From contig NZ_JANRMI010000004.1 of the NCBI RefSeq assembly GCF_029531655.1, positions 372,001 to 436,000 of the forward strand: 64,000 nt of DNA, written 5' to 3'. Below, one piece after another: positions 1-64,000 of this stretch (position 1 is the stretch's first letter; each line of letters starts with the position of its first letter). Below the pieces are notes generated by a model, which was not told the origin of the DNA, searched no databases, and was given only the letters and a program-made list of their open reading frames with translations. Position numbers and translations under genes: made by a program. Origin of the DNA: Bdellovibrio svalbardensis (lineage in GTDB: Bacteria; Bdellovibrionota; Bdellovibrionia; Bdellovibrionales; Bdellovibrionaceae).

Positions 1-695
1 AAAATATTCGCCAAACGCGTCTGCTCATTCACCTCATTGAAATAGTGCTCTGAATAAGCTGTCAGCTTACGACGGAAAACTTCCGGCATATTCCAAAGCT
101 GCGGCGAAAGAAGCTGCATGGTATTGGTGACTTCATGGGCTTTGTATTTGCTAAAATTGATGTCCAGTAAAGTTCCTAAAGGTGCTCCCTTTAAAAGGGG
201 CGCATCTTCAAGAAACAGGCTTATCGAATCCAATTTCGTGCCGGCCAAAGACGCAAAGGGGTCTTCGTCATCCTCCTGCGGTGGAGCAACTTCACGCTCT
301 TTCAATTTTTTAGAAAGTTCTGCCAATTTGTGATTGGCAATTTGCGAGGTTTCCAACGTCATTGCCTGCCACAACAAAATAAAAGAACCCCATTGATGTT
401 CACAGGTGTCACGAGACGTGTCAGAGGTTCCGCAGTGCTCGCAACGAAAATGAACTGCGCCATTCCCCGCCTGCTCAGAAACTTCCACCAGCACACCCTT
501 GGAAGCGCTTTTATCATTCCAGAAAATTTTTAATTGTAAATTGGGGGTCGCTGGAAGCAGCTCGTAACCCTCAAAGGCACCATCTTCAATCAATGCCATG
601 GCATCTTCGTATGGATAGCGTTCGCCAAGAGGAACTCTTTCGCTAGGGTTACGAAGTTGGGAAACATTTAAAAGCGTCATAGGGGCAAGAAACAC
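1..695 (-). CDS. Zinc-site (SWIM-like) protein, N-terminal part
   Basis: An open frame on the minus strand runs off the left edge, so only the first ~231 residues are visible. I chose a GTG start at 695 (VFLAPMTLLNVS...) because an AAAGGA Shine-Dalgarno lies about 6 bases upstream; the first ATG at 680 has none. Residues 85-100 hold C-x2-C, nine residues, then C-x-H (C85, C88, C98, H100). This resembles the CxC...CxH of SWIM zinc fingers but is not identical. In bacteria SWIM fingers often precede Swi2/Snf2 helicase domains, so this could be the start of such a helicase; no helicase motif is visible here. An acidic stretch (EDDEDP) follows at about residue 140. Function is not established from the visible part. 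Confidence 0.6.
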   Translation of the reverse strand, partial: MFLAPMTLLNVSQLRNPSERVPLGERYPYEDAMALIEDGAFEGYELLPATPNLQLKIFWNDKSASKGVLVEVSEQAGNGAVHFRCEHCGTSDTSRDTCEHQWGSFILLWQAMTLETSQIANHKLAELSKKLKEREVAPPQEDDEDPFASLAGTKLDSISLFLEDAPLLKGAPLGTLLDINFSKYKAHEVTNTMQLLSPQLWNMPEVFRRKLTAYSEHYFNEVNEQTRLANI

Positions 696-1058
696 TATTT
701 TGTCCTTTGAGAACCATTAAAAAGGCATCAGTTAGTATCGGCTACATCTGCTAAATTGTCACTATAAGAGAGACCTTTCCCTCAGAAATGAGAAAAGCGG
801 ACGATTTCCAGTCTCCAAGTGGCAAAATAAACTGGATTGGAAATTAAAGGGTGTGTTTCCGCGGCCTCTTCTGCTATGCTGTCCAGTCGCCTCGCGATCA
901 TTCTCTTGTTGAGCAAATACTGCCATTTCCCAGTGGCAAAACCCAAAATCAATCCCTTCAACGAACCAGTGACGGACCATCACTTCACAACTTCATTTTG
1001 TTGCATTACACTCTTCACCAGCTTTACAGACAACTGCCCCTACGGAGAAAATTCAGAT
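696..1058. other. Intergenic region between divergent genes
   Basis: This stretch separates the minus-strand zinc-site gene from the plus-strand hybrid kinase. It must hold both promoters. The kinase frame stays open back to 837, but the extra 74 residues do not look like a signal or domain and lack an RBS. I saw no convincing promoter boxes, terminator or RNA gene. Confidence 0.4.
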
Positions 1059-4000
1059 ATGTCTAGACTGGAAAATAAACTCATGGCATTTCCCGGACAC
1101 CTCACCGTAGCTTCACTTTGCGGAGCCTTTTCACTTCTTATTGGCAGCCTTGCCTTAATTGGTTGGTCATTTGATATATCCCTTCTCAAGACAGTCCACC
1201 CCCAATTTGTTGCGATGAAAGCGAACACAGCCGCGTGCCTCGCACTTCTCGGGCTAAGCATTCTGTTTTTATCTGGGCGAGAATCTAAATATTTTTATAG
1301 ACTTTTTGCTCGGTGTTTCTTGAGCATCACGTTATTCATCGGCCTGCTTACAATTGTAGAATATGTCGGAGGATACAATTTCGGAATCGATGAACTCTTC
1401 TTTAAAGATCAGGGCGAAGCTGTCTTAACGATTTTTCCAGGGCGAATGGCCGTTGTCGCGGCTTCTTGCTTTGTCCTTCTATCTGGAAGTCTGCTGCTTC
1501 TTTCAATTAAAACTCTTTCAGCACGCGAACGCAACTTTATAGACATAGGAGCCTTCGCCACCATTGCATTGCTGGTTCCGTCAATCCTGGGATATATCTT
1601 AGGCCTTCAACGAAACACATCCTTCTATCCCTATGCACAAATCGCACTTCACACTGCATTTGCTTTACTTCTGTGTGCCGTTGGCATCATTGCTCTAAAC
1701 TCACTGGGTTTTGTTCATCAAGTCGCAACCTCAAAAACGATTGGCGGAAGAAACTTTAGGACCCTCACTCCTGCCCTGATCTTAGCTTTAGTGACTGCCA
1801 AGTTTTTGATCTCCTATGGAGAAGTACATGGATATTACGACTCAAAATTCTCACAAACTCTTTTTATCTCGACTGCCATTTTTGAAATTGTTGCCATTTC
1901 TTTACTGCAGTTCTTTTCCCTCAACAAACTCAATTCAGAAATCATTGAGTCGGACCGCAAGGCGCAAAGCGCCGAAGCCAGGTTAAAATACAACGAAACC
2001 ATTGCGGAGTACGCAATTTGGAACAATGCGATTTTGGAAAACGCAAACTCGTCTATTATTTCTTCGGATCCAAATGGGGTCATTCGCACATTTAACAAAA
2101 AAGCCGAGCAACTATTGGGGTATCAGCGGGACGAAATGATCGGCAAAAAAACTCCAGAAATTATTCATGATCCACAAGAAGTTGTTGAATATGCCAAGAC
2201 CCTGAGCAGTCGCCTTGGTCGAGAAATCTCTCCTGGCTTTGAAGCTTTCGTAGCCATGGCGCGAGAAGATGGCGCCGACGAGCGCGAATGGACTTATATC
2301 CGCAAAGATGGAACCACATTACCAGTCTTTTTATCCGTAACTGCGGTTAAAAATCAAAAGAATGAAATCATCGGCTATCTGGGGATTGCCAATGACATTT
2401 CAGAGAAGAAAGAAGTGGATAGAAAACTACGAACAGCTCTGAGCGATGCAAATGCTTCCTTAAAAGCAAAAGACATCTTTTTGGCCAACATGAGCCATGA
2501 GATTCGCACACCGATGAACGGTATAATTGGCATGTCAGATCTTCTGCTCGAAACACCTCTTAGTGACGAACAAAGTAAATACGTCCATGTCATTCAAAAG
2601 TCCGGCGATCAACTTCTAGGTGTTATCAATGATATTTTAGACTTTTCCAAAATTCAGTCTGGGGGGTTCTCTCTGGACTTACACCCCTTCAGTCTTGTCG
2701 AACTGCTTGAGAATCAAATGGAAATGTTTAAGGCCCGGGCTAATGAAAAAGGTCTTTCTCTGATGTCTTATATCGATTCCAATGTTCCAAATAAACTTAT
2801 CGGGGATTCATTTCGTATTGCTCAAGTGATCACCAATCTTGTGGGGAATGCCATTAAGTTCACCCAACGAGGTGGCGTCACTCTTTTTGTTGAAACTCTT
2901 GATTCCGGCAGCTCGGTTTGTGATCTTAAAATTTCCGTCGTGGACACTGGCATAGGAATATCCTCTTTGGATATGACCAAACTTTTTTCACCATTCATTC
3001 AAGCGGATAATTCAACTTCCCGACACTTTGGCGGAACAGGCTTGGGGCTTTCCATCTCCAAAAGCCTCGTGCAGCTTATGAACGGTGAAATTGGTCTAAA
3101 AAGCGAAGAGAAGATGGGTTCCACTTTCTGGGTACGCCTCAAACTTTCTCCGGCTGAAGATCAAGACCAAACAGCACTTGAAAATGACTTCGCCAGCTTA
3201 CAGTATAAAAAGATTTTGGTTGTGGATGATGATCCTTTAGCAAATTTAGTTTTGGAAAAGTACCTCTCTAGCTGGGGCTTTCAGGTCATTACGACCCTGA
3301 ATGTAAGCGAAGCCCTGGCCGAGCTACAACTTGCCGTGGATCAACGATCACCATTCAGTGTTGCCATCATCGACAAAAGATTGTCTGAGATGGATGGATT
3401 AGATTTGGCACGAATGATTAAGAGCAATCTGGAACTCGCAAGCACACCGTTAATATTAATGACCGCACATAACAAGTCGGGATTAAAAGAAGAGGCTTTG
3501 CGAACGTACTTTTCAGATGTCCTCATTAAACCTTTCCGCAGAAGCGAACTGCAGAAAGCCTTAAAACAACTGCTCTTGGCCGATAAGACCAAGAAGCCCC
3601 TCTCAGTCTCTCAGGTACTTCCTGCGAATAATTCCAAAGATGAACAGACGAAGCTGGGAAGAATTCTGGTGGCTGAAGACAACCAAGTGAATCAGCTGGT
3701 AACTCGAACACTTTTAGAACAACTGCAATACAGTGTCCTTGTTGTCTCCAATGGAAATGAGGCTTTGAAGGAAGTCTTCAGTGAACATTTTGATTTAGTT
3801 TTTATGGATTGCCAAATGCCTGACTTGGATGGCTACCAAACAACAGTTCGTATTCGCAAAGCAGAAGCTGGCACTGGACGCCACATCCCCATCGTGGCCC
3901 TCACAGCAAATGCGATGGAACAAGATCGAGAAATGTGCGTAAAATCCGGCATGGATGACTATCTTGCCAAACCAGTGAAAAAAGTAGTTTTAGAAGCGAT

Positions 4001-4067
4001 GCTGAAAAAGTGGCTGCGGACTGCAACTTCCATAAACCCTTCTCCTGGGCTGGACCGCGAAAGTTAG
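1059..4067 (+). CDS. Membrane hybrid histidine kinase (PAS, HisKA, two receivers)
   Basis: Hybrid two-component sensor of about 1002 residues. I start it at ATG 1059 (MSRLENKL) because GGAG lies 12 bases upstream; the upstream in-frame extension has no RBS. Order: a polytopic membrane region (residues ~10-280, several hydrophobic helices, MASE-like), a PAS domain (~330-450, IISSDPNGVIRTFN), a HisKA dimerisation domain with phospho-acceptor H480 in NMSHEIRTPMNG, a HATPase_c domain (N box NLVGNAIKFT, G boxes DTGIGIS and GGTGLGLS), a first receiver (~717-835, LVVDDDP and IIDKRL, IKPF) and a second receiver (~867-990, LVAEDN, FMDCQMPD, AKP). Autophosphorylation would be followed by transfer to the receiver aspartates. 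No HPt or output domain is fused and no response regulator lies next to it, so the output partner is elsewhere. The signal is unknown. Confidence 0.93.
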   Translation: MSRLENKLMAFPGHLTVASLCGAFSLLIGSLALIGWSFDISLLKTVHPQFVAMKANTAACLALLGLSILFLSGRESKYFYRLFARCFLSITLFIGLLTIVEYVGGYNFGIDELFFKDQGEAVLTIFPGRMAVVAASCFVLLSGSLLLLSIKTLSARERNFIDIGAFATIALLVPSILGYILGLQRNTSFYPYAQIALHTAFALLLCAVGIIALNSLGFVHQVATSKTIGGRNFRTLTPALILALVTAKFLISYGEVHGYYDSKFSQTLFISTAIFEIVAISLLQFFSLNKLNSEIIESDRKAQSAEARLKYNETIAEYAIWNNAILENANSSIISSDPNGVIRTFNKKAEQLLGYQRDEMIGKKTPEIIHDPQEVVEYAKTLSSRLGREISPGFEAFVAMAREDGADEREWTYIRKDGTTLPVFLSVTAVKNQKNEIIGYLGIANDISEKKEVDRKLRTALSDANASLKAKDIFLANMSHEIRTPMNGIIGMSDLLLETPLSDEQSKYVHVIQKSGDQLLGVINDILDFSKIQSGGFSLDLHPFSLVELLENQMEMFKARANEKGLSLMSYIDSNVPNKLIGDSFRIAQVITNLVGNAIKFTQRGGVTLFVETLDSGSSVCDLKISVVDTGIGISSLDMTKLFSPFIQADNSTSRHFGGTGLGLSISKSLVQLMNGEIGLKSEEKMGSTFWVRLKLSPAEDQDQTALENDFASLQYKKILVVDDDPLANLVLEKYLSSWGFQVITTLNVSEALAELQLAVDQRSPFSVAIIDKRLSEMDGLDLARMIKSNLELASTPLILMTAHNKSGLKEEALRTYFSDVLIKPFRRSELQKALKQLLLADKTKKPLSVSQVLPANNSKDEQTKLGRILVAEDNQVNQLVTRTLLEQLQYSVLVVSNGNEALKEVFSEHFDLVFMDCQMPDLDGYQTTVRIRKAEAGTGRHIPIVALTANAMEQDREMCVKSGMDDYLAKPVKKVVLEAMLKKWLRTATSINPSPGLDRES

Positions 4068-4219
4068 CAGAAGTTAAAGAACTGAAATGAAATTATTTTC
4101 CCGAATATCACATTTCTGGGCAGTCTCTGCCTCGCCAGTTCGAATTCACGACAGGCAAAACTGGACTTTGTTTTGCAGCATCCATTCAGGTCAACAATCA
4201 CCCTTCTAAAGAGGAATCA

Positions 4220-4570
4220 ATGATTATGAACCTTAGCGTACTGGCATCTTTTCTTTGGGCCATCCTTCTTACCTCCTCGGCACAAGCTGCGGCCCTGAAT
4301 AAACAAGAAATTCTGCAGGTCCAAAGCTGTTCTGAGCCTGAACTACAACCCCTTGGCGTCCACCAACAGGTTGTGGTGAGACTCAAATACATCACTTGTG
4401 ACACTCAGAACAACCCAACTTTTAATTCCAAAGAGAATGAGCTTGAACTCAGCCAACTCAATCAGGATTCAAATACCGTCGCGTTGGTTAAGGCTCTTTG
4501 TCAGGTTCTCGAGAGTCAGCTCAGAGCCCAAGCCATCGACATTGAAAACTCGTATTGTATGAAGGAGTAG
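4220..4570 (+). CDS. Small exported protein of unknown function
   Basis: 116 residues, not recognised. It starts with a clear signal peptide (hydrophobic core followed by SAQAA, cleavage after AQA), so the mature part of about 95 residues should be periplasmic or secreted. GAGGAA at 4211 precedes ATG 4220; a second ATG at 4226 is also possible. The mature protein has four cysteines (in QSCSEP, ITCDTQ, ALCQVL and SYCMKE), consistent with two disulfides. It stands alone between the hybrid kinase and the convergent Rrf2 gene. Confidence 0.65.
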   Translation: MIMNLSVLASFLWAILLTSSAQAAALNKQEILQVQSCSEPELQPLGVHQQVVVRLKYITCDTQNNPTFNSKENELELSQLNQDSNTVALVKALCQVLESQLRAQAIDIENSYCMKE

Positions 4571-4588
4571 TCCAGACGTCCGCGACCT

Positions 4589-5074
4589 CTAACGCCTGGA
4601 CAACAACCAGTCGGTTCCTTTTTGAAGTTGATCATCGGAAAGCTTATCTGTGAGCTCTTCTCGCAGTATCTTTAAATTCATCGAGCGAAGCTCACGCTTC
4701 CAAGCTTCATCTGCACGGTTCATAACTTTTGCGATGGAACACATTGGGGAAAATTTGGCAGTCTTTTTAAGACATGGATTATTCTTTCGAATTTCCGTGC
4801 ACTTAAATGTCTGCGTTGGGCCTTCCACCGCTTCAACAATATCCAAGAATGAGATATCTTCTGGCCTTTTCGCAAGACGATATCCACCTGTCGGCCCCAG
4901 CGTCGTATCGACAAGACCGGCCTGCGCAAGAGCTTGTAAAGCCTTGGATAGATACTCCTTGGGAACGCCATGGAATTCGGCCAAGGCCTTAGTGGACACA
5001 TATTGATCTGCGGGCAGCTCACTGAGCGCTACACAACAATGAAGGGCCCACTCAACTTGGTTACGCAAAATCAT
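4589..5074 (-). CDS. Rrf2-family transcriptional regulator
   Basis: 161 residues, the usual length for Rrf2 proteins (IscR, NsrR, CymR relatives). The N-terminal winged helix-turn-helix (residues ~1-80) has the family features VSTKALAEFHGVPKEYLSKALQ in two parts and GGYRLAKRPEDIS. Three cysteines in the sensing loop (C92, C101, C112) could bind an iron-sulfur cluster, though the spacing differs from IscR and NsrR. The ATG directly follows the TAG of the AhpD-like gene, so the two form one operon and are probably translationally coupled. The operator in front of the operon (5569-5593) suggests autoregulation. The signal is unknown; redox or nitrosative stress would fit the family. Confidence 0.92.
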   Translation of the reverse strand: MILRNQVEWALHCCVALSELPADQYVSTKALAEFHGVPKEYLSKALQALAQAGLVDTTLGPTGGYRLAKRPEDISFLDIVEAVEGPTQTFKCTEIRKNNPCLKKTAKFSPMCSIAKVMNRADEAWKRELRSMNLKILREELTDKLSDDQLQKGTDWLLSRR

Positions 5075-5554
5075 CTAGACCAGGCCTATCTTATTGACGC
5101 CTTTAATTTGATCCAGAGATCCCGGCTCATTTCTAAAAGCGACCCCTAAACGGTTCCACATATTGATAGTTCCAATCGCGAAAGTTAAGTCTGAAAGCTC
5201 TTTTTCAGAAAAAAATGTTCTCGCTTTCTCAAAGTCCTTATCTTCAACACCGCGAGTGCTGATCTTGGTGAGCAATTCGGCCCACTCAAGAGCGGCCTTT
5301 TCTTTTTCCGTGAAAAGTTTCGACTCATGCCAGAATCCCAAATGATACAGTCTCAGCTCCCGCTCCCCCAGAGTGCGCGCTTCTTTCACATGCAGATCCA
5401 GGCAAAACAGGCATCCATTCAATTGTGACACCCTGATTTTAACCAGCTCGATAATACTGCGCTCGACTGGCGATTCTGCCAAAGTTTTTTCAAGGGCTAT
5501 AATAGCGCCATAGGATTCAGACGACAGTTTTGGATAGTTTAAACGAATAGCCAT
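5075..5554 (-). CDS. Carboxymuconolactone decarboxylase / AhpD-like protein
   Basis: 159 residues, all-helical CMD fold. Residues 45-55 hold the signature NGCLFCLDLH: C48 and C51 form the CxxC pair and H55 is the partner histidine, as in AhpD-type alkylhydroperoxidase proteins. The likely role is thiol-dependent peroxide reduction in the cytoplasm, but many relatives have untested activity. AGGTGT lies 6 bases before the ATG at 5554. It is the first gene of a two-gene operon with the Rrf2 regulator, a pairing that suggests the regulator controls its expression under oxidative stress. Confidence 0.88.
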   Translation of the reverse strand: MAIRLNYPKLSSESYGAIIALEKTLAESPVERSIIELVKIRVSQLNGCLFCLDLHVKEARTLGERELRLYHLGFWHESKLFTEKEKAALEWAELLTKISTRGVEDKDFEKARTFFSEKELSDLTFAIGTINMWNRLGVAFRNEPGSLDQIKGVNKIGLV

Positions 5555-5568
5555 TTTTACACCTCACA

Positions 5569-5593
5569 ATTAAGGATATCTAATATCCTTAAT
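5569..5593. promoter_or_regulatory. Palindromic operator of the AhpD-Rrf2 operon
   Basis: A perfect inverted repeat: arms ATTAAGGATAT and ATATCCTTAAT around a 3-base centre CTA. Its size and dyad match Rrf2-type operators. It covers the -10 box of the promoter below, so a bound regulator would block RNA polymerase. Binding by the adjacent Rrf2 protein is an inference. Confidence 0.8.
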
Positions 5594-5608
5594 AAAGACA
5601 GGACGCAA
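5580..5608 (-). promoter_or_regulatory. Sigma-70-like promoter of the AhpD-Rrf2 operon
   Basis: On the minus strand TTGCGT (5603-5608) and TATTAG (5580-5585) are separated by 17 bases, a good -35/-10 pair. The -10 box lies inside the palindromic operator. Confidence 0.55.
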
Positions 5609-5641
5609 GAAAATCTTCGGCGAGCTGTCCGGATGAAAAAG

Positions 5642-5667
5642 AAAAAGGGCCTTGCCAGGCCCTTTTT
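5642..5667 (-). terminator. Rho-independent terminator after the SRPBCC gene
   Basis: Perfect 11-bp stem AAAAAGGGCCT / AGGCCCTTTTT with a 4-base loop, ending in a T run on either strand. It begins one base past the stop codon of the SRPBCC gene on the minus strand. Confidence 0.85.
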
Positions 5668-5668
5668 A

Positions 5669-6097
5669 CTAGTCATCAAGATAAGATTTCAACTCTTGCA
5701 AGTGGTATCCCCACCCGACTTCAAAGTCTTTCATGATTTTTGCTCGAGATTTATCAGGCAAAGATCCCCATCCGACATGCTTCACGGTCAAAACACGCTT
5801 GGGCCCTTGGTCTTCGATCGAGAAAGTACATTCGGTCTGTGCCTCTTTCGGCCAGTCCTTTTCACGCCACGTGAAGGTGATATTTTTCTTTTCTTGAAGA
5901 GATAGAACTTTTCCGGAAGCAAGGCCTTTGTTTCCTTCGTCATCCACCCAGGCTTCTTTGAACTTTCCACCAACGCGGGGCTCAATGACAACATCGTCGC
6001 TCCACCAATTCTCGATATCATCGGAATCAGTCAAGGCTCTCCAAATTTCTGCAACTGTACCACGAACGGTGATTGAGAGTTCGATTTGATCTTTCAT
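5669..6097 (-). CDS. SRPBCC / AHSA1-like protein
   Basis: 142 residues with the START-like AHSA1 fold. Typical features are the opening beta-strand and helix (VRGTVAEIWRALTDSDDIENWW in two parts), the GGKF turn, the LTVKHVGW strand and the long C-terminal helix. Members bind hydrophobic ligands in a cavity; the name comes from the Hsp90 ATPase activator, but most bacterial members have no known ligand. Cytoplasmic, with no signal peptide. Single gene with its own terminator. Confidence 0.88.
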   Translation of the reverse strand: MKDQIELSITVRGTVAEIWRALTDSDDIENWWSDDVVIEPRVGGKFKEAWVDDEGNKGLASGKVLSLQEKKNITFTWREKDWPKEAQTECTFSIEDQGPKRVLTVKHVGWGSLPDKSRAKIMKDFEVGWGYHLQELKSYLDD

Positions 6098-6181
6098 CGG
6101 CTACCTTTTCTAAAAATCTTATGGCACTAGCATAGCCAATCACTGACTTATTCTCAATTAGGAATTGCGGAGGCACCAAGA

Positions 6182-7045
6182 TTAAGCCTTCAAAATCCTC
6201 ATCAAGGACTTCGCATCAGAGGGAGCTCTGATTTTAATATTGTTATCAAAGTAAACGAAGACATCCCGCGGAGCCTTTTTCCCCGCCTCATCACTGATAT
6301 CCAGGGCATCCAAGGGCTCCCTCCCCTTTCTCCAAAGCTTGATTCGATCAGCCCACCAATTCAAAGTGGGCTCATCGTAACCGCTGGCATACAGCTCTTC
6401 ATCACCATGCAAACGCAGATACATAAAGTCGCTGGTGACATCTTCCATATAGGGCCATTTCCCGGCCGTATCCGCTAGCACCAAGGCGATATTGTATTTC
6501 CTCAACAGTTTGATGAAATCGGGATTTTCAAAGCTATGATGGCGAACTTCCATGGCATGACGAAGAGGACGTGACGAGGTCAGAGCGTCCTCCGGAAAAT
6601 CAGCTTCAAAGCGATCGGCGGTTTGCGCCAACAGCGCTGCTTCCTTAAAGGTTCGGGGCAACATCTTAAAGAACTCCTCAATGCGCTCTTCATCAAATCG
6701 AAAGCTCGGTGAAAACTGCCATAAGAAAGGACCTAATTTCTGCCTCAGATGCAAAACTCCAGAGGCGAAGAAATTTGCCAGAGGCTGTCTGACATTGTGC
6801 AAGCGACGAACGTGAGTGATATATCGCGGACCCTTCACTGAAAAGCGAAAGTCTTCGGGAGTCGCCTGGAACCAGTTTTTATAACTGCTTGGGCTTTGGG
6901 TTGCGTAGAAGGTGCCGTTGATTTCAATAGAGCTCACCTGCCTGCTTGCATAAGACAGCTCATCTTTTTGCACCAAATCTTTGGGATAAAATTCACCTCT
7001 CCACGGAGAGTAGCGCCAGCCCGAAATTCCTATTCTTGTTTCCAT
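6182..7045 (-). CDS. DUF72 (YecE) family protein
   Basis: 287 residues, the full length for DUF72, a TIM-barrel family of unknown biochemical activity. Family marks seen: the start IGISGWRYSPWRGEFYP, SSIEINGTFYATQ, FSVKGPRYITH, and late in the protein MYLRLHGDEELYASGY followed by FVYFDNN. Cytoplasmic. It stands alone; the upstream gap to 7298 contains nothing I recognise apart from the promoter of the next gene. Confidence 0.92.
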   Translation of the reverse strand: METRIGISGWRYSPWRGEFYPKDLVQKDELSYASRQVSSIEINGTFYATQSPSSYKNWFQATPEDFRFSVKGPRYITHVRRLHNVRQPLANFFASGVLHLRQKLGPFLWQFSPSFRFDEERIEEFFKMLPRTFKEAALLAQTADRFEADFPEDALTSSRPLRHAMEVRHHSFENPDFIKLLRKYNIALVLADTAGKWPYMEDVTSDFMYLRLHGDEELYASGYDEPTLNWWADRIKLWRKGREPLDALDISDEAGKKAPRDVFVYFDNNIKIRAPSDAKSLMRILKA

Positions 7046-7298
7046 GAACAGGATGGTAGCATCCTTAAATTCAACTCTGGAAATGAGCCTTCACAATGAC
7101 AAACTTACACTCATAGAAACTGTTGCCACACAGTAATCACTGAGCAACAAAGAATGTCACTTCTCAGAATGAGACAAATGGAAATGACAGGAGACTGATC
7201 CAGCTAGGTCCTCTTTCCTATAGACGCTATTTTTTTGGCACTCCGAAGGCACAGCTCTTGCCTCTCTTCATATTGATACAAATGTATTGGAGATGCTT

Positions 7299-8636
7299 AT
7301 GGGTTTCACAAGAACGTCCAAAAAATTTGCTCTGACATTCCTTGCCGGCCTTCTGGTTCTTTCGGGAATCACCGCATTTGCCGCCGGCGAACAATGTGCC
7401 AGTATTTTTGCAGAGATCAGCTCCACCCAAGAGTTGAATGAGTTGATGGTCAAACGCTATCCGCAACTGACTTCCATACTCAAAGATCCCAATGCCTATT
7501 TTGAAAAATATCGCGAACGCTTTAATGAACAAAAAAAGAAAACACCCGAAAGTCCTTTCTCTTTTGATTTTAGCGAAATGGGCCTGCCTTTGGTTCAGGA
7601 TATCAACGGCTATTTGAGTGCAAAGATTGAGACCGTACAAAAGGATTTAACTGCTCTGAAAGAAAAGCGCGATGGTCACAATAAATTAGTTAAAATCGTG
7701 CGCACGCCCTTTGACAAATCCAAACAGAACCAACTCGAATTGTATTTGAAGTATTTGGGCGAACTTAAAGCTGAATCTGCAGAGATTTTGGCAAAGGGCT
7801 CTGTGTCGTATCGTCATCTTGTTGAGTTTTCATATTTCTACAGCCGTGCCATTGGTCGCTTTGATACCAAGTCTTATCCATTGAAGGATCGTTTTCTTCT
7901 TTATACAGATCGTTTGCTGGAGGGCTACAAGCCACTTTCTTTGAGTAAAGAATATGAAATGTATAAGTCGCGCGAGTTCGGTGTGTTCCAACTGCACAGT
8001 AAATATAGCGGATACAAAGCGGCCGAGAAAGACTTTGAGTCAGCTTTCGCCAATAAAGAGGAACTTAAATCCCTGTGGATTCCAACCAATGCCAGCATTG
8101 GAAACTCTGTATTAATGCGACTTATGAATACGCGCCTTCACTTGGTCGGTGTCACCGACGCCCCAATTTGGGCGGATGGATACAACCGCCCCGCGGGTGA
8201 CTTCTGGATGCACGACGTTCGCCATGAATCCTTCAAGTTTTATGAAGTGCAAAGATATTTGGAAAAGAATGACCTGAGCGCTGAACAGTTCGTAAACATG
8301 CAAAGAAAAATGGACGACTGGCTGGTGGAATTAAATCGCGAAACCGCGAAGATCGAAGATCCGGATTTAAAGAAAGCCGTTTCTTTGACTTCTTTCAACT
8401 TCCATCACGATGCCGGATTCCCATTGATTCCTTCGATGTATCTTGCACAAGAAAGATATCAACCTGTGCGCAGCCTTTACACCATGCACATTATCAGCGG
8501 TCACGGAGTTACCTTCAAAGATCCTTGGAATAACCTGGATAAAGCGGAAGTGTGGTTGAAAGATTTCTGGCGTCAACGCATTGACCAGGAATATGAAGCT
8601 TTGGACTTGGCCAAATCATCTTCTGGCGCGAAGTAA
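7299..8636 (+). CDS. Exported protein of unknown function
   Basis: About 445 residues, not recognised. I start at ATG 7299 because GGAG (7289-7292) lies 6 bases upstream; earlier in-frame TTG 7287 and ATG 7293 overlap this RBS. A signal peptide (hydrophobic core to ITAFAAG) predicts export. The mature protein is mainly charged and helical, with histidine-rich spots FWMHDVRHESFKFYEV and FNFHHDAGFP that might bind a metal. Its 3' end overlaps the convergent YaiI gene by 21 bases. Confidence 0.75.
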   Translation: MGFTRTSKKFALTFLAGLLVLSGITAFAAGEQCASIFAEISSTQELNELMVKRYPQLTSILKDPNAYFEKYRERFNEQKKKTPESPFSFDFSEMGLPLVQDINGYLSAKIETVQKDLTALKEKRDGHNKLVKIVRTPFDKSKQNQLELYLKYLGELKAESAEILAKGSVSYRHLVEFSYFYSRAIGRFDTKSYPLKDRFLLYTDRLLEGYKPLSLSKEYEMYKSREFGVFQLHSKYSGYKAAEKDFESAFANKEELKSLWIPTNASIGNSVLMRLMNTRLHLVGVTDAPIWADGYNRPAGDFWMHDVRHESFKFYEVQRYLEKNDLSAEQFVNMQRKMDDWLVELNRETAKIEDPDLKKAVSLTSFNFHHDAGFPLIPSMYLAQERYQPVRSLYTMHIISGHGVTFKDPWNNLDKAEVWLKDFWRQRIDQEYEALDLAKSSSGAK

Positions 8637-9089
8637 TTTCGTCAGTTCTTGATCAAACCCATTGGCAAAGCTTGCTTTGTCTTTGGGTCCGAGAGGTGGT
8701 GGTCCCCCTTGAATCATGCCGGCTCCACGAAGATCTTGCATAAGATTTCGAGTCGCAAGCACATCATGAACATTGTCTTCATTATAAACCGATCCACGCG
8801 GATTGATTGCAACAACATGCTTTGCCACTAACTGCGCCGCGAGCGGAATATCCGCTGTCACCACAAGGTCGCCCTTATTTGCATGCTTAAGAATATAGCC
8901 ATCTGCTACATCAAGACCGTGATCAACTATAATTAGATTTATCAGATTAGATTCGGGAATGAACATCCCAGAGTTGGCTACCAAGGTCACTGGGACCTGA
9001 GCCCGGGAGGAGGCCTTGAAGACCACCTCCTTGATAACTTTCGGGCAGGCGTCAGCATCAATCCAAATTTTCATTGGATGAATAGACAC
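8616..9089 (-). CDS. YaiI/YqxD family protein (UPF0178)
   Basis: 157 residues from a GTG start at 9089 that overlaps the cold shock gene's TAG by one base; an in-frame ATG at 9074 (MKIWIDADACP) matches where family members usually begin. Conserved marks are WIDADACPKVI, NSGM, VVDHGLDVADG, GDLVVTADIPLA, NPRGS and the C-terminal GGPPPLGPKDKASFANG. The fold resembles PIN/NYN nucleases with acidic residues, but no activity is established. No good RBS is present, so translation is probably coupled to the cold shock gene. Confidence 0.9.
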   Translation of the reverse strand: MSIHPMKIWIDADACPKVIKEVVFKASSRAQVPVTLVANSGMFIPESNLINLIIVDHGLDVADGYILKHANKGDLVVTADIPLAAQLVAKHVVAINPRGSVYNEDNVHDVLATRNLMQDLRGAGMIQGGPPPLGPKDKASFANGFDQELTKLLRARR

Positions 9090-9283
9090 TAGCCTTTTAC
9101 TACAACGCTAACTGCGCATGGACCTTTTTTACCTTGTCCAACTTCAAACTCAACTTTATCGCCATCTTTTGGCTGTTGGCCTTGAACTTCAGAAATATGG
9201 AAAAACAAATCAGCACCTTTATCAGGAGTGATGAAGCCAAAACCTTTTTCAGTATTGAAAAACTTAACTGTACCAGTACTCAT
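9089..9283 (-). CDS. Cold shock protein (CspA family)
   Basis: 64 residues, one cold-shock OB-fold domain. RNP1 is seen as KGFGFITP and RNP2 as DLFFHISEV; GTVKFFN opens the protein as usual. It binds single-stranded RNA and acts as an RNA chaperone in the cytoplasm. GAGGG lies 8 bases before the ATG. The 5' region carries a tandem 9-base repeat. The YaiI gene follows with overlapping codons, so the two are one transcript. Confidence 0.95.
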   Translation of the reverse strand: MSTGTVKFFNTEKGFGFITPDKGADLFFHISEVQGQQPKDGDKVEFEVGQGKKGPCAVSVVVKG

Positions 9284-9295
9284 TAAAATAACCCT

Positions 9296-9313
9296 CTTTA
9301 TGCGCTTTATGCG
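9296..9313 (-). repeat. Tandem 9-base repeat in the csp leader
   Basis: Two exact adjacent copies of CGCATAAAG (read on the minus strand) sit directly before the GAGGG ribosome binding site of the cold shock gene. Confidence 0.8.
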
Positions 9314-9559
9314 TATTTCGTGGTCTTACACTAACACATCTTTGGCAAGTTGGTGAAAAACTTCTTCTAGACCTCATTTAATGCGGGAAGTCTCGACCTG
9401 AATGGGCCCTTTCAGGCCTCCACGGGCAGATGAGGCCCCAAAAGGACGAGCTAAAGGACCCCATTCCACCCCTTCCCCCCCGCCACTGTAAAAGACTTCT
9501 ACAAAAAGCCAAAAACACTGCACTCTCACTGTAAACCTAGACCATGCTACAATTGAGGT

Positions 9560-10414
9560 ATGATTAAAGAGCTTTGGAATTCATTCCCACGTATTCTCGA
9601 ACAAAGAATTAATGCTCTTCTGGATGAGGCAGAACCGACTCCTGCGAAGGCCTTTCAGATCTACAAAGCCTGCAAAAATGAAAGCTTGTGGACCGAGTCC
9701 TTTGATAAATTCTCGAAGCATCTTGAAAACTTCTTTTCGCTTCCTAAGAGCGAACGACGCAAAAGTGTTTTGGATTCTGTCCTGGATGCCCCGATGAGTA
9801 TGGCCACTTTCGAGGGCTTTCATCTGAATTTCAGAAATGCGGCTGTCGACAACCATTCTCTTTTAAATCTTGCGAACTGGGCCCATCATTTAATGCGTCT
9901 TAGTTACAAAACCGATTGCGTGGTGATCTCGGAAGATGTCTTGGGAAAGACCCTGCACTATATCACTCACCCTCCCCTTTTTGAAAAAGCACAGGATATT
10001 GAGTTCGAAGACTTTTGCTCTGCATGGAAGAAAATAGTCTTCAAACTGTTCGGCAAAAAGTACGATGGGGAATTCAACAAGATCCTCAGCGAACTGCAAT
10101 GGCTGAATGCACAACTTAAACTGGAAGAACAAAATCCCAGCGAACGGGCTTTTGCTCCAACCATCTATCTGACTCAAACGGAAATCGATTGGACCATTGC
10201 GGTTCAGGCCGCGGCCACCGAACACCAACAAATTCCCAAATTCCCCCTCTCAAGAGGCCCTCAAAAGCCCCGTTTGATGGACTTGGAACGAACGATCCGA
10301 CTCTACAACATCGTGCAAACAACAAAAGACCCCGAGTTCATTAAACATCGGGACAACATCCGCGCCACCATCCTCGATCGATGCGCCAGCTTACTAAGAG
10401 AAAAAGCCAGCTAA
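9560..10414 (+). CDS. Cytoplasmic protein of unknown function
   Basis: 284 residues, not recognised. No signal peptide or membrane segment. It appears helical and charged, rich in K, E and L. A GAGG lies just before ATG 9560. It is convergent with the Rieske-flavoreductase gene, with only 11 bases between the stops. The ~275 bases upstream hold the divergent promoters for it and csp and show no other feature. Confidence 0.7.
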   Translation: MIKELWNSFPRILEQRINALLDEAEPTPAKAFQIYKACKNESLWTESFDKFSKHLENFFSLPKSERRKSVLDSVLDAPMSMATFEGFHLNFRNAAVDNHSLLNLANWAHHLMRLSYKTDCVVISEDVLGKTLHYITHPPLFEKAQDIEFEDFCSAWKKIVFKLFGKKYDGEFNKILSELQWLNAQLKLEEQNPSERAFAPTIYLTQTEIDWTIAVQAAATEHQQIPKFPLSRGPQKPRLMDLERTIRLYNIVQTTKDPEFIKHRDNIRATILDRCASLLREKAS

Positions 10415-10425
10415 TGTATCTGTTG

Positions 10426-11535
10426 TTATTCGAGATCGTGATGGCGTTCCGCTTTGTAAGCTTTGCGACCAGCTCGATGAATGAGGGTGTTTGGAGCATT
10501 TGTTGAAATCAGATGCTCCGAAAGCTCCGCACAGCGATCCACCAGCTCTTGCGCCGCCTCTTTCAGGGCATGGCTCCTTTGAACATAATGAACATTGTGG
10601 GCCATGTTCTCCATACTCCACCCCAAAGAGTGGGCTATATATGGAAAGGGCGGAAGATGATAGCCGAGCTCCGAGAAAAATCCCATCATATGACCCGCGA
10701 CAGACTGAACATTATCCTGTCCACCTGTGATAATAAATCCTGCAACTTTATTTCTAATGAGTTGATTGTTATGAGTTGTGATTTGATTTTGAATGCAATT
10801 CAGTCGCTCGGTCATTTTATAATAGAGCGAACTGGCAGATCCCCAACGGATTGGTGTTGCTAAAACTAAAACATCCGCCCAGTGCACCAGATCTTCATAG
10901 ACCTGATCCAACTGGTCCGTTTCGTCAATTTGCGTGATGGAACAAGGCCAAATACAGGCGTGGGCATCTTTGGAATAGAATCCTTCGCAGTGACGGAATT
11001 TCAATTCACGTAACTTCAGCAAGTGAGTATCGAAGCCCTTGGCTTTGGCGTGACGAAGAGACTCTTCCAGCAGCAACTCGGATGTTGAAACCCGCGGATA
11101 TTTTAAATCCATCACCGTCGTGGAGATTCCCGCAACTCGCAAAGGACCCGGTGCTCTTTCAGGTTTGCGCGCCAATGCCAGCGGCGGATGAGGTATTTTA
11201 TTTCGAGTTTTCAGTGGATTCAAATCCACCCATAGATGTCCCGCTTCTGTTTTCAGCGCATATGTTGGAACACGATCCGCTTCGAAACCAGGCTCGCCTT
11301 CACCGGTTTTCCAATGAAACTTGTAGTAGTGCCACGGACAAACAAGGTACTCACCTTCAAGAATTCCATTTCCCAAAGGTCCACCAACATGATTACACAC
11401 ACCAGAAATCGCACTAAACTGAGAGTCCTTAAAGATCAGTGCAATCTTGGTTTGTTGAACTTCAATTTGTTGAACAGGTTTTTGCGAGAGTTTCGCGATA
11501 GAACCGAGGTCGTGCCAGTTGTTTTGATCAGCCAT
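10426..11535 (-). CDS. Rieske [2Fe-2S] domain fused to an NADPH-dependent flavoreductase
   Basis: About 369 residues from ATG 11535 (MADQNNWHDLG); the frame is open to 11553. Residues ~5-105 form a Rieske ferredoxin domain: C47-x-H49, 16 residues, then C66-x2-H69, in CNHVGGPLG and CPWHYYKFHW, which bind a 2Fe-2S cluster. After a proline-rich linker, residues ~135-350 look like an FMN-reductase/flavodoxin-like domain (VAGISTTVMD near the start, VLATPIRWGSASSLYYKMTE, and GGQDNVQSVAGHM). This would join an NAD(P)H-FMN module to a one-electron carrier in one cytoplasmic polypeptide. The electron acceptor is unknown. The nitronate monooxygenase-like gene lies upstream on the same strand, about 75 bases away. 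Confidence 0.82.
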   Translation of the reverse strand: MADQNNWHDLGSIAKLSQKPVQQIEVQQTKIALIFKDSQFSAISGVCNHVGGPLGNGILEGEYLVCPWHYYKFHWKTGEGEPGFEADRVPTYALKTEAGHLWVDLNPLKTRNKIPHPPLALARKPERAPGPLRVAGISTTVMDLKYPRVSTSELLLEESLRHAKAKGFDTHLLKLRELKFRHCEGFYSKDAHACIWPCSITQIDETDQLDQVYEDLVHWADVLVLATPIRWGSASSLYYKMTERLNCIQNQITTHNNQLIRNKVAGFIITGGQDNVQSVAGHMMGFFSELGYHLPPFPYIAHSLGWSMENMAHNVHYVQRSHALKEAAQELVDRCAELSEHLISTNAPNTLIHRAGRKAYKAERHHDLE

Positions 11536-11559
11536 AGCAGATGATACTAGCAAGAATTC

Positions 11560-11587
11560 TGGCCAGAGTTTCGTTTCAACCTGGCCA
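11560..11587 (-). terminator. Possible weak terminator after the monooxygenase gene
   Basis: TGGCCAG and CTGGCCA form a 7-bp stem with a 14-base loop, downstream of the minus-strand gene ending at 11612. The T tract is poor, so it may simply be a hairpin. Confidence 0.3.
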
Positions 11588-11611
11588 TCTTCTTTTGTGA
11601 TCTAACACCTA

Positions 11612-13090
11612 CTAAAGAGTCGCGATCGCAATAGGCTCTGTGACCTTGATCGCGGGCGCTTCCAAAGATAGCAAATAGCTAATAACATCTTTGGCACTGT
11701 AAGAGGTCTGACCAGGTTTGATCATACGTGCGATGTTATTCAAGTCATCACCCGCCGTCAAAAGTGGCATCTCTTCAGCTCCACCCGCCTGGATTTGTCC
11801 CATGCCGATATCAGCCATCAAAGCATTGCAAAGACATTTTCTGCCCACAGTGTCTTCTTCAAGACCACCTTTTTTGACATAGTCCTTAACAGGCTCAGCA
11901 GGACAACGTTGCCCCACCGTTCCGTCTTCTTTTTTATAAGCATGACGAAGATAACCCAAATCGCAAATGCGTTTACGGGAAAGATAAAGGGCCTCTTCAG
12001 AAATTGTTCCCGGCAGACGCGCAGCTTTAAAAGGGAAATTTGTCGGTGACGAACGAGGATCTGTGAAAATCCAACCACCAGCTGGTGCCGGCTTCGTCAA
12101 AATATCATGAATAGCGCTCTTACGATGTGCTTCTTTGACACCCGACTCATCAGAGAAGGCAAACAAAGTTCCAACTTGCACACCATGCGCACCCATCGCG
12201 CGCACCTCTGCAAGTTTTTCCGGAGTCGCATAATAACCCGCCATCCAGAATGGCAATTCTAAAGCAACCATGTCTTCAAGTGAAACTTCGTCGCGAACTC
12301 CATAAACAGGTTCACCCTGTTCATTGAGCTTCATCGGTCCACGCGGAGGTGCATTGTGACCACCCGCCAAAGGACCTTCGACAACGAAGCCATCCACTCG
12401 GCCCGTTGATTTTTTCTTCAAGTTCGCCGCCAAAACAGCTGACGAAACAATGGGGAAGAAGAACGGTCTCTTCAAAGGAACCAAAGACGTTTCTTCCATA
12501 ACTTCTTGAGGATCAAAGTAAGTGATTTCGTCTTCGCCGCCAGCCACAGAAATTTTCAAACTGGCTTTTTTGTTTTCACTGAAAAGATCCAGGACTCCTG
12601 GTATTTCACGAGGAATTCCAGCGCCCATAATCACATAGTCCACTCCCGCAAGCATTGCTCCATAAAGACAAGCCATGTTGGGAAGTTGAACTTTTTCAAG
12701 AAGGTTCAAACCGATAACGCCTTGATGTCCTTCACGAGCCAGCCAAACCTCAACAAAGCACGCGACAACAGTGAGCTGTAAGAGCGCTTTTGAAGATTCA
12801 ATATTGTATAGAGGTGCTCTTTTGTAAGCCTGAGTTGCAGGACGACCACCTTCGATATAATAAGTCTCAAGAATTTTTTGTACGATGCTTTGTGAAGGAA
12901 AGGCCTTGAGTCCTCTGCGGACGTGTCCATCTAAGTCACCATCTTGCAACCGGCGCACGAGAACTGAATTGATGGCAGTTCCGGAGATGACTCCGAGCTG
13001 GCCCGTTTGTGAAACAGTTTTAGCAAGTTTCCAGTCGGAAACCGCGATTCCCATTCCACCTTGAATAATAATTGGATGACTATATTTCAT
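11612..13090 (-). CDS. Nitronate monooxygenase-like flavoprotein (NPD family)
   Basis: 492 residues, longer than the ~330-400 of classical 2-nitropropane dioxygenase/nitronate monooxygenases. The FMN TIM barrel is seen: PIIIQGGMGIAVS at the start, GVIGLNLL, DYVIMGAGIP, FVVEGPLAGGHNAPPRGP with the family histidine, and GAHGVQVGTLFAFSDES for phosphate binding. A C-terminal extension carries a cysteine cluster (GQRCPAEP and GRKCLCNALMADIG). The family also includes FabK-like and PfaD-like enoyl reductases, so the substrate is not certain. Cytoplasmic. It may form a redox unit with the Rieske-flavoreductase downstream. Confidence 0.87.
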   Translation of the reverse strand: MKYSHPIIIQGGMGIAVSDWKLAKTVSQTGQLGVISGTAINSVLVRRLQDGDLDGHVRRGLKAFPSQSIVQKILETYYIEGGRPATQAYKRAPLYNIESSKALLQLTVVACFVEVWLAREGHQGVIGLNLLEKVQLPNMACLYGAMLAGVDYVIMGAGIPREIPGVLDLFSENKKASLKISVAGGEDEITYFDPQEVMEETSLVPLKRPFFFPIVSSAVLAANLKKKSTGRVDGFVVEGPLAGGHNAPPRGPMKLNEQGEPVYGVRDEVSLEDMVALELPFWMAGYYATPEKLAEVRAMGAHGVQVGTLFAFSDESGVKEAHRKSAIHDILTKPAPAGGWIFTDPRSSPTNFPFKAARLPGTISEEALYLSRKRICDLGYLRHAYKKEDGTVGQRCPAEPVKDYVKKGGLEEDTVGRKCLCNALMADIGMGQIQAGGAEEMPLLTAGDDLNNIARMIKPGQTSYSAKDVISYLLSLEAPAIKVTEPIAIATL

Positions 13091-13137
13091 GTTTGTAACC
13101 TATCGGGGTCCAAAGTATGTCTCAATACTTACCTTAG

Positions 13138-13329
13138 TTGCGCGATGAGTCTTTTGGGCAATATTCGCAAGTTTCTCCTCAAATGGAGCCTAAAGCCTTG
13201 CGGGTCCCAAAGGGAGAAGTGGAATCCTCACAAAAACAAACAAGCTTCGAATTATTCGGTGTACGAATGATTCTCGCCAATGGAAAAAGGCCTTCTTCCG
13301 AAAGCCTTATTCAAAAACTGAAACTGTAG
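13138..13329 (+). other. Doubtful small ORF
   Basis: A 63-codon frame from TTG in a 260-base gap; an inner ATG at 13183 is also possible. Codon choice looks plausible and the end (VRMILANGKRP..., L-rich tail) faintly resembles short IS66-type accessory proteins. There is no RBS and no other IS trace, so I do not call it a gene. Confidence 0.2.
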
Positions 13330-13350
13330 TTACTCAAAGGAAAAATGTAT

Positions 13351-13992
13351 CTACCGATGCGCTCTTGCCACGATTTCTACTGAACATTGAACTCTATAGC
13401 GTGAATCCGGTGCCGCTGCTGCTGATGCAGAGCAGATTTGGTATTCTTCCTTCGGCCCCATAATCACATAACGTCGGCGTGTCTTTGTGTGATGATCATT
13501 CACGACACCACGAGAAGAGATATCACAAGAAACTCCATATTCACTACGGCATGATGAAACTGCATCAGACTCTGCTCTGGCAATTGAAGTCGCTCGGCAA
13601 GTCTCTTCATTGCTTTTTCTTTCGTCATATTCTCCTCGCCCGAAGATCGTGGAAATATAAGTTGGATATTGCACGATATGTCTTGCGACCACTGAACAAT
13701 ACGCCAAACCTTGCGCCTGGCTGTTGCATGAGCTGATCACGTCATAGGCTTGTTGATCGGCGCGGTAATTTGCCTGAGACAGACAGTCTGAATCATCCAT
13801 CCCTACTGCTTTCACTGTTCTGTGCGATTCTGCATTCAGCGCATTCGCACAGCGTTTTTCTAAATCTCGCTTTTGCTCATCAGTGAGCCCATCACCACGG
13901 CCCATTTCGCCCCCGCGACAAGCTGAGCTCAACTGAGCATGTGCAGATTGAACACTAACGATAAGCAAACAACACAAAATAAGACTTTTCAT
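13351..13992 (-). CDS. Cysteine-rich exported protein of unknown function
   Basis: 213 residues from ATG 13992 (MKSLILCCLL), preceded closely by GGGGGAG; the frame extends to 14037 without support. The signal peptide ends at SAHA. The mature part has ten cysteines, an even number that suits disulfide bonding in the periplasm or outside. Not recognised. It sits downstream of the lipoprotein gene but beyond that gene's terminator, so it is probably a separate transcript. Confidence 0.7.
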   Translation of the reverse strand: MKSLILCCLLIVSVQSAHAQLSSACRGGEMGRGDGLTDEQKRDLEKRCANALNAESHRTVKAVGMDDSDCLSQANYRADQQAYDVISSCNSQAQGLAYCSVVARHIVQYPTYISTIFGRGEYDERKSNEETCRATSIARAESDAVSSCRSEYGVSCDISSRGVVNDHHTKTRRRYVIMGPKEEYQICSASAAAAPDSRYRVQCSVEIVARAHR

Positions 13993-14112
13993 AACTCCCC
14001 CCAGAGTTTGTGGTGCATAAAGACACCTGATAAGCACCTGGAAAGGGACTCTACAAAAAGCAGACCAAGTTATGAATCTAATGCGATAGATAAGCGTTTG
14101 TTATGAAAGACC

Positions 14113-14144
14113 AAGGCGCTTCGTTTTTGCTAGCGAAGCGCCTT
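14113..14144 (-). terminator. Terminator after the Ser-rich lipoprotein gene
   Basis: Perfect 11-bp stem AAGGCGCTTCG / CGAAGCGCCTT around a 10-base loop, lying between two minus-strand genes. The trailing T run on the minus strand is short. Confidence 0.65.
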
Positions 14145-14180
14145 TATCTGGAATTATGACTAGGAAAATGATCGTATGAA

Positions 14181-15209
14181 CTATCGTTTCATGTTTGCCA
14201 AGAAAGAACCCAACAGAGTCGACACGACTGAAGAAACTGTGCTTGCGGTGGAGGATGATGTATTTGCGGAAGCTGATGAATTAATGCCCGCAAATAAACT
14301 TTGTGCCAAAGTACCCAGAATAGCTGACGATCCACCAGAAGAAGCGACCACGGAGCTCAATCCAGAATTTGATCCTGACGTAAAGGCACCAATTAGACTC
14401 GCCAAAGTTGTAGAAGAATTATTGTTTGCGCCCAAGGAACCAATCAATGAGGTCATGCCTGAAAGAGATCCCGAACCCAGGCTATTCATAATCGTCGACA
14501 GCACTGGAGATGAATTTCCCAAGGAACCCAAGCCCAAGACGGATCCTGAAGCCAGACTTTGCACCACAGTGGTTAAACTGCTGACATCAAAGTCTTTACC
14601 ACCCAGTCGTCCGAGCAAAGAGCTGATCAAAGCACTGGCAACTGGCGATTGAGCTGCTGGAGCCACACCGGCTGTACCCAAATTGCCGAATAAAGAGCTG
14701 GCGACTTTCTTAATAAGATCCGTCGACACTTCAGTTTGGGATTGATTCACCAAAGATCCCAGCGCACTGTCCCCGATCAACGAAAGAAGACCGGATTTGC
14801 TGGTGAGGTCGGAAAGCTGCAAACTGCCAACGCCCAAGCTTGCCCCCTGAATAAGGACCGGAATAATAGAAGCTAAGTTATTGCTACCAGTAAGATTCGC
14901 TGACGACAATGCCATTGCGGCGCTGGAAACGATCGTATTGATCTGTGCGGAATTCAAATTCAAGCTGCCTAAAGAAATTTTCTGACTGCCCCCGGCACTA
15001 CTCACGGCCGCTTGACTCTTCAAGTCTGCTTCTAAGCTACTGAGCATTTTCTGTGCCTCAGATTGCTGCGCGACTGGAGCGACCGGAGCAGCCTGAGCCG
15101 ACTGCGATGAAGAGGTGCCTGTTGCCGGGCTGGTTGTTTGAAGTTGATTGCCGCATCCTGCGAGAAGTCCGACTGCTAGCAAAGGTAGAATCAGATTTTT
15201 TCTTTTCAT
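14181..15209 (-). CDS. Serine-rich lipoprotein of unknown function
   Basis: 342 residues. The signal peptide ends in the lipobox LLAGC with lipidated C19, so the protein is membrane-anchored. A disordered Gln/Ala/Pro/Ser stretch (20-55) is followed by a low-complexity, Ser/Gly/Leu-rich body with repeated patterns of the type SLLG, SLGSG and SLIG, perhaps forming repeated short helices or a spacer. Not recognised. The long antisense frame across its 3' half is a by-product of this composition. Confidence 0.75.
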   Translation of the reverse strand: MKRKNLILPLLAVGLLAGCGNQLQTTSPATGTSSSQSAQAAPVAPVAQQSEAQKMLSSLEADLKSQAAVSSAGGSQKISLGSLNLNSAQINTIVSSAAMALSSANLTGSNNLASIIPVLIQGASLGVGSLQLSDLTSKSGLLSLIGDSALGSLVNQSQTEVSTDLIKKVASSLFGNLGTAGVAPAAQSPVASALISSLLGRLGGKDFDVSSLTTVVQSLASGSVLGLGSLGNSSPVLSTIMNSLGSGSLSGMTSLIGSLGANNNSSTTLASLIGAFTSGSNSGLSSVVASSGGSSAILGTLAQSLFAGINSSASANTSSSTASTVSSVVSTLLGSFLANMKR

Positions 15210-15591
15210 GGTTCCTCCAAATTGAAATCCATGAACAGATTAAAACTAATTTTTAAAAATAAATATGGGGCAAAAAAATGAAGAACGTTAAGGTCATCGC
15301 GCTTGTTAAGAGAAGCGACAGATTGTTTTAAAATTTTGTCCAGTTCCTTCGCACATTTTTTTAGATATCATAATAATGAATTCTGTTTAGACAATTCCTT
15401 TTAGAATTCACGGAAATTCAGCGAGAACACACTTTAAACTTAGACAAAAAGCCATAAAGAAATTTTCTCAAAATAGAACAATGTCGTAAAACAATGCTTC
15501 TCTTCTTTTACTAGGTTCTCTGACAACTATTTCAAAAGCCTTGTAACCTTCCGACAACCTTCATCGAAAGTAAGAGTTGATGGAGGACTTT
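15210..15591. other. AT-rich intergenic region
   Basis: This 380-base region lies between the divergent lipoprotein and msrA genes and must hold both promoters. It is AT-rich with several A and T runs. I could not fix promoter boxes, and I see no RNA gene or hairpin of note. Confidence 0.4.
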
Positions 15592-16164
15592 ATGACTTAT
15601 CTTAATCGCTTCAAAGCACTCACTCTTCTAGGCCTAATCTTTATGGGGCTCCACACTCATGCGAGCACATCATCACAAACAGCGATTCTGGCTGGTGGTT
15701 GCTTTTGGGGCATGGAGGAGGTTTATCGCACCATCCCCGGTGTTTTAAAAACGGAAGTGGGATACACCGGTGGAGCGGTCGTCAATCCCACATATGAGCA
15801 GGTCAGCCGCGGCGGTACGGGACATGCCGAATCGCTTCGAGTGGAGTTTGATCCTAAAAAAATCAGCTACCAGGAGATATTAAAGATCTTCTTCCGCATG
15901 CACGACCCCACTTCGCTCAATCGGCAAGGCAATGATATCGGCACGCAATACCGCTCTGAAATCTTCTATTTAAATTCCGCTCAAAAGGAAGACGCTGAAA
16001 AAGTGATCTATCTGGTGAATCAGGCGAAAAAATGGCCTTCTCCGGTTGTTACAAAGCTTGAGCCTGCGAAGAAGTTCTATCCTGCCGAGGAGTATCATCA
16101 GAAGTATCTGGTGAAAAATCCCCATGGCTATAATGATCACTATCTGAGAGATTTCAAATTCTAG
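15592..16164 (+). CDS. msrA: Exported peptide-methionine (S)-S-oxide reductase
   Basis: 190 residues from ATG 15592, with GGAGG five bases upstream; the frame is open to TTG 15577. MsrA reduces methionine-S-sulfoxide in proteins. The catalytic cysteine is C37 in GGCFWGMEE; VGYTGG, GHAESLRVEFDP, FFRMHDPTSLNRQGNDIGTQYRS and EEYHQKYL are family marks. A signal peptide (residues 1-24, ending THA) precedes the domain, so this copy should work in the periplasm and protect exported proteins. No MsrB is fused or adjacent. No resolving-cysteine motif is obvious near the C-terminus. Confidence 0.93.
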   Translation: MTYLNRFKALTLLGLIFMGLHTHASTSSQTAILAGGCFWGMEEVYRTIPGVLKTEVGYTGGAVVNPTYEQVSRGGTGHAESLRVEFDPKKISYQEILKIFFRMHDPTSLNRQGNDIGTQYRSEIFYLNSAQKEDAEKVIYLVNQAKKWPSPVVTKLEPAKKFYPAEEYHQKYLVKNPHGYNDHYLRDFKF

Positions 16165-16275
16165 AAGTGCCAGATTAAAATATACTTTGAAACGATCAAT
16201 TCGCGACGCGACCAACGACTAAAGGAAGCATCCCAGACTCTATGAAGGCGAAAATATTTCGGCTTAGATAGGGGG

Positions 16276-17670
16276 ATGCTTCACAAGTTCCAGATGTACA
16301 CTGAGCAGAATAGATCGATTTTGATTATCAAATCAGAATCAGTAAATCTATCTGCGGCGGAAGCCTTCATCGTCAAGCGTGAATGGAATGTGCGGAGCTG
16401 CACCAATCTGAATGAAGCCATCTTATTCATTGTCAGCGAACGGCCCCAGTTTATATTTGTCAGCGTAGATCATCCCAACAAGAATATTATCGCCTTCATC
16501 AAACTGCTTCTTCAAACTTTTCCTGAAAGAGTCATCGTCTTTGGCGAAAAGCCGCACTCATTAACCTATCATCACTTCAATGAGACCGGTTGCCGCTACA
16601 ATATTTACCCGCCCGTCACGGGGCCGGCAATGGAACGAGTTTTGTTGAGCTACTATAAAAATCAATTGGGTGCCAACCCAACGAAGGTGCAATCAGTTCC
16701 TCTGACTTTTAAATACAACAAGATTCAAAAGAACGAAGCCTGGGTCTACAAAAACCCGCAGACCAAAAAATCTGACGATGTCATTTTAACCCTCGCCAAA
16801 GCCAGCGAGATGTTTGCCGTTGTTGATGAGGCTCCGCTCGGCAAAGTGAAATTTGCAGTTTCTGAAGCCCCCTCCCAAGGGACTGTCACAGCAACTTCAC
16901 CTGAAGTTTTAAACGGCACTGTTAAGAACAATACAGAAACAAACCCTCTTGGCAAAAAGCGCGAGCCGCTGAACGATAGCGCTCCGGCTCATGAATCCCT
17001 TATCTCCCGTGCCGCCCAGGAAGCTTTACAGAAAACAGTCCTTAAAACCAACAGTCAAAAAATTGAAGAGATTAAGATCTCTTCAGATATGTCCTGCATT
17101 CTTGTGCAATCGACACGCTTTTCGGGCTATTTGGTTGCAGCCTTGGGGGACAATCGAGAAGTCGATGGAGTTTTCATTCAAGCCCTGCGCAAAAGAATCT
17201 TCGCTTTTTTAAAGGCCAACGGAGAGAAGGTCAATGAGGCTGACGACCCTCTGCGCATTGTAGTCCAAAAAGTGAACTTCAAGAACTGGGCAGAAAATAA
17301 AGCGGAGTTCCTTCGCAAATCTGTTCACAAGGAAGAAGAGGTTTCTATTGCCTTCTTCCCTCGTCAACACATCCGCCTGCATTTTGAAGAATCCGCAGAT
17401 GAAAAAATGGCGAAGGTTAAAATGACCGAAATCAAACCTGATGTCCCTGTTGAGTTCGATCTGTATATTCATCTTGAAGAAAATGACAGATACATTCGCT
17501 ACACCAAAAAAGGCGCCAAGTTTTTAGCAACACAGAAAAAACGACTCGAAGCCCAGGGTCTTAAATACATGCATGTATTCAAGACCGACATCCCGGAATT
17601 CAACAAATACCGTGCACAGAATTTCCTGAATGAAACCATTGAACAGTATCACTCAGCGGTTGAAGCATAA
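16276..17670 (+). CDS. Receiver-like protein with a C-terminal signalling module
   Basis: 464 residues, cytoplasmic. Residues ~13-130 look like a degenerate receiver fold (SILIIKSES, FIFVSVDHPN, RVIVFGEK): the usual acidic pocket and phospho-acceptor aspartate are not evident. A low-complexity linker (~180-240) and a middle domain follow (~255-370). The last 75 residues (FDLYIHLEENDRYIRYTKKG, then LKYMHVFKTDIPEFNKY) match in pattern a module found before the HD-GYP-like domain of the protein at 24813, but here no HD domain follows. The G-rich RBS (GGGGG, 16271-16275) is very close to the ATG. Role probably regulatory; not established. Confidence 0.7.
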   Translation: MLHKFQMYTEQNRSILIIKSESVNLSAAEAFIVKREWNVRSCTNLNEAILFIVSERPQFIFVSVDHPNKNIIAFIKLLLQTFPERVIVFGEKPHSLTYHHFNETGCRYNIYPPVTGPAMERVLLSYYKNQLGANPTKVQSVPLTFKYNKIQKNEAWVYKNPQTKKSDDVILTLAKASEMFAVVDEAPLGKVKFAVSEAPSQGTVTATSPEVLNGTVKNNTETNPLGKKREPLNDSAPAHESLISRAAQEALQKTVLKTNSQKIEEIKISSDMSCILVQSTRFSGYLVAALGDNREVDGVFIQALRKRIFAFLKANGEKVNEADDPLRIVVQKVNFKNWAENKAEFLRKSVHKEEEVSIAFFPRQHIRLHFEESADEKMAKVKMTEIKPDVPVEFDLYIHLEENDRYIRYTKKGAKFLATQKKRLEAQGLKYMHVFKTDIPEFNKYRAQNFLNETIEQYHSAVEA

Positions 17671-17673
17671 ATC

Positions 17674-19062
17674 TCAACGTGTGGTCTGATACAAATCCAG
17701 AATCTTCTTAAGATCAAAAAAATAAAGATGATCGTCAATAAAACCACTTGAAATCAAGGTGGCATTATCACGAGTAACTTCAAGAGCCGTAGGCTGAGCT
17801 CCTCCGACCAGGGTAAAAATCACTGTTCCATTCGTGGTATCGACGATATCGATTTTCCCTTTGATTCTTCGGTCCACTTGACTGTCGTTTGAGTTGCTCG
17901 TGGTGCGACTCGAAACATACAAATAGCGCTCATTGACTGGATCCAGGACAATTGTGTTGGGATGAGCGTACGGCCACTTCTTCCCGGGGAAGTTCGGATG
18001 ATCCTTGGGGTAGTCCTCCAAAACTAAAATATTCTTTTTACCCGTGGAACTCTCAAAGGGAATGAACAGATCATTCCAAAAACTGGCTGGCAAAGTCACA
18101 TCAGGCCCGCGTTTAGGCAGACTTGTAATTTTGCTGATCAATTTATTCACGTTAACTCGAGAGACTGCATTACCATGCATATGACTGAGGTAGGCCGTCT
18201 GCCCGTCTTTAGAAATTAGAATGTGGCGGACATTCAACTCGCGACCTGCAATTTCTTTCGTTATGGGCGCCAGCTCTGCAATCTGCTTATGAGCGACAGC
18301 ATCCATCACGATGAGGCTTCCCGTTTCCGTCGCCAATATCAGAGCATACTTCCCGTCCGGTGTGAATGCGACTCCCCGAGGTGCAATTAAATAGCTTTTA
18401 GATCTGGGATTACGAAAGTTCGTATTCAATTTCACACGACCGACATAGTGACGGCTGCCATCCAAATTTCCATCTTCCGCCAAATCACTGACATCAATCA
18501 CACTGATATCGTCCGAGAAATAATTAGCTACATAGATAATCTGTTTGCGGCTGGGATCATTCGGCAGTAGAGGCCTTGCTGCGATGATCTTAGAGCCTTC
18601 CCCTTTCGTCGGAATATATTTGACGATGTTTTGAGTCGCAGAATTGACGACAGTTAACAGTCCATAGTTTTGAAAGATCTCAGAACGACTGTCTCCTTCT
18701 GCCCGACTGATCAATGCCCATTTTTTATCCAGAGAAAATTCAACTTCGGTATTTGCCAAGATGCCGTCTCGCATACCCACGGGAGTTATCAATGTTTTCT
18801 GAAGACTTCGTTTTTGCAAATCATAGATCGATGCCGTGGGAACTCTTTTTTTTGTTGTGGGGTCTATTTTACCGCACATCTCTGCGACATAAAGATAAGC
18901 GCCCTGGGGATCAATCTTCATTCCCTTCGGCATGCAACCTGTCGGAGCCGTACCCAGAAGAAAGTCTTTCGTCGCGTACTTCGCAAGATCCTTAAGACTT
19001 GCCTTGGCAGAGCCAGAACTCATCAGCAGTGCGATTGCTAAAAATACTTTTTGCCAGGCCAT
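17674..19062 (-). CDS. Exported beta-propeller protein (YncE-like)
   Basis: 462 residues with a signal peptide ending at GSAKA. The body has repeated propeller strands with marks such as GAYLYVAEMCG, IYVANYFSDDISVIDVSD, APRGVAFTPDGKYALILATETGSLIVMD in parts, and YLYVSSRTTS...GKIDIVDTTNGTVIF. These fit a seven-bladed YVTN/YncE-type propeller. Such proteins often bind partners or DNA in the periplasm; no enzyme residues are recognised. It is convergent with the receiver-like gene, with three bases between stops. Confidence 0.82.
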   Translation of the reverse strand: MAWQKVFLAIALLMSSGSAKASLKDLAKYATKDFLLGTAPTGCMPKGMKIDPQGAYLYVAEMCGKIDPTTKKRVPTASIYDLQKRSLQKTLITPVGMRDGILANTEVEFSLDKKWALISRAEGDSRSEIFQNYGLLTVVNSATQNIVKYIPTKGEGSKIIAARPLLPNDPSRKQIIYVANYFSDDISVIDVSDLAEDGNLDGSRHYVGRVKLNTNFRNPRSKSYLIAPRGVAFTPDGKYALILATETGSLIVMDAVAHKQIAELAPITKEIAGRELNVRHILISKDGQTAYLSHMHGNAVSRVNVNKLISKITSLPKRGPDVTLPASFWNDLFIPFESSTGKKNILVLEDYPKDHPNFPGKKWPYAHPNTIVLDPVNERYLYVSSRTTSNSNDSQVDRRIKGKIDIVDTTNGTVIFTLVGGAQPTALEVTRDNATLISSGFIDDHLYFFDLKKILDLYQTTR

Positions 19063-19427
19063 GGGAACATCTCCTTTGAAAATATTCAGATGAAATTAAC
19101 CAAGCCATCAAATAGCCACAGACAAAGTCTTCCAACAATCGTCCAAGATTAAACTTATGGAATTTTTAAAGAGATTTAATAGAACTTCGAAAATACTTGA
19201 TGCGAACAAATTATCTCTACCGCTGTACTCGTCGTTTTATTCATTAAATATGTACGCACTTTTATTACAACACAGCCCCCCAATGGCCTTTTAATACCTC
19301 ATTGTAATTATTCAAATGCCAGCTTTTGACATAGAGTTTCCGCTTTAATTATTTCTCCCGGTCAAAACCGCGTGCAGAAGACTTCGACATCGTCGGAGTG
19401 AAACAGACATCCGAAGAAGGAAATTCG
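19063..19427. other. Intergenic region upstream of the pyrimidine operon
   Basis: 365 bases between the divergent propeller gene and mmsA. It is AT-rich. TTGACA at 19326-19331 is a perfect -35 box, followed after 15 bases by AATTAT (19347-19352), a weak -10 with a short spacer. ACTTCGAC-ATC-GTCGGAGT (19381-19399) is a near-perfect dyad just before the RBS and could be an operator or a leader hairpin. No gene is seen. Confidence 0.45.
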
Positions 19428-20903
19428 ATGAGCGTTAAGATTCCCAGCACTCCTTTACAGTGCCAAAACTTTGTGAATGGAAAGTTTCAAAGTGGTTCAG
19501 GCACTCTGATTGAAATTCTCAGTCCCTATAATGGCAAAGTCATTGGATCTTTCAAAAGCACCACGGCTGATGAAGTCAATACCGCCGTGACTCAGGCAAA
19601 AGCAGCTCAAGCAGAATGGGCGCAAGTGCCTTTGAAAGAGCGCACCAAAGTCATGTTCAACTTCCGTCAAATCTTAATGCGAGATCTTGATGAGATTTCC
19701 CACCTCAAAAGCTCTGAATCAGGAAAAAGTTTTGCAGAAGGTAAAGCAGGACTTCTGAAAGGTATCGAAGTTTTAGAATATGCCATCGCTTTACAAAATA
19801 TGGATTTGGGCGGAAAAGTCGAAGTGTCACGCGGAGTTTCCTGCGAATATCGTCGCGAGCCTTTAGGTGTCGTCGCAAATATCACTCCATTTAACTTCCC
19901 TGCGATGGTCCCGATGTGGACGATCCCTATCACTCTCACGTTGGGAAATGCCTATATTTGGAAGCCTTCTGAAAAAGCACCGCTGACATCTATGAGAATC
20001 GCAGCCGCCTTGAAAGAGGCTGGCTTACCAGATGGTTTATTCCAGGTTCTACAAGGAACCAAAGAGACTGTTGAAGCCATCATTGACCACAAAGAAGTCA
20101 AAGCGGTGGGTTTTGTCGGATCTACGAAAATTGCCAAGACGGTCTATGATCGTGGGACCCAATTGGGTAAACGCGTCTTGGCTTTGGGAGGCGCAAAAAA
20201 CCATATCGTTTTACTTCCCGATGCAAACCCGGAACTTTCCGGCTTGGGCATAAGTGATTCTTTCACAGGTTGCGCGGGTCAAAGATGTATGGCTGCTGCA
20301 GTACTTCTGGCGGTTGGAGATGTTGATCATCACATTGAAAAAATCGTTGAACGTGCCAGTTCTTTGACTCTCGGAAAAGACATGGGTGCGATCATCACCA
20401 AACCTCAAGTTGAATTCTTGAAGCAAGCCATTGCCAACGCGGAAAAAGCCGGAGCTAAAATTTTGTTGGATGGACGAACTGCCAAACCACCAGCCGATAT
20501 GGAAAGTGGAAATTGGATCGGCCCAACAATCTTGGATAACGTTCAACCTGGTAGCGAAGCCGCAACCTTGGAACTCTTTGGACCGGTCTTAAGCATCGTT
20601 CGCTGCAAAGACATCTCTCAAGCGATGAAAATTGAAAACAGTGTTGAGTATGGTAATGCCTGCTCCGTTTTCACTTCCAGTGGCAACTTGGCAGAAAAAG
20701 TCATCCGTATGGCTTCCACCGGCATGGTAGGAGTCAATGTGGGAGTTCCGGTTCCTCGTGAGCCCTTCTCTTTCGGCGGCGTCAACGCCTCTAAATTTGG
20801 TCATGGCGATATCACCGGACATCACTCTTTGGACTTCTGGTCGAATGTCAAAAAAGTCACGGTGAAATGGGAAAAACAAGACGATAACAATTGGATGTCA
20901 TAG
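19428..20903 (+). CDS. mmsA: CoA-acylating (methyl)malonate-semialdehyde dehydrogenase
   Basis: 491 residues from ATG 19428, with AAGGA 7 bases upstream; GTG 19398 is in frame but less likely. Aldehyde dehydrogenase fold: NITPFNFPAMVPMW, WKPSEKAPLT, GFVGSTKIA, the glutamate-free LGGAKNHIVLLPDA typical of MMSDH, and the catalytic cysteine in GCAGQRCMAAA. It oxidises malonate semialdehyde or methylmalonate semialdehyde with NAD and CoA to acetyl- or propionyl-CoA plus CO2. As the first gene of the URC operon, its likely substrate is malonate semialdehyde from uracil. The next gene begins 27 bases after its stop. Confidence 0.92.
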   Translation: MSVKIPSTPLQCQNFVNGKFQSGSGTLIEILSPYNGKVIGSFKSTTADEVNTAVTQAKAAQAEWAQVPLKERTKVMFNFRQILMRDLDEISHLKSSESGKSFAEGKAGLLKGIEVLEYAIALQNMDLGGKVEVSRGVSCEYRREPLGVVANITPFNFPAMVPMWTIPITLTLGNAYIWKPSEKAPLTSMRIAAALKEAGLPDGLFQVLQGTKETVEAIIDHKEVKAVGFVGSTKIAKTVYDRGTQLGKRVLALGGAKNHIVLLPDANPELSGLGISDSFTGCAGQRCMAAAVLLAVGDVDHHIEKIVERASSLTLGKDMGAIITKPQVEFLKQAIANAEKAGAKILLDGRTAKPPADMESGNWIGPTILDNVQPGSEAATLELFGPVLSIVRCKDISQAMKIENSVEYGNACSVFTSSGNLAEKVIRMASTGMVGVNVGVPVPREPFSFGGVNASKFGHGDITGHHSLDFWSNVKKVTVKWEKQDDNNWMS

Positions 20904-20905
20904 TT

Positions 20906-20964
20906 ATAAAAGAACTTAAAGAGACAGATTATGAAAGAAATTAAAGAGACAGTTATGAAAGAAC
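20906..20964 (+). repeat. Tandem duplication of the RBS and start of URC1
   Basis: A unit of about 24 bases, carrying AAAGAGACAG followed by ATGAAAGAA, occurs twice in tandem (20906-20930 and 20931-20954) and begins a third time at 20955. It gives URC1 two in-frame start codons (20931 and 20955), each with the same weak RBS. Confidence 0.75.
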
Positions 20965-22220
20965 CCAAAGACATGAAACGATCCTCTCACGTCATTTTAA
21001 CTTCACATTCCAGCCAGGTCTTCAAAGACAGCTTGCCGATCCATTGGGGTGTCAAAAATCCTGCCGAGCGCGGGCCCGTGATTGGATCATTGACGGATAT
21101 TGCGCAACGAAATGCCATTGGAACTCACAGCGGAAGCTATGCAGTCTACCGCGCGCTTTCCATCGCTCAAGGTTCGTATTCCACAAGTCACAAACCTGAT
21201 TTGCACAACACTGAAAGCCCTGTGAAGTTTGGGCCTTTCCCTTCTTGGTCGGATCCGGAAAAAATTGTCTCTATTGACCCTTGGGGTTTGGACATTCCTT
21301 TCCATTTCAAAGATCTTTATGAAAAGGGCTATGACATTCGACCTACAATCGCAGTGACTCAAGCGCATTTGCAGATTCCAGAAATTCAACAGGCCATTGA
21401 CGCTGGCCGCTTGAAAATTGACGGCAAGATCATCAAAGAAAACAGAGATATCAAAGTCACCAAAGTGGCCTTTGAACCTGTTTGGTATCTTCCCGGCATC
21501 GCAAAAAGATTAAATGTCGACGAAGGGGATCTTCGCAAAATTCTTTTCCAGGAAACAGGAGGCATGTTCCCTGAACTTGTCACCCGTCCCGATCTCAAAG
21601 TAATGCTACCACCCATCGGCAGCACAACAGTTTATATTTTCGGAAATCCACAAGATCTTTCCAATGAAAATGTGGAACTCACTTGCCGCGTGCACGACGA
21701 GTGCAACGGCTCGGATGTTTTCGGCTCAGATATTTGTACCTGCCGTCCGTATTTGATTTATGGAATTGAGGATGCCGCTCGCACCGCACAACGCGGTGGT
21801 GTGGGCATTATCGCCTACTACAGAAAAGAAGGACGCGCGCTGGGCGAAGTCACCAAGTTCCTGGTCTACAACGCTCGTAAACGTCAGGTCGGTGGTGACT
21901 CTGCGTCGACTTACTTCCATCGCACGGAATGTGTGGCCGGGGTTGAGGATGCACGCTTCCAGGAATTGATGCCGGATATTTTGCACTTCTTCGGAATCAC
22001 TAAAATTCACAATCTGCACTCGATGAGCAATATGAAATACAACGCAATCGCGAAAAGCGGTATCCAAGTGGTGAACCGTATTTCCATTCCTGCCGAACTT
22101 ATTCCGGCTGATGCGCAAGTGGAAATTGAAGCAAAAAAGGCTGCTGGCTATTTCAATGCCGGCGAAAAGAAAACTGAAAAAGAGCTTGAAGCTGTCGTAG
22201 GAAGACCGATCGATGAATAA
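20931..22220 (+). CDS. URC1-type GTP cyclohydrolase II homologue (uracil catabolism)
   Basis: 429 residues from ATG 20931; starts at 20955 or 20973 are also possible. The C-terminal half is a GTP cyclohydrolase II domain: zinc ligands C258, C269 and C271 in ECNGSDVFGSDICTC, then YYRKEGRALGEVTKF with the catalytic Tyr/Arg region. The long N-terminal half (SLPIHWGVKNPAERGPVIGS..., WGLDIPFHFKDLYEKGYDIRP in parts) is typical of URC1 and absent from RibA. In yeast, Urc1 is needed to open the pyrimidine ring of a uracil nucleotide. The gene overlaps the start of URC4 by 8 bases. The neighbours make riboflavin synthesis unlikely. Confidence 0.9.
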   Translation: MKEIKETVMKEPKDMKRSSHVILTSHSSQVFKDSLPIHWGVKNPAERGPVIGSLTDIAQRNAIGTHSGSYAVYRALSIAQGSYSTSHKPDLHNTESPVKFGPFPSWSDPEKIVSIDPWGLDIPFHFKDLYEKGYDIRPTIAVTQAHLQIPEIQQAIDAGRLKIDGKIIKENRDIKVTKVAFEPVWYLPGIAKRLNVDEGDLRKILFQETGGMFPELVTRPDLKVMLPPIGSTTVYIFGNPQDLSNENVELTCRVHDECNGSDVFGSDICTCRPYLIYGIEDAARTAQRGGVGIIAYYRKEGRALGEVTKFLVYNARKRQVGGDSASTYFHRTECVAGVEDARFQELMPDILHFFGITKIHNLHSMSNMKYNAIAKSGIQVVNRISIPAELIPADAQVEIEAKKAAGYFNAGEKKTEKELEAVVGRPIDE

Positions 22221-23451
22221 CCAGATGAATAATTCAACTACTACCCAAGCTTACTCGGCTGCAGATTTGGACTTTCTTCTTTCTCCACTGGCAATTCGTC
22301 AAAGTGCAGAAAAGATTTTAGAGCTGACTCAAGCGGGACAAACTCATTTCCACTATCACCCGGAACAATTTGGTCCTGTTGTGGACTATGTGATCGAAGT
22401 GATTCGCTCCAACTATCCAGCTCTGGAAATCCCCTTTCATTCACGCTGGGGGCACTTCCGTGTTGGCGATGTCGACCGTGTAAAAGTACTGGAGAATAAG
22501 ATTGCCGATTTGGATGCTCTTGAAAAAGCGCGCACCAAACTGGATTTGGTGATCACCTCCGTTCTGCTGGATGCGGGTGCGGGTAATACTTGGTCTTACA
22601 AAGAGCAAGGCACTGACAAAGTGTTCTCTCGCTCTGAAGGACTGGGCGTGGCGAGCTTCTATTTATTTATGGAAGGACATCTTTCCGACAATAAAGCGAA
22701 ACCACTGCAAGCCACGGCACAAGGACTGCAGAATCTGTCTGCAGAACAATTAAGGCAGGCTTTTCAAGTGAGTGAAAACAATCCTTTGATAGGCGTCGAA
22801 GGACGTCTTTCGTTGCTGCACAACCTGGGAACAACTATCGCACAAAAGAAAGACCTCTTCCCTGGGGGACGTCCCGGCAGTCTGGTTGACTATCTTCACA
22901 ACCGCTATGGCAAAAAAATCACCGGACCGCAGTTGCTTCGTGCTGTGCTCGATGGACTTGGTGAAATTTGGCCCGGCCGCGTGAAAGTGGCCGGCGTAAA
23001 TCTGGGCGACATCTGGTCTTATTCCAAAGTTCCAGGGGGCTTAGCGGCCTTTCACAAGCTTTCGCAGTGGATGACCTATTCTTTGATCGAACCCTTGTTG
23101 GAAGCAGGCTTTGAACTGGTTGATATCGAAAAATTGACCGGTCTTGCTGAATATCGCAATGGCGGACTGCTTTTGGATCGTGGATTGATTTCTTTGAAGG
23201 ACGCCAATCTGGCCAAGCAAAGTCACAAGCCTGAATCAGAGCTGATCATCGAATGGCGCGGTTTGACCGTATCACTGCTTGATCGCATTGGCGAAGAAGT
23301 TCGCAGCAAACTCAATAAAAGTGCTGCTGACTTCCCACTGGCGAAGGTTCTTGAAGGTGGAACTTGGTGGGCCGGCCGAAAAGCCGCCAAGGCCCTGCGC
23401 GACGACAGCTCTCCACCTTTGAAAATCGAGAGCGACGGGACCGTTTTTTAA
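22213..23451 (+). CDS. URC4 / DUF1688 family protein (uracil catabolism)
   Basis: 412 residues. Recognised as DUF1688 by LLSPLAIRQSAEKILEL, FHSRWGHFRVGD, the block around VITSVLLDAGAGNTWSY, GRLSLLHNLG, RPGSLVDYL and WPGRVKVAGVNLGDIW. The family corresponds to yeast Urc4, required for the URC route; its reaction is not fully settled. Cytoplasmic. The ATG at 22213 overlaps the URC1 stop, so the two proteins are translated together and probably act on consecutive steps. Confidence 0.9.
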   Translation: MNNQMNNSTTTQAYSAADLDFLLSPLAIRQSAEKILELTQAGQTHFHYHPEQFGPVVDYVIEVIRSNYPALEIPFHSRWGHFRVGDVDRVKVLENKIADLDALEKARTKLDLVITSVLLDAGAGNTWSYKEQGTDKVFSRSEGLGVASFYLFMEGHLSDNKAKPLQATAQGLQNLSAEQLRQAFQVSENNPLIGVEGRLSLLHNLGTTIAQKKDLFPGGRPGSLVDYLHNRYGKKITGPQLLRAVLDGLGEIWPGRVKVAGVNLGDIWSYSKVPGGLAAFHKLSQWMTYSLIEPLLEAGFELVDIEKLTGLAEYRNGGLLLDRGLISLKDANLAKQSHKPESELIIEWRGLTVSLLDRIGEEVRSKLNKSAADFPLAKVLEGGTWWAGRKAAKALRDDSSPPLKIESDGTVF

Positions 23452-23465
23452 CTTAGGAGCTTACC

Positions 23466-24098
23466 ATGAACAAAAATGTTAAAGTCATTGACCATCCCCT
23501 TCTCAAACACAAATTGGGATACCTGCGCGACAAAAACACTTACTCTCACGACTTCCGAGAAATCGTCAAAGAGGTGTCTAAGGTATTGATCTACGAGGCC
23601 ATGCGTGATTGGAAACATCTTGAAAGCATCGCCATTGAAACGCCGATTGCAAAAGCTCAGGCCGACAGAATCGTACAGCCGCCCGTGGTGGTTTCGATCA
23701 TGCGTGCCGGAAACGGCATGCTCGATGCCGCACTTTCCATGATTCCTTTCGCAAGCACGGGGTTTATCGGTATTTACCGAGATAAATTCATACACAATAC
23801 CGTTGAGTACTACTTTAAAATGCCCCAGGACATCAAAGGTAAGGAAGTTTTGCTTTGTGACCCTTTGATCGCCACCGCTGACACCATTATAGCGGCCATT
23901 GACCGCCTCAAAAACTACGGAGTTGGCAAAATCAAGGTCATTAGCATCCTAGCCAGCCAAAGTGGCCTAGAAAAAGTTCAACACCATCACCCAGATGTTG
24001 AAGTCTATACGATTAATATCGAAAATGAGATGAACGACATGGGTTATTTAGTTCCTGGTCTCGGCGACGCCGGTGATCGACTTTTCCAAACGAAGTAG
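23466..24098 (+). CDS. upp: Uracil phosphoribosyltransferase, variant PRPP loop
   Basis: 210 residues, usual UPRT length. It would convert uracil and PRPP to UMP. Family marks: HPLLKHKLGYLRD at the start, SIMRAGNGM, YRD and VEYYFKMP, HPDVEVYTINI and the uracil-binding end GYLVPGLGDAGDRLF. The PRPP loop reads DPLIATADT (23859-23885), where typical enzymes have DPMLATGGS; the two glycines are replaced by Ala-Asp. Activity may be altered or this may be a URC6-type subclass. AGGAG precedes ATG 23466. It follows URC4 by 14 bases and precedes udk by 5. Confidence 0.9.
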   Translation: MNKNVKVIDHPLLKHKLGYLRDKNTYSHDFREIVKEVSKVLIYEAMRDWKHLESIAIETPIAKAQADRIVQPPVVVSIMRAGNGMLDAALSMIPFASTGFIGIYRDKFIHNTVEYYFKMPQDIKGKEVLLCDPLIATADTIIAAIDRLKNYGVGKIKVISILASQSGLEKVQHHHPDVEVYTINIENEMNDMGYLVPGLGDAGDRLFQTK

Positions 24099-24103
24099 GG
24101 ATT

Positions 24104-24730
24104 ATGCAAAGACCGCACATTATCGGAGTCGCTGGCGGCAGCGGCTCTGGAAAGACTCACTTCGCAAAAGAGTTGCAGCAACGATTGGGCGACGCTCATT
24201 GTGCCATTATCTATCAAGATAACTACTACATCGACCAATCGGCGAAATTTGATGGCGATGGCGGTTCTGTTAATTTTGACCATCCCAGCAGTTTGGATTT
24301 CACCATGCTTGCGAGCGGCCTTAGAACCCTCAAGTCTGGTGGCACTTTGCAAATCCCGATCTATGATTTCTGCACCCACTCTCGTAAAAAAGAAACCCTT
24401 CTTGGCGAACCTAAAAAAGTGATCATCGTCGATGGAATTTTGATTTTACATTCGGATGAAGTCCGCGCCGAGCTGGATGAAATGATCTTCTTCGACACCC
24501 CGGAGGAATTGCGCTTCCAACGCCGCTTCAATCGAGATGTTCATGAGCGCGGTCGGACTCCCGAGGGCGTGAAAAAGCAATTTGAATTGCAGGTGCGCCC
24601 CATGCACGATCAGTTTGTCGAGCCATCTAAAGACCATGCCCACCTTATCGTCAAAGATCTGGGGGACTATAGTATAGCTCTAAAACAAATCGCGGAGCGA
24701 CTCACCAATAGATTGATCGCCACAGTCTGA
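24104..24730 (+). CDS. udk: Uridine kinase
   Basis: 208 residues, P-loop kinase. Walker A is GGSGSGKTH (residues 10-18); YQDNYYID, NFDHPSSLD, IPIYDF and the Walker-B-like VIIVDGILIL fit uridine kinases, and RRFNRDVHERGR is the lid. It phosphorylates uridine (and cytidine) to UMP or CMP. As the last gene of the URC operon it would bring nucleosides into the same UMP pool as upp. The downstream hairpin at 24725 overlaps its stop. Confidence 0.93.
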   Translation: MQRPHIIGVAGGSGSGKTHFAKELQQRLGDAHCAIIYQDNYYIDQSAKFDGDGGSVNFDHPSSLDFTMLASGLRTLKSGGTLQIPIYDFCTHSRKKETLLGEPKKVIIVDGILILHSDEVRAELDEMIFFDTPEELRFQRRFNRDVHERGRTPEGVKKQFELQVRPMHDQFVEPSKDHAHLIVKDLGDYSIALKQIAERLTNRLIATV

Positions 24731-24746
24731 AACTTCTGCTTCAGAC
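24725..24746 (+). terminator. Possible terminator of the pyrimidine operon
   Basis: GTCTGAA and TTCAGAC form a perfect 7-bp stem with an 8-base loop that includes the udk stop codon. Only a short T-rich tail (GAGTTTC) follows. Confidence 0.4.
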
Positions 24747-24795
24747 GAGTTTCAAATAACATATTGCAAGCGACACACCGGAGGCCGAACCTATT

Positions 24796-24816
24796 TCATA
24801 GGAGGGCTTCCTATGA
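24796..24816 (+). promoter_or_regulatory. RBS- and start-masking hairpin of the HD-GYP-like gene
   Basis: TCATAGGA and TCCTATGA form a perfect 8-bp stem around the 5-base loop GGGCT. The Shine-Dalgarno (GGAGGG, 24801-24806) lies in the left arm and loop, and the ATG (24813-24815) lies in the right arm, so folding would hide both from the ribosome. Confidence 0.65.
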
Positions 24817-26201
24817 GAAGTCTCGACCTTGCCCTTGTATCCTCCGATTCCAGATTTCAAAAGCGAGCGACAGAACTGGCTCAGAGCTTCGCTTTCGACT
24901 TTGAAGTCTTTGAATCCTCAGATCTCTTTTTTGATACCGCCGAAAAGTACAAGTCCATCTCTTGCATCATACTTGATTGCGGAAAAATCGAAAAGCCCAA
25001 CGAAGCCGCGGGCATGGTTCAGGTGGCCTGCCAGATCGCCGCCGAAAGCTATATCATAGCCATTGTAAACTCCAAACTTAGCTCAGAAGATGCACGCGTC
25101 GTGAAGACCTCCGGTGCTTCGTTGGTAATGATGGAAAATGAATACTTCTCCACCAGCAAACTGGAGTTTGTTACGACCCAGGTCATACGCTCGGCCTATA
25201 TTCCCATCAAGGTCTTCGACTTACTCCCTGACACACAGACGGCTTTCGCCCTTCACTATTTGATGCCCGCCAACAAGAAGTTCTTAAAAATTGCAAAGCC
25301 TGGAGTGCAGATAAGCTCGACTTTCTTAAACAAATTTCTTGAGGCCGAAGAACTCTATATCAAACGCAGTGACCTTCAGAATTGGATTGAGTATGCCAAG
25401 AGCTTTGATTCCAATGATAGCGCCAGCGATATCCGCCGCTGTCGTCTCAAATTTCTTCAGCTCAATCAATCGTTCTTAAGTCTGGCCCTCCTCATCAGCG
25501 ATCAGAGTGCAGCCGCCTCCTTTGCCACCGGCAAAGAACTCTTCACGACTTGCGAAAGCTTCGCAAAGGATTTACTGCAGTCCCTAGAGAAAATCCCGAA
25601 CCCGATGGGAATCGTCAACACCTCCGCCGTTGGTGATTTTGGCTCTTTGGAGCGAGCCCCTGCCATTGCCTCTTACTCTGCCATTCTGAGCCAGAAAATC
25701 GGATTGGGCGCGCCGCTGGAAGTGATGATTGGAGCTTTGCTTTCGGATGTTGGCTATTTGGAACTGTCGCCATCGACATCGGCTAAGCTGCGTGAGAATA
25801 AACTCAAAGAAATGCATGGCGAGCAAACGATGGAGTATCAAAAGCATCCTATTTATAGTTTAAATCAATGCCTGGCCCGCAAGCTGCCTTTAAGCGAAGG
25901 GATGAAAACCATGATCCTCCAAAGCCACGAGCGCATGGATCAAAAAGGTTTCCCAAACCGCCCTAATCCCGAAAAACTCTCCGAGGAAGCGATGCTCATC
26001 CGATTATCCTGGACGCTGGATTCCATGAGCCAGGTGCGCATGGGTAAGGCACGAGAACCGATGGATGATATTTTGCCTCGTCTCATCAGAGAAGTTCTTG
26101 AAGAGCCCGGAAGCTTCTCCGTCATCTTCCAAATGAAATTAAAACCGGCCCTCACCAGTCTCATTCAAGTGCCGACATTTACCTCGCAATCCCCCGCCTA
26201 G
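24813..26201 (+). CDS. Degenerate HD-GYP domain signalling protein
   Basis: 462 residues, cytoplasmic. The N-terminal part (~1-125) is receiver-like (LALVSSDSRFQ, CIILDCGK) without a clear acidic triad. Residues ~130-200 form a module also seen at the end of the protein at 16276. Residues ~290-440 align by pattern with HD-GYP cyclic-di-GMP phosphodiesterases, but key residues are changed: the HD pair is S311-D312 (LLSDVG), the HHE motif is SHE at 371-373, and GYP is GFP at 379-381. KHP is kept. Loss of the metal-binding histidines suggests a binding or regulatory protein rather than an enzyme. Its RBS is in a hairpin. Confidence 0.75.
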   Translation: MRSLDLALVSSDSRFQKRATELAQSFAFDFEVFESSDLFFDTAEKYKSISCIILDCGKIEKPNEAAGMVQVACQIAAESYIIAIVNSKLSSEDARVVKTSGASLVMMENEYFSTSKLEFVTTQVIRSAYIPIKVFDLLPDTQTAFALHYLMPANKKFLKIAKPGVQISSTFLNKFLEAEELYIKRSDLQNWIEYAKSFDSNDSASDIRRCRLKFLQLNQSFLSLALLISDQSAAASFATGKELFTTCESFAKDLLQSLEKIPNPMGIVNTSAVGDFGSLERAPAIASYSAILSQKIGLGAPLEVMIGALLSDVGYLELSPSTSAKLRENKLKEMHGEQTMEYQKHPIYSLNQCLARKLPLSEGMKTMILQSHERMDQKGFPNRPNPEKLSEEAMLIRLSWTLDSMSQVRMGKAREPMDDILPRLIREVLEEPGSFSVIFQMKLKPALTSLIQVPTFTSQSPA

Positions 26202-26373
26202 ACTGCATAACAGTTCGCCAGGAAATTTGAAATATCGAAGAACGCGAATCAGCTCCGCTATTGATTTGTGTAAAAATGAGAATTTCACAAGCGTCTTCAC
26301 AAGAACACCTAAATCCATTTTATTATCTCTGAAAATCTGGAAAAATGAATACACGCAATGAGGGAAAACTCCC

Positions 26374-27267
26374 ATGAATGAACAAAATTCCGCACTGGTG
26401 CTGGGCGCCTTGGATGAATGCATCGAACGCTACGTTGAAACACGACGGGCACAGATCGACAGTTTTATTCATCGCCACTTTTCAGTTGAAGAAACATTCC
26501 AAATTCAAAAAAAATCCTTCCTGGTTGATTTATTCTTGAATCCTCTGAATGCTCTTTGGTCCATCCCTTATCTCTCCCTCAAAAAGGCATCTGAAACCCT
26601 GGATAAAATGGGTTATAGCCAATTCACATTGGCCTTCGATAGGATTCCCTCTGGAATCAAGACTGGCTATCAAAAAGAAATTGAACGACTCCTTAGCACA
26701 GAGGTATTTTCCTGCGAGTCATTAATCAAAGATATCGAAGATCATCCACTTTTGGGGCAATACTTTACCTCTGAACAGCTTTCCGCAACCAGCATCAAGA
26801 TTCGCAAAGAACTGCAAGGTGAAATTGAAAAGTATTCTTCCAGCCAGGCGATGATCTCTGATTTATCCAGCTCTCTGCTGACTTTGGGTATCGGCTGGAT
26901 TTTCTTTGGAGATAAAACATTAGGCGTTCTTGGTTTAGGAGATAAGATTGCGCAAAAGATGGCTCATGACAAAGCCGCTTCGGGCTTCTTTCTGGGAAAA
27001 CGCCTGGGCTCCACCTTTTATCATGCTTTTCCGCCCCACCCATCGCGCTCCCAGGTCCTTGGGGCGACTCTGGTTGTTGGTCTTTTTCTGACTGCCCTCA
27101 GTCTTTTCACCAGCATCATGAGTGATCCCCTTCGAAAGCAGCTCGGTTTGCACAACAAAAGGCTCAATGTCCTGGCTGATTCACTTGAAGAAAAGCTGTT
27201 TTTGAATTTAAGAAAGGATTTTAAAAAGTCCACCAAATGCACCCTCCATGTAGCTGAAGCAGGGTAA
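26374..27267 (+). CDS. Membrane-associated protein of unknown function (DUF6635-like)
   Basis: 297 residues. The N-terminal block (TRRAQIDSFIHRHFSVEETF..., FLNPLNALWSIPYLSLKKA) recalls DUF6635 proteins, but I cannot confirm the family. Hydrophobic segments lie at ~168-185 and ~228-248 (VLGATLVVGLFLTALSLFTS), so it is probably an inner-membrane protein. No signal peptide. The ATG follows GAGGG by about 11 bases. It is followed by the oxygenase-like gene about 60 bases later. Confidence 0.65.
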   Translation: MNEQNSALVLGALDECIERYVETRRAQIDSFIHRHFSVEETFQIQKKSFLVDLFLNPLNALWSIPYLSLKKASETLDKMGYSQFTLAFDRIPSGIKTGYQKEIERLLSTEVFSCESLIKDIEDHPLLGQYFTSEQLSATSIKIRKELQGEIEKYSSSQAMISDLSSSLLTLGIGWIFFGDKTLGVLGLGDKIAQKMAHDKAASGFFLGKRLGSTFYHAFPPHPSRSQVLGATLVVGLFLTALSLFTSIMSDPLRKQLGLHNKRLNVLADSLEEKLFLNLRKDFKKSTKCTLHVAEAG

Positions 27268-27329
27268 GAGAACCTTTATTTTTCGTCCTGTGTTTGACAG
27301 CTTTGTTCGCTTTGCTGTTAAATCATTTC

Positions 27330-28271
27330 ATGCAAAAAATTGGACTTTCAAATCTTCTGGCTCCTGTAAGTTCCCATGAATTTCTTAACTCTTACTGGCC
27401 CTATGAGCCTCTCTTCATTCCCGCTAGCGAGAATAAACTTCAAGAGATCTTTTCGCTTCCACAACTTCAAGATCTGGAATCCTTAGTGGCGGCTCGGCTC
27501 TTGAAAGTCCGAGCTTGCCTGCCTGACTTTGACGACGAATACAGTTCTATTCATGTCGAGCCGAAAGACGCTCTCAAAGCTTATCGCAACAAGATGACCC
27601 TGGTGTTTGATCAAATGCAAACACAACACCCTACAATTGCTGAGGCCTTAAAAAACATCAGAGCTGATTTAGGATTGGTCACAGGGGGAGCTGAAAATGA
27701 TCTTTGCCGCGCACGCTCCATCGCTTATGCGACCCCTGGTGGTTGTGGCACACGCCTCCATTTCGATGCGAATGCGAACTTTGTCATTCAAATCAAAGGC
27801 TCCAAACGCTGGAGACTTGGCCCCAATGAATCTGTCGACAACCCGACAGAACGATTTACGACAGGCTCTGAAGAGATGCCGGCAGCCCTTGAAAAGCAAT
27901 GCCATGCTCCTTTGATCGAAGAGCTTCCTGAGGGCAGCATGGAGATTCTTATGGAGCCCGGTTGTGTCTTGTTTGTGCCGCGGGGATATTGGCATGAGAC
28001 AATGACTGACGAAGACTCGCTTTCATTAAACTTTACCTTCAGTCAGCCGACCTGGGCCGATGTCTTCACCAAATCACTGCAAGAAGTACTTCTGCAATCT
28101 CCAGAATGGCGCGAACTTGCCGATGGGCTCGAAGGGACGGATCAAGACCGAAAAAACAAGGCCCTCGCACGCTTTGATTTCCTTGTGAAAAACTTAGCCA
28201 GTGATTTGCCAGATATCTCGGGACAGCAGCTACTTATTGGTGGCGGACTACTTCGATCTTCCGAAGAATAG
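27330..28271 (+). CDS. JmjC/cupin-type oxygenase-like protein
   Basis: About 313 residues from ATG 27330 (MQKIGLSNLL); the frame is open to TTG 27294, which is itself part of a TTGACA sequence that could be a -35 box. The central cupin shows the iron triad of Fe(II)/2-oxoglutarate oxygenases: H144-x-D146 in HFDANANFVIQIKGSKRW and H222 in PRGYWHETM. The K of KGSKRW and the arrangement fit JmjC and RoxA-like ribosomal oxygenases. Substrate unknown, cytoplasmic. No clear RBS is seen at either start. Confidence 0.75.
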   Translation: MQKIGLSNLLAPVSSHEFLNSYWPYEPLFIPASENKLQEIFSLPQLQDLESLVAARLLKVRACLPDFDDEYSSIHVEPKDALKAYRNKMTLVFDQMQTQHPTIAEALKNIRADLGLVTGGAENDLCRARSIAYATPGGCGTRLHFDANANFVIQIKGSKRWRLGPNESVDNPTERFTTGSEEMPAALEKQCHAPLIEELPEGSMEILMEPGCVLFVPRGYWHETMTDEDSLSLNFTFSQPTWADVFTKSLQEVLLQSPEWRELADGLEGTDQDRKNKALARFDFLVKNLASDLPDISGQQLLIGGGLLRSSEE

Positions 28272-28392
28272 CTTAACCTTTCCCAGCTGAACGTTAGATA
28301 CCCCGTCACCTGGGCGATATATCCTTGGATTGCAACAGATGAAGAAGCATTGCGACACCGGCGCCGGAAGTAGGTCTGGTTCGCTTTGATAG

Positions 28393-29313
<921 letters not shown>

Positions 29314-29340
29314 TTGTAAGAAGCATTTTCTTAGTAATAA

Positions 29341-29373
29341 AAAAAGCTCGGCCTTATAACCGAGCTTTTTTTT
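29341..29373 (+). terminator. Rho-independent terminator, shared by kdsA and the DUF2062 gene
   Basis: Perfect 11-bp stem AAAAAGCTCGG / CCGAGCTTTTT with an 8-base loop and a long T run. The A run on the other side lets it work for the convergent gene as well. Confidence 0.92.
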
Positions 29374-29392
29374 ATTCGAATTCAAAATCATC

Positions 29393-29854
29393 CTAGCCGC
29401 GAATTCTCTTCGCGCTTCTGAAAATCATCAGCAAAACCCGATACACAACAAAAGCAACTAAAGGCGTCAACAAGGCCCACGCGACTATCGACTGTAGGCT
29501 GGCGAAACCATAGTCAGACAAAAATTTGCCTGGATCATCCATGAATTCTGCAATGATGGTTTTAGGATTGACCGAAACAGCAGGAACCTGAAACACCCAA
29601 GCGCCCGCCTTTATATAGACTGGAATCATTAACAATTGGACTGGCGCCAAAACGTAATTGACCGCTTGCAAAGTTGGTTGATTCAATTTCATAAGATAGC
29701 CAGCACCCAAACACAACACTGTGGTCGCACCCAATACTGGAAATAGCGCAATAAGAAAACCCATGGCACAGGTCAAAGCCAATCCTTCAGGAGTAGCCCC
29801 TTGACGAAGTTGATAACCGACAAATTCTCTCGCGCGTCTTAACATAGATATCAT
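29393..29854 (-). CDS. DUF2062 membrane protein
   Basis: About 153 residues from ATG 29854; the frame reaches TTG 29881. DUF2062 is seen from GATPEGLALTCAMGFLIALFPVLG, read in two parts, and the following hydrophobic helices: residues ~25-60, ~65-95 and ~115-145. It is an integral inner-membrane protein of unknown role; some relatives are fused to glycosyltransferases. The RBS is weak, so the start is uncertain. Convergent with kdsA. Confidence 0.8.
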   Translation of the reverse strand: MISMLRRAREFVGYQLRQGATPEGLALTCAMGFLIALFPVLGATTVLCLGAGYLMKLNQPTLQAVNYVLAPVQLLMIPVYIKAGAWVFQVPAVSVNPKTIIAEFMDDPGKFLSDYGFASLQSIVAWALLTPLVAFVVYRVLLMIFRSAKRIRG

Positions 29855-29914
29855 TACAACATCGAGGGCCTCACAAGCCAAGAAGGAATGCCTAACTATT
29901 GCATTGCCAAAACC

Positions 29915-31243
29915 CTAAATCTTTTTGGAGACGCGAATTGAAACCTGAAAGTCTTCGTGATTTAGACCGTTCATTTTATTTTTGCTGTCTATATAATCCT
30001 CGGCCACCTGTAATTGAATGATCAGGTCTTGATTCTCACGAACTAAAGCTACACCAAAACGACGATCCGGACGGAACATCGCATAGCGAGATTGTCGGTT
30101 GATGAAGCGACCTTGATTGTTCTCAACATAGTCCTGCTCATCCAGGACAGAACTATATTGAGTCCCGAAAGCCACCAGTGAAGTTTTACCTTTCAAATCC
30201 TGATCGACGCGAGTCAATCCGATTGAAATATTGGAGTTGAAGCTCACATCAACATTTCCGTCATAAGGCTTATAACCACCGGATAGATTTTTCTGCAAAT
30301 TGGTACCTAACCCCAGAGCAAAATTTAAAAGCCATTCCCGAGCGACCTTGCGCGTGAAAGAAAGGTTCGCGTAAGTCCCCACACCTGCCTGATTGAAGGT
30401 CTGCGAAACGGGAGCCTGTGCCTGCACTCCTGCATTCACAGTAAGCAATTGCTTGTCTGATTGAAACAGCTTTTTAAATACCGAATAGTCCACAACCAAA
30501 GGAAGAACATATGTCTCACCATCACTTAGATGCATGCTATTCCCATCAGTATCGCGCAGATCCACCACGACACGATCCAAGCCGGCTTCTTTGCGTGCGT
30601 AAGGATCGTTATGTCCATTCCACTGATGAATTTTCTCGATGACCTTATCCGACACAGGGTAAAGCATCAGATTATTTTTAGAACTCCCCGCAACATCCAA
30701 AACTCTTAAGCTTAACTGAATTTGTTGAACTTCATCACCGAGTGATAGACTGAGCTCATTCATGTTTCCCAAATGATCTACGTACTGATAGCGGCTATCG
30801 CCGTTGTGTTTCTCTAAAACGGCTGGATGGATCATTGTATTGGCGGCCGTCGAAGTAAAACTCACGCTATTGGAAGGCTTATCACCGGTGCGGAAACGAT
30901 TTGGCAGGCGAAACAATAAGAAAACGGCAGCATTTCCTGGATGTTGATAGCTGGGATGAGTGATCTCTTCGAATCGTTTCTGCGTGAAGGTCTCATTCTT
31001 GATGATCAATGGAGTACTGACTTCATCAACTTGTTGGATTTGAATTTGAGATCTGAGTTCATGCCGGCGAAGCATTTGGCGAGCCTTGCTATCAAAAAGC
31101 TCTTCATAACGACGACGCTGTTCAAACTCAATATTGGCCGGCTGATTTGGATCCAGAGGGTTCCAAGCCTGAAATCGCTCTTGCGCAAACGAGGATTGCA
31201 CAGTCAGTAAACACACACTCAGACTTAGCATTTTCTTAAACAT
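29915..31243 (-). CDS. Exported protein, possible outer-membrane barrel
   Basis: 442 residues from ATG 31243, with GGAGG 5 bases upstream. A signal peptide ends at SSFA. The N-terminal ~110 mature residues are charged (QRRRYEELFDSKARQMLRR), and the C-terminal half has alternating beta strands (TYANLSFTRKV, LNFALGLGTNL, VDVSFNSNISIGLT, RRFGVALVREN) that could form a barrel or beta-sandwich. Not recognised. It does not end in an aromatic residue, which argues against a classical porin. Confidence 0.7.
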   Translation of the reverse strand: MFKKMLSLSVCLLTVQSSFAQERFQAWNPLDPNQPANIEFEQRRRYEELFDSKARQMLRRHELRSQIQIQQVDEVSTPLIIKNETFTQKRFEEITHPSYQHPGNAAVFLLFRLPNRFRTGDKPSNSVSFTSTAANTMIHPAVLEKHNGDSRYQYVDHLGNMNELSLSLGDEVQQIQLSLRVLDVAGSSKNNLMLYPVSDKVIEKIHQWNGHNDPYARKEAGLDRVVVDLRDTDGNSMHLSDGETYVLPLVVDYSVFKKLFQSDKQLLTVNAGVQAQAPVSQTFNQAGVGTYANLSFTRKVAREWLLNFALGLGTNLQKNLSGGYKPYDGNVDVSFNSNISIGLTRVDQDLKGKTSLVAFGTQYSSVLDEQDYVENNQGRFINRQSRYAMFRPDRRFGVALVRENQDLIIQLQVAEDYIDSKNKMNGLNHEDFQVSIRVSKKI

Positions 31244-31436
31244 AACAGCCTCCATCACTAAACGTATCTTTAGAGCAAAATGGAGGCCCTGACGGCAACT
31301 ACCTGAGACCAGTTTGGAGTGTCAGGATTCTAGACAGGTGTCGCTTTTTGAAAGTAGCAGTAAGAATAGAAGCAGGGCTCTACAGCCAAGCCACAGCCGA
31401 GCAGCCATGGACTTCGCTATAGAGCACATCGGAGGA

Positions 31437-33221
31437 TTACTTGTTCAGGTAGAACATATAGCTCTCGCGAGCTCCGTTGAATTTGGCTAAGCACGCAGGC
31501 TTCGTCAAACTCGTCGTAATTGTCGATGACTGATAGGTCGCGAGCAATTTTGTCGCACTGATCTTTTTGATATTCAATCCACCAACTTCAATCACGCGGC
31601 AGTTCACCCAACTGTTCCCATTAACGTTCACACCCTCGTAATGCTCTTGACGAGTCATCAACGAGCCACCCGTTCCATCAACGAAAGGAGAGTACTTTTC
31701 AAAGAAGATCAAACCCTGAGGACGAATTTTATCTACAATTGCAAAGTTAGCAGCGGTTGTTGCCGACCAATCCATATCCACCTTCGGAAGACAAGCATTG
31801 GCGCGCTCCATACCAGATTGATAGTAATATTGGGAGTAACACTGAAGCTGGGCAATCTTAAGAGCCTCTGAACTAGCACCGTTAGCGATAGAAGCACAGG
31901 TCGCACCGGAAGAAATTTTGGATGCATTCAAATCATTCCAATTAAAGTTAGCATTTGCATCCACGGCATAAGACGCATCTGTCACCGCCCATTTGTTGGT
32001 GCACGTAACTGCTTTTACTGTGCCATTGATGTTGGCATTTCCAGAGCAACTCATGGTTTTAATACCACTGGTGCTGGTCGATGTGCTTCCGCAAGTGATT
32101 CCCGACCAATCATTCAAATTCACGGGATTTCCATTGGCATCAGAACAGCCACCACCCAATTGTGCCTGATAGTTGCTGCTGTTATCCGGACCACAAACCC
32201 ATGCATTGGAATAGGTCGTACCCGCAATAGTTACATCATGAGGCGCACAGTTCGGCATCATATCGTATTGCAATTTAGCCGTATCCATCTTCCAACCATC
32301 AGTTAAATTCACAGTGCCGGTCTGGCTGCTGATCTGATCTGCGAAGTTCGCAACAGAGCTTGCAAAAGAGAACTCACTATCTGCTCCGCCATTAGCGCTA
32401 AAATCCACGCCCAACGATGTTTTCATCGCTGGCGTCAGTCCGATTTTTGAGCCGCAAGTTGAAAAACTATTCTGACCTTCCCATACCTGCAAGCCATAAA
32501 TATCAGAGCTGTCTGCGATCACACTGCCCTTCCACAACTTCAAATAGATAGCCTGACCTGATGGAGGACCATGACAGGTGTTATCATTGCTATCACATGG
32601 CGCTTTGGTACCGTTCGGTAGAGAAAAATCCACGGCACCGATTGTCCAGGCGCCAGTAGGATCGAAGACTTGAGCCGCAGCCACCGTGACTGGAGCAACG
32701 ACACTTGAAATGTTTGAAGCCGGAACTGTGACTTCCCCAGCATTGGGATCAAAGTCAATCGTACCAAGGTTGGCGTCCTTTTTAAAGGCCGTCGTAGATT
32801 TGGTTTCTGCATTCCCGTTGAGATCTTTTTTTGATGAATCTGAAATCAAGAAATCTGCCGCCTTATTTCCATTACTATCAACAAGGAAGCAAGTGAGTGG
32901 CTGGCCCGTGGCACCAGCAATACTAACATTGAAAGATCCATCGCTCCCCACACTGGCTGTCGCAGTCTGCACTGGAGTCGTGTTAGTCGAGCAACTCACT
33001 TTGTAGGAACTCAAAGTCACGCTCATGGCTGAGACCGCTTCTTCTAATTGTGCAAAAGATTGCACCTTCTCCAAGCCTTGAGCACTGTTTCCCAAACTCA
33101 AGACCCCCGATACATTTAAAGCATCACCGCTGCTGGAGCTAGAGCTACCTCCGCTACAACCGGTCAATCCAAAAACCATCGTCGGCACAATACTCAATAA
33201 AATCCGTTTTGTGTTTTTCAT
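31437..33221 (-). CDS. Large lipoprotein of unknown function
   Basis: 594 residues. The signal peptide ends in the lipobox GLTGC with C22, followed by a Ser/Gly linker. The body is rich in small polar residues, with many cysteines in the second half (TCHGPPSG, NCAPHD, WVCGPDNSS, TCGSTSTS, CTNKW). The N-terminal ~100 residues after the linker (VGSDGSFNVSIAGATGQPLTC) look like a small beta-sandwich. Not recognised. It is the same type of Bdellovibrio surface lipoprotein as others in the window, in a separate transcription unit. Confidence 0.75.
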   Translation of the reverse strand: MKNTKRILLSIVPTMVFGLTGCSGGSSSSSSGDALNVSGVLSLGNSAQGLEKVQSFAQLEEAVSAMSVTLSSYKVSCSTNTTPVQTATASVGSDGSFNVSIAGATGQPLTCFLVDSNGNKAADFLISDSSKKDLNGNAETKSTTAFKKDANLGTIDFDPNAGEVTVPASNISSVVAPVTVAAAQVFDPTGAWTIGAVDFSLPNGTKAPCDSNDNTCHGPPSGQAIYLKLWKGSVIADSSDIYGLQVWEGQNSFSTCGSKIGLTPAMKTSLGVDFSANGGADSEFSFASSVANFADQISSQTGTVNLTDGWKMDTAKLQYDMMPNCAPHDVTIAGTTYSNAWVCGPDNSSNYQAQLGGGCSDANGNPVNLNDWSGITCGSTSTSTSGIKTMSCSGNANINGTVKAVTCTNKWAVTDASYAVDANANFNWNDLNASKISSGATCASIANGASSEALKIAQLQCYSQYYYQSGMERANACLPKVDMDWSATTAANFAIVDKIRPQGLIFFEKYSPFVDGTGGSLMTRQEHYEGVNVNGNSWVNCRVIEVGGLNIKKISATKLLATYQSSTITTSLTKPACLAKFNGARESYMFYLNK

Positions 33222-33525
33222 TACTCTCCCTCTTCTTTAAGTCTTCAATAGACCGCATTCTTATCGGCACCCATATAAGAAATAAGAGCTAAATTTTGAA
33301 TTATGAGATTTCTCTATGAATATGTTTCGGATGGAAACGAAAAGGTTGATGTGAGTGAACGCTCGTCTTTTCTTTCGAAACCTGCAATGAAAATAAACAA
33401 ATAATAATTTGAATACAGCCTGTGCACCGTTCCCATGTATTTTCTCATTTTATTTTGGAGCAACTTCCCTTTGTGTTGTTCAGACATATATTGAAGAAAC
33501 AATTTTAATCTGAAAGGACTTTCAA
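33222..33525. other. Intergenic region between divergent genes
   Basis: 304 AT-rich bases between the lipoprotein gene and the small exported metal-binding-like protein. It must carry both promoters. I see no hairpin, repeat or small gene that I can support. Confidence 0.4.
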
Positions 33526-33819
33526 ATGAAAAGCACTCTTCTGGCGGCACTCGTTGCAATAACCTTTGGCGCAACACTTTCACATGCTGCCGACACAGCA
33601 AAAAAATCAACGACATCCAAAGCTCCTCCCATGGAGTGGACGGCCGTGCAAAGAGAAAATATGGCGAAGATGCATGAAAGCATGGCAACCTGCCTTCGTT
33701 CAAGCAAGTCTATGAGCGACTGTCGTGCTGAAATGAAAACTTCTTGTAAAGAAATGGGGAAAGAAGGCTGCCCAATGCACGGCAAAGGTCACCACGGCAT
33801 GATGTCTGAAGAATGGTAA
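33526..33819 (+). CDS. Small Met/His/Cys-rich exported protein
   Basis: 97 residues with a clear signal peptide ending at LSHA. The mature ~75 residues are rich in Met, Lys, Cys and His, with four cysteines and the tail CPMHGKGHHGMM. This composition suggests copper or other soft-metal binding in the periplasm, but no family is recognised. AAAGGA lies 7 bases before the ATG. A terminator shared with the convergent response regulator follows. Confidence 0.75.
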   Translation: MKSTLLAALVAITFGATLSHAADTAKKSTTSKAPPMEWTAVQRENMAKMHESMATCLRSSKSMSDCRAEMKTSCKEMGKEGCPMHGKGHHGMMSEEW

Positions 33820-33828
33820 GCCCAATGA

Positions 33829-33852
33829 AAGGCTCGCACTCCTGCGAGCCTT
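33829..33852. terminator. Hairpin terminator between convergent genes
   Basis: AAGGCTCGCA / TGCGAGCCTT, a perfect 10-bp stem with a 4-base loop, lies between the small exported protein gene and the receiver gene. It is followed by TCTCTT on the plus strand. Confidence 0.75.
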
Positions 33853-33855
33853 CTC

Positions 33856-34233
33856 TTAATTGTGACTGATCCCCTCCACGATGCGATCAATCAAGGTCTC
33901 ACCCTCCATTGGTTTCGAGAGAATATCCACAACGCCATACTTTTTGACGTCATCCAAGTTGACATCACTATAGCCAGTTAAAAAGAAAACCTTCGGCGGC
34001 TTCAAATACCGATCATGAATATTTTTGGCAAGAGTGATCCCATCGCCGTCAGGCATGCGCACGTCAGTGAGAAGCACATCAATTTGATTGTCTTTAAGAA
34101 CATCCAAGGCTTTGCGCCCGCTGGAGGCCTCAAAGACTTTGGCGCCTTCATACTCAAAGAGATCTTTGAGTATCTCACGAATCATCACCTCATCGTCGAC
34201 AACCAACATATTCAGGTTCGCAAGTTTCTTCAT
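33856..34233 (-). CDS. Single-domain response regulator
   Basis: 125 residues, one receiver domain and nothing else. The acidic pair is in VVDDE, the phospho-acceptor aspartate in LLTDVRMPDGDG, then FFLTGYSD and the lysine of LSKP. Its ATG is 3 bases after the stop of the histidine kinase gene, so they form one operon and surely a cognate pair. With no output domain it would act through protein contacts or as a phosphorelay step. Confidence 0.92.
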   Translation of the reverse strand: MKKLANLNMLVVDDEVMIREILKDLFEYEGAKVFEASSGRKALDVLKDNQIDVLLTDVRMPDGDGITLAKNIHDRYLKPPKVFFLTGYSDVNLDDVKKYGVVDILSKPMEGETLIDRIVEGISHN

Positions 34234-34236
34234 CGT

Positions 34237-36084
34237 TCAAATATTCCTTTGCCCGACTTCATTATGAAACATCGGAATTTCAAATACAAACTTTGTGTTC
34301 TTACTTTCTTGATCCAACCATAAATGCCCCCCATGGTCTTCTATAATCCCCCTGGAAATACTGAGGCCTAAACCGGTTCCTTTGCCTATTTCCTTGGTTG
34401 TAAAAAACGGTGACATGACTTGTTCGGCCAATTTGGGAGGTATCCCTTGTCCGCTGTCCAAAACAGCAAATCGAATCTTACCTGCGACAGTTTCCCGAAC
34501 GTCGATGGAGACCCATTTCTCTTCAAGTTTCTCTAAGGCATCAAAGGAGTTATTCAATAGGTTGATCAACACTTGAATGATCTGTCCCGGCCTACACATA
34601 AAAGTCAAATCCGCGCGGACCTCCACACGAATCTCCACTCCATGCTTAGAGAAACGTTCCTTACACAAAGCCAGTGTCTGACTGACCAAATCAGAAGCTT
34701 GCACCAATGAAAAAGGATCCTTTTCGCCAGATCTGGCAAAACTGCGTAGGCCCCTGACCACGCTGCCAATTCGATCTGAGGTTTGTCCGATTTTCTCCAA
34801 CTCTTCCTGAATGCTCGTCCTCGAGAAATTCACATCGGCGAGCTTGCGCTGCAAGGTTTCCACTTTTCCTTTTATGATAGCTAAAGGATTGTTGATTTCA
34901 TGAGCGACTCCTGCGGCCATAATTCCCAAAGAGGCCATCTTCGAGGACTCGATCAAGGTTTTCTCTGCTTCTCTCCGCATTGTGATATCAAATCGAATAG
35001 CGATAAACTGTCCCACCTTACCCCGAGCATCTGGGATTGGAACGATGATGGTGTCGACCCAGTAGAGAACCCCGTTTTTCTTTCTGTTGCAGATCTCCCC
35101 GTGCCAGGGTTTCCCCTCTAGAATTGTTTGCCACAGCTCTGCAAAGAACTCCGGTGGATGAAAACCTGAATTGAGTTTGTGATGACTGTGCCCCAGAAGC
35201 TCCTCTTTTGAATAACCAGAAACTTCTACAAACTTCTCATTCGCATAAGTGATCGCTCCCGTGGAATCCGCGATTTCCACCATGGCTGTAAGATCCAATG
35301 CTTCGACCAACAGAGAGAACCGACTTTTCTCCAATTCCAGGGCATTGAAGGCTTGAAGAAGTTCGCTTTCAATTCTCTTCATTTTGCTAACATCAGTCAC
35401 AACAACAAAGAAGCCGACTATCTGCCCCCCTTCAATGTCTGGAATATAGTTCGCCAGAGTGGCGCGGCTTCCTCCCTGTGGCAAAGGTATTTCCCGCTCG
35501 AAGGTTTGAAACTCCCCCGCAAGCGCTTTCTCCATATATCCAACATTTGCCGCGAAAAGTTTTTCACCTATGACCTCGCGGATATGTTTTCCTCTAATCT
35601 CCTGAGGCTTCACCAAGAAATATTCATAATACGCTTTGTTAGCAAATTTATTGCGAAGATCGCGGTCCCAATATCCAATCATCGCAGGAACACCGTCGAG
35701 AATTTTTATAAGCATATTATTCTCGAAGGAAATTTTAGAACCCGAATCCCCCTTTCGCCCACTTCCATAGAAAAGCTTCGTCTGGGGGCTCATGCAAAAT
35801 ATCCAGTTCACTAAAAAATACTCCTCTGACTTAGTGCTCTGACGCAGGGAGAATTCCTTGGGGCCCGCGCCCTCATCAAAAGAATGTGACTTCAAGTATA
35901 ACGAAACAGCTTCAACATCAGCGGGATGAACGAAATCAAAAAACGAATTTCCTGTAGATTCCTGGGAGCGCCCACTCAGGCTTTCATGCCAAGCTGTGTT
36001 GCCCTCGACAATTCGACCTTGGGAATCAAGGATCACTAGCAGATCTGGAGACAGTTGAAAGAAATCATTATGTAACTCGGGCAT
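34237..36084 (-). CDS. PAS-domain sensor histidine kinase
   Basis: 615 residues from ATG 36084 (MPELHNDFF), with GGGAG 5 bases upstream; the open frame to 36249 lacks an RBS and overlaps the divergent gene. Three PAS domains occupy ~5-120, ~135-250 and ~255-370 (FVEVSGYSKEELLGHSHHKLNS). The HisKA domain has H395 in GVAHEINNPLA, a relaxed form used by this kinase class, then an HATPase_c domain (NLLNNSFDAL, DSGQGIP, FFTTKEIGKGTGLGLS). No membrane segment or signal peptide: a cytoplasmic sensor, perhaps of a soluble or redox signal. Partner: the receiver 3 bases downstream. Confidence 0.92.
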   Translation of the reverse strand: MPELHNDFFQLSPDLLVILDSQGRIVEGNTAWHESLSGRSQESTGNSFFDFVHPADVEAVSLYLKSHSFDEGAGPKEFSLRQSTKSEEYFLVNWIFCMSPQTKLFYGSGRKGDSGSKISFENNMLIKILDGVPAMIGYWDRDLRNKFANKAYYEYFLVKPQEIRGKHIREVIGEKLFAANVGYMEKALAGEFQTFEREIPLPQGGSRATLANYIPDIEGGQIVGFFVVVTDVSKMKRIESELLQAFNALELEKSRFSLLVEALDLTAMVEIADSTGAITYANEKFVEVSGYSKEELLGHSHHKLNSGFHPPEFFAELWQTILEGKPWHGEICNRKKNGVLYWVDTIIVPIPDARGKVGQFIAIRFDITMRREAEKTLIESSKMASLGIMAAGVAHEINNPLAIIKGKVETLQRKLADVNFSRTSIQEELEKIGQTSDRIGSVVRGLRSFARSGEKDPFSLVQASDLVSQTLALCKERFSKHGVEIRVEVRADLTFMCRPGQIIQVLINLLNNSFDALEKLEEKWVSIDVRETVAGKIRFAVLDSGQGIPPKLAEQVMSPFFTTKEIGKGTGLGLSISRGIIEDHGGHLWLDQESKNTKFVFEIPMFHNEVGQRNI

Positions 36085-36208
36085 ATCTCTCCCAACAACT
36101 TCAGGTCGATTTATTCTCGCATTTCTACATATATCGGGGCAAATAAATCTCAAGATCACAAACATCTGACACTTGATTGTCGGGAAACTCGCCACTACTC
36201 TTAGAACC

Positions 36209-36889
36209 ATGATACTTTGTCTTTTGAAATTCTTTTTCAGTCTCAACACTCTGGCGCATGCCGCCGAAGTTCCATTGAAGATTGCTATGTCAGATGTTGG
36301 GCCCTTCAGCTATTCTGTTGATGGAAAACTTCACGGCCTGAATTATGATATTTTGAAAGATATTTCAAAACACTCCGGCATTAAGTTCAGCTTTCACCTT
36401 TACCCTCATATTCGTTTGGTCAATTCTCTCAGCAACATCAAACCGGATCTTGCAATTGTCTTTGAAGATTCCTGTCTGAAATATAAAAGTGAATATGAAG
36501 TTCAAACGAAACTATACACTTCGAAACCGACGCTCTTTTTAACAAAATCCGCCAACACTGATTTGTCCAAACTTCGAATTGGCCTGATTCGTGGTACATG
36601 CGTGGACCTTTCGACGAAATATCTGAAACACGAACTGGTCATGGACATCGCCGACATGGGACAAGCTATGGAGATGCTTAAAGGGGGGCGAATTGATGGT
36701 GTCTGCGGTCTTCCTTTGGTTGTTAAATTCAATCTCGAAAAAGTAAACTATCCATCAACCCTGCTTAAAAGCCACACCGACAGTAAAATCCTGCAAGCTG
36801 TTCTATGCCGAAAAAGAGAACTGCCTGAGAACACCAAAAGAAAACTCGAACTGGCGGTCAAAGAGATTAAAATTCCTAAGATTGATTAA
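36209..36889 (+). CDS. Orphan periplasmic solute-binding-like protein (SBP_bac_3)
   Basis: About 226 residues from ATG 36209. The signal peptide ends at LAHA. The mature part begins PLKIAMSDVGPFSYSVDGKLHGLNYDIL (given in part), the first lobe of amino-acid-type binding proteins; the second lobe starts LSKLRIGLIRGTC. No ABC permease or ATPase is near, so it may be a sensory binding protein or have another job, possibly as a signal receptor for the divergent kinase. There is no good RBS. Confidence 0.75.
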   Translation: MILCLLKFFFSLNTLAHAAEVPLKIAMSDVGPFSYSVDGKLHGLNYDILKDISKHSGIKFSFHLYPHIRLVNSLSNIKPDLAIVFEDSCLKYKSEYEVQTKLYTSKPTLFLTKSANTDLSKLRIGLIRGTCVDLSTKYLKHELVMDIADMGQAMEMLKGGRIDGVCGLPLVVKFNLEKVNYPSTLLKSHTDSKILQAVLCRKRELPENTKRKLELAVKEIKIPKID

Positions 36890-36930
36890 AAAGTCTTTCA
36901 TTTCACAGCCCAAAAATAATATCCTCAGTT

Positions 36931-37761
36931 ATGGCAAAAGAACCTCAAGAACTTAAATGGATTGAAAGTCTTCTTCCCGACGAGGGAGTTCGCCGCAAGG
37001 CTATGTTCGGAGGCTTTGCCTATTATCTCGCCGACAAACTTGTTTTGGTGACCTTCGAAACACCGGGATATCGAAGCTATCGCAACCAAACTTACGATTA
37101 TGAATTGTGGTATGGCTGTATGTTTCCCTTGGAACGGGAACATCATGAAAAAGCTCTGAAACAATTCCCCGAGCTAACTCCCCACCCCATTCTACCAAAA
37201 TGGCTCTATCTTCCTCTGGATACCGAAGGCTTTGACGATCTTGCTTCTGAAATCATGGCTCAAGTCATTAGACCACATAGCTATTGGGGCAGCTTTCCCA
37301 AAGCAAAATCTAAAAAGGCGAAATCTACGAAAGCTAAATCCGCTAAAGCCAATGCAGAGAAGATTTCAACCAAGATCGACACTCGCAAGCCCCGTCTTTT
37401 TTCCGACGAGCCTGCGGAGTCTGTTCTGCAAAGTGCCCAAAAGATTTCTGATCTAAAAAATCTAGGCGCCGTGAGTGAGCGAGAGTTCCTTAAGGCTGGC
37501 ATCAAGACAGCGCCAAAATTCATACAGCTAGGATGGAAGAAAGCTTTGGTTAAATTGATCAAGGTCAATCCCAAGAATCGCCATTCGATCTTTGCCTATG
37601 CCTTAATTGGCGCTTTGACCAACAAAGAATGGAATCGAATTTCCGACCAGGAAAAACAGGAAGCCCGGGAGTTTGTAAAATCCCTGCCCTCCGCAAAGGG
37701 CAAGGCTAAGGTTAAGGCCAAAGCCAAAGCGAAGACCAAAACCACCAAACGAGGCAAATAA
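36931..37761 (+). CDS. TfoX-like protein with histone-H1-like basic stretches
   Basis: 276 residues. Residues ~17-115 resemble the TfoX N-terminal domain (RRKAMFGGFAYYLADKLVLV). Residues ~170-250 resemble the TfoX C-terminal domain (ISDLKNLGAVSEREFLKAGI, then TAPKFIQLGW). Between them is a Lys/Ala/Ser repeat (124-144, KAKSKKAKSTKAK) and at the end a second repeat (KGKAKVKAKAKAK), both like the tails of bacterial H1-type proteins. TfoX/Sxy proteins act in competence regulation in gamma-proteobacteria; other lineages use them in unknown ways. The basic tails suggest nucleic-acid binding. Cytoplasmic. Confidence 0.78.
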   Translation: MAKEPQELKWIESLLPDEGVRRKAMFGGFAYYLADKLVLVTFETPGYRSYRNQTYDYELWYGCMFPLEREHHEKALKQFPELTPHPILPKWLYLPLDTEGFDDLASEIMAQVIRPHSYWGSFPKAKSKKAKSTKAKSAKANAEKISTKIDTRKPRLFSDEPAESVLQSAQKISDLKNLGAVSEREFLKAGIKTAPKFIQLGWKKALVKLIKVNPKNRHSIFAYALIGALTNKEWNRISDQEKQEAREFVKSLPSAKGKAKVKAKAKAKTKTTKRGK

Positions 37762-37806
37762 TTTTTTCAGTCGACTTCGGACTGCTTGCCTCTAAAGGCC
37801 CTTTTC

Positions 37807-37812
37807 TATAAT
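37807..37812 (+). promoter_or_regulatory. Perfect -10 box for the small exported gene
   Basis: TATAAT, 28 bases before the GTG start of the small exported protein. The -35 region (TTGCCT, 15 bases upstream) is weak. Confidence 0.45.
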
Positions 37813-37839
37813 CCAACTGGCTCCCCTAGGAGTCCAATC

Positions 37840-38205
37840 GTGAAATTCGCCCTCAGCTCAGCCCTTTTTATCTCTTCATTGTGTTTCAGTGTATTTGCCC
37901 AAGCTTGGTGGATGGGCGGCGACTCGATTCGTGTCACTTGCGAGGCTGATAAAGAGATCTTCCCTGAGATCACATCGATCACCGTTACAGGGAAGATCGT
38001 GACTCTTGAGCTTTCCCAACAAACAGAGACGCACAGCATGTCTATGTGGCAGACCGGCAATAGCAAGGCTTGGGGCGACAAGCAGATTAACTTATTTGTA
38101 GCCCTCCAAAGAAGCTCGTTCGGAAACTACCATGCTGGCACTTTGACTTTGCTTAAAGCAAATCCGGTCCAAGACATTCCGCTTTGGTGTTATCCGGTTT
38201 ACTGA
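37840..38205 (+). CDS. Small exported protein of unknown function
   Basis: 121 residues from GTG 37840, with AGGAG 7 bases upstream. A signal peptide ends around VFAQA. The mature ~100 residues have two cysteines (VTCEADK and LWCYPVY) and beta-strand-like alternation (ITSITVTGKIVTLELSQ). Not recognised. It ends 10 bases before the convergent fibre gene. Confidence 0.7.
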   Translation: MKFALSSALFISSLCFSVFAQAWWMGGDSIRVTCEADKEIFPEITSITVTGKIVTLELSQQTETHSMSMWQTGNSKAWGDKQINLFVALQRSSFGNYHAGTLTLLKANPVQDIPLWCYPVY

Positions 38206-38215
38206 AACCTCGCCT

Positions 38216-41200
38216 TTATTGACAGAAAGGCGCCTCGGGATCTTTTTTGCATAGATATGACTTGATCATCTTGTTCTCAGATTTCAACTGCTTATTTTCC
38301 TCTTCAACAGAAGAAATTCGTCGTGACTGATCCATCAAAACTTTATGATCTTCAAACCAACGCGCATAGAATTCTTTGAAGCCGTTGATCAACATATAGG
38401 TCAAAGCCCCGTAATTAACCTGCGTCAGCTCAGTTTCCTTGTCATCTGAAGGATTCAATTTGGTTTTTACTTTAGCGGTAATTTGTGGGGCTACTTTTTC
38501 TACATCTTGAGCGATAAAACCAATACGATCATTTTTATCCTCAAGGGTTCCACCCTTACCGTTATATTTGAAATACACCGGATGAAGGCCCAAAAGCTGT
38601 TCAAGACCGATATTGAAACTATGAACATCTTTTTTTACTCTTTGATCCGAAAGACAAGTTCCCAAAGTGGACGAATTATAGTTAAGACAACCAGCCAAAG
38701 TTGCGTTACCAGCTGTCGAAAGAACCAAAGGAACAGTAGCAGTAGCTCCAGCAGTGGAAGCCGTCGTCGTAAAGAAGTTCAAACTTCCATCACCCGAAGT
38801 CGCCCCCACACCCCACTTACGAGCAGCACCGGCACTCAACTCAAGAGCTGTCGAAGTCGAAGTATCATCCCCAAAGCTAGCCACTTTCTTCCAATTGGAC
38901 GTCGTCCAAACCACCCCTGGAACAACTTGCAATGCCGCAATTGGCGTCGCGGTTCCGATTCCGACATTTCCGGACGAATTTAGAATGATGGATCCAGCAC
39001 TATTTGCAATTTTAACTTCGTAACCAGCGATATTTGTAGCAAGTCCGATAGATTTTCCTGTATTTGAACCTTCACCAACCCACCAAGTTTCTGTTCCTGC
39101 CGAGTCCTGACCTGAAATCCATCCAGCGTAAGCATTGGCGGAATTCAAATTTGCAGTGTCTTGTAACTTAATGACCGGGTTTCCCGCGCCAGCGACATGC
39201 AAAATTGAAGCAGGGGCTGCTGTCCCTATCCCGACGTTACCGCTGGATGCTATGGTCATTCTTCTCAAGGGAGTATTGTCTGCAGTCCCAGATACAGACG
39301 CTGCAGCTGTATAGAATTGAATGTCAGAGTCACCAGCTCCAGTTGATATTCCCGACTGCAAAATGAGATTCCCGCCGTGACCATCTGTCGTCCCTAAGAT
39401 GGGCGCCCCGGCATTGATAACCAAGTCAGATTGAGTGGAGCTATTCCTTTCCATTCCGATACTTCTGGCAGCCCCGCCTCTAAAGGTAATATCATAAGCT
39501 GGATTTGCCACACCCAGAGACAGCTTATAGGCTGAATTTCCAACTTTCATATATGAATTTGTGGAATCAATGAAGAGCAAATTTGTAGAGGAACCGCAGT
39601 CAGTGGTTGAGCATTTTGAAAAGGTCAGACTATTTGAGTTCCACAAGGTTCTCATAATGCTGGCGGCGCCTCCATCAAAAATGAGATGAGGCCCCAAGGC
39701 AGTATTTCCTAATACGAGTGAATTATAAATCCCGGTATAGTTGGTCGACGGATTTCCAATCAATCCAGTTCCATCAACTGTCAGCTTCTGAGAGGGCGAG
39801 GTTGTGCCAATACCGACATTTCCTGCAGAAGTAACTCTCATTCGTTCAGCAAGACCAGATGTGTTGTTACCCGTTTCAAAAACAAGAGATGACGGAACAT
39901 TCCCCGCACTCGGAGCCGTGTCGACTTTCCCAAAAATACGTGCTCCATTTGTATAACCAGATCCGTCATAACCACCAAAAGAAATTTTCCCAGTAAAGTC
40001 ATTGAGCAAGGAAGCCGTTGCCGCACCAGTAGTCCCTCTCGAGCTGAGAAGGTTAAGAGATGCTGAGTAGTCCGGTCCTGACGAATTTGCTCTTTGAATT
40101 GTCGCCATGCCCGCATCACCAGAAATATGGAGCATCGCCGATGGGCTCGTCGTTCCAATCCCAACATACCCTGTATTATCAATCGTCATACGGGTTAAGC
40201 GCGAAGTTGTACCATTCAAGGTTGTTCCAAAATCTATTTTAGATCCTTGGGCTGTTGCGGTGAAATTTTCCGCAGCCGAAATTTGTACAGCACCTGTATT
40301 TCCACCAAAAGCTCCGCCGGAATGATATCCCGTCGCATACAGCCCCATTATGCGGTCACCAGACTGCACGGCTGTCGGAGAGGCAACAGTCCCTCTGGAT
40401 TTAAAGTAACCCATAGCTGCACCATTTGTATCACTCGATGCTTGTTGAATTCGAATCCATGCACTTGTATCACGAACTACATCCAAGGGAGCTGCTGGTG
40501 TAGTTGTCCCAACCCCGACATTACCACCGCTTGGGGCTAGAATGATTTTTCCCTTAGTTGCATCAGAAGTTGAATCCAAAGTTAAAGTTCCACTCGCCGC
40601 AGAACTTCCGTAAATAATCGGAGTGTACATACTCGTCGCGGCAGACACACTTCCACTTGAATAGATATTGCCACCCGCATTGATGTTCCCACCAATACCC
40701 ACACCACCGCTGACGACCAGAGCACCATTATTCGACGCTGTTGATGCGGTTGCATTTGTGATCGTCATCACACTTGGTGAAGTAACCACACCAGTCCCCG
40801 ATGATTGCAGAGTCACATTTTGATCTGTACCGCCAGCGGCGACAATCACTGCGCCCGAAGAATTCGTCGTTACGTTCGAACCACCGGCTGAAGTTGTTAA
40901 GCTCACCCACGCTCCGCTTTGATAAATCTCTGCAAAGTTAGTCGTCGTGTTATAACGAAGCATCCCGTTCAATGGAGAAGCCGGCTGCTGCGCCGTCGTA
41001 CCATTCGGCATGCGAAGGGCATCCGTTTTTGAACCCATATCCAATGAAACAGATGGAGAGGTCGTACCAATACCAATATTGCCGGCAAAATAGTTTTTAG
41101 CAGTGGTGCTTTGTTGATAGAGACTATAATGATTCGTAACCGAGCCACCGACATTTGGCGACCCGAGGAAAATGTCATAGGAATTAGTGATCGTTCCACT

Positions 41201-42988
41201 CTTATGATAGGGAGTGATCACAATACCAGATGCCGTCGTCGTAACAGGAGTCTTTGCTCCGATGCTATTGTGTCCATAGTCAATTTGAATGCCCTGTGCT
41301 GTGCCCAAGCTACCAGAGTCTTGAGTCGCGCTTGCCGTGTTGTTTCGCATGGAAGCAAAATAGGCTGCAACAGCTTTGTTGGTATTTGTCGTTCCATCAG
41401 CAACTTGAGCCAATACATTGACGTTGAGTCCCGTGTTCTGACGAGCCACCCCGTCGGTGCTGATATTTCGAAGCTCAATAGAACTCGCGTAGGTAATATT
41501 GTTAACAGCTGACTTTTGACTACCATTTAAGTCGTCAACAAAGACATCTACGTAACCCAGACGACTTGCCCAAAGATAGTTCGTCGGATCGTTGGTAATA
41601 AATGTTCGACCATTCACTTGAAGTTTTTCTAATGGAGTCGTTGTACCAACGCCCACATTTCCAGAGGCCCGATAAACATGAGTTCCATCCGTTTGCCAAG
41701 CGCCAACATCAGCGCCCAACTTCGCAGCCGTCACGGCACCATTTGCAATAGTTGTTGCCACACTTCCCGCAGGGCTAGTCACATCACCTGTTAATCCAGG
41801 CATGCGAGCAGATGCAATTGTTCCTGCTGTGATCTGATTCGCATTGATCGCAATTGTGTTACAAACAAATGTGTCTGTGACTGATGTCCAATTCAAAGTC
41901 TGGTTCGCCGCACAGGTTGAAGGCATTTGCGCCAAATCCACTTTGCTGTTCAATGAGGTTGATAGCCCCGTGATATCAGAAAGTGCCAACGTCGCCGGTG
42001 TCCAACTTGTTCCCACATATTTCATTACCTGACCAGCCGTAGGAGCCGTCGCACTCACCGTAATGCCTTGAACTTTCGCCACCGAAGGATTTGGATAAGT
42101 GCCCGAAAGATCTCCTCCAGCACTTCCACCTGGAGCCACGCCCGCGATAGCCACATTTCCTGCAGCAGTTAAGCGACCTTGCGCATCAACAGTAAAACTG
42201 GGAACTTGTGTTGCGGAACCATAAGAACCTGCAGTCACCGCAGTATTTGCAAGACTGATTGTTCCGATTCCAGTAACCGGTCCACCAGTAAGTCCAGTCC
42301 CGGTGGAAACACTTGTCACAGTTCCACCACTGGCTCCGGAAACACCCGAACAGCCGAATTTTTTTGTAGCCGCATCCCAAGTTAAAAACTGACCGCCGTC
42401 ACAAGAAACGCTGCCGGTTCCAGGATTGTTGATTTCCGATTTAAGAATGAATGACGATGAGTCGTAAGATCCTAACTTTTGCGCCGACAAAGAATACCCA
42501 GCGAAAGGAACAGAGCGAATCACAGAGTCTGGTGAAATCATTTTCCAACCAGTCCCATCATAAAAAGAAACGCGCAATTTTCGCGAATCTCCATTCGAGG
42601 GATTGTAACTGCCAGATCCATTAGCACAAACGTAGTTGCTACCTACCAACGAACAACTTCCACAATTGAATGAAGGTGTCGCGTTGTTAAACGCATCTAA
42701 AACTGTGAATGTACCACTTAACGGATATTGAACTGTTCCGCCGCCAATAGGCACATCGAAAACACCACCGGAGTTAACCATGCTATAGCCTGTCACTTGC
42801 TCTTGATAAATTACGCAAGAACCAGCGGGTTCTGTGATCTGAAAAAGGAAACTCACAGCACCGTATTCCAATGGAGTCCCATCTGATTTAAGAATACGAC
42901 CTTGATATGTTAAAACTGACGGCGATGCATAAGATAGCGCCGAGAAAAGAAGAACCTGTAATAGCAGTACGCACCGTAGGAGATTCAT
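38216..42988 (-). CDS. Giant surface fibre with C-terminal S74 chaperone (mosaic adhesive trimer type)
   Basis: 1590 residues. Signal peptide to ~21, then a conserved head (~22-180: [50 protein letters not shown]) shared with the second fibre. The long stalk is rich in Gly, Ser and Thr with seven repeats of the VGIGTTSP kind (e.g. [16 protein letters not shown]), typical of trimeric phage-tail-like fibres. The end (~1445-1590) is an intramolecular chaperone of the S74 family: S1447 and D1448 in [10 protein letters not shown], where self-cleavage is expected, and a final coiled coil. After trimerisation the chaperone is cut off. This fits the mosaic adhesive trimer proteins that Bdellovibrio uses to contact other bacteria. 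Confidence 0.88.
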
Positions 42989-42990
42989 AA

Positions 42991-43028
42991 AGGACTTTTC
43001 GGTCCTCTTAACAGAATCCTGAAGGACC
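42991..43028 (-). promoter_or_regulatory. Competing hairpins at the RBS of fibre 1
   Basis: Read on the minus strand, GGTCCT (43028-43023), AGGACC (43006-43001) and GTCCT (42995-42991) lie in order before the ATG. The middle segment, which holds the likely AGGA ribosome binding site, can pair with either the first (6 bp) or the third (5 bp). Confidence 0.45.
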
Positions 43029-43173
43029 TTCGTTCGACTTTGAGAAAATTAGTGTTTAAACTAAGGCAAAAAAACGTCTTCCGCTCCAACTTCTCTCCTG
43101 GAGCAGTCGTCTCTCATTTAATCTGAAAAATAATACTTAAAAACAGAAAGAAATATCATAAATTCCTTCAATC

Positions 43174-43566
43174 ATGAATGAAGCTACTATTTCCGTCTCA
43201 GATTTTCTCAATGAGTTGTTTCAAAAACGTCGCTCTTTAAATCCTCGCTATTCACAACGAGCCTTCGCCCGGGACCTTGGACTGTCGTCAGGCCGTCTGT
43301 CAGAATATCTCAGCGACAAAAATATTCCAGGCCCCTCTAGTATCGAAGCCCTGCGAACTCGACTTTCGCTAGACGATCAGCAGTACAAGGCCCTCCTTCA
43401 GGCTGTAGAGCATTCAAAATCAATTAGCGCAGAGAAATCAAAACCCGTTGTACTCGCGCCTCATCATCTCGCGCAATATAAGCAGTCAACACCCATTCTG
43501 CAGTTTCCTGGGAGCACCAGCCTCGACCTGCATGACTCAAGACTTCATTTGTCTATTACACTTTAG
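43174..43566 (+). CDS. TIGR02147-type HTH protein, N-terminal domain only
   Basis: 130 residues. Residues ~8-80 match the N-terminal helix-turn-helix of TIGR02147 proteins, common in Bdellovibrionota and Fibrobacteres: FLNELFQKRRSLNPRYSQRAF, then ARDLGLSSGRLSEYLSDKN. Full members have ~270 residues; here the C-terminal half is absent and only ~50 unstructured residues follow. It is a short regulator or a remnant. It lies between the two fibre genes, divergent from the first and co-directional with the second, so control of fibre genes is an attractive guess. No strong RBS is seen. Confidence 0.75.
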   Translation: MNEATISVSDFLNELFQKRRSLNPRYSQRAFARDLGLSSGRLSEYLSDKNIPGPSSIEALRTRLSLDDQQYKALLQAVEHSKSISAEKSKPVVLAPHHLAQYKQSTPILQFPGSTSLDLHDSRLHLSITL

Positions 43567-43623
43567 AAATTAGCTAGGGTGGCGTCCCGACCTACCATTG
43601 ATTTTATTCGCAAAGCTCAACTT

Positions 43624-43658
43624 AGCATCTGCTTCACTTGTTGAAGGGAGCAGATGCT
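43624..43658 (+). other. Perfect hairpin between the HTH gene and fibre 2
   Basis: AGCATCTGCT / AGCAGATGCT, a 10-bp stem with a 15-base loop that itself contains TCA/TGA pairing. There is no T run. It could be a factor-dependent terminator, an operator, or a structure in the fibre mRNA leader. Confidence 0.6.
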
Positions 43659-43746
43659 TCATCCATCCACTGGAGAGCACAAATAGAAGTGCCGATCACA
43701 TTCCAGTAGGAATTTTTCGAATTATTTTTGGAAGGGATAACAATAG

Positions 43747-46700
43747 ATGAAAATCCTGTACGTTGTGATGAATCTCATTTTATTCTTCCTTGTTGGATTT
43801 GCACACGCCAGCCCTCAAAGTCTGACCTATCAAGGTCGGATCATGAAGTCTGATGGGACACCTTTAGAATATAATAACGTTTCCTTTATTTTTCAGATCA
43901 CTGATTCCACCGGGCAATGTTTGCTTTATCAGGAACAAGTCAATGGCATCAATATGGAAAACTCCAACGGAGTTTTTGACGTATCAATAGGACAAGGTAC
44001 TGTCGTCTACCCAACTTCAGGCTCATTTTCAATTCTCGATGCTTTCAACAACTCCGGGTCCTTCACCTGCCAAGGTGGCGTTCCCTATATAGCCTCCGTC
44101 ACCGACTCAAGAAAACTTCGCGTTCAGTTTCATGATGGAGTGGGTTGGAAACTGATCAGTCCTGACTCAACAATTCGTTCTGTTCCCTTTGCTGGCTACT
44201 CCATCTCCGCCCAAAAACTCGGCAACAATGTGGCCACAGACTTTGTTCTAAAGACAGGAATTCCCACTTGCGCCAATGGCACTTTCTTAAGCTGGGATGG
44301 CATGCAACTCAGTTGCCAAGCTGCGAGTGCAGCTTCCGCTGGAACGGTCACAAATGTCACTTCTGCCAACGCCTATATTACAATCACGAACGGAGCCTCC
44401 ACTCCACAAATAGCTTTGAACGTTGGCACCACAGCAAACACAGTTGCGTCCGGCAACGATGCACGTCTGGTGAATGCCATCCAAGTTGGTGCCGCCGCAA
44501 ATGGTGATTTGGCAGGAACCTATCCAGGACCTACGGTCATCGCACTTCAAGGTGTTCCCGTTAGTTCTACAACTCCCACCATGGGACATTTTTTAAAATT
44601 CAACGGCACAAATTGGCTCAGCAGTGCAATTGCCATCTCAGATGTCACAAATCTTTCAACTCAGCTGTCTGGATATATGACTCAGGCGGCCTTCAATACT
44701 TCGATCGCCAGCGCAAGCTGTTCTGTCAGTCAAACGATGTACTGGAATTCCGTTTCTGGAAACTTCCAATGCCAATCCATTAATGTGGGGCTCGTGGGTG
44801 ACGTGACAGGATCTATTGGCGCTGCGAAAGTTGTGGCCTTGCAGAACAACCCCGTGGATACAACAAATCCCACAAATGGTCAGGTTCTCGAATGGGATGG
44901 CTCTAAGTGGGCACCAACTACTTTACCAGCAATGAATCCTGGAACCGTGACAAACGTTTCGGGAACAGCACCGATTAGTATTGCAACAGGCACTTCAACT
45001 CCTGTTGTTTCAATTTCTCAGGCAACGACTTCTACGAACGGATATTTGTCTTCTACTGATTGGAATACCTTTAACAATAAGCAGGCTGCCGGCAATTACG
45101 TCACAGCTTTAACCGGCGATGTCACTGCTTCCGGCCCAGGTCCCGCCGCAGCGACAGTCGCAAAGCTTCAAGGCAGCACTCTGACGCTGACCTCTCCCGC
45201 CGATAAAGACTATTTAAAATTTAATGGCACCGCTTTTGTGAACTCTCCTCTTCTGGCCAGTGATTTGAGTGGAACTATTTCCGCGGCAAATCTTCCGGCA
45301 TTCACTGGCGATGTTACTTCCTCCGTGGGATCAAGTACTTTAACATTGGCTGCTGCGGGAACTGCAGGAACTTACTATAAGGTGACAACAGACTCCAAAG
45401 GTCGCGTAACCTCTGGATCAGCAGCGTTAATAGCTGCGGACATTCCCAATCTTGATTGGTCAAAAATCACCTCTGGCACACCCACAACTTTATCGGGCTA
45501 TGGCATCACCGACAGTTTAGTTAAAAACGGTGGCGGTGTTGGTACGATGTCGTCGGGAGTTGATGCAAGTAAACCAGCAAGCCCCGCAACGGGCGACCTC
45601 TTTGTCGCAACCGATACACAAAAGATCTATCGTTATAATGGAGCTTCTTGGGATCTTGTGAGTTCTGCAGGTGGTTCAGGTGGAACCATCACTGGCGTCA
45701 CTGCCGGCACTGGATTAACTGGTGGAGGAACTTCTGGAGCAGTTACTGTAAATGTGAACGCGGGAACTGCCGCAAATCAAATTGTGCAACTTGATGGATC
45801 TGCAAAATTACCGGCCGTAGATGGCAGTCAGCTTACTAATTTTCAAGCTTCACAAATTCCTAATTTAAGCGCCGCTAAAATTACTTCCGGCACCTTGGCT
45901 GTTGCTCAAGGCGGTACAGGCGAAAGCACTTACACTGATGGTCAACTTCTTATCGGCAACACTGCAACAAGTGGTCTTACTAAATCCACTCTCACTGCTG
46001 GCAGTGGTGTTTCCATTACCAATACCAACGGTGCCATCACGATCGCCGCAACTGGATCAGGTGGAACTGTAACTAATGTCACGGGAACTTCACCGATCTC
46101 GGTTGCAGCTGGTTCTTCAACTCCTGTTGTATCGATTGCAAGTGGCTCCGCAACAGGACAAACTTTGCGTTGGGATTCGACTAATTGGTCAGCGACAAAA
46201 TTGCTTTATACAGATTTAGTAAATGCAACAAGTTCAAGCCCATGGCCCGCAGCAACTTGTACCTCGGGACAAGCCGTGATCTGGAGTTCAGTAAGTGATG
46301 CCTTTGCTTGCTCAACTTTATCCATTGCAACTTCTCAACTCACTGGAACTTTGGCTGCAGCGCAAATGCCAGCCTATACTGGTGACGTCACTTCTTCTGC
46401 TGGTTCAACAACTCTAACCTTGGCTAACTCAGGTGCTACTGCAGGTACTTATAAATCAGTAACTGTCGATGCAAAAGGCCGTGTGACAGCTGGCACAAAT
46501 CCTACAACTTTATCGGGCTATGGCATCACCGACAGTTTAGTTAAAAACGGTGGTGGTGTTGGTACGATGTCGTCGGGAGTTGATGCAAGTAAACCAGCAA
46601 GCCCCGCAACGGGCGACCTCTTTGTCGCAACCGATACACAAAAAATCTATCGCTATAATGGAGCTTCTTGGGATCTTGTAAGTTCTGCAGGTGGTTCAGG

Positions 46701-48162
46701 TGGAACTGTAACTAATGTCACGGGAACTTCACCGATCTCGGTTGCAACTGGTTCTTCAACTCCCGTTGTCTCAATTCAAAAGGCCGATGCCACTCATGAT
46801 GGATACTTGGCGCAAGCGGATTGGTCTATTTTCAACAATAAATTGGGAACATCTCTAAGTTCGGGAAAAATTTGGGTCGGAAGTGGTTCCAGCGCAGCTG
46901 CCGAAGTCACTGTCAGCGGCGACGCCACTCTTGCAAATACCGGGGCATTGAGCATTGCTAACAATGCCGTCACGACTGCAAAAATGTTTGCAAATCCAGG
47001 AATCAATAGACTTGTTGCAACGGATGGAACAACTGGCAGCAATCTCGCGGCCTTTACTTGTGCCGTGAATGAGACTCTCACTTGGTCGGTGGCTAACGGC
47101 TGGCAATGTACTGCTCAAAGCTCTCTCAGTGTCGGGACCGCGACAAATTTTTCAGGAAACTTGGCGGGCGATGTCTCGGGAACACAAAGTGCTACAACCG
47201 TTCAAAAAATTCAGGGCCGCTCTGTGGCCTCAACAGCTCCTTCCGATGGCCAGGTTCTTAAGTGGAATGGGACTTCAAGTCAGTGGCAACCGGCAACCAG
47301 CGCCGGCACCGGCACCGTCACATGGATTCAAAAAAGCTCTAACTATACCGCTGTAGCTAACGATCACATTTTTGCGGATACATTCGGTGGCGCCTTCACG
47401 GTGACACTGCCCGCAAGTCCAAATGCAAATGACACTGTGACTATTGTCGATAGTACGCAAAATTTCTCAGCCAATAATCTAACAATCGGTTTTAATGGAC
47501 AGAAACTAGCAGGCAAAGTCAATAACACCTGGGGATTGAGTACTCAAGGCACATCAATCACTCTGACATATCAAGACGCCACCGTTGGCTGGGTGGTCAC
47601 AAACTATATGGCAGTCTCGACCCCTTACTCTACGGCCACCTATTGGAATCCTTCGGATAAAGATGCCAACATGATCCTGTCTAATAATAATCTTGATGTC
47701 ACTAAAACCGGAGCATCTTGGGGCACGGTCAGAGCCAACACTTATCGCTCGAGTGGCAGCTATTATTATGAAATCAAAGTTGTCGCTATCAATTCCGGTA
47801 CTCCAGCAGGTATGTTTGGTATTGCCAATTCATCCGCCACCCTGGGAAGCTATCTTGGAGCCGACTCCGGTGGTCTAGGTTATCAAGTACAAGGGTCTTT
47901 TACATATGGCGCGACTTATACGGGATCTAAACCCGCATTCGCCTTGAACGATGTCTGCGGAATTGCCGTAGACTTCACCGCTGGAACTTTGAAAATCTAC
48001 AAGAACAACGTCTATCAAGGTCAATTCACCACCCTGCCGCCTGGAAATCTTTATCCTGGAGGAAGCATTGGAAATAGCGATACAACGACTAAGCTTCGCC
48101 TGGTCACGGCAGGAGCCAATCAAACCTATTCACCACCGGCGGGCTATTCCTCTTGGGATTGA
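43747..48162 (+). CDS. Giant surface fibre with C-terminal SPRY-like tip (mosaic adhesive trimer type)
   Basis: 1471 residues. The signal peptide ends at FAHA; the head (~22-165: [50 protein letters not shown]) is homologous to that of fibre 1. The stalk has many phage-tail-like motifs (GDVTSSAGSTTLTLA, LSGYGITDSLVKNGGG, WNTFNNK). The last ~175 residues (from YWNPSDKDANMILSNNNLDV, then SGSYYYEIKV, GIAVDFTAGTLKIYKNN) form a SPRY/concanavalin-like domain known from phage tail proteins, probably the binding tip. There is no S74 chaperone. AAGGGA precedes the ATG. Two 206-base repeats lie in the stalk. Confidence 0.87.
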   Translation: MKILYVVMNLILFFLVGFAHASPQSLTYQGRIMKSDGTPLEYNNVSFIFQITDSTGQCLLYQEQVNGINMENSNGVFDVSIGQGTVVYPTSGSFSILDAFNNSGSFTCQGGVPYIASVTDSRKLRVQFHDGVGWKLISPDSTIRSVPFAGYSISAQKLGNNVATDFVLKTGIPTCANGTFLSWDGMQLSCQAASAASAGTVTNVTSANAYITITNGASTPQIALNVGTTANTVASGNDARLVNAIQVGAAANGDLAGTYPGPTVIALQGVPVSSTTPTMGHFLKFNGTNWLSSAIAISDVTNLSTQLSGYMTQAAFNTSIASASCSVSQTMYWNSVSGNFQCQSINVGLVGDVTGSIGAAKVVALQNNPVDTTNPTNGQVLEWDGSKWAPTTLPAMNPGTVTNVSGTAPISIATGTSTPVVSISQATTSTNGYLSSTDWNTFNNKQAAGNYVTALTGDVTASGPGPAAATVAKLQGSTLTLTSPADKDYLKFNGTAFVNSPLLASDLSGTISAANLPAFTGDVTSSVGSSTLTLAAAGTAGTYYKVTTDSKGRVTSGSAALIAADIPNLDWSKITSGTPTTLSGYGITDSLVKNGGGVGTMSSGVDASKPASPATGDLFVATDTQKIYRYNGASWDLVSSAGGSGGTITGVTAGTGLTGGGTSGAVTVNVNAGTAANQIVQLDGSAKLPAVDGSQLTNFQASQIPNLSAAKITSGTLAVAQGGTGESTYTDGQLLIGNTATSGLTKSTLTAGSGVSITNTNGAITIAATGSGGTVTNVTGTSPISVAAGSSTPVVSIASGSATGQTLRWDSTNWSATKLLYTDLVNATSSSPWPAATCTSGQAVIWSSVSDAFACSTLSIATSQLTGTLAAAQMPAYTGDVTSSAGSTTLTLANSGATAGTYKSVTVDAKGRVTAGTNPTTLSGYGITDSLVKNGGGVGTMSSGVDASKPASPATGDLFVATDTQKIYRYNGASWDLVSSAGGSGGTVTNVTGTSPISVATGSSTPVVSIQKADATHDGYLAQADWSIFNNKLGTSLSSGKIWVGSGSSAAAEVTVSGDATLANTGALSIANNAVTTAKMFANPGINRLVATDGTTGSNLAAFTCAVNETLTWSVANGWQCTAQSSLSVGTATNFSGNLAGDVSGTQSATTVQKIQGRSVASTAPSDGQVLKWNGTSSQWQPATSAGTGTVTWIQKSSNYTAVANDHIFADTFGGAFTVTLPASPNANDTVTIVDSTQNFSANNLTIGFNGQKLAGKVNNTWGLSTQGTSITLTYQDATVGWVVTNYMAVSTPYSTATYWNPSDKDANMILSNNNLDVTKTGASWGTVRANTYRSSGSYYYEIKVVAINSGTPAGMFGIANSSATLGSYLGADSGGLGYQVQGSFTYGATYTGSKPAFALNDVCGIAVDFTAGTLKIYKNNVYQGQFTTLPPGNLYPGGSIGNSDTTTKLRLVTAGANQTYSPPAGYSSWD
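45481..45686 (+). repeat. Internal repeat of fibre 2, copy 1
   Basis: 206 bases coding for TTLSGYGITDSLVKNGGGVG and the following ~48 residues. It recurs exactly 1020 bases later with five differences, all at synonymous sites. Confidence 0.92.
46501..46706 (+). repeat. Internal repeat of fibre 2, copy 2
   Basis: Second copy of the 206-base repeat. The following ~70 bases also resemble 46061-46137, so the whole block looks assembled from reused stalk segments. Confidence 0.92.
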
Positions 48163-48165
48163 TAT

Positions 48166-49008
48166 TTAGAATCTGCCGGTCAGATAGATCTGCGGCCCGA
48201 GATATTGATAGTTGAAGCTCCCTTTCCATTTGGCACCTTCAACATCAACGTCAAAGCTAAACCAGTTCACAGCTAAGCCAGCGCCCACATAGTTAGAAAA
48301 CCACCAGTCAGTGTTAACATTGGCGGTGGCTATATTTCCCTGAAAATCCATATTCGAAGCTGCTACTTTGTATGAAAAGACCCCGATGTTCCCGCCAACG
48401 CTCCATTCTGGAAAAATATAATAAGTTAAATCCAGACCTATAAGCGGTAATGGCGCAACAGCATCTGCTCGCGCATGAGCGGCCCCACCTGCACCACCTA
48501 CGGTTGCACTGCCATTGGCATCAAAAGTAATCGTAGACCACTGCAAACCAAAGGTTCCTGCAAACTCCCATTCGTCAGTTTTTATAAATGAAAAAGAATA
48601 GGAAATTGGTATCACCGTAAAGTCGATGGCCGAACTGACAGTCGCCCCTGCCGCATATGTATTGTCACCAATGGTAATGTCTTTATTCAACACGTGATCG
48701 CTACCCCGATGAAAGCCAAAGTAGCCCAGTGACAGACGATTACGGGGCGACATTCGCCAAGTGGCATTTCCCATAATGGTTGTTGTTTCGTGCTTGAAAC
48801 CCAGGTCATCTTCCAGATTCACTTCATCGCCAATGGTGCCATTCGCGTTATCCACACGCAGTTTTGTGTCGAATGAAGGAAGAAAATATCCCAACTGGAA
48901 TAGAAACATCTCTTCACCCGGATAAACCTCATCGGCAACAGCCGATTGTGGCATAATACAAAATATAAAGAGCCCAATTAAGGCCAATAAACTACGCGCT
49001 TTCTTCAT
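48166..49008 (-). CDS. Outer-membrane beta-barrel protein
   Basis: 280 residues. Signal peptide ends at SAVA. The mature part alternates beta strands (ATWRMSPRNRLSLGYFGF, VIPISYSFSFIK, FAGTFGLQWSTITF, SVGGNIGVFSYKV, YLGPQIYLTGRF) and ends in phenylalanine, as expected for a BAM substrate. About 8-10 strands; function unknown. Convergent with fibre 2, three bases apart, so it is not co-transcribed with it. Confidence 0.82.
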   Translation of the reverse strand: MKKARSLLALIGLFIFCIMPQSAVADEVYPGEEMFLFQLGYFLPSFDTKLRVDNANGTIGDEVNLEDDLGFKHETTTIMGNATWRMSPRNRLSLGYFGFHRGSDHVLNKDITIGDNTYAAGATVSSAIDFTVIPISYSFSFIKTDEWEFAGTFGLQWSTITFDANGSATVGGAGGAAHARADAVAPLPLIGLDLTYYIFPEWSVGGNIGVFSYKVAASNMDFQGNIATANVNTDWWFSNYVGAGLAVNWFSFDVDVEGAKWKGSFNYQYLGPQIYLTGRF

Positions 49009-49177
49009 GATGATCGTTCTCCGAATTCAGTCATCCAAGATACTTTGAAGACAATCATATTCATTAATGGCTTTTTTCGAATCTGCGTAAATGCACCAAT
49101 GAGAAATTGTCTTTGTCATAAATCAAACGGATTTTCTCTGGTCCTCATTGCAACGACCAACTTATGCTCTAGCCATC

Positions 49178-50398
49178 ATGAAAACATCACCCCACGGATC
49201 CAACATATTCAATACCCATCTCCTAAATAAAGAGCGAAATTTTTCATTGGTGCTCGGTGGACCTCTTTATCAGCTCTTGATGAAGGCACATCTGACAGGA
49301 GAAGCGCCACAAATAGTCCGACGTCGTATCATATTCTTTATCTTCGTAACTTGGGTTCCACTCATGGTGCTGTCCGCGCTGGAAGGATTTGCCTGGGGAA
49401 ACAGTGTTAAACTGCCTTTTTTATATGACCTAGAGATGCACGTCCGCTTGCTGCTGGCTTTGCCGCTGTTGCTCATCGCAGAACTCGTCGTCAACAAACG
49501 AATGGGGCCCGTAGTGAGTCAGTTTATAGAACGGGGAATTATCCAAAAAATTGACCATGCTAAGTTCGATGCCGCCATTGACTCAGCAATGAGAATACGA
49601 AATTCAATTGCCGCCGAGGTTTTATTGATTGCATTTGTTTACGTGGTTGGCGTGGGCTACATTTGGAGAACCCAGCTAGTCATTGATGTTTCAAGTTGGC
49701 ATGGCATAGCGGCCGATGGAAAAATGAAATTGTCTCTGGCTGGTTGGTGGCTGGGGCTTATAAGTCTTCCCTTCTTCCAGTTTTTACTTTTGCGCTGGTA
49801 TTTTCGACTGTTCATCTGGACCCGTTTTCTGTGGCAGGTTTCGCGTTTTAAATTGAATCTGATGCCAATGCATCCGGATCGTTGTGGAGGCTTGGGTTTT
49901 CTGGCAGCAATAAGTCACGCGTTCGCTCCTTTGCTCTTGGCCCAGGGGACAATGCTTGCGGGAATGATTGGCAGCCGCATTTTCTTCGCCGGAGCAAAGC
50001 TCCCCGATTTTAAATTGGAACTTTTCGGATTGGTGGGGTTGATGGTCTTTGCCATTCTCGGCCCGCTCTTGGTGTTCGCTCCAGAGCTTGAAGAAGCAAG
50101 ACGCAAAGGCACCCGCGAGTTTGGAACCCTGGCACAATATTATGTGCGCGAATTCGACAAGAAATGGCTTCGTGGCGGTGCCCCCAAGGAGGAACCGCTC
50201 ATCGGGAGTGCAGACATCCAATCACTTGCTGACTTAGGAAATAGCTTCGATGTTGTCAAAGAGATGAAGCTGTTTCCATTCAACACGCATACCATATTGC
50301 ACCTTGGAGTCGCCACGCTGCTACCTGTATCGCCTCTGCTGCTGACGATGTTTTCTCTCGAAGAACTGCTTCAGAATCTGCTGAAAATGGTTTTCTGA
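49178..50398 (+). CDS. Polytopic inner-membrane protein of unknown function
   Basis: 406 residues from ATG 49178 (MKTSPHGS); the frame reaches 49148. About six hydrophobic segments are visible, e.g. IIFFIFVTWVPLMVLSAL, LLLALPLLLIAELVV, AAEVLLIAFVYVVGVGY, LISLPFFQFLLLRW, LFGLVGLMVFAILGPLLVF and a C-terminal one. The loop MHPDRCGGLGFLAAISHAF is distinctive and recurs, in my memory, in unnamed membrane proteins of several phyla. No enzyme motif is recognised. Single gene. Confidence 0.72.
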   Translation: MKTSPHGSNIFNTHLLNKERNFSLVLGGPLYQLLMKAHLTGEAPQIVRRRIIFFIFVTWVPLMVLSALEGFAWGNSVKLPFLYDLEMHVRLLLALPLLLIAELVVNKRMGPVVSQFIERGIIQKIDHAKFDAAIDSAMRIRNSIAAEVLLIAFVYVVGVGYIWRTQLVIDVSSWHGIAADGKMKLSLAGWWLGLISLPFFQFLLLRWYFRLFIWTRFLWQVSRFKLNLMPMHPDRCGGLGFLAAISHAFAPLLLAQGTMLAGMIGSRIFFAGAKLPDFKLELFGLVGLMVFAILGPLLVFAPELEEARRKGTREFGTLAQYYVREFDKKWLRGGAPKEEPLIGSADIQSLADLGNSFDVVKEMKLFPFNTHTILHLGVATLLPVSPLLLTMFSLEELLQNLLKMVF

Positions 50399-50446
50399 AA
50401 GACGGACAACACGCAGCTCAGATATTGACTGCGTGTTGTAGGGACT

Positions 50447-52861
50447 CTAGTCATTACTTGTCCTGTATTGTGCGCTCTGGCTCTCAGCCTGCTCTTGCGC
50501 CAATTTTTCCTTCATAGGTAGAGGTTTCAAGTCTACAGTTAACTTATTCAAAGTCCCCGTAAACTTAAAAGGCATATTGTTAGCATAATCTTCAATCACC
50601 GGCGTTCCTGTATCCTCCCCAACATCGAAGGTTTCATCCAAAGAAAATCGCACTCCGACCGTTCTGGGAATCTGCCCTTGAGCCACTTGTTTCCCATCTA
50701 TGTATAGAGTTCCCGTCCCCCCTTTACCGATTCCTCCGCCGTTATAGGCAAAATCAAAGCGCAGTATGTGACGACCCGAAGGAACGACCTCAGAACTAAT
50801 GACTTTGTACTTGTGTTGTTCTTGGTTCGAAAGTGCATGAACAAACATAGGCTTACCATTCAGCATCAATAATCCGAGTCCCCCGAATCGTCCCCCTAAA
50901 GTTGCCAAAACTCCCTCTGCCTTTTGGTCTTTGGCAATTTCTATATCTGCCGTGATTGAATAAGATCTGTTTTTAAAGTTAGGTGCCGAGCCCTCTGGAA
51001 TACGAATCGCTCCCTCATGATAGACAAAGGTATCACGACCACGAGTAAGGCTTGGACGAATCGCTGGATCTGCCCGCTCTGCGAAACTCGAATCCAATGG
51101 AAGTACATTATATTTTGCAGCCTCTCGCCAGAATATATTTTGCAGTTCTTTCAATTTTTGCGGATTCTCGCCAGCCAGATTCTTTGATTCACTAAAATCC
51201 TTATCGACATTGTAAAGTTCCCAGGCAAAGTCTTCGGGGCTAGGTGACAGCCCTACGGTATCCCAGGGCAAGCGTTTAGGAGTGGTCGCAGCCACCCAAC
51301 CGTCTTTATAGATCGCCCGGTTGCCAACCATCTCGAAATATTGAGTTGTATGTTTGGACTTCTCTTTGCTGTTATTGAAAGTATAAGCCAAGCTCGTCCC
51401 TTCAATTGGTTTTTGCTTCACTCCATTCAATTCTTTAGGGGCTTTAATCCCAACGACTTCATAGATAGTCGGAGCAATATCGATCACATGGGCAAATTGT
51501 TCGCGAAGAGTGCCCTTGTCATTAATTCTTTTGGGCCAAGAGATAACCATGCCATTGCGGGTACCGCCAAAATGCGAAGCCACCTGTTTAGTCCATTGGA
51601 AGGGGGTATCCATCGCAAGAGCCCAGCCAACTGGATAATGATTATAAGTTTTAGGACCCCCCAGCTCATCAATCATTGAGAGCAAGTATTTTATATCTTC
51701 AGTCACGCCGTTAGCCGCAGTAGCTACTTCATTTGTGGTTCCCTGCATAGTCCCTTCGGCACTCGCTCCATTGTCACCTTGAATATAAATGACGATTGTA
51801 TTGTCGCTCTTACCAGCCTCAGCCACCGCATTCAAAACTCTGCCAATTTGAAAATCGACATGTGCCAATGCTCCTGCATAGACCTCCATCATACGTGAAT
51901 AGACTTTCTTTTGATCTGCATTCAAAGAATCCCATGCAGGAATTTCTTTAGGTCGTGCCGTGAGTTGGGTGTCTGCAGGAATAACACCCATTTTTTTCTG
52001 ACGTGCAAAGGTTTCTTCACGAACCTTATCCCAACCTTGATCAAATTTTCCTTTAAATTTCGCAATCCACTCTTTAGGCGCGTGATGAGGAGCATGAGTC
52101 GATGGCGTTGCGTAGTACACAAAGAATGGCTTGTCGGGCGCAACCGCCGCGTGATTTTCAATATATCGGATGGCATTGTCTGCAAGATCGTTCTCAATAT
52201 GATAGCGAGGATTTTTTAGATGAGGCTCGATAGGCTGGGTTCCACTATAGAGGGCCGGAGCATAGTTATGAACATCGCCCCCAAGAAAACCATAAAAGTG
52301 ATCAAAGCCCAAACTTGTTGGCCAAAGATCAAAAGGTCCAACAGAACTACTTTGCCAATCAGGCACATTATGATTTTTCCCAAACCAAGCGGTGCTATAT
52401 CCATGTTGTCTTAAAACTTCGGCCATGGAACCAGCACTCTTCGGCATCAAGCTGCTATAGCCGGGGTAACCGGTGGCCATCTCTGAAATAACCCCTGTGG
52501 CAACACTGTGGTGGTTTCGTCCAGTCAAAAGAGCCGCCCTTGTCGGCGAACAAAGGGCTGTCGTATGAAATTTATTATAGCGAAGTCCATTTTGGGCCAG
52601 ACGATCAAAAGTCGGTGTTTGGATCGGCCCCCCAAATGTACTGCTTGCGCCAAAGCCCGCATCATCTGTTAATATCAGGACAATATTCGGAGCATCTTTG
52701 GGCGGAGTAATCTCTTTGGGGAAATCAGACTTAGATTCTTTGACGGTTCGTCCAATCTTCCCTTTAAATGGCGGTTCCGGACGAGGCAAAATATCTTGTG
52801 CGTAGACTGAATTTCCAAATAATGTGACGAATGTAAATATCGAAGCCATGGACTTTTTCAC
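50447..52861 (-). CDS. Exported arylsulfatase
   Basis: 804 residues, longer than the ~500 of typical sulfatases because of a C-terminal beta-rich domain (~600-780) with LamG-like character. The signal peptide ends at YAQ. Catalytic residues: D66-D67 for calcium in LILTDDAGFG, and C104 in CSPTRAALLTGR, the C-x-P-x-R site converted to formylglycine. GKNHN and DNGASAEG are further sulfatase marks. It removes sulfate esters in the periplasm or outside; the substrate is unknown. The divergent FGE-like gene probably supplies the modification. Confidence 0.92.
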   Translation of the reverse strand: MKKSMASIFTFVTLFGNSVYAQDILPRPEPPFKGKIGRTVKESKSDFPKEITPPKDAPNIVLILTDDAGFGASSTFGGPIQTPTFDRLAQNGLRYNKFHTTALCSPTRAALLTGRNHHSVATGVISEMATGYPGYSSLMPKSAGSMAEVLRQHGYSTAWFGKNHNVPDWQSSSVGPFDLWPTSLGFDHFYGFLGGDVHNYAPALYSGTQPIEPHLKNPRYHIENDLADNAIRYIENHAAVAPDKPFFVYYATPSTHAPHHAPKEWIAKFKGKFDQGWDKVREETFARQKKMGVIPADTQLTARPKEIPAWDSLNADQKKVYSRMMEVYAGALAHVDFQIGRVLNAVAEAGKSDNTIVIYIQGDNGASAEGTMQGTTNEVATAANGVTEDIKYLLSMIDELGGPKTYNHYPVGWALAMDTPFQWTKQVASHFGGTRNGMVISWPKRINDKGTLREQFAHVIDIAPTIYEVVGIKAPKELNGVKQKPIEGTSLAYTFNNSKEKSKHTTQYFEMVGNRAIYKDGWVAATTPKRLPWDTVGLSPSPEDFAWELYNVDKDFSESKNLAGENPQKLKELQNIFWREAAKYNVLPLDSSFAERADPAIRPSLTRGRDTFVYHEGAIRIPEGSAPNFKNRSYSITADIEIAKDQKAEGVLATLGGRFGGLGLLMLNGKPMFVHALSNQEQHKYKVISSEVVPSGRHILRFDFAYNGGGIGKGGTGTLYIDGKQVAQGQIPRTVGVRFSLDETFDVGEDTGTPVIEDYANNMPFKFTGTLNKLTVDLKPLPMKEKLAQEQAESQSAQYRTSND

Positions 52862-53065
52862 AAAGGTCTCCTCCTACATCAAAGTAGATGATGCCTCACC
52901 AACTCGCAGGGCCTTACCTTTTCCATCTAAGATGCAAACACACATTTCAAAGAAGTGTTCCTTAAAACAGGCTCAAGACTTTGATTCAGGCACAAGTTTG
53001 TGGATAAGCAATTTGCCTTCAGCCCACGACTGTTATTCCATAGAGCATCCTTGAATGGAGGACCG

Positions 53066-54214
53066 ATGCGTTTTCATCCTCTGGCCATCACGACTATCAT
53101 CATATTCTTTTCCTTCGTGATGTATTTTAGTTTGGGCGCCGTTCACGCCACCAATTCAGACGAAACTCACACGTGGAATCCCAAAGGAGCGTATTGCCTC
53201 ACTGAGACACCATCCCTATCTTTGCGTCGTCTTGCCCACGAGACAAATGATACAGGATCCTCTAAAGTAACTTCGTCGCAAAAAGTCCACGATGAAATGA
53301 TCCTGATTCCAGCTGGAGAATTCTGGATGGGAGATTCTGAAGGACAGTTCCCCGATGCACGCCCACAAGTAAAAGTTCAATTGGATAGTTTTTGGATGGA
53401 CAAGTACGTGGTCACCAACAAAGACTTTTCTTCATTTGTCGCGGCCACTGGTTATATTACACTCGCGGAACGCCCACTTTCCGCCGATGACTATCCTGAA
53501 GTGAACCCTGAAGATCTTCAACCGGCCTCCATTGTCTTTACTCCTCCCAATCACCCTGTCGTATTAGACAACAATATGGCATGGTGGAAGGTTGTGAGAG
53601 GTGCCGACTGGAAACATCCAACTGGTCCCGAAAGCAGCATTTCAGGAAAAGAAAATGCTCCTGTTGTACACATTGCCTACGAAGATGCCGAAGCCTATGC
53701 ACGCTGGAAGGGCAAACGTCTGCCCACAGAGGCCGAATGGGAGTATGCCGCACGTGGGGGGCTGGACCGGAAGACTTATGTTTGGGGAAATGAAATTCAT
53801 CCGAACGGAAAATTCATGGCCAATACCTGGCAAGGCGAATTCCCTGTACGAAACTCCGGTGAAGATGGCTTCACTGGTATCGCCCCTGTTGGCAGTTTCC
53901 CCGCAAATGGCTATGGACTTTATGATATGAGTGGAAATGTCTGGCAATGGGTTTCAGATTGGTACCGCCCTGACTATTTCAAAACCTTATCAGCACAAGG
54001 CCTTGCAAAAAATCCGCAAGGTCCCACAGACAGCTTTGACCCGCAAGAGCCTGGGATCAAAAAGCGGGTCCATAAGGGCGGCTCATTTTTATGCACAGAT
54101 CAATACTGCGCACGCTTTCGTCCCGGATCACGAGGCAAAGGTGATATTTTATCTGGAACAAATCATCTGGGTTTCAGGCTGGTTCAATCCGCGAAGGTTC
54201 CAATTCACCATTAA
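53066..54214 (+). CDS. Exported formylglycine-generating enzyme (SUMF1 family)
   Basis: 382 residues from ATG 53066, with GGAGG 4 bases upstream. An N-terminal hydrophobic segment (ITTIIIFFSFVMYFSLG, then AVHA) predicts export. The FGE-sulfatase domain starts at DEMILIPAGEFWMGDSEGQF and continues with WEYAARGGLDRKTYVWGN, LYDMSGNVWQWVSDWY and KGGSFLCTDQYCARF. C343 and C348 correspond to the two active-site cysteines of FGE, so it should convert the sulfatase cysteine to formylglycine using oxygen. The divergent sulfatase is its obvious substrate. An exported FGE is unusual, since bacterial FGEs usually act in the cytoplasm. Confidence 0.9.
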   Translation: MRFHPLAITTIIIFFSFVMYFSLGAVHATNSDETHTWNPKGAYCLTETPSLSLRRLAHETNDTGSSKVTSSQKVHDEMILIPAGEFWMGDSEGQFPDARPQVKVQLDSFWMDKYVVTNKDFSSFVAATGYITLAERPLSADDYPEVNPEDLQPASIVFTPPNHPVVLDNNMAWWKVVRGADWKHPTGPESSISGKENAPVVHIAYEDAEAYARWKGKRLPTEAEWEYAARGGLDRKTYVWGNEIHPNGKFMANTWQGEFPVRNSGEDGFTGIAPVGSFPANGYGLYDMSGNVWQWVSDWYRPDYFKTLSAQGLAKNPQGPTDSFDPQEPGIKKRVHKGGSFLCTDQYCARFRPGSRGKGDILSGTNHLGFRLVQSAKVPIHH

Positions 54215-54382
54215 TCCACATCGAACCTAAGTCTGATATTCAATGTCTCATTTCTTAATTATTACGAAAATGCAACTTCACTTTACGGACAAAAGTTCCT
54301 CAATGCCCCATAATTCACACAAGACTATTACATCATTTGCTCTTCTCTGGTTTTCCCAGTGGCCCCCATATAATATTTAAGC

Positions 54383-55255
54383 ATGAAACACTCACTTGCC
54401 ATTCTTTTGGCGCTTCTATTCTGCTACAGCTTTCCAGCTGTGGCGAAAATGAAGTTCTTTTACCACCCTCCTGAGTCACCTCACGACGTCCGCTATGATT
54501 TTCACTGGGAGGTTTTACGAAGTGCTCTAGAAGTAACAGAAAAAAAATACGGCCCCTTCGAAATGACTCCCACCGTGATGATGACCGAAGAGCGACAGCT
54601 ACGCGAAATCCTAAAGAAAGATCCTATGCTCACGGTCATGATTCGCGAAACGAATGAAGACTTCGAAAAGAAACTCACACCAGTTCGTATACCTATTGAT
54701 CGCAATTTGATTGGCTATCGTATTTTTCTAATCCGAGGTGACAATCAGTGGAAGTTCTTAAAAACCAAATCCTTAACCGATCTCAAAAAAATCACACTGG
54801 GCCAAGGCAAAGGCTGGGGTGATGTTGAGATACTAGAGAACGCCGGATTTAAAGTAACTACGGAAGTTTACTACGATGATTTGTTCAAGTCCTTAGACAA
54901 TGGAAAATTTGAAGCCTTCCCAAGAGGAGTGACGGAAATTGAGGAGGAGCTTAAAAAATTCAAAAAACTCTATCGTCATTTGGCAATTGAAGAGAATTTT
55001 TTAATTTACTACCCCCTTCCAACTTATTTTTGGTTCCCCAAATCCAACGAGGGGAAAGGAATGGCGCAAAGAGTGGAAGAGGGGTTTCGAACTCTCATTA
55101 AAAATGGCCACTATCAAAAGATCTTCGACAAATATTATGCTGCGAGTATTGCTGAACTCGGCTTAAAAAGAAGAAAGGTCATTCATATTGAGAATCCGTT
55201 CCTCCCCAGTACAGTTCCCTATGAAGATAAGGAACTTTGGTACAATCCATTCTAA
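54383..55255 (+). CDS. Orphan solute-binding-like protein
   Basis: 290 residues with a signal peptide ending at PAVA. The middle and C-terminal parts (LKKITLGQGKGWGDVEIL, RVEEGFRTLIKNGHYQKIFDKYY) resemble SBP_bac_3 periplasmic binding proteins, but the start of the mature protein is atypical and the ligand-binding residues are not obvious. No transporter genes are near. It resembles in type the protein at 36209. Could be a sensory or lipid/metabolite carrier. Confidence 0.75.
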   Translation: MKHSLAILLALLFCYSFPAVAKMKFFYHPPESPHDVRYDFHWEVLRSALEVTEKKYGPFEMTPTVMMTEERQLREILKKDPMLTVMIRETNEDFEKKLTPVRIPIDRNLIGYRIFLIRGDNQWKFLKTKSLTDLKKITLGQGKGWGDVEILENAGFKVTTEVYYDDLFKSLDNGKFEAFPRGVTEIEEELKKFKKLYRHLAIEENFLIYYPLPTYFWFPKSNEGKGMAQRVEEGFRTLIKNGHYQKIFDKYYAASIAELGLKRRKVIHIENPFLPSTVPYEDKELWYNPF

Positions 55256-55410
55256 TTTAACGGCAAAATCCCAAATCCTGGCAATTTCAAGAGCTGGCAA
55301 CCAGCTGCGTAACACGATATCAAGTTTTATGTCACAAAATTAAGGCGGCGTTCCTAGTACTCTGAATAGAGAAGCTATTTAATAGGGCTTCCTTTTACCC
55401 GGGGCATGCC

Positions 55411-58400
55411 ATGTTAGATCGAATTATTCGCTTTTCTCTTACACACCGATTGCTTGTCATCGCTCTAGGCGCTCTGGTCACAGCCTATGGACTATTTATA
55501 GTCGGCCATATGCCTATCGACGTATTTCCTGACCTTAACAGACCGACCGTGAATATTATGACGGAAGCCCCCGGCATGGCTCCGGAAGAAGTGGAAACCC
55601 TCGTCACCCTTCCTTTAGAAACAGTTCTCAATGGCTTGCCTGGAGTCGAACGTGTACGCTCGGCGACAGGAATTGGACTTTCGGTTATCTATGTTGAATT
55701 CGCCTGGGATACAGATATTTATAGAAATCGCCAATTGGTCGCCGAAAAGCTTCAGTTGGCCAAAGAAAAACTTCCCCAAGGAGTCACTCCGGTTATGGGG
55801 CCCATCGCTTCCATTATGGGAGAAATCCAACTGGTTGGTCTCTCTTCACCTGACGGTAAAGTCACCCCTCTTGACTTGAGAACTTATGCAGACTGGACAA
55901 TTCGTCCTCGCCTCCTTGCAATTCCTGGCGTGGCGCAGGTCATTGGCATCGGCGGTGGGGTCAAGCAATACCAAGTTCTTCTTTCCGCTGAAAAGATCCA
56001 AAAAGTCCAAATCCCTTTAGAAGAAATTGAAAAGTCCTTAGCTAAAATCAGCCTCAACACCACGGGTGGCTATATTGATTTAGAGAAGAAGGAGTTTTTA
56101 ATTCGCAATATCGGCACGATTCGTTCAGAAGAGGATATTGAAAACACCGTCGTAGGTATGCATTTAGGCAGACCCGTCTTAGTCAAGGACGTGGCCGAAG
56201 TGAAGATTGGCGCGCAAACAAAGCGTGGTGATGGAAGTGTAAATGGCAAGCCCGCGGTCATTTTAAGTATTCAAAAACAACCAGGAGCGAGCACTGTTGA
56301 ACTGACAGAAACAATCGACTCCGCCCTGAAGGAACTGGAAAAATCCCTGCCTCCTGGAGCTGTACTCACGAAGGACTTGTTCAAACAAGCACACTTCATT
56401 GAATCCGCTGTCGACAATGTTAAAGAAGCTTTGCGCGACGGCACAATCCTGGTTTTCTTTGTTCTTTTTCTGTTCCTTATGAACATTCGAACGACGGTGA
56501 TCACCTTAACAGCCATTCCTCTTTCTTTTTTGGTGACGGCCATTGTGTTCCACTATCTAGGGCTCTCCGTCAATACGATGACACTGGGAGGTTTGGCCGT
56601 AGCCATCGGTGAACTCGTGGACGATGCAATCGTTGATGTGGAGAACGTCTTCAGACGCCTCAAAGAGAATAAAAATCTTGCGAAGCCTCTTCCAACTTTG
56701 CAAGTGGTCTACAATGCCTCTTCCGAAGTTAGAAACTCGATCGTCTTTGCTACCATCATTGTCGTTCTGGTCTTCCTCCCGCTTTTCTATATGAGCGGCA
56801 TCGAAGGAAGATTGTTTATTCCACTGGGCGTGGCTTATATCGTTTCACTTCTTGCTTCACTTCTGGTCTCGCTCACGATCACCCCTGTTCTTTGCTCATT
56901 CCTGCTTTCTAAAGAGACACTCATCGAGCACGAGGACGGCAAACTTGTAAGAAAGCTCAAGGAGTGGGATCGCACTCTTTTAGTGAAAGCGTTGGACCAT
57001 CATAAGACTGTTATTGGCGGCTCCCTGGCGCTTCTCGTTGCCTCATTGGCCCTAATCCCATTTATGGGGAAAGACTTCCTGCCTAAATTCAATGAAGGAA
57101 CAGCCACCGTGACTGTCTTAGCACAGCCGGGAATATCCTTAGACGAGTCGAATAAACTTGGCACCCAAGTGGAAGAGCTCTTCCTCTCTATTCCCGAGAT
57201 CAAATCCGTCGCCCGAAGAACTGGTCGAGCTGAATTGGATGAACATGCTGAGGGCGTACACTCCTCGGAGATTGACGTGGATTTTAAATCTGGAGGACGA
57301 CCTCGCGAAGCGGTCCTGGAAGACATGCGCGCAAAAATGAAACAGGTTGAAGGTGTCTATGTAAATATCGGCCAGCCGATATCACACCGCTTAGATCATC
57401 TTCTTTCGGGAGTGCGATCACAAATTGCTATCAAAGTCTTTGGCACCGAGTTAAGTGTCCTCAGAGCAAAGGCCTCTGAAATCTATAAAGCGTTGGAAGG
57501 AACCGATGGCCTGGTCGATCTTCAAGTCGAGCAGCAAGTCTTGATTCCGCAAGTTAAGATTCAACTTCTTCGTGAAGAAGCTGCAAAGTACGGAATTGTT
57601 CTGGGCGAGCTTTCTGAAACATTGGAAAAAGCTCTGAATGGCGAAGTGATCAGTCAGGTTCTCGATCAACAAAGAACCTTCAACGTCTATATGAGATTCG
57701 ATGACAAATCGCGAGCCAATCTTGACGTCATGAAAAAGACCGCCTTAAAAATCATGCCTGACGGAACCAAAATCACTTTGGAAAAAGTGGCCGACGTTTA
57801 TGAATCGCAAGGGCCTAATCAAATTAATCGCGAAAATGCTCAACGTAGAATTGTGGTCTCTGCCAATTCATCCGGTCGTGACCTCAACAGCCTGGTTAAT
57901 GAAATTCAAAAGAAAATCGGAGCCAAAGTGCAGCTCCCCGAAGGCTACTTCCTGCAGTATGGCGGACAATTCGAAAGTCAGCGTTCGGCCAGCAAGCTGA
58001 TTCTGCTCTTGGGACTTCTTTCTTTAATTGGCATCTTTGTCGTGCTTTATGCCCACTTTAAATCGTCGTTTATCGCAGTTCAGATCATGTTAAATATCCC
58101 AATGGCATTGATCGGAAGTCTGATTGCCATCTATATTTCCGATCGAACCTTTTCAATAGCCACCATGGTGGCCTTCATCACACTTTGCGGAATCGCAAGT
58201 CGAAATGGCATCATGATGATCTCGCATTATTTGCATCTGATGAAATATGAAGGCGAACAGTTTACCAAGGAAATGGTCATCCGAGGATCGTTAGAGCGAC
58301 TTGTCCCTGTCTTGATGACCGCGCTCACGGCGGTCTTGGGTCTCTTACCTCTGATCCTTGCCAAAGGAGATCCAGGCAAGGAAATTCTCCACCCTATCGC

Positions 58401-58542
58401 AGTTGTTATTGTGGGGGGCTTACTCAGCTCCACACTCCTTGACATGTTTGTTACGCCTACGGTCTTCTATCATTTTGGAAGAAAGTCAGCCGAAAAGAAT
58501 TTGCAATCAAACGAAGTTACACTCGAACCTACTCACCATTAG
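55411..58542 (+). CDS. HME-RND efflux pump (CusA/CzcA family)
   Basis: 1043 residues, full length for RND pumps. It starts LDRIIRFSLTHRLLVIALGA (first membrane helix). The periplasmic loops follow, with PIDVFPDLNRPTVNI, EEVETLVTLPLE, and SGVRSQIAIKVFG. TM4 carries the acidic proton-relay signature GELVDDAIVDVENVFRRL typical of heavy-metal RND proteins. It expels metal cations such as copper, silver, zinc, cobalt or nickel from the periplasm using the proton gradient; the metal is not determined. The gene order RND, small protein, TolC-like suggests one operon. A normal adaptor gene is missing. Confidence 0.92.
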   Translation: MLDRIIRFSLTHRLLVIALGALVTAYGLFIVGHMPIDVFPDLNRPTVNIMTEAPGMAPEEVETLVTLPLETVLNGLPGVERVRSATGIGLSVIYVEFAWDTDIYRNRQLVAEKLQLAKEKLPQGVTPVMGPIASIMGEIQLVGLSSPDGKVTPLDLRTYADWTIRPRLLAIPGVAQVIGIGGGVKQYQVLLSAEKIQKVQIPLEEIEKSLAKISLNTTGGYIDLEKKEFLIRNIGTIRSEEDIENTVVGMHLGRPVLVKDVAEVKIGAQTKRGDGSVNGKPAVILSIQKQPGASTVELTETIDSALKELEKSLPPGAVLTKDLFKQAHFIESAVDNVKEALRDGTILVFFVLFLFLMNIRTTVITLTAIPLSFLVTAIVFHYLGLSVNTMTLGGLAVAIGELVDDAIVDVENVFRRLKENKNLAKPLPTLQVVYNASSEVRNSIVFATIIVVLVFLPLFYMSGIEGRLFIPLGVAYIVSLLASLLVSLTITPVLCSFLLSKETLIEHEDGKLVRKLKEWDRTLLVKALDHHKTVIGGSLALLVASLALIPFMGKDFLPKFNEGTATVTVLAQPGISLDESNKLGTQVEELFLSIPEIKSVARRTGRAELDEHAEGVHSSEIDVDFKSGGRPREAVLEDMRAKMKQVEGVYVNIGQPISHRLDHLLSGVRSQIAIKVFGTELSVLRAKASEIYKALEGTDGLVDLQVEQQVLIPQVKIQLLREEAAKYGIVLGELSETLEKALNGEVISQVLDQQRTFNVYMRFDDKSRANLDVMKKTALKIMPDGTKITLEKVADVYESQGPNQINRENAQRRIVVSANSSGRDLNSLVNEIQKKIGAKVQLPEGYFLQYGGQFESQRSASKLILLLGLLSLIGIFVVLYAHFKSSFIAVQIMLNIPMALIGSLIAIYISDRTFSIATMVAFITLCGIASRNGIMMISHYLHLMKYEGEQFTKEMVIRGSLERLVPVLMTALTAVLGLLPLILAKGDPGKEILHPIAVVIVGGLLSSTLLDMFVTPTVFYHFGRKSAEKNLQSNEVTLEPTHH

Positions 58543-58550
58543 GAGAATTC

Positions 58551-58943
58551 ATGAAACATTTATTGCTATCCTTGATCACAGTTCTATTGATTCAACCCGC
58601 GTTCGCACACGAAGGGCACGATCAAGCACCAGGAACGCTGAAAGCCTCTCATGGTGGTACTGTCCTTGCCGGTAAAGAAATCAATTTGGAATATATGACT
58701 TCAGCTAATGAAGTGAAGCTCTATCCAATCACTCATGAAGGCAAAGATCTTGCTGCTGACAAAGTCAAAATAAGTGCAACTGCAAAAGCCCCTAAAGGAA
58801 AAGCTGAAGTCTTGCAAATCGTTCCGAAGGATGGAAGTTTCGTGACCCAGGTGGATTTTAAAAAGGCCTACCGCGTGGAAGTCATTGTTACCACCGAAAG
58901 CAATGGCAAAAAAGATTCCTTCAAGTTTCAAGTAGAAAAATAG
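58551..58943 (+). CDS. Small periplasmic metal-binding-like protein
   Basis: 130 residues with signal peptide ending at AFA; the mature N-terminus is HEGHDQAP, a likely metal site. The rest (GGTVLAGKEINLEYMTSANEVKLY, in parts, and FKKAYRVEVIVTT) is beta-rich and resembles the N-terminal domain that precedes some CzcB/CusB adaptors. It lacks the lipoyl, hairpin and barrel domains of an adaptor, so it cannot link pump and channel by itself. AGGAG is 5 bases before the ATG; 8 bases separate it from the pump gene. Confidence 0.8.
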   Translation: MKHLLLSLITVLLIQPAFAHEGHDQAPGTLKASHGGTVLAGKEINLEYMTSANEVKLYPITHEGKDLAADKVKISATAKAPKGKAEVLQIVPKDGSFVTQVDFKKAYRVEVIVTTESNGKKDSFKFQVEK

Positions 58944-58965
58944 TCTTAGCGTTCGGAGTCGGTTT

Positions 58966-60189
58966 ATGAAAAAAAGATTTCTTCTTGTCAGTTTGTTTGT
59001 GGGTTTGAAGGCCTTCGGAATGGAGGGCCTGACAAGTCTTGAGCAGCAACTGAGTGAAAAAAATCAAACTCTTGAAGCTTTAAAAAATGAATTGCGGGCT
59101 AAAGAGCATATTTTGCAGTCTTCCTACTCCAACTACTACCCCACCTTCAACGCTGTCGGTGGTTGGGGTGACAAGTATGTCGATGATCCGGGCGAACGTG
59201 ATAAAGGTTATTTCGGTTATATTGACGGCCGCCTGAACCTGTTCAACGGCTTTAAGCATGTCTCGACCTCAGATCAACGCACCATTGAAGCTAAATTGAC
59301 AGAACTTGAGTACGAGCAAACCAGACGCGATTTGAAGATGCAACTCATAGAAGTGACCAGCGAAATGATTTACCTTCACAAGCTGCAGGAAATTCTGTTT
59401 GAGGAAGAAAAAATAACTAAATCGCAAAAATCATGGGCCCAAAAAAAGGTCTCAGCGGGGCTCACCAGCTCCGTCGACAATCTCGAATTTGATCTAAGAG
59501 AAGATGAAATTCGCATTCAGCACAGACAAATAGACCAGCTTCATAAAGAGTCGCACTTACGACTGGTGCATTTGTTTGGCGCAGATGTCGCCGACAGCGA
59601 TCTTGATAAACTCAACTTCACCAGTGTTGCCAAACTCACTGACGTTCCAACTTTTAGTCCGGAAAAAAATCTTGATAATCAAAAGGCGACTCTACAGTCA
59701 AGGCTATCAGAGGCTGAAAAAAAGAATATCAAAGCGGACTTTATGCCGACCGTGGATTTTGTGTACAGCTTCGGCAGGCTGACTCCTTCAGAAAATTCAC
59801 CAATGAAATTCAACGAATCAAATTACGCACTCCAGGTTGTCATTCCATTGTTTACGGGATTTGATACTGTTTATAAAAATCGCTCTGCCGATTCGAACCT
59901 GGCTTCCAGCAAGGCACGATCCGCACAGACCCAGGTAGATTCCTTGAGTCTGTTCAATGCGCTATCAGAAAAGATCAAGGAACTCAGTGATCTCTATGTT
60001 ATCAACGAAAGAAAACTTGAATCATCGAAAAAGTATTTTGATTTGACAGTCAGTGAATACAAACGCGGGATCAAGAACTCCCCGGATCTAGTGAGCGCCA
60101 CAGAACGCTGGTTCTCTTCGCAAAAAAGAAAATTCGAACTATTGAAAGAGCTCGAATTGACAAGAGTCAAACTGGACAACCTTAATTAG
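58966..60189 (+). CDS. TolC-like outer-membrane efflux channel
   Basis: 407 residues with signal peptide (VSLFVGLKAFG). OEP family: two long helical repeats with strands, e.g. LRAKEHILQSSYSNYYPTF in the first half and ADFMPTVDFVYSFGRLTP in the second, and ...VVIPLFTGFDTVYKNRSAD. Three such proteins form the outer-membrane exit channel. It ends the pump operon, and GGAG lies about 9 bases before the ATG. It works with the pump, but the adaptor that would join them is not in the window. Confidence 0.88.
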   Translation: MKKRFLLVSLFVGLKAFGMEGLTSLEQQLSEKNQTLEALKNELRAKEHILQSSYSNYYPTFNAVGGWGDKYVDDPGERDKGYFGYIDGRLNLFNGFKHVSTSDQRTIEAKLTELEYEQTRRDLKMQLIEVTSEMIYLHKLQEILFEEEKITKSQKSWAQKKVSAGLTSSVDNLEFDLREDEIRIQHRQIDQLHKESHLRLVHLFGADVADSDLDKLNFTSVAKLTDVPTFSPEKNLDNQKATLQSRLSEAEKKNIKADFMPTVDFVYSFGRLTPSENSPMKFNESNYALQVVIPLFTGFDTVYKNRSADSNLASSKARSAQTQVDSLSLFNALSEKIKELSDLYVINERKLESSKKYFDLTVSEYKRGIKNSPDLVSATERWFSSQKRKFELLKELELTRVKLDNLN

Positions 60190-60197
60190 CTGCTTGC

Positions 60198-60216
60198 ACT
60201 CCGACTTCGTCGGAGT
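60198..60216. terminator. Hairpin between convergent metal-efflux genes
   Basis: ACTCCGAC / GTCGGAGT, a perfect 8-bp stem with a 3-base loop, lies between the stops of the channel and CopA genes. No long T run. A near copy occurs at 19381-19399. Confidence 0.5.
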
Positions 60217-60230
60217 AAAATTCCTGAGCG

Positions 60231-62399
60231 CTACAAAGTCGTCCTTTTAAGTCGCAACGCATTTGCGATAACAGAGACAGAACTCATGCTCATCGCCGCA
60301 GCAGCGATCATAGGACTTAAGAGTATTCCAAAGAAGGGATACAAGATTCCCGCAGCTATTGGAATACCGAGCGAGTTGTAAATAAACGCAAAAAACAGGT
60401 TCTGCTTAATGTTTCTCAAGGTGCCCTCACTGAGGGCCCGAGCCCGAACAATGCCTACTAGATCTCCTTTAACAAGGGTTACTCCAGCGCTATTCATCGC
60501 AACATCTGTCCCCGTCCCCATCGCGATGCCCACCTGGGCTTGTGCTAAAGCCGGTGCATCGTTAATTCCATCACCGGCCATTCCCACAAAGCGTCCTTCA
60601 CTCTGCATCTTCTTTACAATTTCTGCTTTGCCTTGAGGTAAAACGTCAGCAAAGTATCCGTCCAAGCCCACTTTTTTTGCCACGACCTGCGCCGTCTTCT
60701 CATTATCTCCAGTCATCATGAAAACTTTTATACCGCTATCTCGCAAATTCTGAATGGCGGAAGTCGTGGTTTCCTTGATGGGATCCAGCACTCCCAACAA
60801 GGCTGCAATTTTACCGTCAATTGTGACGTACATGACGGTTTGCCCGTCCTCTCTCAGCGCATTGGCTTGCAATTCTTCAGGCCCCAAAGACATTGATAGT
60901 TCCTGCAACAGGGACTGGTTGCCAATAGCAACAGCTCGTCCATTCACTTCGGCCTTAGCCCCTTTTCCTGTGATTGATCGAAAGTCGCGAGCCTCAAACT
61001 TTGCAGCCTGTTTTTCATCCGCGCCAGCAACAATAGACTGCGCTAAAGGATGTTCGCTGACCCGTTCAAGGCTGGCCGCCAAGGAAAGGACCTCCAGCTC
61101 AGAAAAGCCGCCAAAAGTTTGAACTGTCACAAGTTTTGGCTTCCCCAGCGTCAAAGTTCCCGTCTTATCAACAACTAAAGTATCAACTTTCCTCATCATC
61201 TCAATGGCTTCGGCATTTCTGAAAAGCACCCCCATGGTAGCTCCCCGGCCCGTCGCGACCATGATCGACATGGGCGTTGCTAATCCAAGGGCGCAAGGAC
61301 AAGCAATAATCAAAACAGCCACGGAGTTGATGATTGCATGAGCCAGTTTGGGATCAGGACCGACACCAGCCCAAACACTAAAGGTTAGAACCGCGACGAG
61401 AATGACAGCAGGAACAAAATAGGAAGAGACCTGATCTACCAATTTCTGAATAGGAGCCCGGGATCGCTGTGCTTCGGAAACCATCTGCGCAATTTGCGCA
61501 AGCATCGTGTCCTTTCCGATCTTTTCGGCGAGCATTACGAAACCACCCGTTCCATTAATGGTCGCACCGATGACCTTTGCGCCCGCTGATTTTTCCACTG
61601 GCATAGCTTCCCCGCTAACCATGGATTCATCCACAGAAGATTGTCCCAACAAAATTCGCCCGTCGACGGGAACCTTTTCTCCAGGCCGCACACGCAATTG
61701 ATCACCGACGTGTATGGACTCCAGAGGCACATCTTCCTCACGGCCATCAGATTGAATTATCCGTGCTGTTTTCGGCGCCAACCCCAACAGGGATTTTATG
61801 GCTGCACTTGTCTGCCCGCGGGCTTTTAATTCCAAAACTTGCCCAAGAAGAACTAATGCCACGATCACTGCCGCAGCTTCAAAGTAGAACCCCACTTCTC
61901 CGGTCAAGGAATCCCTAAAGGAAGCCGGAAAAACATCGGGAAAAAATAGTGCTACGACGCTGTAAATAAAGGCAACGGCAACCCCAAGACCAATCAATGT
62001 AAACATATTCATGCTGCGATTCTTGAGTGATTGCCAAAACCGAACAAAGAACGGCCATCCTCCCCAAAGAACCACTGGCGTTGCAAGAATCAATTCCACC
62101 CAAGGAAACAATGACTTTAAACTTTGAGAATGGATCAGATGGCGCACACCCATTGTAAGAAACAACAAGGGAACACAAAGGACAGTGCTGACCCAAAATC
62201 TCTTTCGCATCGATAGATACTCGTGATCGTCTTCGGGCTCTTCAGCGACAGACGTTGCCGGCTCCAGTGTCATCCCACAGATCGGACAATTCCCAGGTCC
62301 CGGCTGACGAATTTGTGGATGCATCGGACAGGTGTATTCAATATTCGCGGAATAAATTTCGGATAGAGGCGCAGGCGAATGAATATGATGGGGTTCCAT
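60231..62399 (-). CDS. copA: Copper-transporting P1B-type ATPase
   Basis: 722 residues from ATG 62399, with GGAG 7 bases upstream. A heavy-metal-binding domain (residues ~20-48) has C24, H27, C38 and C41 in [20 protein letters not shown]; there is no classical HMA domain. The membrane metal site is CPC at 367-369. D411 in DKTGT is the phosphorylated aspartate; TGDN and [10 protein letters not shown] are seen. It pumps copper(I) or silver from the cytoplasm to the periplasm, from where the RND system could remove it. Convergent with that operon. Confidence 0.93.
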
Positions 62400-62683
62400 A
62401 ATCGCTCTCCTAGTTATGATCAGCTCTGCTGCCAGCAGCTTTTCAAATTTCATCTCGCGCGTTCGCTTTAAGCAATCTGATTAAGACTGGCCGGTATTAT
62501 GACAAATGTTACCTTGTTAAGTTGCCTCAAATCAGTACGTGGCCGCAAACCGCGACCACACGAAACCTAGTTGTGCAATAGACAATGTCGACTTCATCAA
62601 CACCTGTTTAGGCCTCAAATTGCAGGACAGCCTAAAAATCCCCTGAGTCCCAGTTTTGCAGTAGAACTCATATATCGGGGGAT

Positions 62684-63760
62684 ATGATGAGACTCAAAAC
62701 AAGACAGATTTCAGCACTGACGCTAGCGACTCTACTAATCTTCGGCTTTCAAAATTGCGCGAAGGTAGGAACAAACGGCATTAATGTCGAATCACTTGCC
62801 TCAAGTGCCAATGCAGATGTTTCTCCAGTGGATACCGCAATTCCGGGAACTCCTGGCGATGGTGAAGTTCCGGTGAGTAGCGGCGGAATCGAAAAAATGA
62901 AACAAAGTTTTACAGTCAACTCCACTCAAAAAATCGACATCTTATTCGTGGTCGATAATTCAGGTTCTATGGAGTATGAACAACAAAGCATGGCATCTCG
63001 ATTGAATGACTTTATTCAAATCGTCGCGGGTTTGGACTGGAGAATTTCTGTAACCACTACTGATCCAAAAAGCTCTGTTTATGGAGACGGCAACCTGGTT
63101 GCTCTTCATGGTTCTACAAACACATTCATTATGGATTCTTCTATGGACCAGATCACAGCACAAAATGTATTGGGCCAAACAATCCAAAGATCTGAAACTG
63201 GCAGTGCGAGTGAACAAGGGATTTATGCCACACGTCGTGCCATCGAAAGATCCATTGCCAGCACTGACGTAAGAAAACAGTTTATCCGTCCTGACGCCGC
63301 TCTTGCTGTGATCGTGATCTCAGATGAAGACGAATCTGCTTACAATACTAAGAATAGTGGAAAAAACTTGATCAGCTATATCGATTACCAGTTCAGCAAT
63401 CGCAAAGCTTTCACGTTCAATTCGATCATTTCTCGCCCCGGCGATACAAATTGTCTCAATGGCGAAGGAAAAACTGAAGGTTATAAATATCAAGAGTTGT
63501 CTAAACTAACAGGCGGTATTATTGGTGACGTCTGTGCGACCGACTATTCTTCCCAAGTGAAGGCCATTGCAAAAGAAATCAACAAAACGGCAAAAGCCAT
63601 CACTCTGTCTTGTGCTCCTGTAGACCTGGTGAATTCACCTATCGTCGTAACTCAAAACAATCAACCTGTGGCTAATTTCACAGTGAGTGGACGAAATCTG
63701 GTATTCGCGGATGAATTGGCTCCTGGAACTTACGATGTGTCTTTTGCTTGTGCAAAATAG
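62684..63760 (+). CDS. von Willebrand factor A lipoprotein
   Basis: 358 residues (starts at 62684 or 62687; the GGGGG at 62677-62681 suits the second better). Signal peptide with a weak lipobox FQNC (C25). A vWA domain follows residue ~84: MIDAS residues D91-x-S93-x-S95 in VVDNSGSM, and VIVISDEDES. The C-terminal ~60 residues form a separate beta-rich domain with paired cysteines. Such surface proteins bind partners through a metal ion; no specific role is known. Ends at a strong terminator. Confidence 0.85.
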   Translation: MMRLKTRQISALTLATLLIFGFQNCAKVGTNGINVESLASSANADVSPVDTAIPGTPGDGEVPVSSGGIEKMKQSFTVNSTQKIDILFVVDNSGSMEYEQQSMASRLNDFIQIVAGLDWRISVTTTDPKSSVYGDGNLVALHGSTNTFIMDSSMDQITAQNVLGQTIQRSETGSASEQGIYATRRAIERSIASTDVRKQFIRPDAALAVIVISDEDESAYNTKNSGKNLISYIDYQFSNRKAFTFNSIISRPGDTNCLNGEGKTEGYKYQELSKLTGGIIGDVCATDYSSQVKAIAKEINKTAKAITLSCAPVDLVNSPIVVTQNNQPVANFTVSGRNLVFADELAPGTYDVSFACAK

Positions 63761-63801
63761 ACACACTCCTGAATCCTGAAATAACAACATAGCTTTTGAG
63801 G

Positions 63802-63831
63802 AAGAGCCCCACCACAAGGGCTCTTTTTTTT
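63802..63831 (+). terminator. Rho-independent terminator after the vWA lipoprotein
   Basis: 8-bp stem AAGAGCCC / GGGCTCTT, 8-base loop, then a run of T. Confidence 0.9.
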
Positions 63832-63972
63832 CGCCCGTTGCATATGTCCGACAGCACAGCTTCTTGTCTAGACTTTTTTCTGTCGAAGCATTTTAACAGA
63901 AGTCTCTTCTTTCCTTCGCCCCTGCTCTTAGAATCAGCGAAAATCCACATAGACTCTCTTCAAAATCTAATT

Positions 63973-64000
63973 ATGAAAAAGCAGCGACTGGACTCAATCC
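63973..64000 (+). CDS. Start of a gene cut by the window edge, possibly TlyA
   Basis: Only nine codons, MKKQRLDSI, are visible. TlyA-type rRNA methyltransferases commonly begin this way, so this is a reasonable guess. No clear RBS is seen. Confidence 0.35.

Follow-up and report, generated by a model that had tools for sequence, protein, structure and literature searches.

Divergent mosaic adhesive trimer genes around a truncated TIGR02147-type regulator in Bdellovibrio svalbardensis, one with a predicted FliA promoter at its start codon

The mosaic adhesive trimers (MATs) of Bdellovibrio bacteriovorus HD100, as set out in the main text of Caulton et al. 2024 (PMC10769870), combine a signal peptide, a conserved N-terminal head, a long repetitive stalk and an S74 or non-S74 tip, and the tips described there are S74, β-sandwich, TNF-like and C-type lectin domains. 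For prey recognition by a bacterial predator, MAT fibres are the leading candidates. Transcription in the attack phase is associated with the promoter consensus TTAAG-N16-CCGATA, and FliA has been named the global attack-phase regulator (Karunker et al. 2013, PMC3627812), with a regulon in B. bacteriovorus that includes surface anchors and flp genes (PMC3627812; PMC5430801).

A locus within a 64,000-nucleotide stretch of the B. svalbardensis genome, hereafter the window, encodes two MATs with distinct tips, S74 on MAT1 and a SPRY domain as at phage fibre ends on MAT2, and a truncated helix-turn-helix (HTH) protein (Table 1). MAT1 and MAT2 are divergent with the HTH gene between them, and the three open reading frames agree with a preliminary description of this DNA. 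Of 13 relatives, only 1 has an orthologue of the right-hand neighbour (49148-50398), and no MATs surround it there.

Table 1. Features of the MAT1-MAT2 locus, in window positions
Feature	Position	Strand	Basis
MAT1, exported mosaic adhesive trimer fibre, 1590 aa, S74-terminated	38216..42988	-	ORF; Bdello_MAT_N 2.5e-64; stalk matches solved MATs
MAT1 Peptidase_S74 chaperone/autoprotease domain, SDxxxK intact	38483..38650	-	profile match
MAT1 N-terminal head (Bdello_MAT_N)	42437..42955 (contig 414437-414955)	-	profile match
FliA/sigma-28-type promoter of MAT1, CTTCAG-N16-CCGAAAAG	42995..43026	-	promoter model; predicted +1 = 42988, A of ATG
130-aa HTH protein, TIGR02147-type DNA-binding domain without C-terminal domain	43174..43566	+	ORF; profile searches
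Perfect 10-bp inverted repeat, 15-nt spacer, no T-run	43624..43658	+	between HTH gene and MAT2
Weak FliA-like site upstream of MAT2	43668..43699	+	promoter model; 55 nt before ATG
MAT2, exported mosaic adhesive trimer fibre, 1471 aa, SPRY-terminated	43747..48162	+	ORF; Bdello_MAT_N 5.1e-71
MAT2 N-terminal head (Bdello_MAT_N)	43777..44256 (contig 415777-416256)	+	profile match
In-frame direct repeat in MAT2 stalk, copy 1, 221 nt	45481..45701	+	self-comparison of locus
In-frame direct repeat in MAT2 stalk, copy 2	46501..46721	+	self-comparison of locus
MAT2 SPRY tip domain	47761..48072	+	profile match; shared with C-terminus of Xanthomonas phage virion protein

Both fibres share the architecture of the HD100 family. 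MAT1 and MAT2 carry a conserved β-rich head after the signal peptide and score 216 and 238 bits, respectively, against the NCBIfam profile NF053851 (cutoff 60), and the stalk of MAT1 matches the solved B. bacteriovorus MAT structures 8oml, 8on4 and 8ond, bearing out the kinship with mosaic adhesive trimers proposed from the sequence at first reading. The preliminary description had the two proteins share a head of about 150 residues; the likeness is real but extends over about 400 residues of head and proximal stalk at 43% identity. The tips differ as had been claimed, each scoring above its curated cutoff, with Peptidase_S74 scoring 44.2 bits (cutoff 22) at residues 1447-1502 of MAT1 and SPRY scoring 30.1 bits (cutoff 26.3) at residues 1339-1442 of MAT2, and the SDxxxK motif of the former is intact. 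Variable tips of this kind, either an SDxxxK-bearing S74 or some other adhesive domain, are a defining feature of MATs. Single-sequence structure prediction of the SPRY tip gave a pLDDT of 36, too low to use. The stalk of MAT2 contains two repeat copies that are 95% identical and lie 1020 nt, or 340 codons, apart. On sequence grounds, MAT1 and MAT2 are paralogous MAT prey-contact fibres of an already known type.

Homologous heads in opposite orientation would fit an invertible or recombining switch, swapping promoters or tips between the fibres, and a switchable or co-regulated set had been suggested. The only inverted matches between the fibres, however, are one of 113 nt (71% identity) and one of 47 nt (79%), below the limit set by a search for inverted repeats of at least 40 nt with a 12-nt seed, which found none over the whole locus. 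In the absence of inverted arms of usable length and identity, an inversion switch is rejected as highly improbable.

Upstream of MAT1, -35 and -10 boxes at the consensus spacing, as in members of the FliA regulon, form a site that scores 18.1 bits with its own sequence left out of the model and is the top site of the window, although CCGAAAAG, its -10 box, deviates from CCGATAAG, which counts against a FliA reading. The MAT1 mRNA is predicted to be leaderless because both boxes have the canonical spacing to the A of the ATG, and the predicted transcript start at the AUG draws on the promoter position, a pyrimidine at -1 and the lack of a Shine-Dalgarno (SD) sequence. Start codons were picked by rule (an ATG near the signal peptide), which cannot by itself create a promoter match.

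The same arrangement recurs in a survey that covered ten genomes and 121 MAT genes. CCGA occurs at positions -40 to -6 in 96 of the 121, compared with 13.8 in shuffles (maximum 23), and 64 have the first base of the -10 box exactly 14 nt 5′ of the start codon. MATs with the box exactly at -14 nearly always have a pyrimidine at -1 (63/64 versus 13/25 without a box, P = 2e-7) and rarely an SD-like sequence (3/64 versus 11/25, P = 3e-5), and this combination predicts leaderless mRNAs. As MAT genes are paralogues, and orthologous MAT pairs occur between near species, the CCGA box could be a product of shared ancestry and not mark a functional FliA promoter and leaderless start. Such an origin is decidedly improbable: after similar upstream regions were removed by clustering on upstream identity, 56 of the remaining 113 MATs keep the box exactly at -14, with a -35 box at -36 to -31, yet positions -100 to -41 hold almost no information (0.06 bits per position). 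The box also agrees with the published attack-phase consensus (PMC3627812) and is found at the same spacing at non-MAT genes. A layout joining a FliA-type promoter to the start codon is common to about half or more of the MAT genes of this genus.

The exact -14 layout is absent at MAT2. Its FliA-like site reaches 9.0 bits, compared with 95th and 99th percentiles of 8.1 and 11.6 bits for shuffled 200-bp regions, and is separated from the gene by a leader with a GGAAGGG sequence. Since MAT2 has a leader in place of the -14 layout, expression probably differs between the two fibres.

The protein encoded between the fibres was initially called TIGR02147-type. Its position and length stand, but the family assignment holds as a likeness only, with a score of 19.9 bits against a cutoff of 50, confined to residues 10-78. 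Coverage of the family is limited to positions 12-81, whereas the C-terminal domain that completes the two-domain family lies at about 100-271; in its place the window protein has a 45-residue unrelated tail, and no remnant of the missing domain was found in the three forward frames downstream of the HTH. The N-terminal HTH domain itself is intact, with 48-49% identity to full-length relatives and a score of 84 bits against a model made from 17 relatives. No short-form orthologue was found in the other 23 of the 24 genomes of the genus. Six distant relatives lie in genome contigs; the four whose HTH gene was mapped (L051-L054) are long and have an exported protein downstream. Exported proteins encoded beside TIGR02147 genes are of an HExxx type. 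By these comparisons, the 130-aa protein is a TIGR02147 regulator reduced to a lineage-specific stub.

In this genome, TIGR02147 genes lie within 3 kb of a MAT in 7 of 27 cases, versus 1 of 50 for response regulators (Fisher P = 0.002), and across seven genomes 10 such proximities were seen where 1.9 were expected; complete TIGR02147 proteins may therefore have a regulatory link to MATs. The leaderless-type layout occurs in 8 of 18 HTH-adjacent MATs versus 73 of 107 others, a trend only (P = 0.06). Together with the intact HTH domain, the divergent gene order, the inverted repeat 5′ of MAT2 and a second divergent MAT pair in the same genome with two full-length TIGR02147 genes between its members (locus L110), the enrichment would fit a dedicated local repressor or activator acting at the divergent MAT1/HTH promoter region, and perhaps upstream of MAT2 as well, to set which fibre is made. 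For the stub this role is unlikely, as it lacks the C-terminal domain, is confined to one genome of the genus and has no exported partner gene beside it, unlike many complete relatives, and the two intergenic regions have no operator-like element in common beyond what shuffles give (best local match P = 0.25). These same features speak against the earlier proposal that it co-regulates the pair. FliA is the better candidate for a shared regulator of MAT1 and most other MATs, less clearly so for MAT2.

Taken together, the probable explanation is a paralogous MAT pair around a TIGR02147-type stub, in which MAT1 would be FliA-driven and leaderless, MAT2 would be transcribed separately with a leader from a weaker or different promoter, and the HTH protein, as a lineage-specific remnant or local modulator, would not be the main switch. 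FliA (sigma-28) RNA polymerase would transcribe MAT1 in the attack phase, the fibre would be translated without an SD site, and after trimerisation the S74 chaperone would cut itself off and the fibre would be displayed; coordination with other MATs would run via FliA and not via inversion or the 130-aa HTH protein. The promoter survey leans, somewhat less firmly, towards a wider proposal, that leaderless mRNAs encode most of the prey-recognition fibres of Bdellovibrio, with FliA promoters joined to the start codon to the exact base, and that MATs outside this class (MAT2, giant MATs) belong to a second regulatory group, which in part is linked to operons of TIGR02147 and exported-protein genes. 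If true, surface-fibre synthesis would be tied to an SD-free mode of translation that may suit non-growing attack-phase cells, and the fusion across scores of fibre genes would offer a testable rule for attack-phase fibres, FliA plus leaderless translation, that also flags exceptions.

Compared with known systems, the locus differs as follows. The SPRY tip is unnamed in the main text of Caulton et al. 2024 (PMC10769870); the C-terminus of the Xanthomonas phage DoCa8 virion protein UYA98901.1 aligns with 95% of its length at 37% identity. Phage virion proteins with a C-terminal SPRY have neither the MAT head nor the signal peptide of the MAT2 fibre, and a pattern scan of viral contigs found no SPRY-tip relatives. 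The phage-like tip would be an additional adhesive module for a known fibre family. An HTH gene sits between the MATs here, whereas the term 'helix-turn-helix' does not occur in that main text. The promoter boxes before MAT genes match the TTAAG-N16-CCGATA consensus of the B. bacteriovorus FliA attack-phase regulon; the word 'leaderless' is absent from PMC3627812, PMC5430801 and PMC12622784, and, unlike in the regulon as published, the spacing between box and start codon is fixed in these MAT genes and predicts leaderless mRNAs.

The three reading frames of the locus lie exactly where the preliminary description had placed them, with the two fibre genes, MAT1 and MAT2 (mosaic adhesive trimers), diverging around a TIGR02147-like HTH gene. 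Both fibres score far above the cutoff of 60 with the curated Bdello_MAT_N model (NF053851; 216 bits for MAT1 and 238 bits for MAT2), and the two different tips are borne out above the Pfam cutoffs, with Peptidase_S74 at the C-terminal end of MAT1 (residues 1447-1502, 44.2 bits; SDxxxK catalytic motif intact) and SPRY at that of MAT2 (residues 1339-1442, 30.1 bits). The MAT1 stalk matches the solved fragments 8oml, 8on4 and 8ond, deposited under the names cell wall surface anchor family protein and bd2133. Because of these head, tip and stalk matches, both fibres are assigned to the mosaic adhesive trimer family already described (PMC10769870), a kinship that had been proposed. They are new to that family, and one carries a rarer tip. 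The common head of about 150 residues stands as to likeness and falls as to extent, since about 400 residues, beyond the head alone, are alike at 43% identity.

Features of the fibre locus and of related loci in the host genome (G000; C1 and C2 are its contigs)
Feature	Position	Strand	Remark
MAT1 ORF	38216-42988	-	1590 aa
HTH ORF	43174-43566	+	130 aa
MAT2 ORF	43747-48162	+	1471 aa
FliA-type site of MAT1	42995-43026	-	18.1 bits, leave-one-out
Second-best FliA-type site	33221-33253	-	16.7 bits; predicted +1 at 33253; 32 nt before ATG of 594-aa ORF 31437-33221
Perfect 10-bp inverted repeat	43624-43658		between HTH gene and MAT2
MAT2 stalk direct repeat	45481-45701 and 46501-46721		221 nt, in-frame, 95% identical
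Exported protein gene	48166-49008	-	280 aa, no Pfam match
Exported sulfatase gene	50447-52861	-	PF00884, 210.8 bits
Second divergent MAT pair	G000:C1:1119712-1139644		two full-length TIGR02147 genes between
Giant MATs	G000:C1:386098, C2:106275, C2:313395, C1:1129111		TIGR02147 adjoining, FliA site absent

The SPRY domain exceeds threshold only twice among 14 genomes, each time within a MAT reading frame (G000 and a second genome, G006), and the main text of PMC10769870 does not name it. Its closest solved structures by sequence are the RanBP9/10 SPRY domains (E 1.2e-7). The last 170 residues of MAT2 align with the C-terminal end of a Xanthomonas phage virion protein of 983 residues (37% identity over 95% of the tip) and also with Burkholderia phage FLC6/FLC8 proteins. 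The neighbouring 280-aa exported protein, which by eye looks like an outer-membrane barrel, is encoded end to end with MAT2, with 3 nt between the gene ends, and the sulfatase gene is also near the pair.

The arrangement had been taken to suggest a switchable or co-regulated set of fibres. With the head regions in mutually inverted orientation, an inversion switch was considered and is unlikely, the best inverted matches between the fibres being short and diverged (113 nt at 71%, 47 nt at 79%); no inverted match of at least 40 nt with a 12-nt exact seed occurs over the whole locus, which argues against a switchable set. Recombination at the direct repeat in the MAT2 stalk, whose copies are 1020 nt (340 codons) apart, could change the length of the stalk and fibre in frame.

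Regulation of the pair by the HTH protein is not supported either. The protein reaches 19.9 bits against the TIGR02147 model (cutoff 50) and 84 bits against a model of 17 full-length relatives, over model positions 8-95 only; the remainder leaves no trace 3' of the gene in three forward frames, and a search of 24 genomes of the genus at E 1e-12 gave no counterpart of similarly short length. Judged by these matches it is a stub that corresponds to the DNA-binding domain of a TIGR02147 protein and lacks the C-terminal half, so that the proposed type holds for that domain alone. The two intergenic regions have no element in common beyond chance (P 0.25), and the exported-protein partner gene is absent, unlike in most complete relatives nearby. 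In these, the next gene, often overlapping at the ends, mostly encodes an exported protein of about 200-480 residues, and many of the products are mutually related and carry GNGG and HExx(Y/P) motifs, a possible, undescribed regulator-exported protein module. The same layout is often seen at loci L109-L126 and, in distant Oligoflexia/Deltaproteobacteria MAGs, at L051-L054; PhageMetallopep matches of the exported proteins are sub-threshold.

TIGR02147 genes are nonetheless found near MAT genes more often than by chance. In the host genome, 3.9 Mb on 10 contigs, there are 22 MAT heads, 16 S74 domains and about 27 TIGR02147-type HTH genes, and 7 of the 27 lie within 3 kb of a MAT gene, as compared with 1 of 50 response regulators (Fisher P 0.002). 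Across seven genomes at least 10 such genes were observed against 1.9 expected, where the relatives' MAT and TIGR02147 counts are lower bounds and the majority of near pairs among the matches listed come from the host genome. In its second divergent MAT pair (L110, G000:C1:1112000-1131500), both intervening TIGR02147 genes are in operons with exported-protein genes.

The strongest new result concerns the promoters of MAT genes and amounts to a rule from which leaderless mRNAs are predicted. Ten genomes of the genus supplied 121 MAT genes (L009-L030, L131-L230); in 96 of them CCGA occurs in the upstream interval -40 to -6, counted from the start codon, as against a mean of 13.8 and a maximum of 23 in shuffled sequences, and in 64 the exact starting position is -14. 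The start-codon-aligned pattern is roughly C-T-Y-A-A-G at -36 to -31 and CCGATAAG at -14 to -7. Simple paralogy as the source of the box is unlikely, since the exact -14 box is kept in 56 of 113 after clustering by upstream identity and positions -100 to -41 then hold a mean of 0.06 bits. A pyrimidine at -1, expected if the RNA starts at the A of ATG, is present in 63/64 exact-box and 13/25 box-less MATs (P 2e-7), and a Shine-Dalgarno-like sequence in 3/64 and 11/25, respectively (P 3e-5). Taken with the generally known distance from the sigma-28 -10 box to +1, the box position, the -1 pyrimidine and the scarcity of Shine-Dalgarno-like sequence point to leaderless mRNAs for the exact-box genes.

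MAT1 falls under this rule and MAT2 does not. The MAT1 site outscores every other FliA-type (sigma-28) site of the 64 kb, both strands included; its predicted +1 is 42988, the A of ATG, and T stands at -1. The second-best site precedes another ORF. The best FliA-like site of MAT2 (9.0 bits, 55 nt upstream) falls in the 95th-99th percentile range of shuffles; in the leader after it, GGAAGGG stands close to the start. In transcription strength and translation mode, the two genes are therefore likely to differ.

Four giant MATs of the host genome with divergent heads (L025-L028, 3152-4029 codons) have no FliA site and all have a TIGR02147 neighbor, so MATs may form two regulatory groups; the genus-wide test gives a trend only (P 0.06). 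GG[AG][AG]CGT, in part Shine-Dalgarno-like, is present no more than 100 nt from the start in 13/39 MATs without the -14 box, such as L145, L150, L225 and the host genome's L026 and L028 (0.55 expected), and in 1/82 with it.

Where CCGATAAG precedes an ATG in the host genome, a 6-nt spacing is commonest (11 of the 66 matches, the runner-up spacing having 6), and only three of the 11 are MAT genes, several others starting exported or membrane proteins. No report of leaderless FliA transcripts in Bdellovibrio turned up in the openly accessible article texts searched. The pattern upstream of MAT genes closely resembles an attack-phase consensus from the literature, TTAAG-N16-CCGATA, which is attributed to FliA (PMC3627812).
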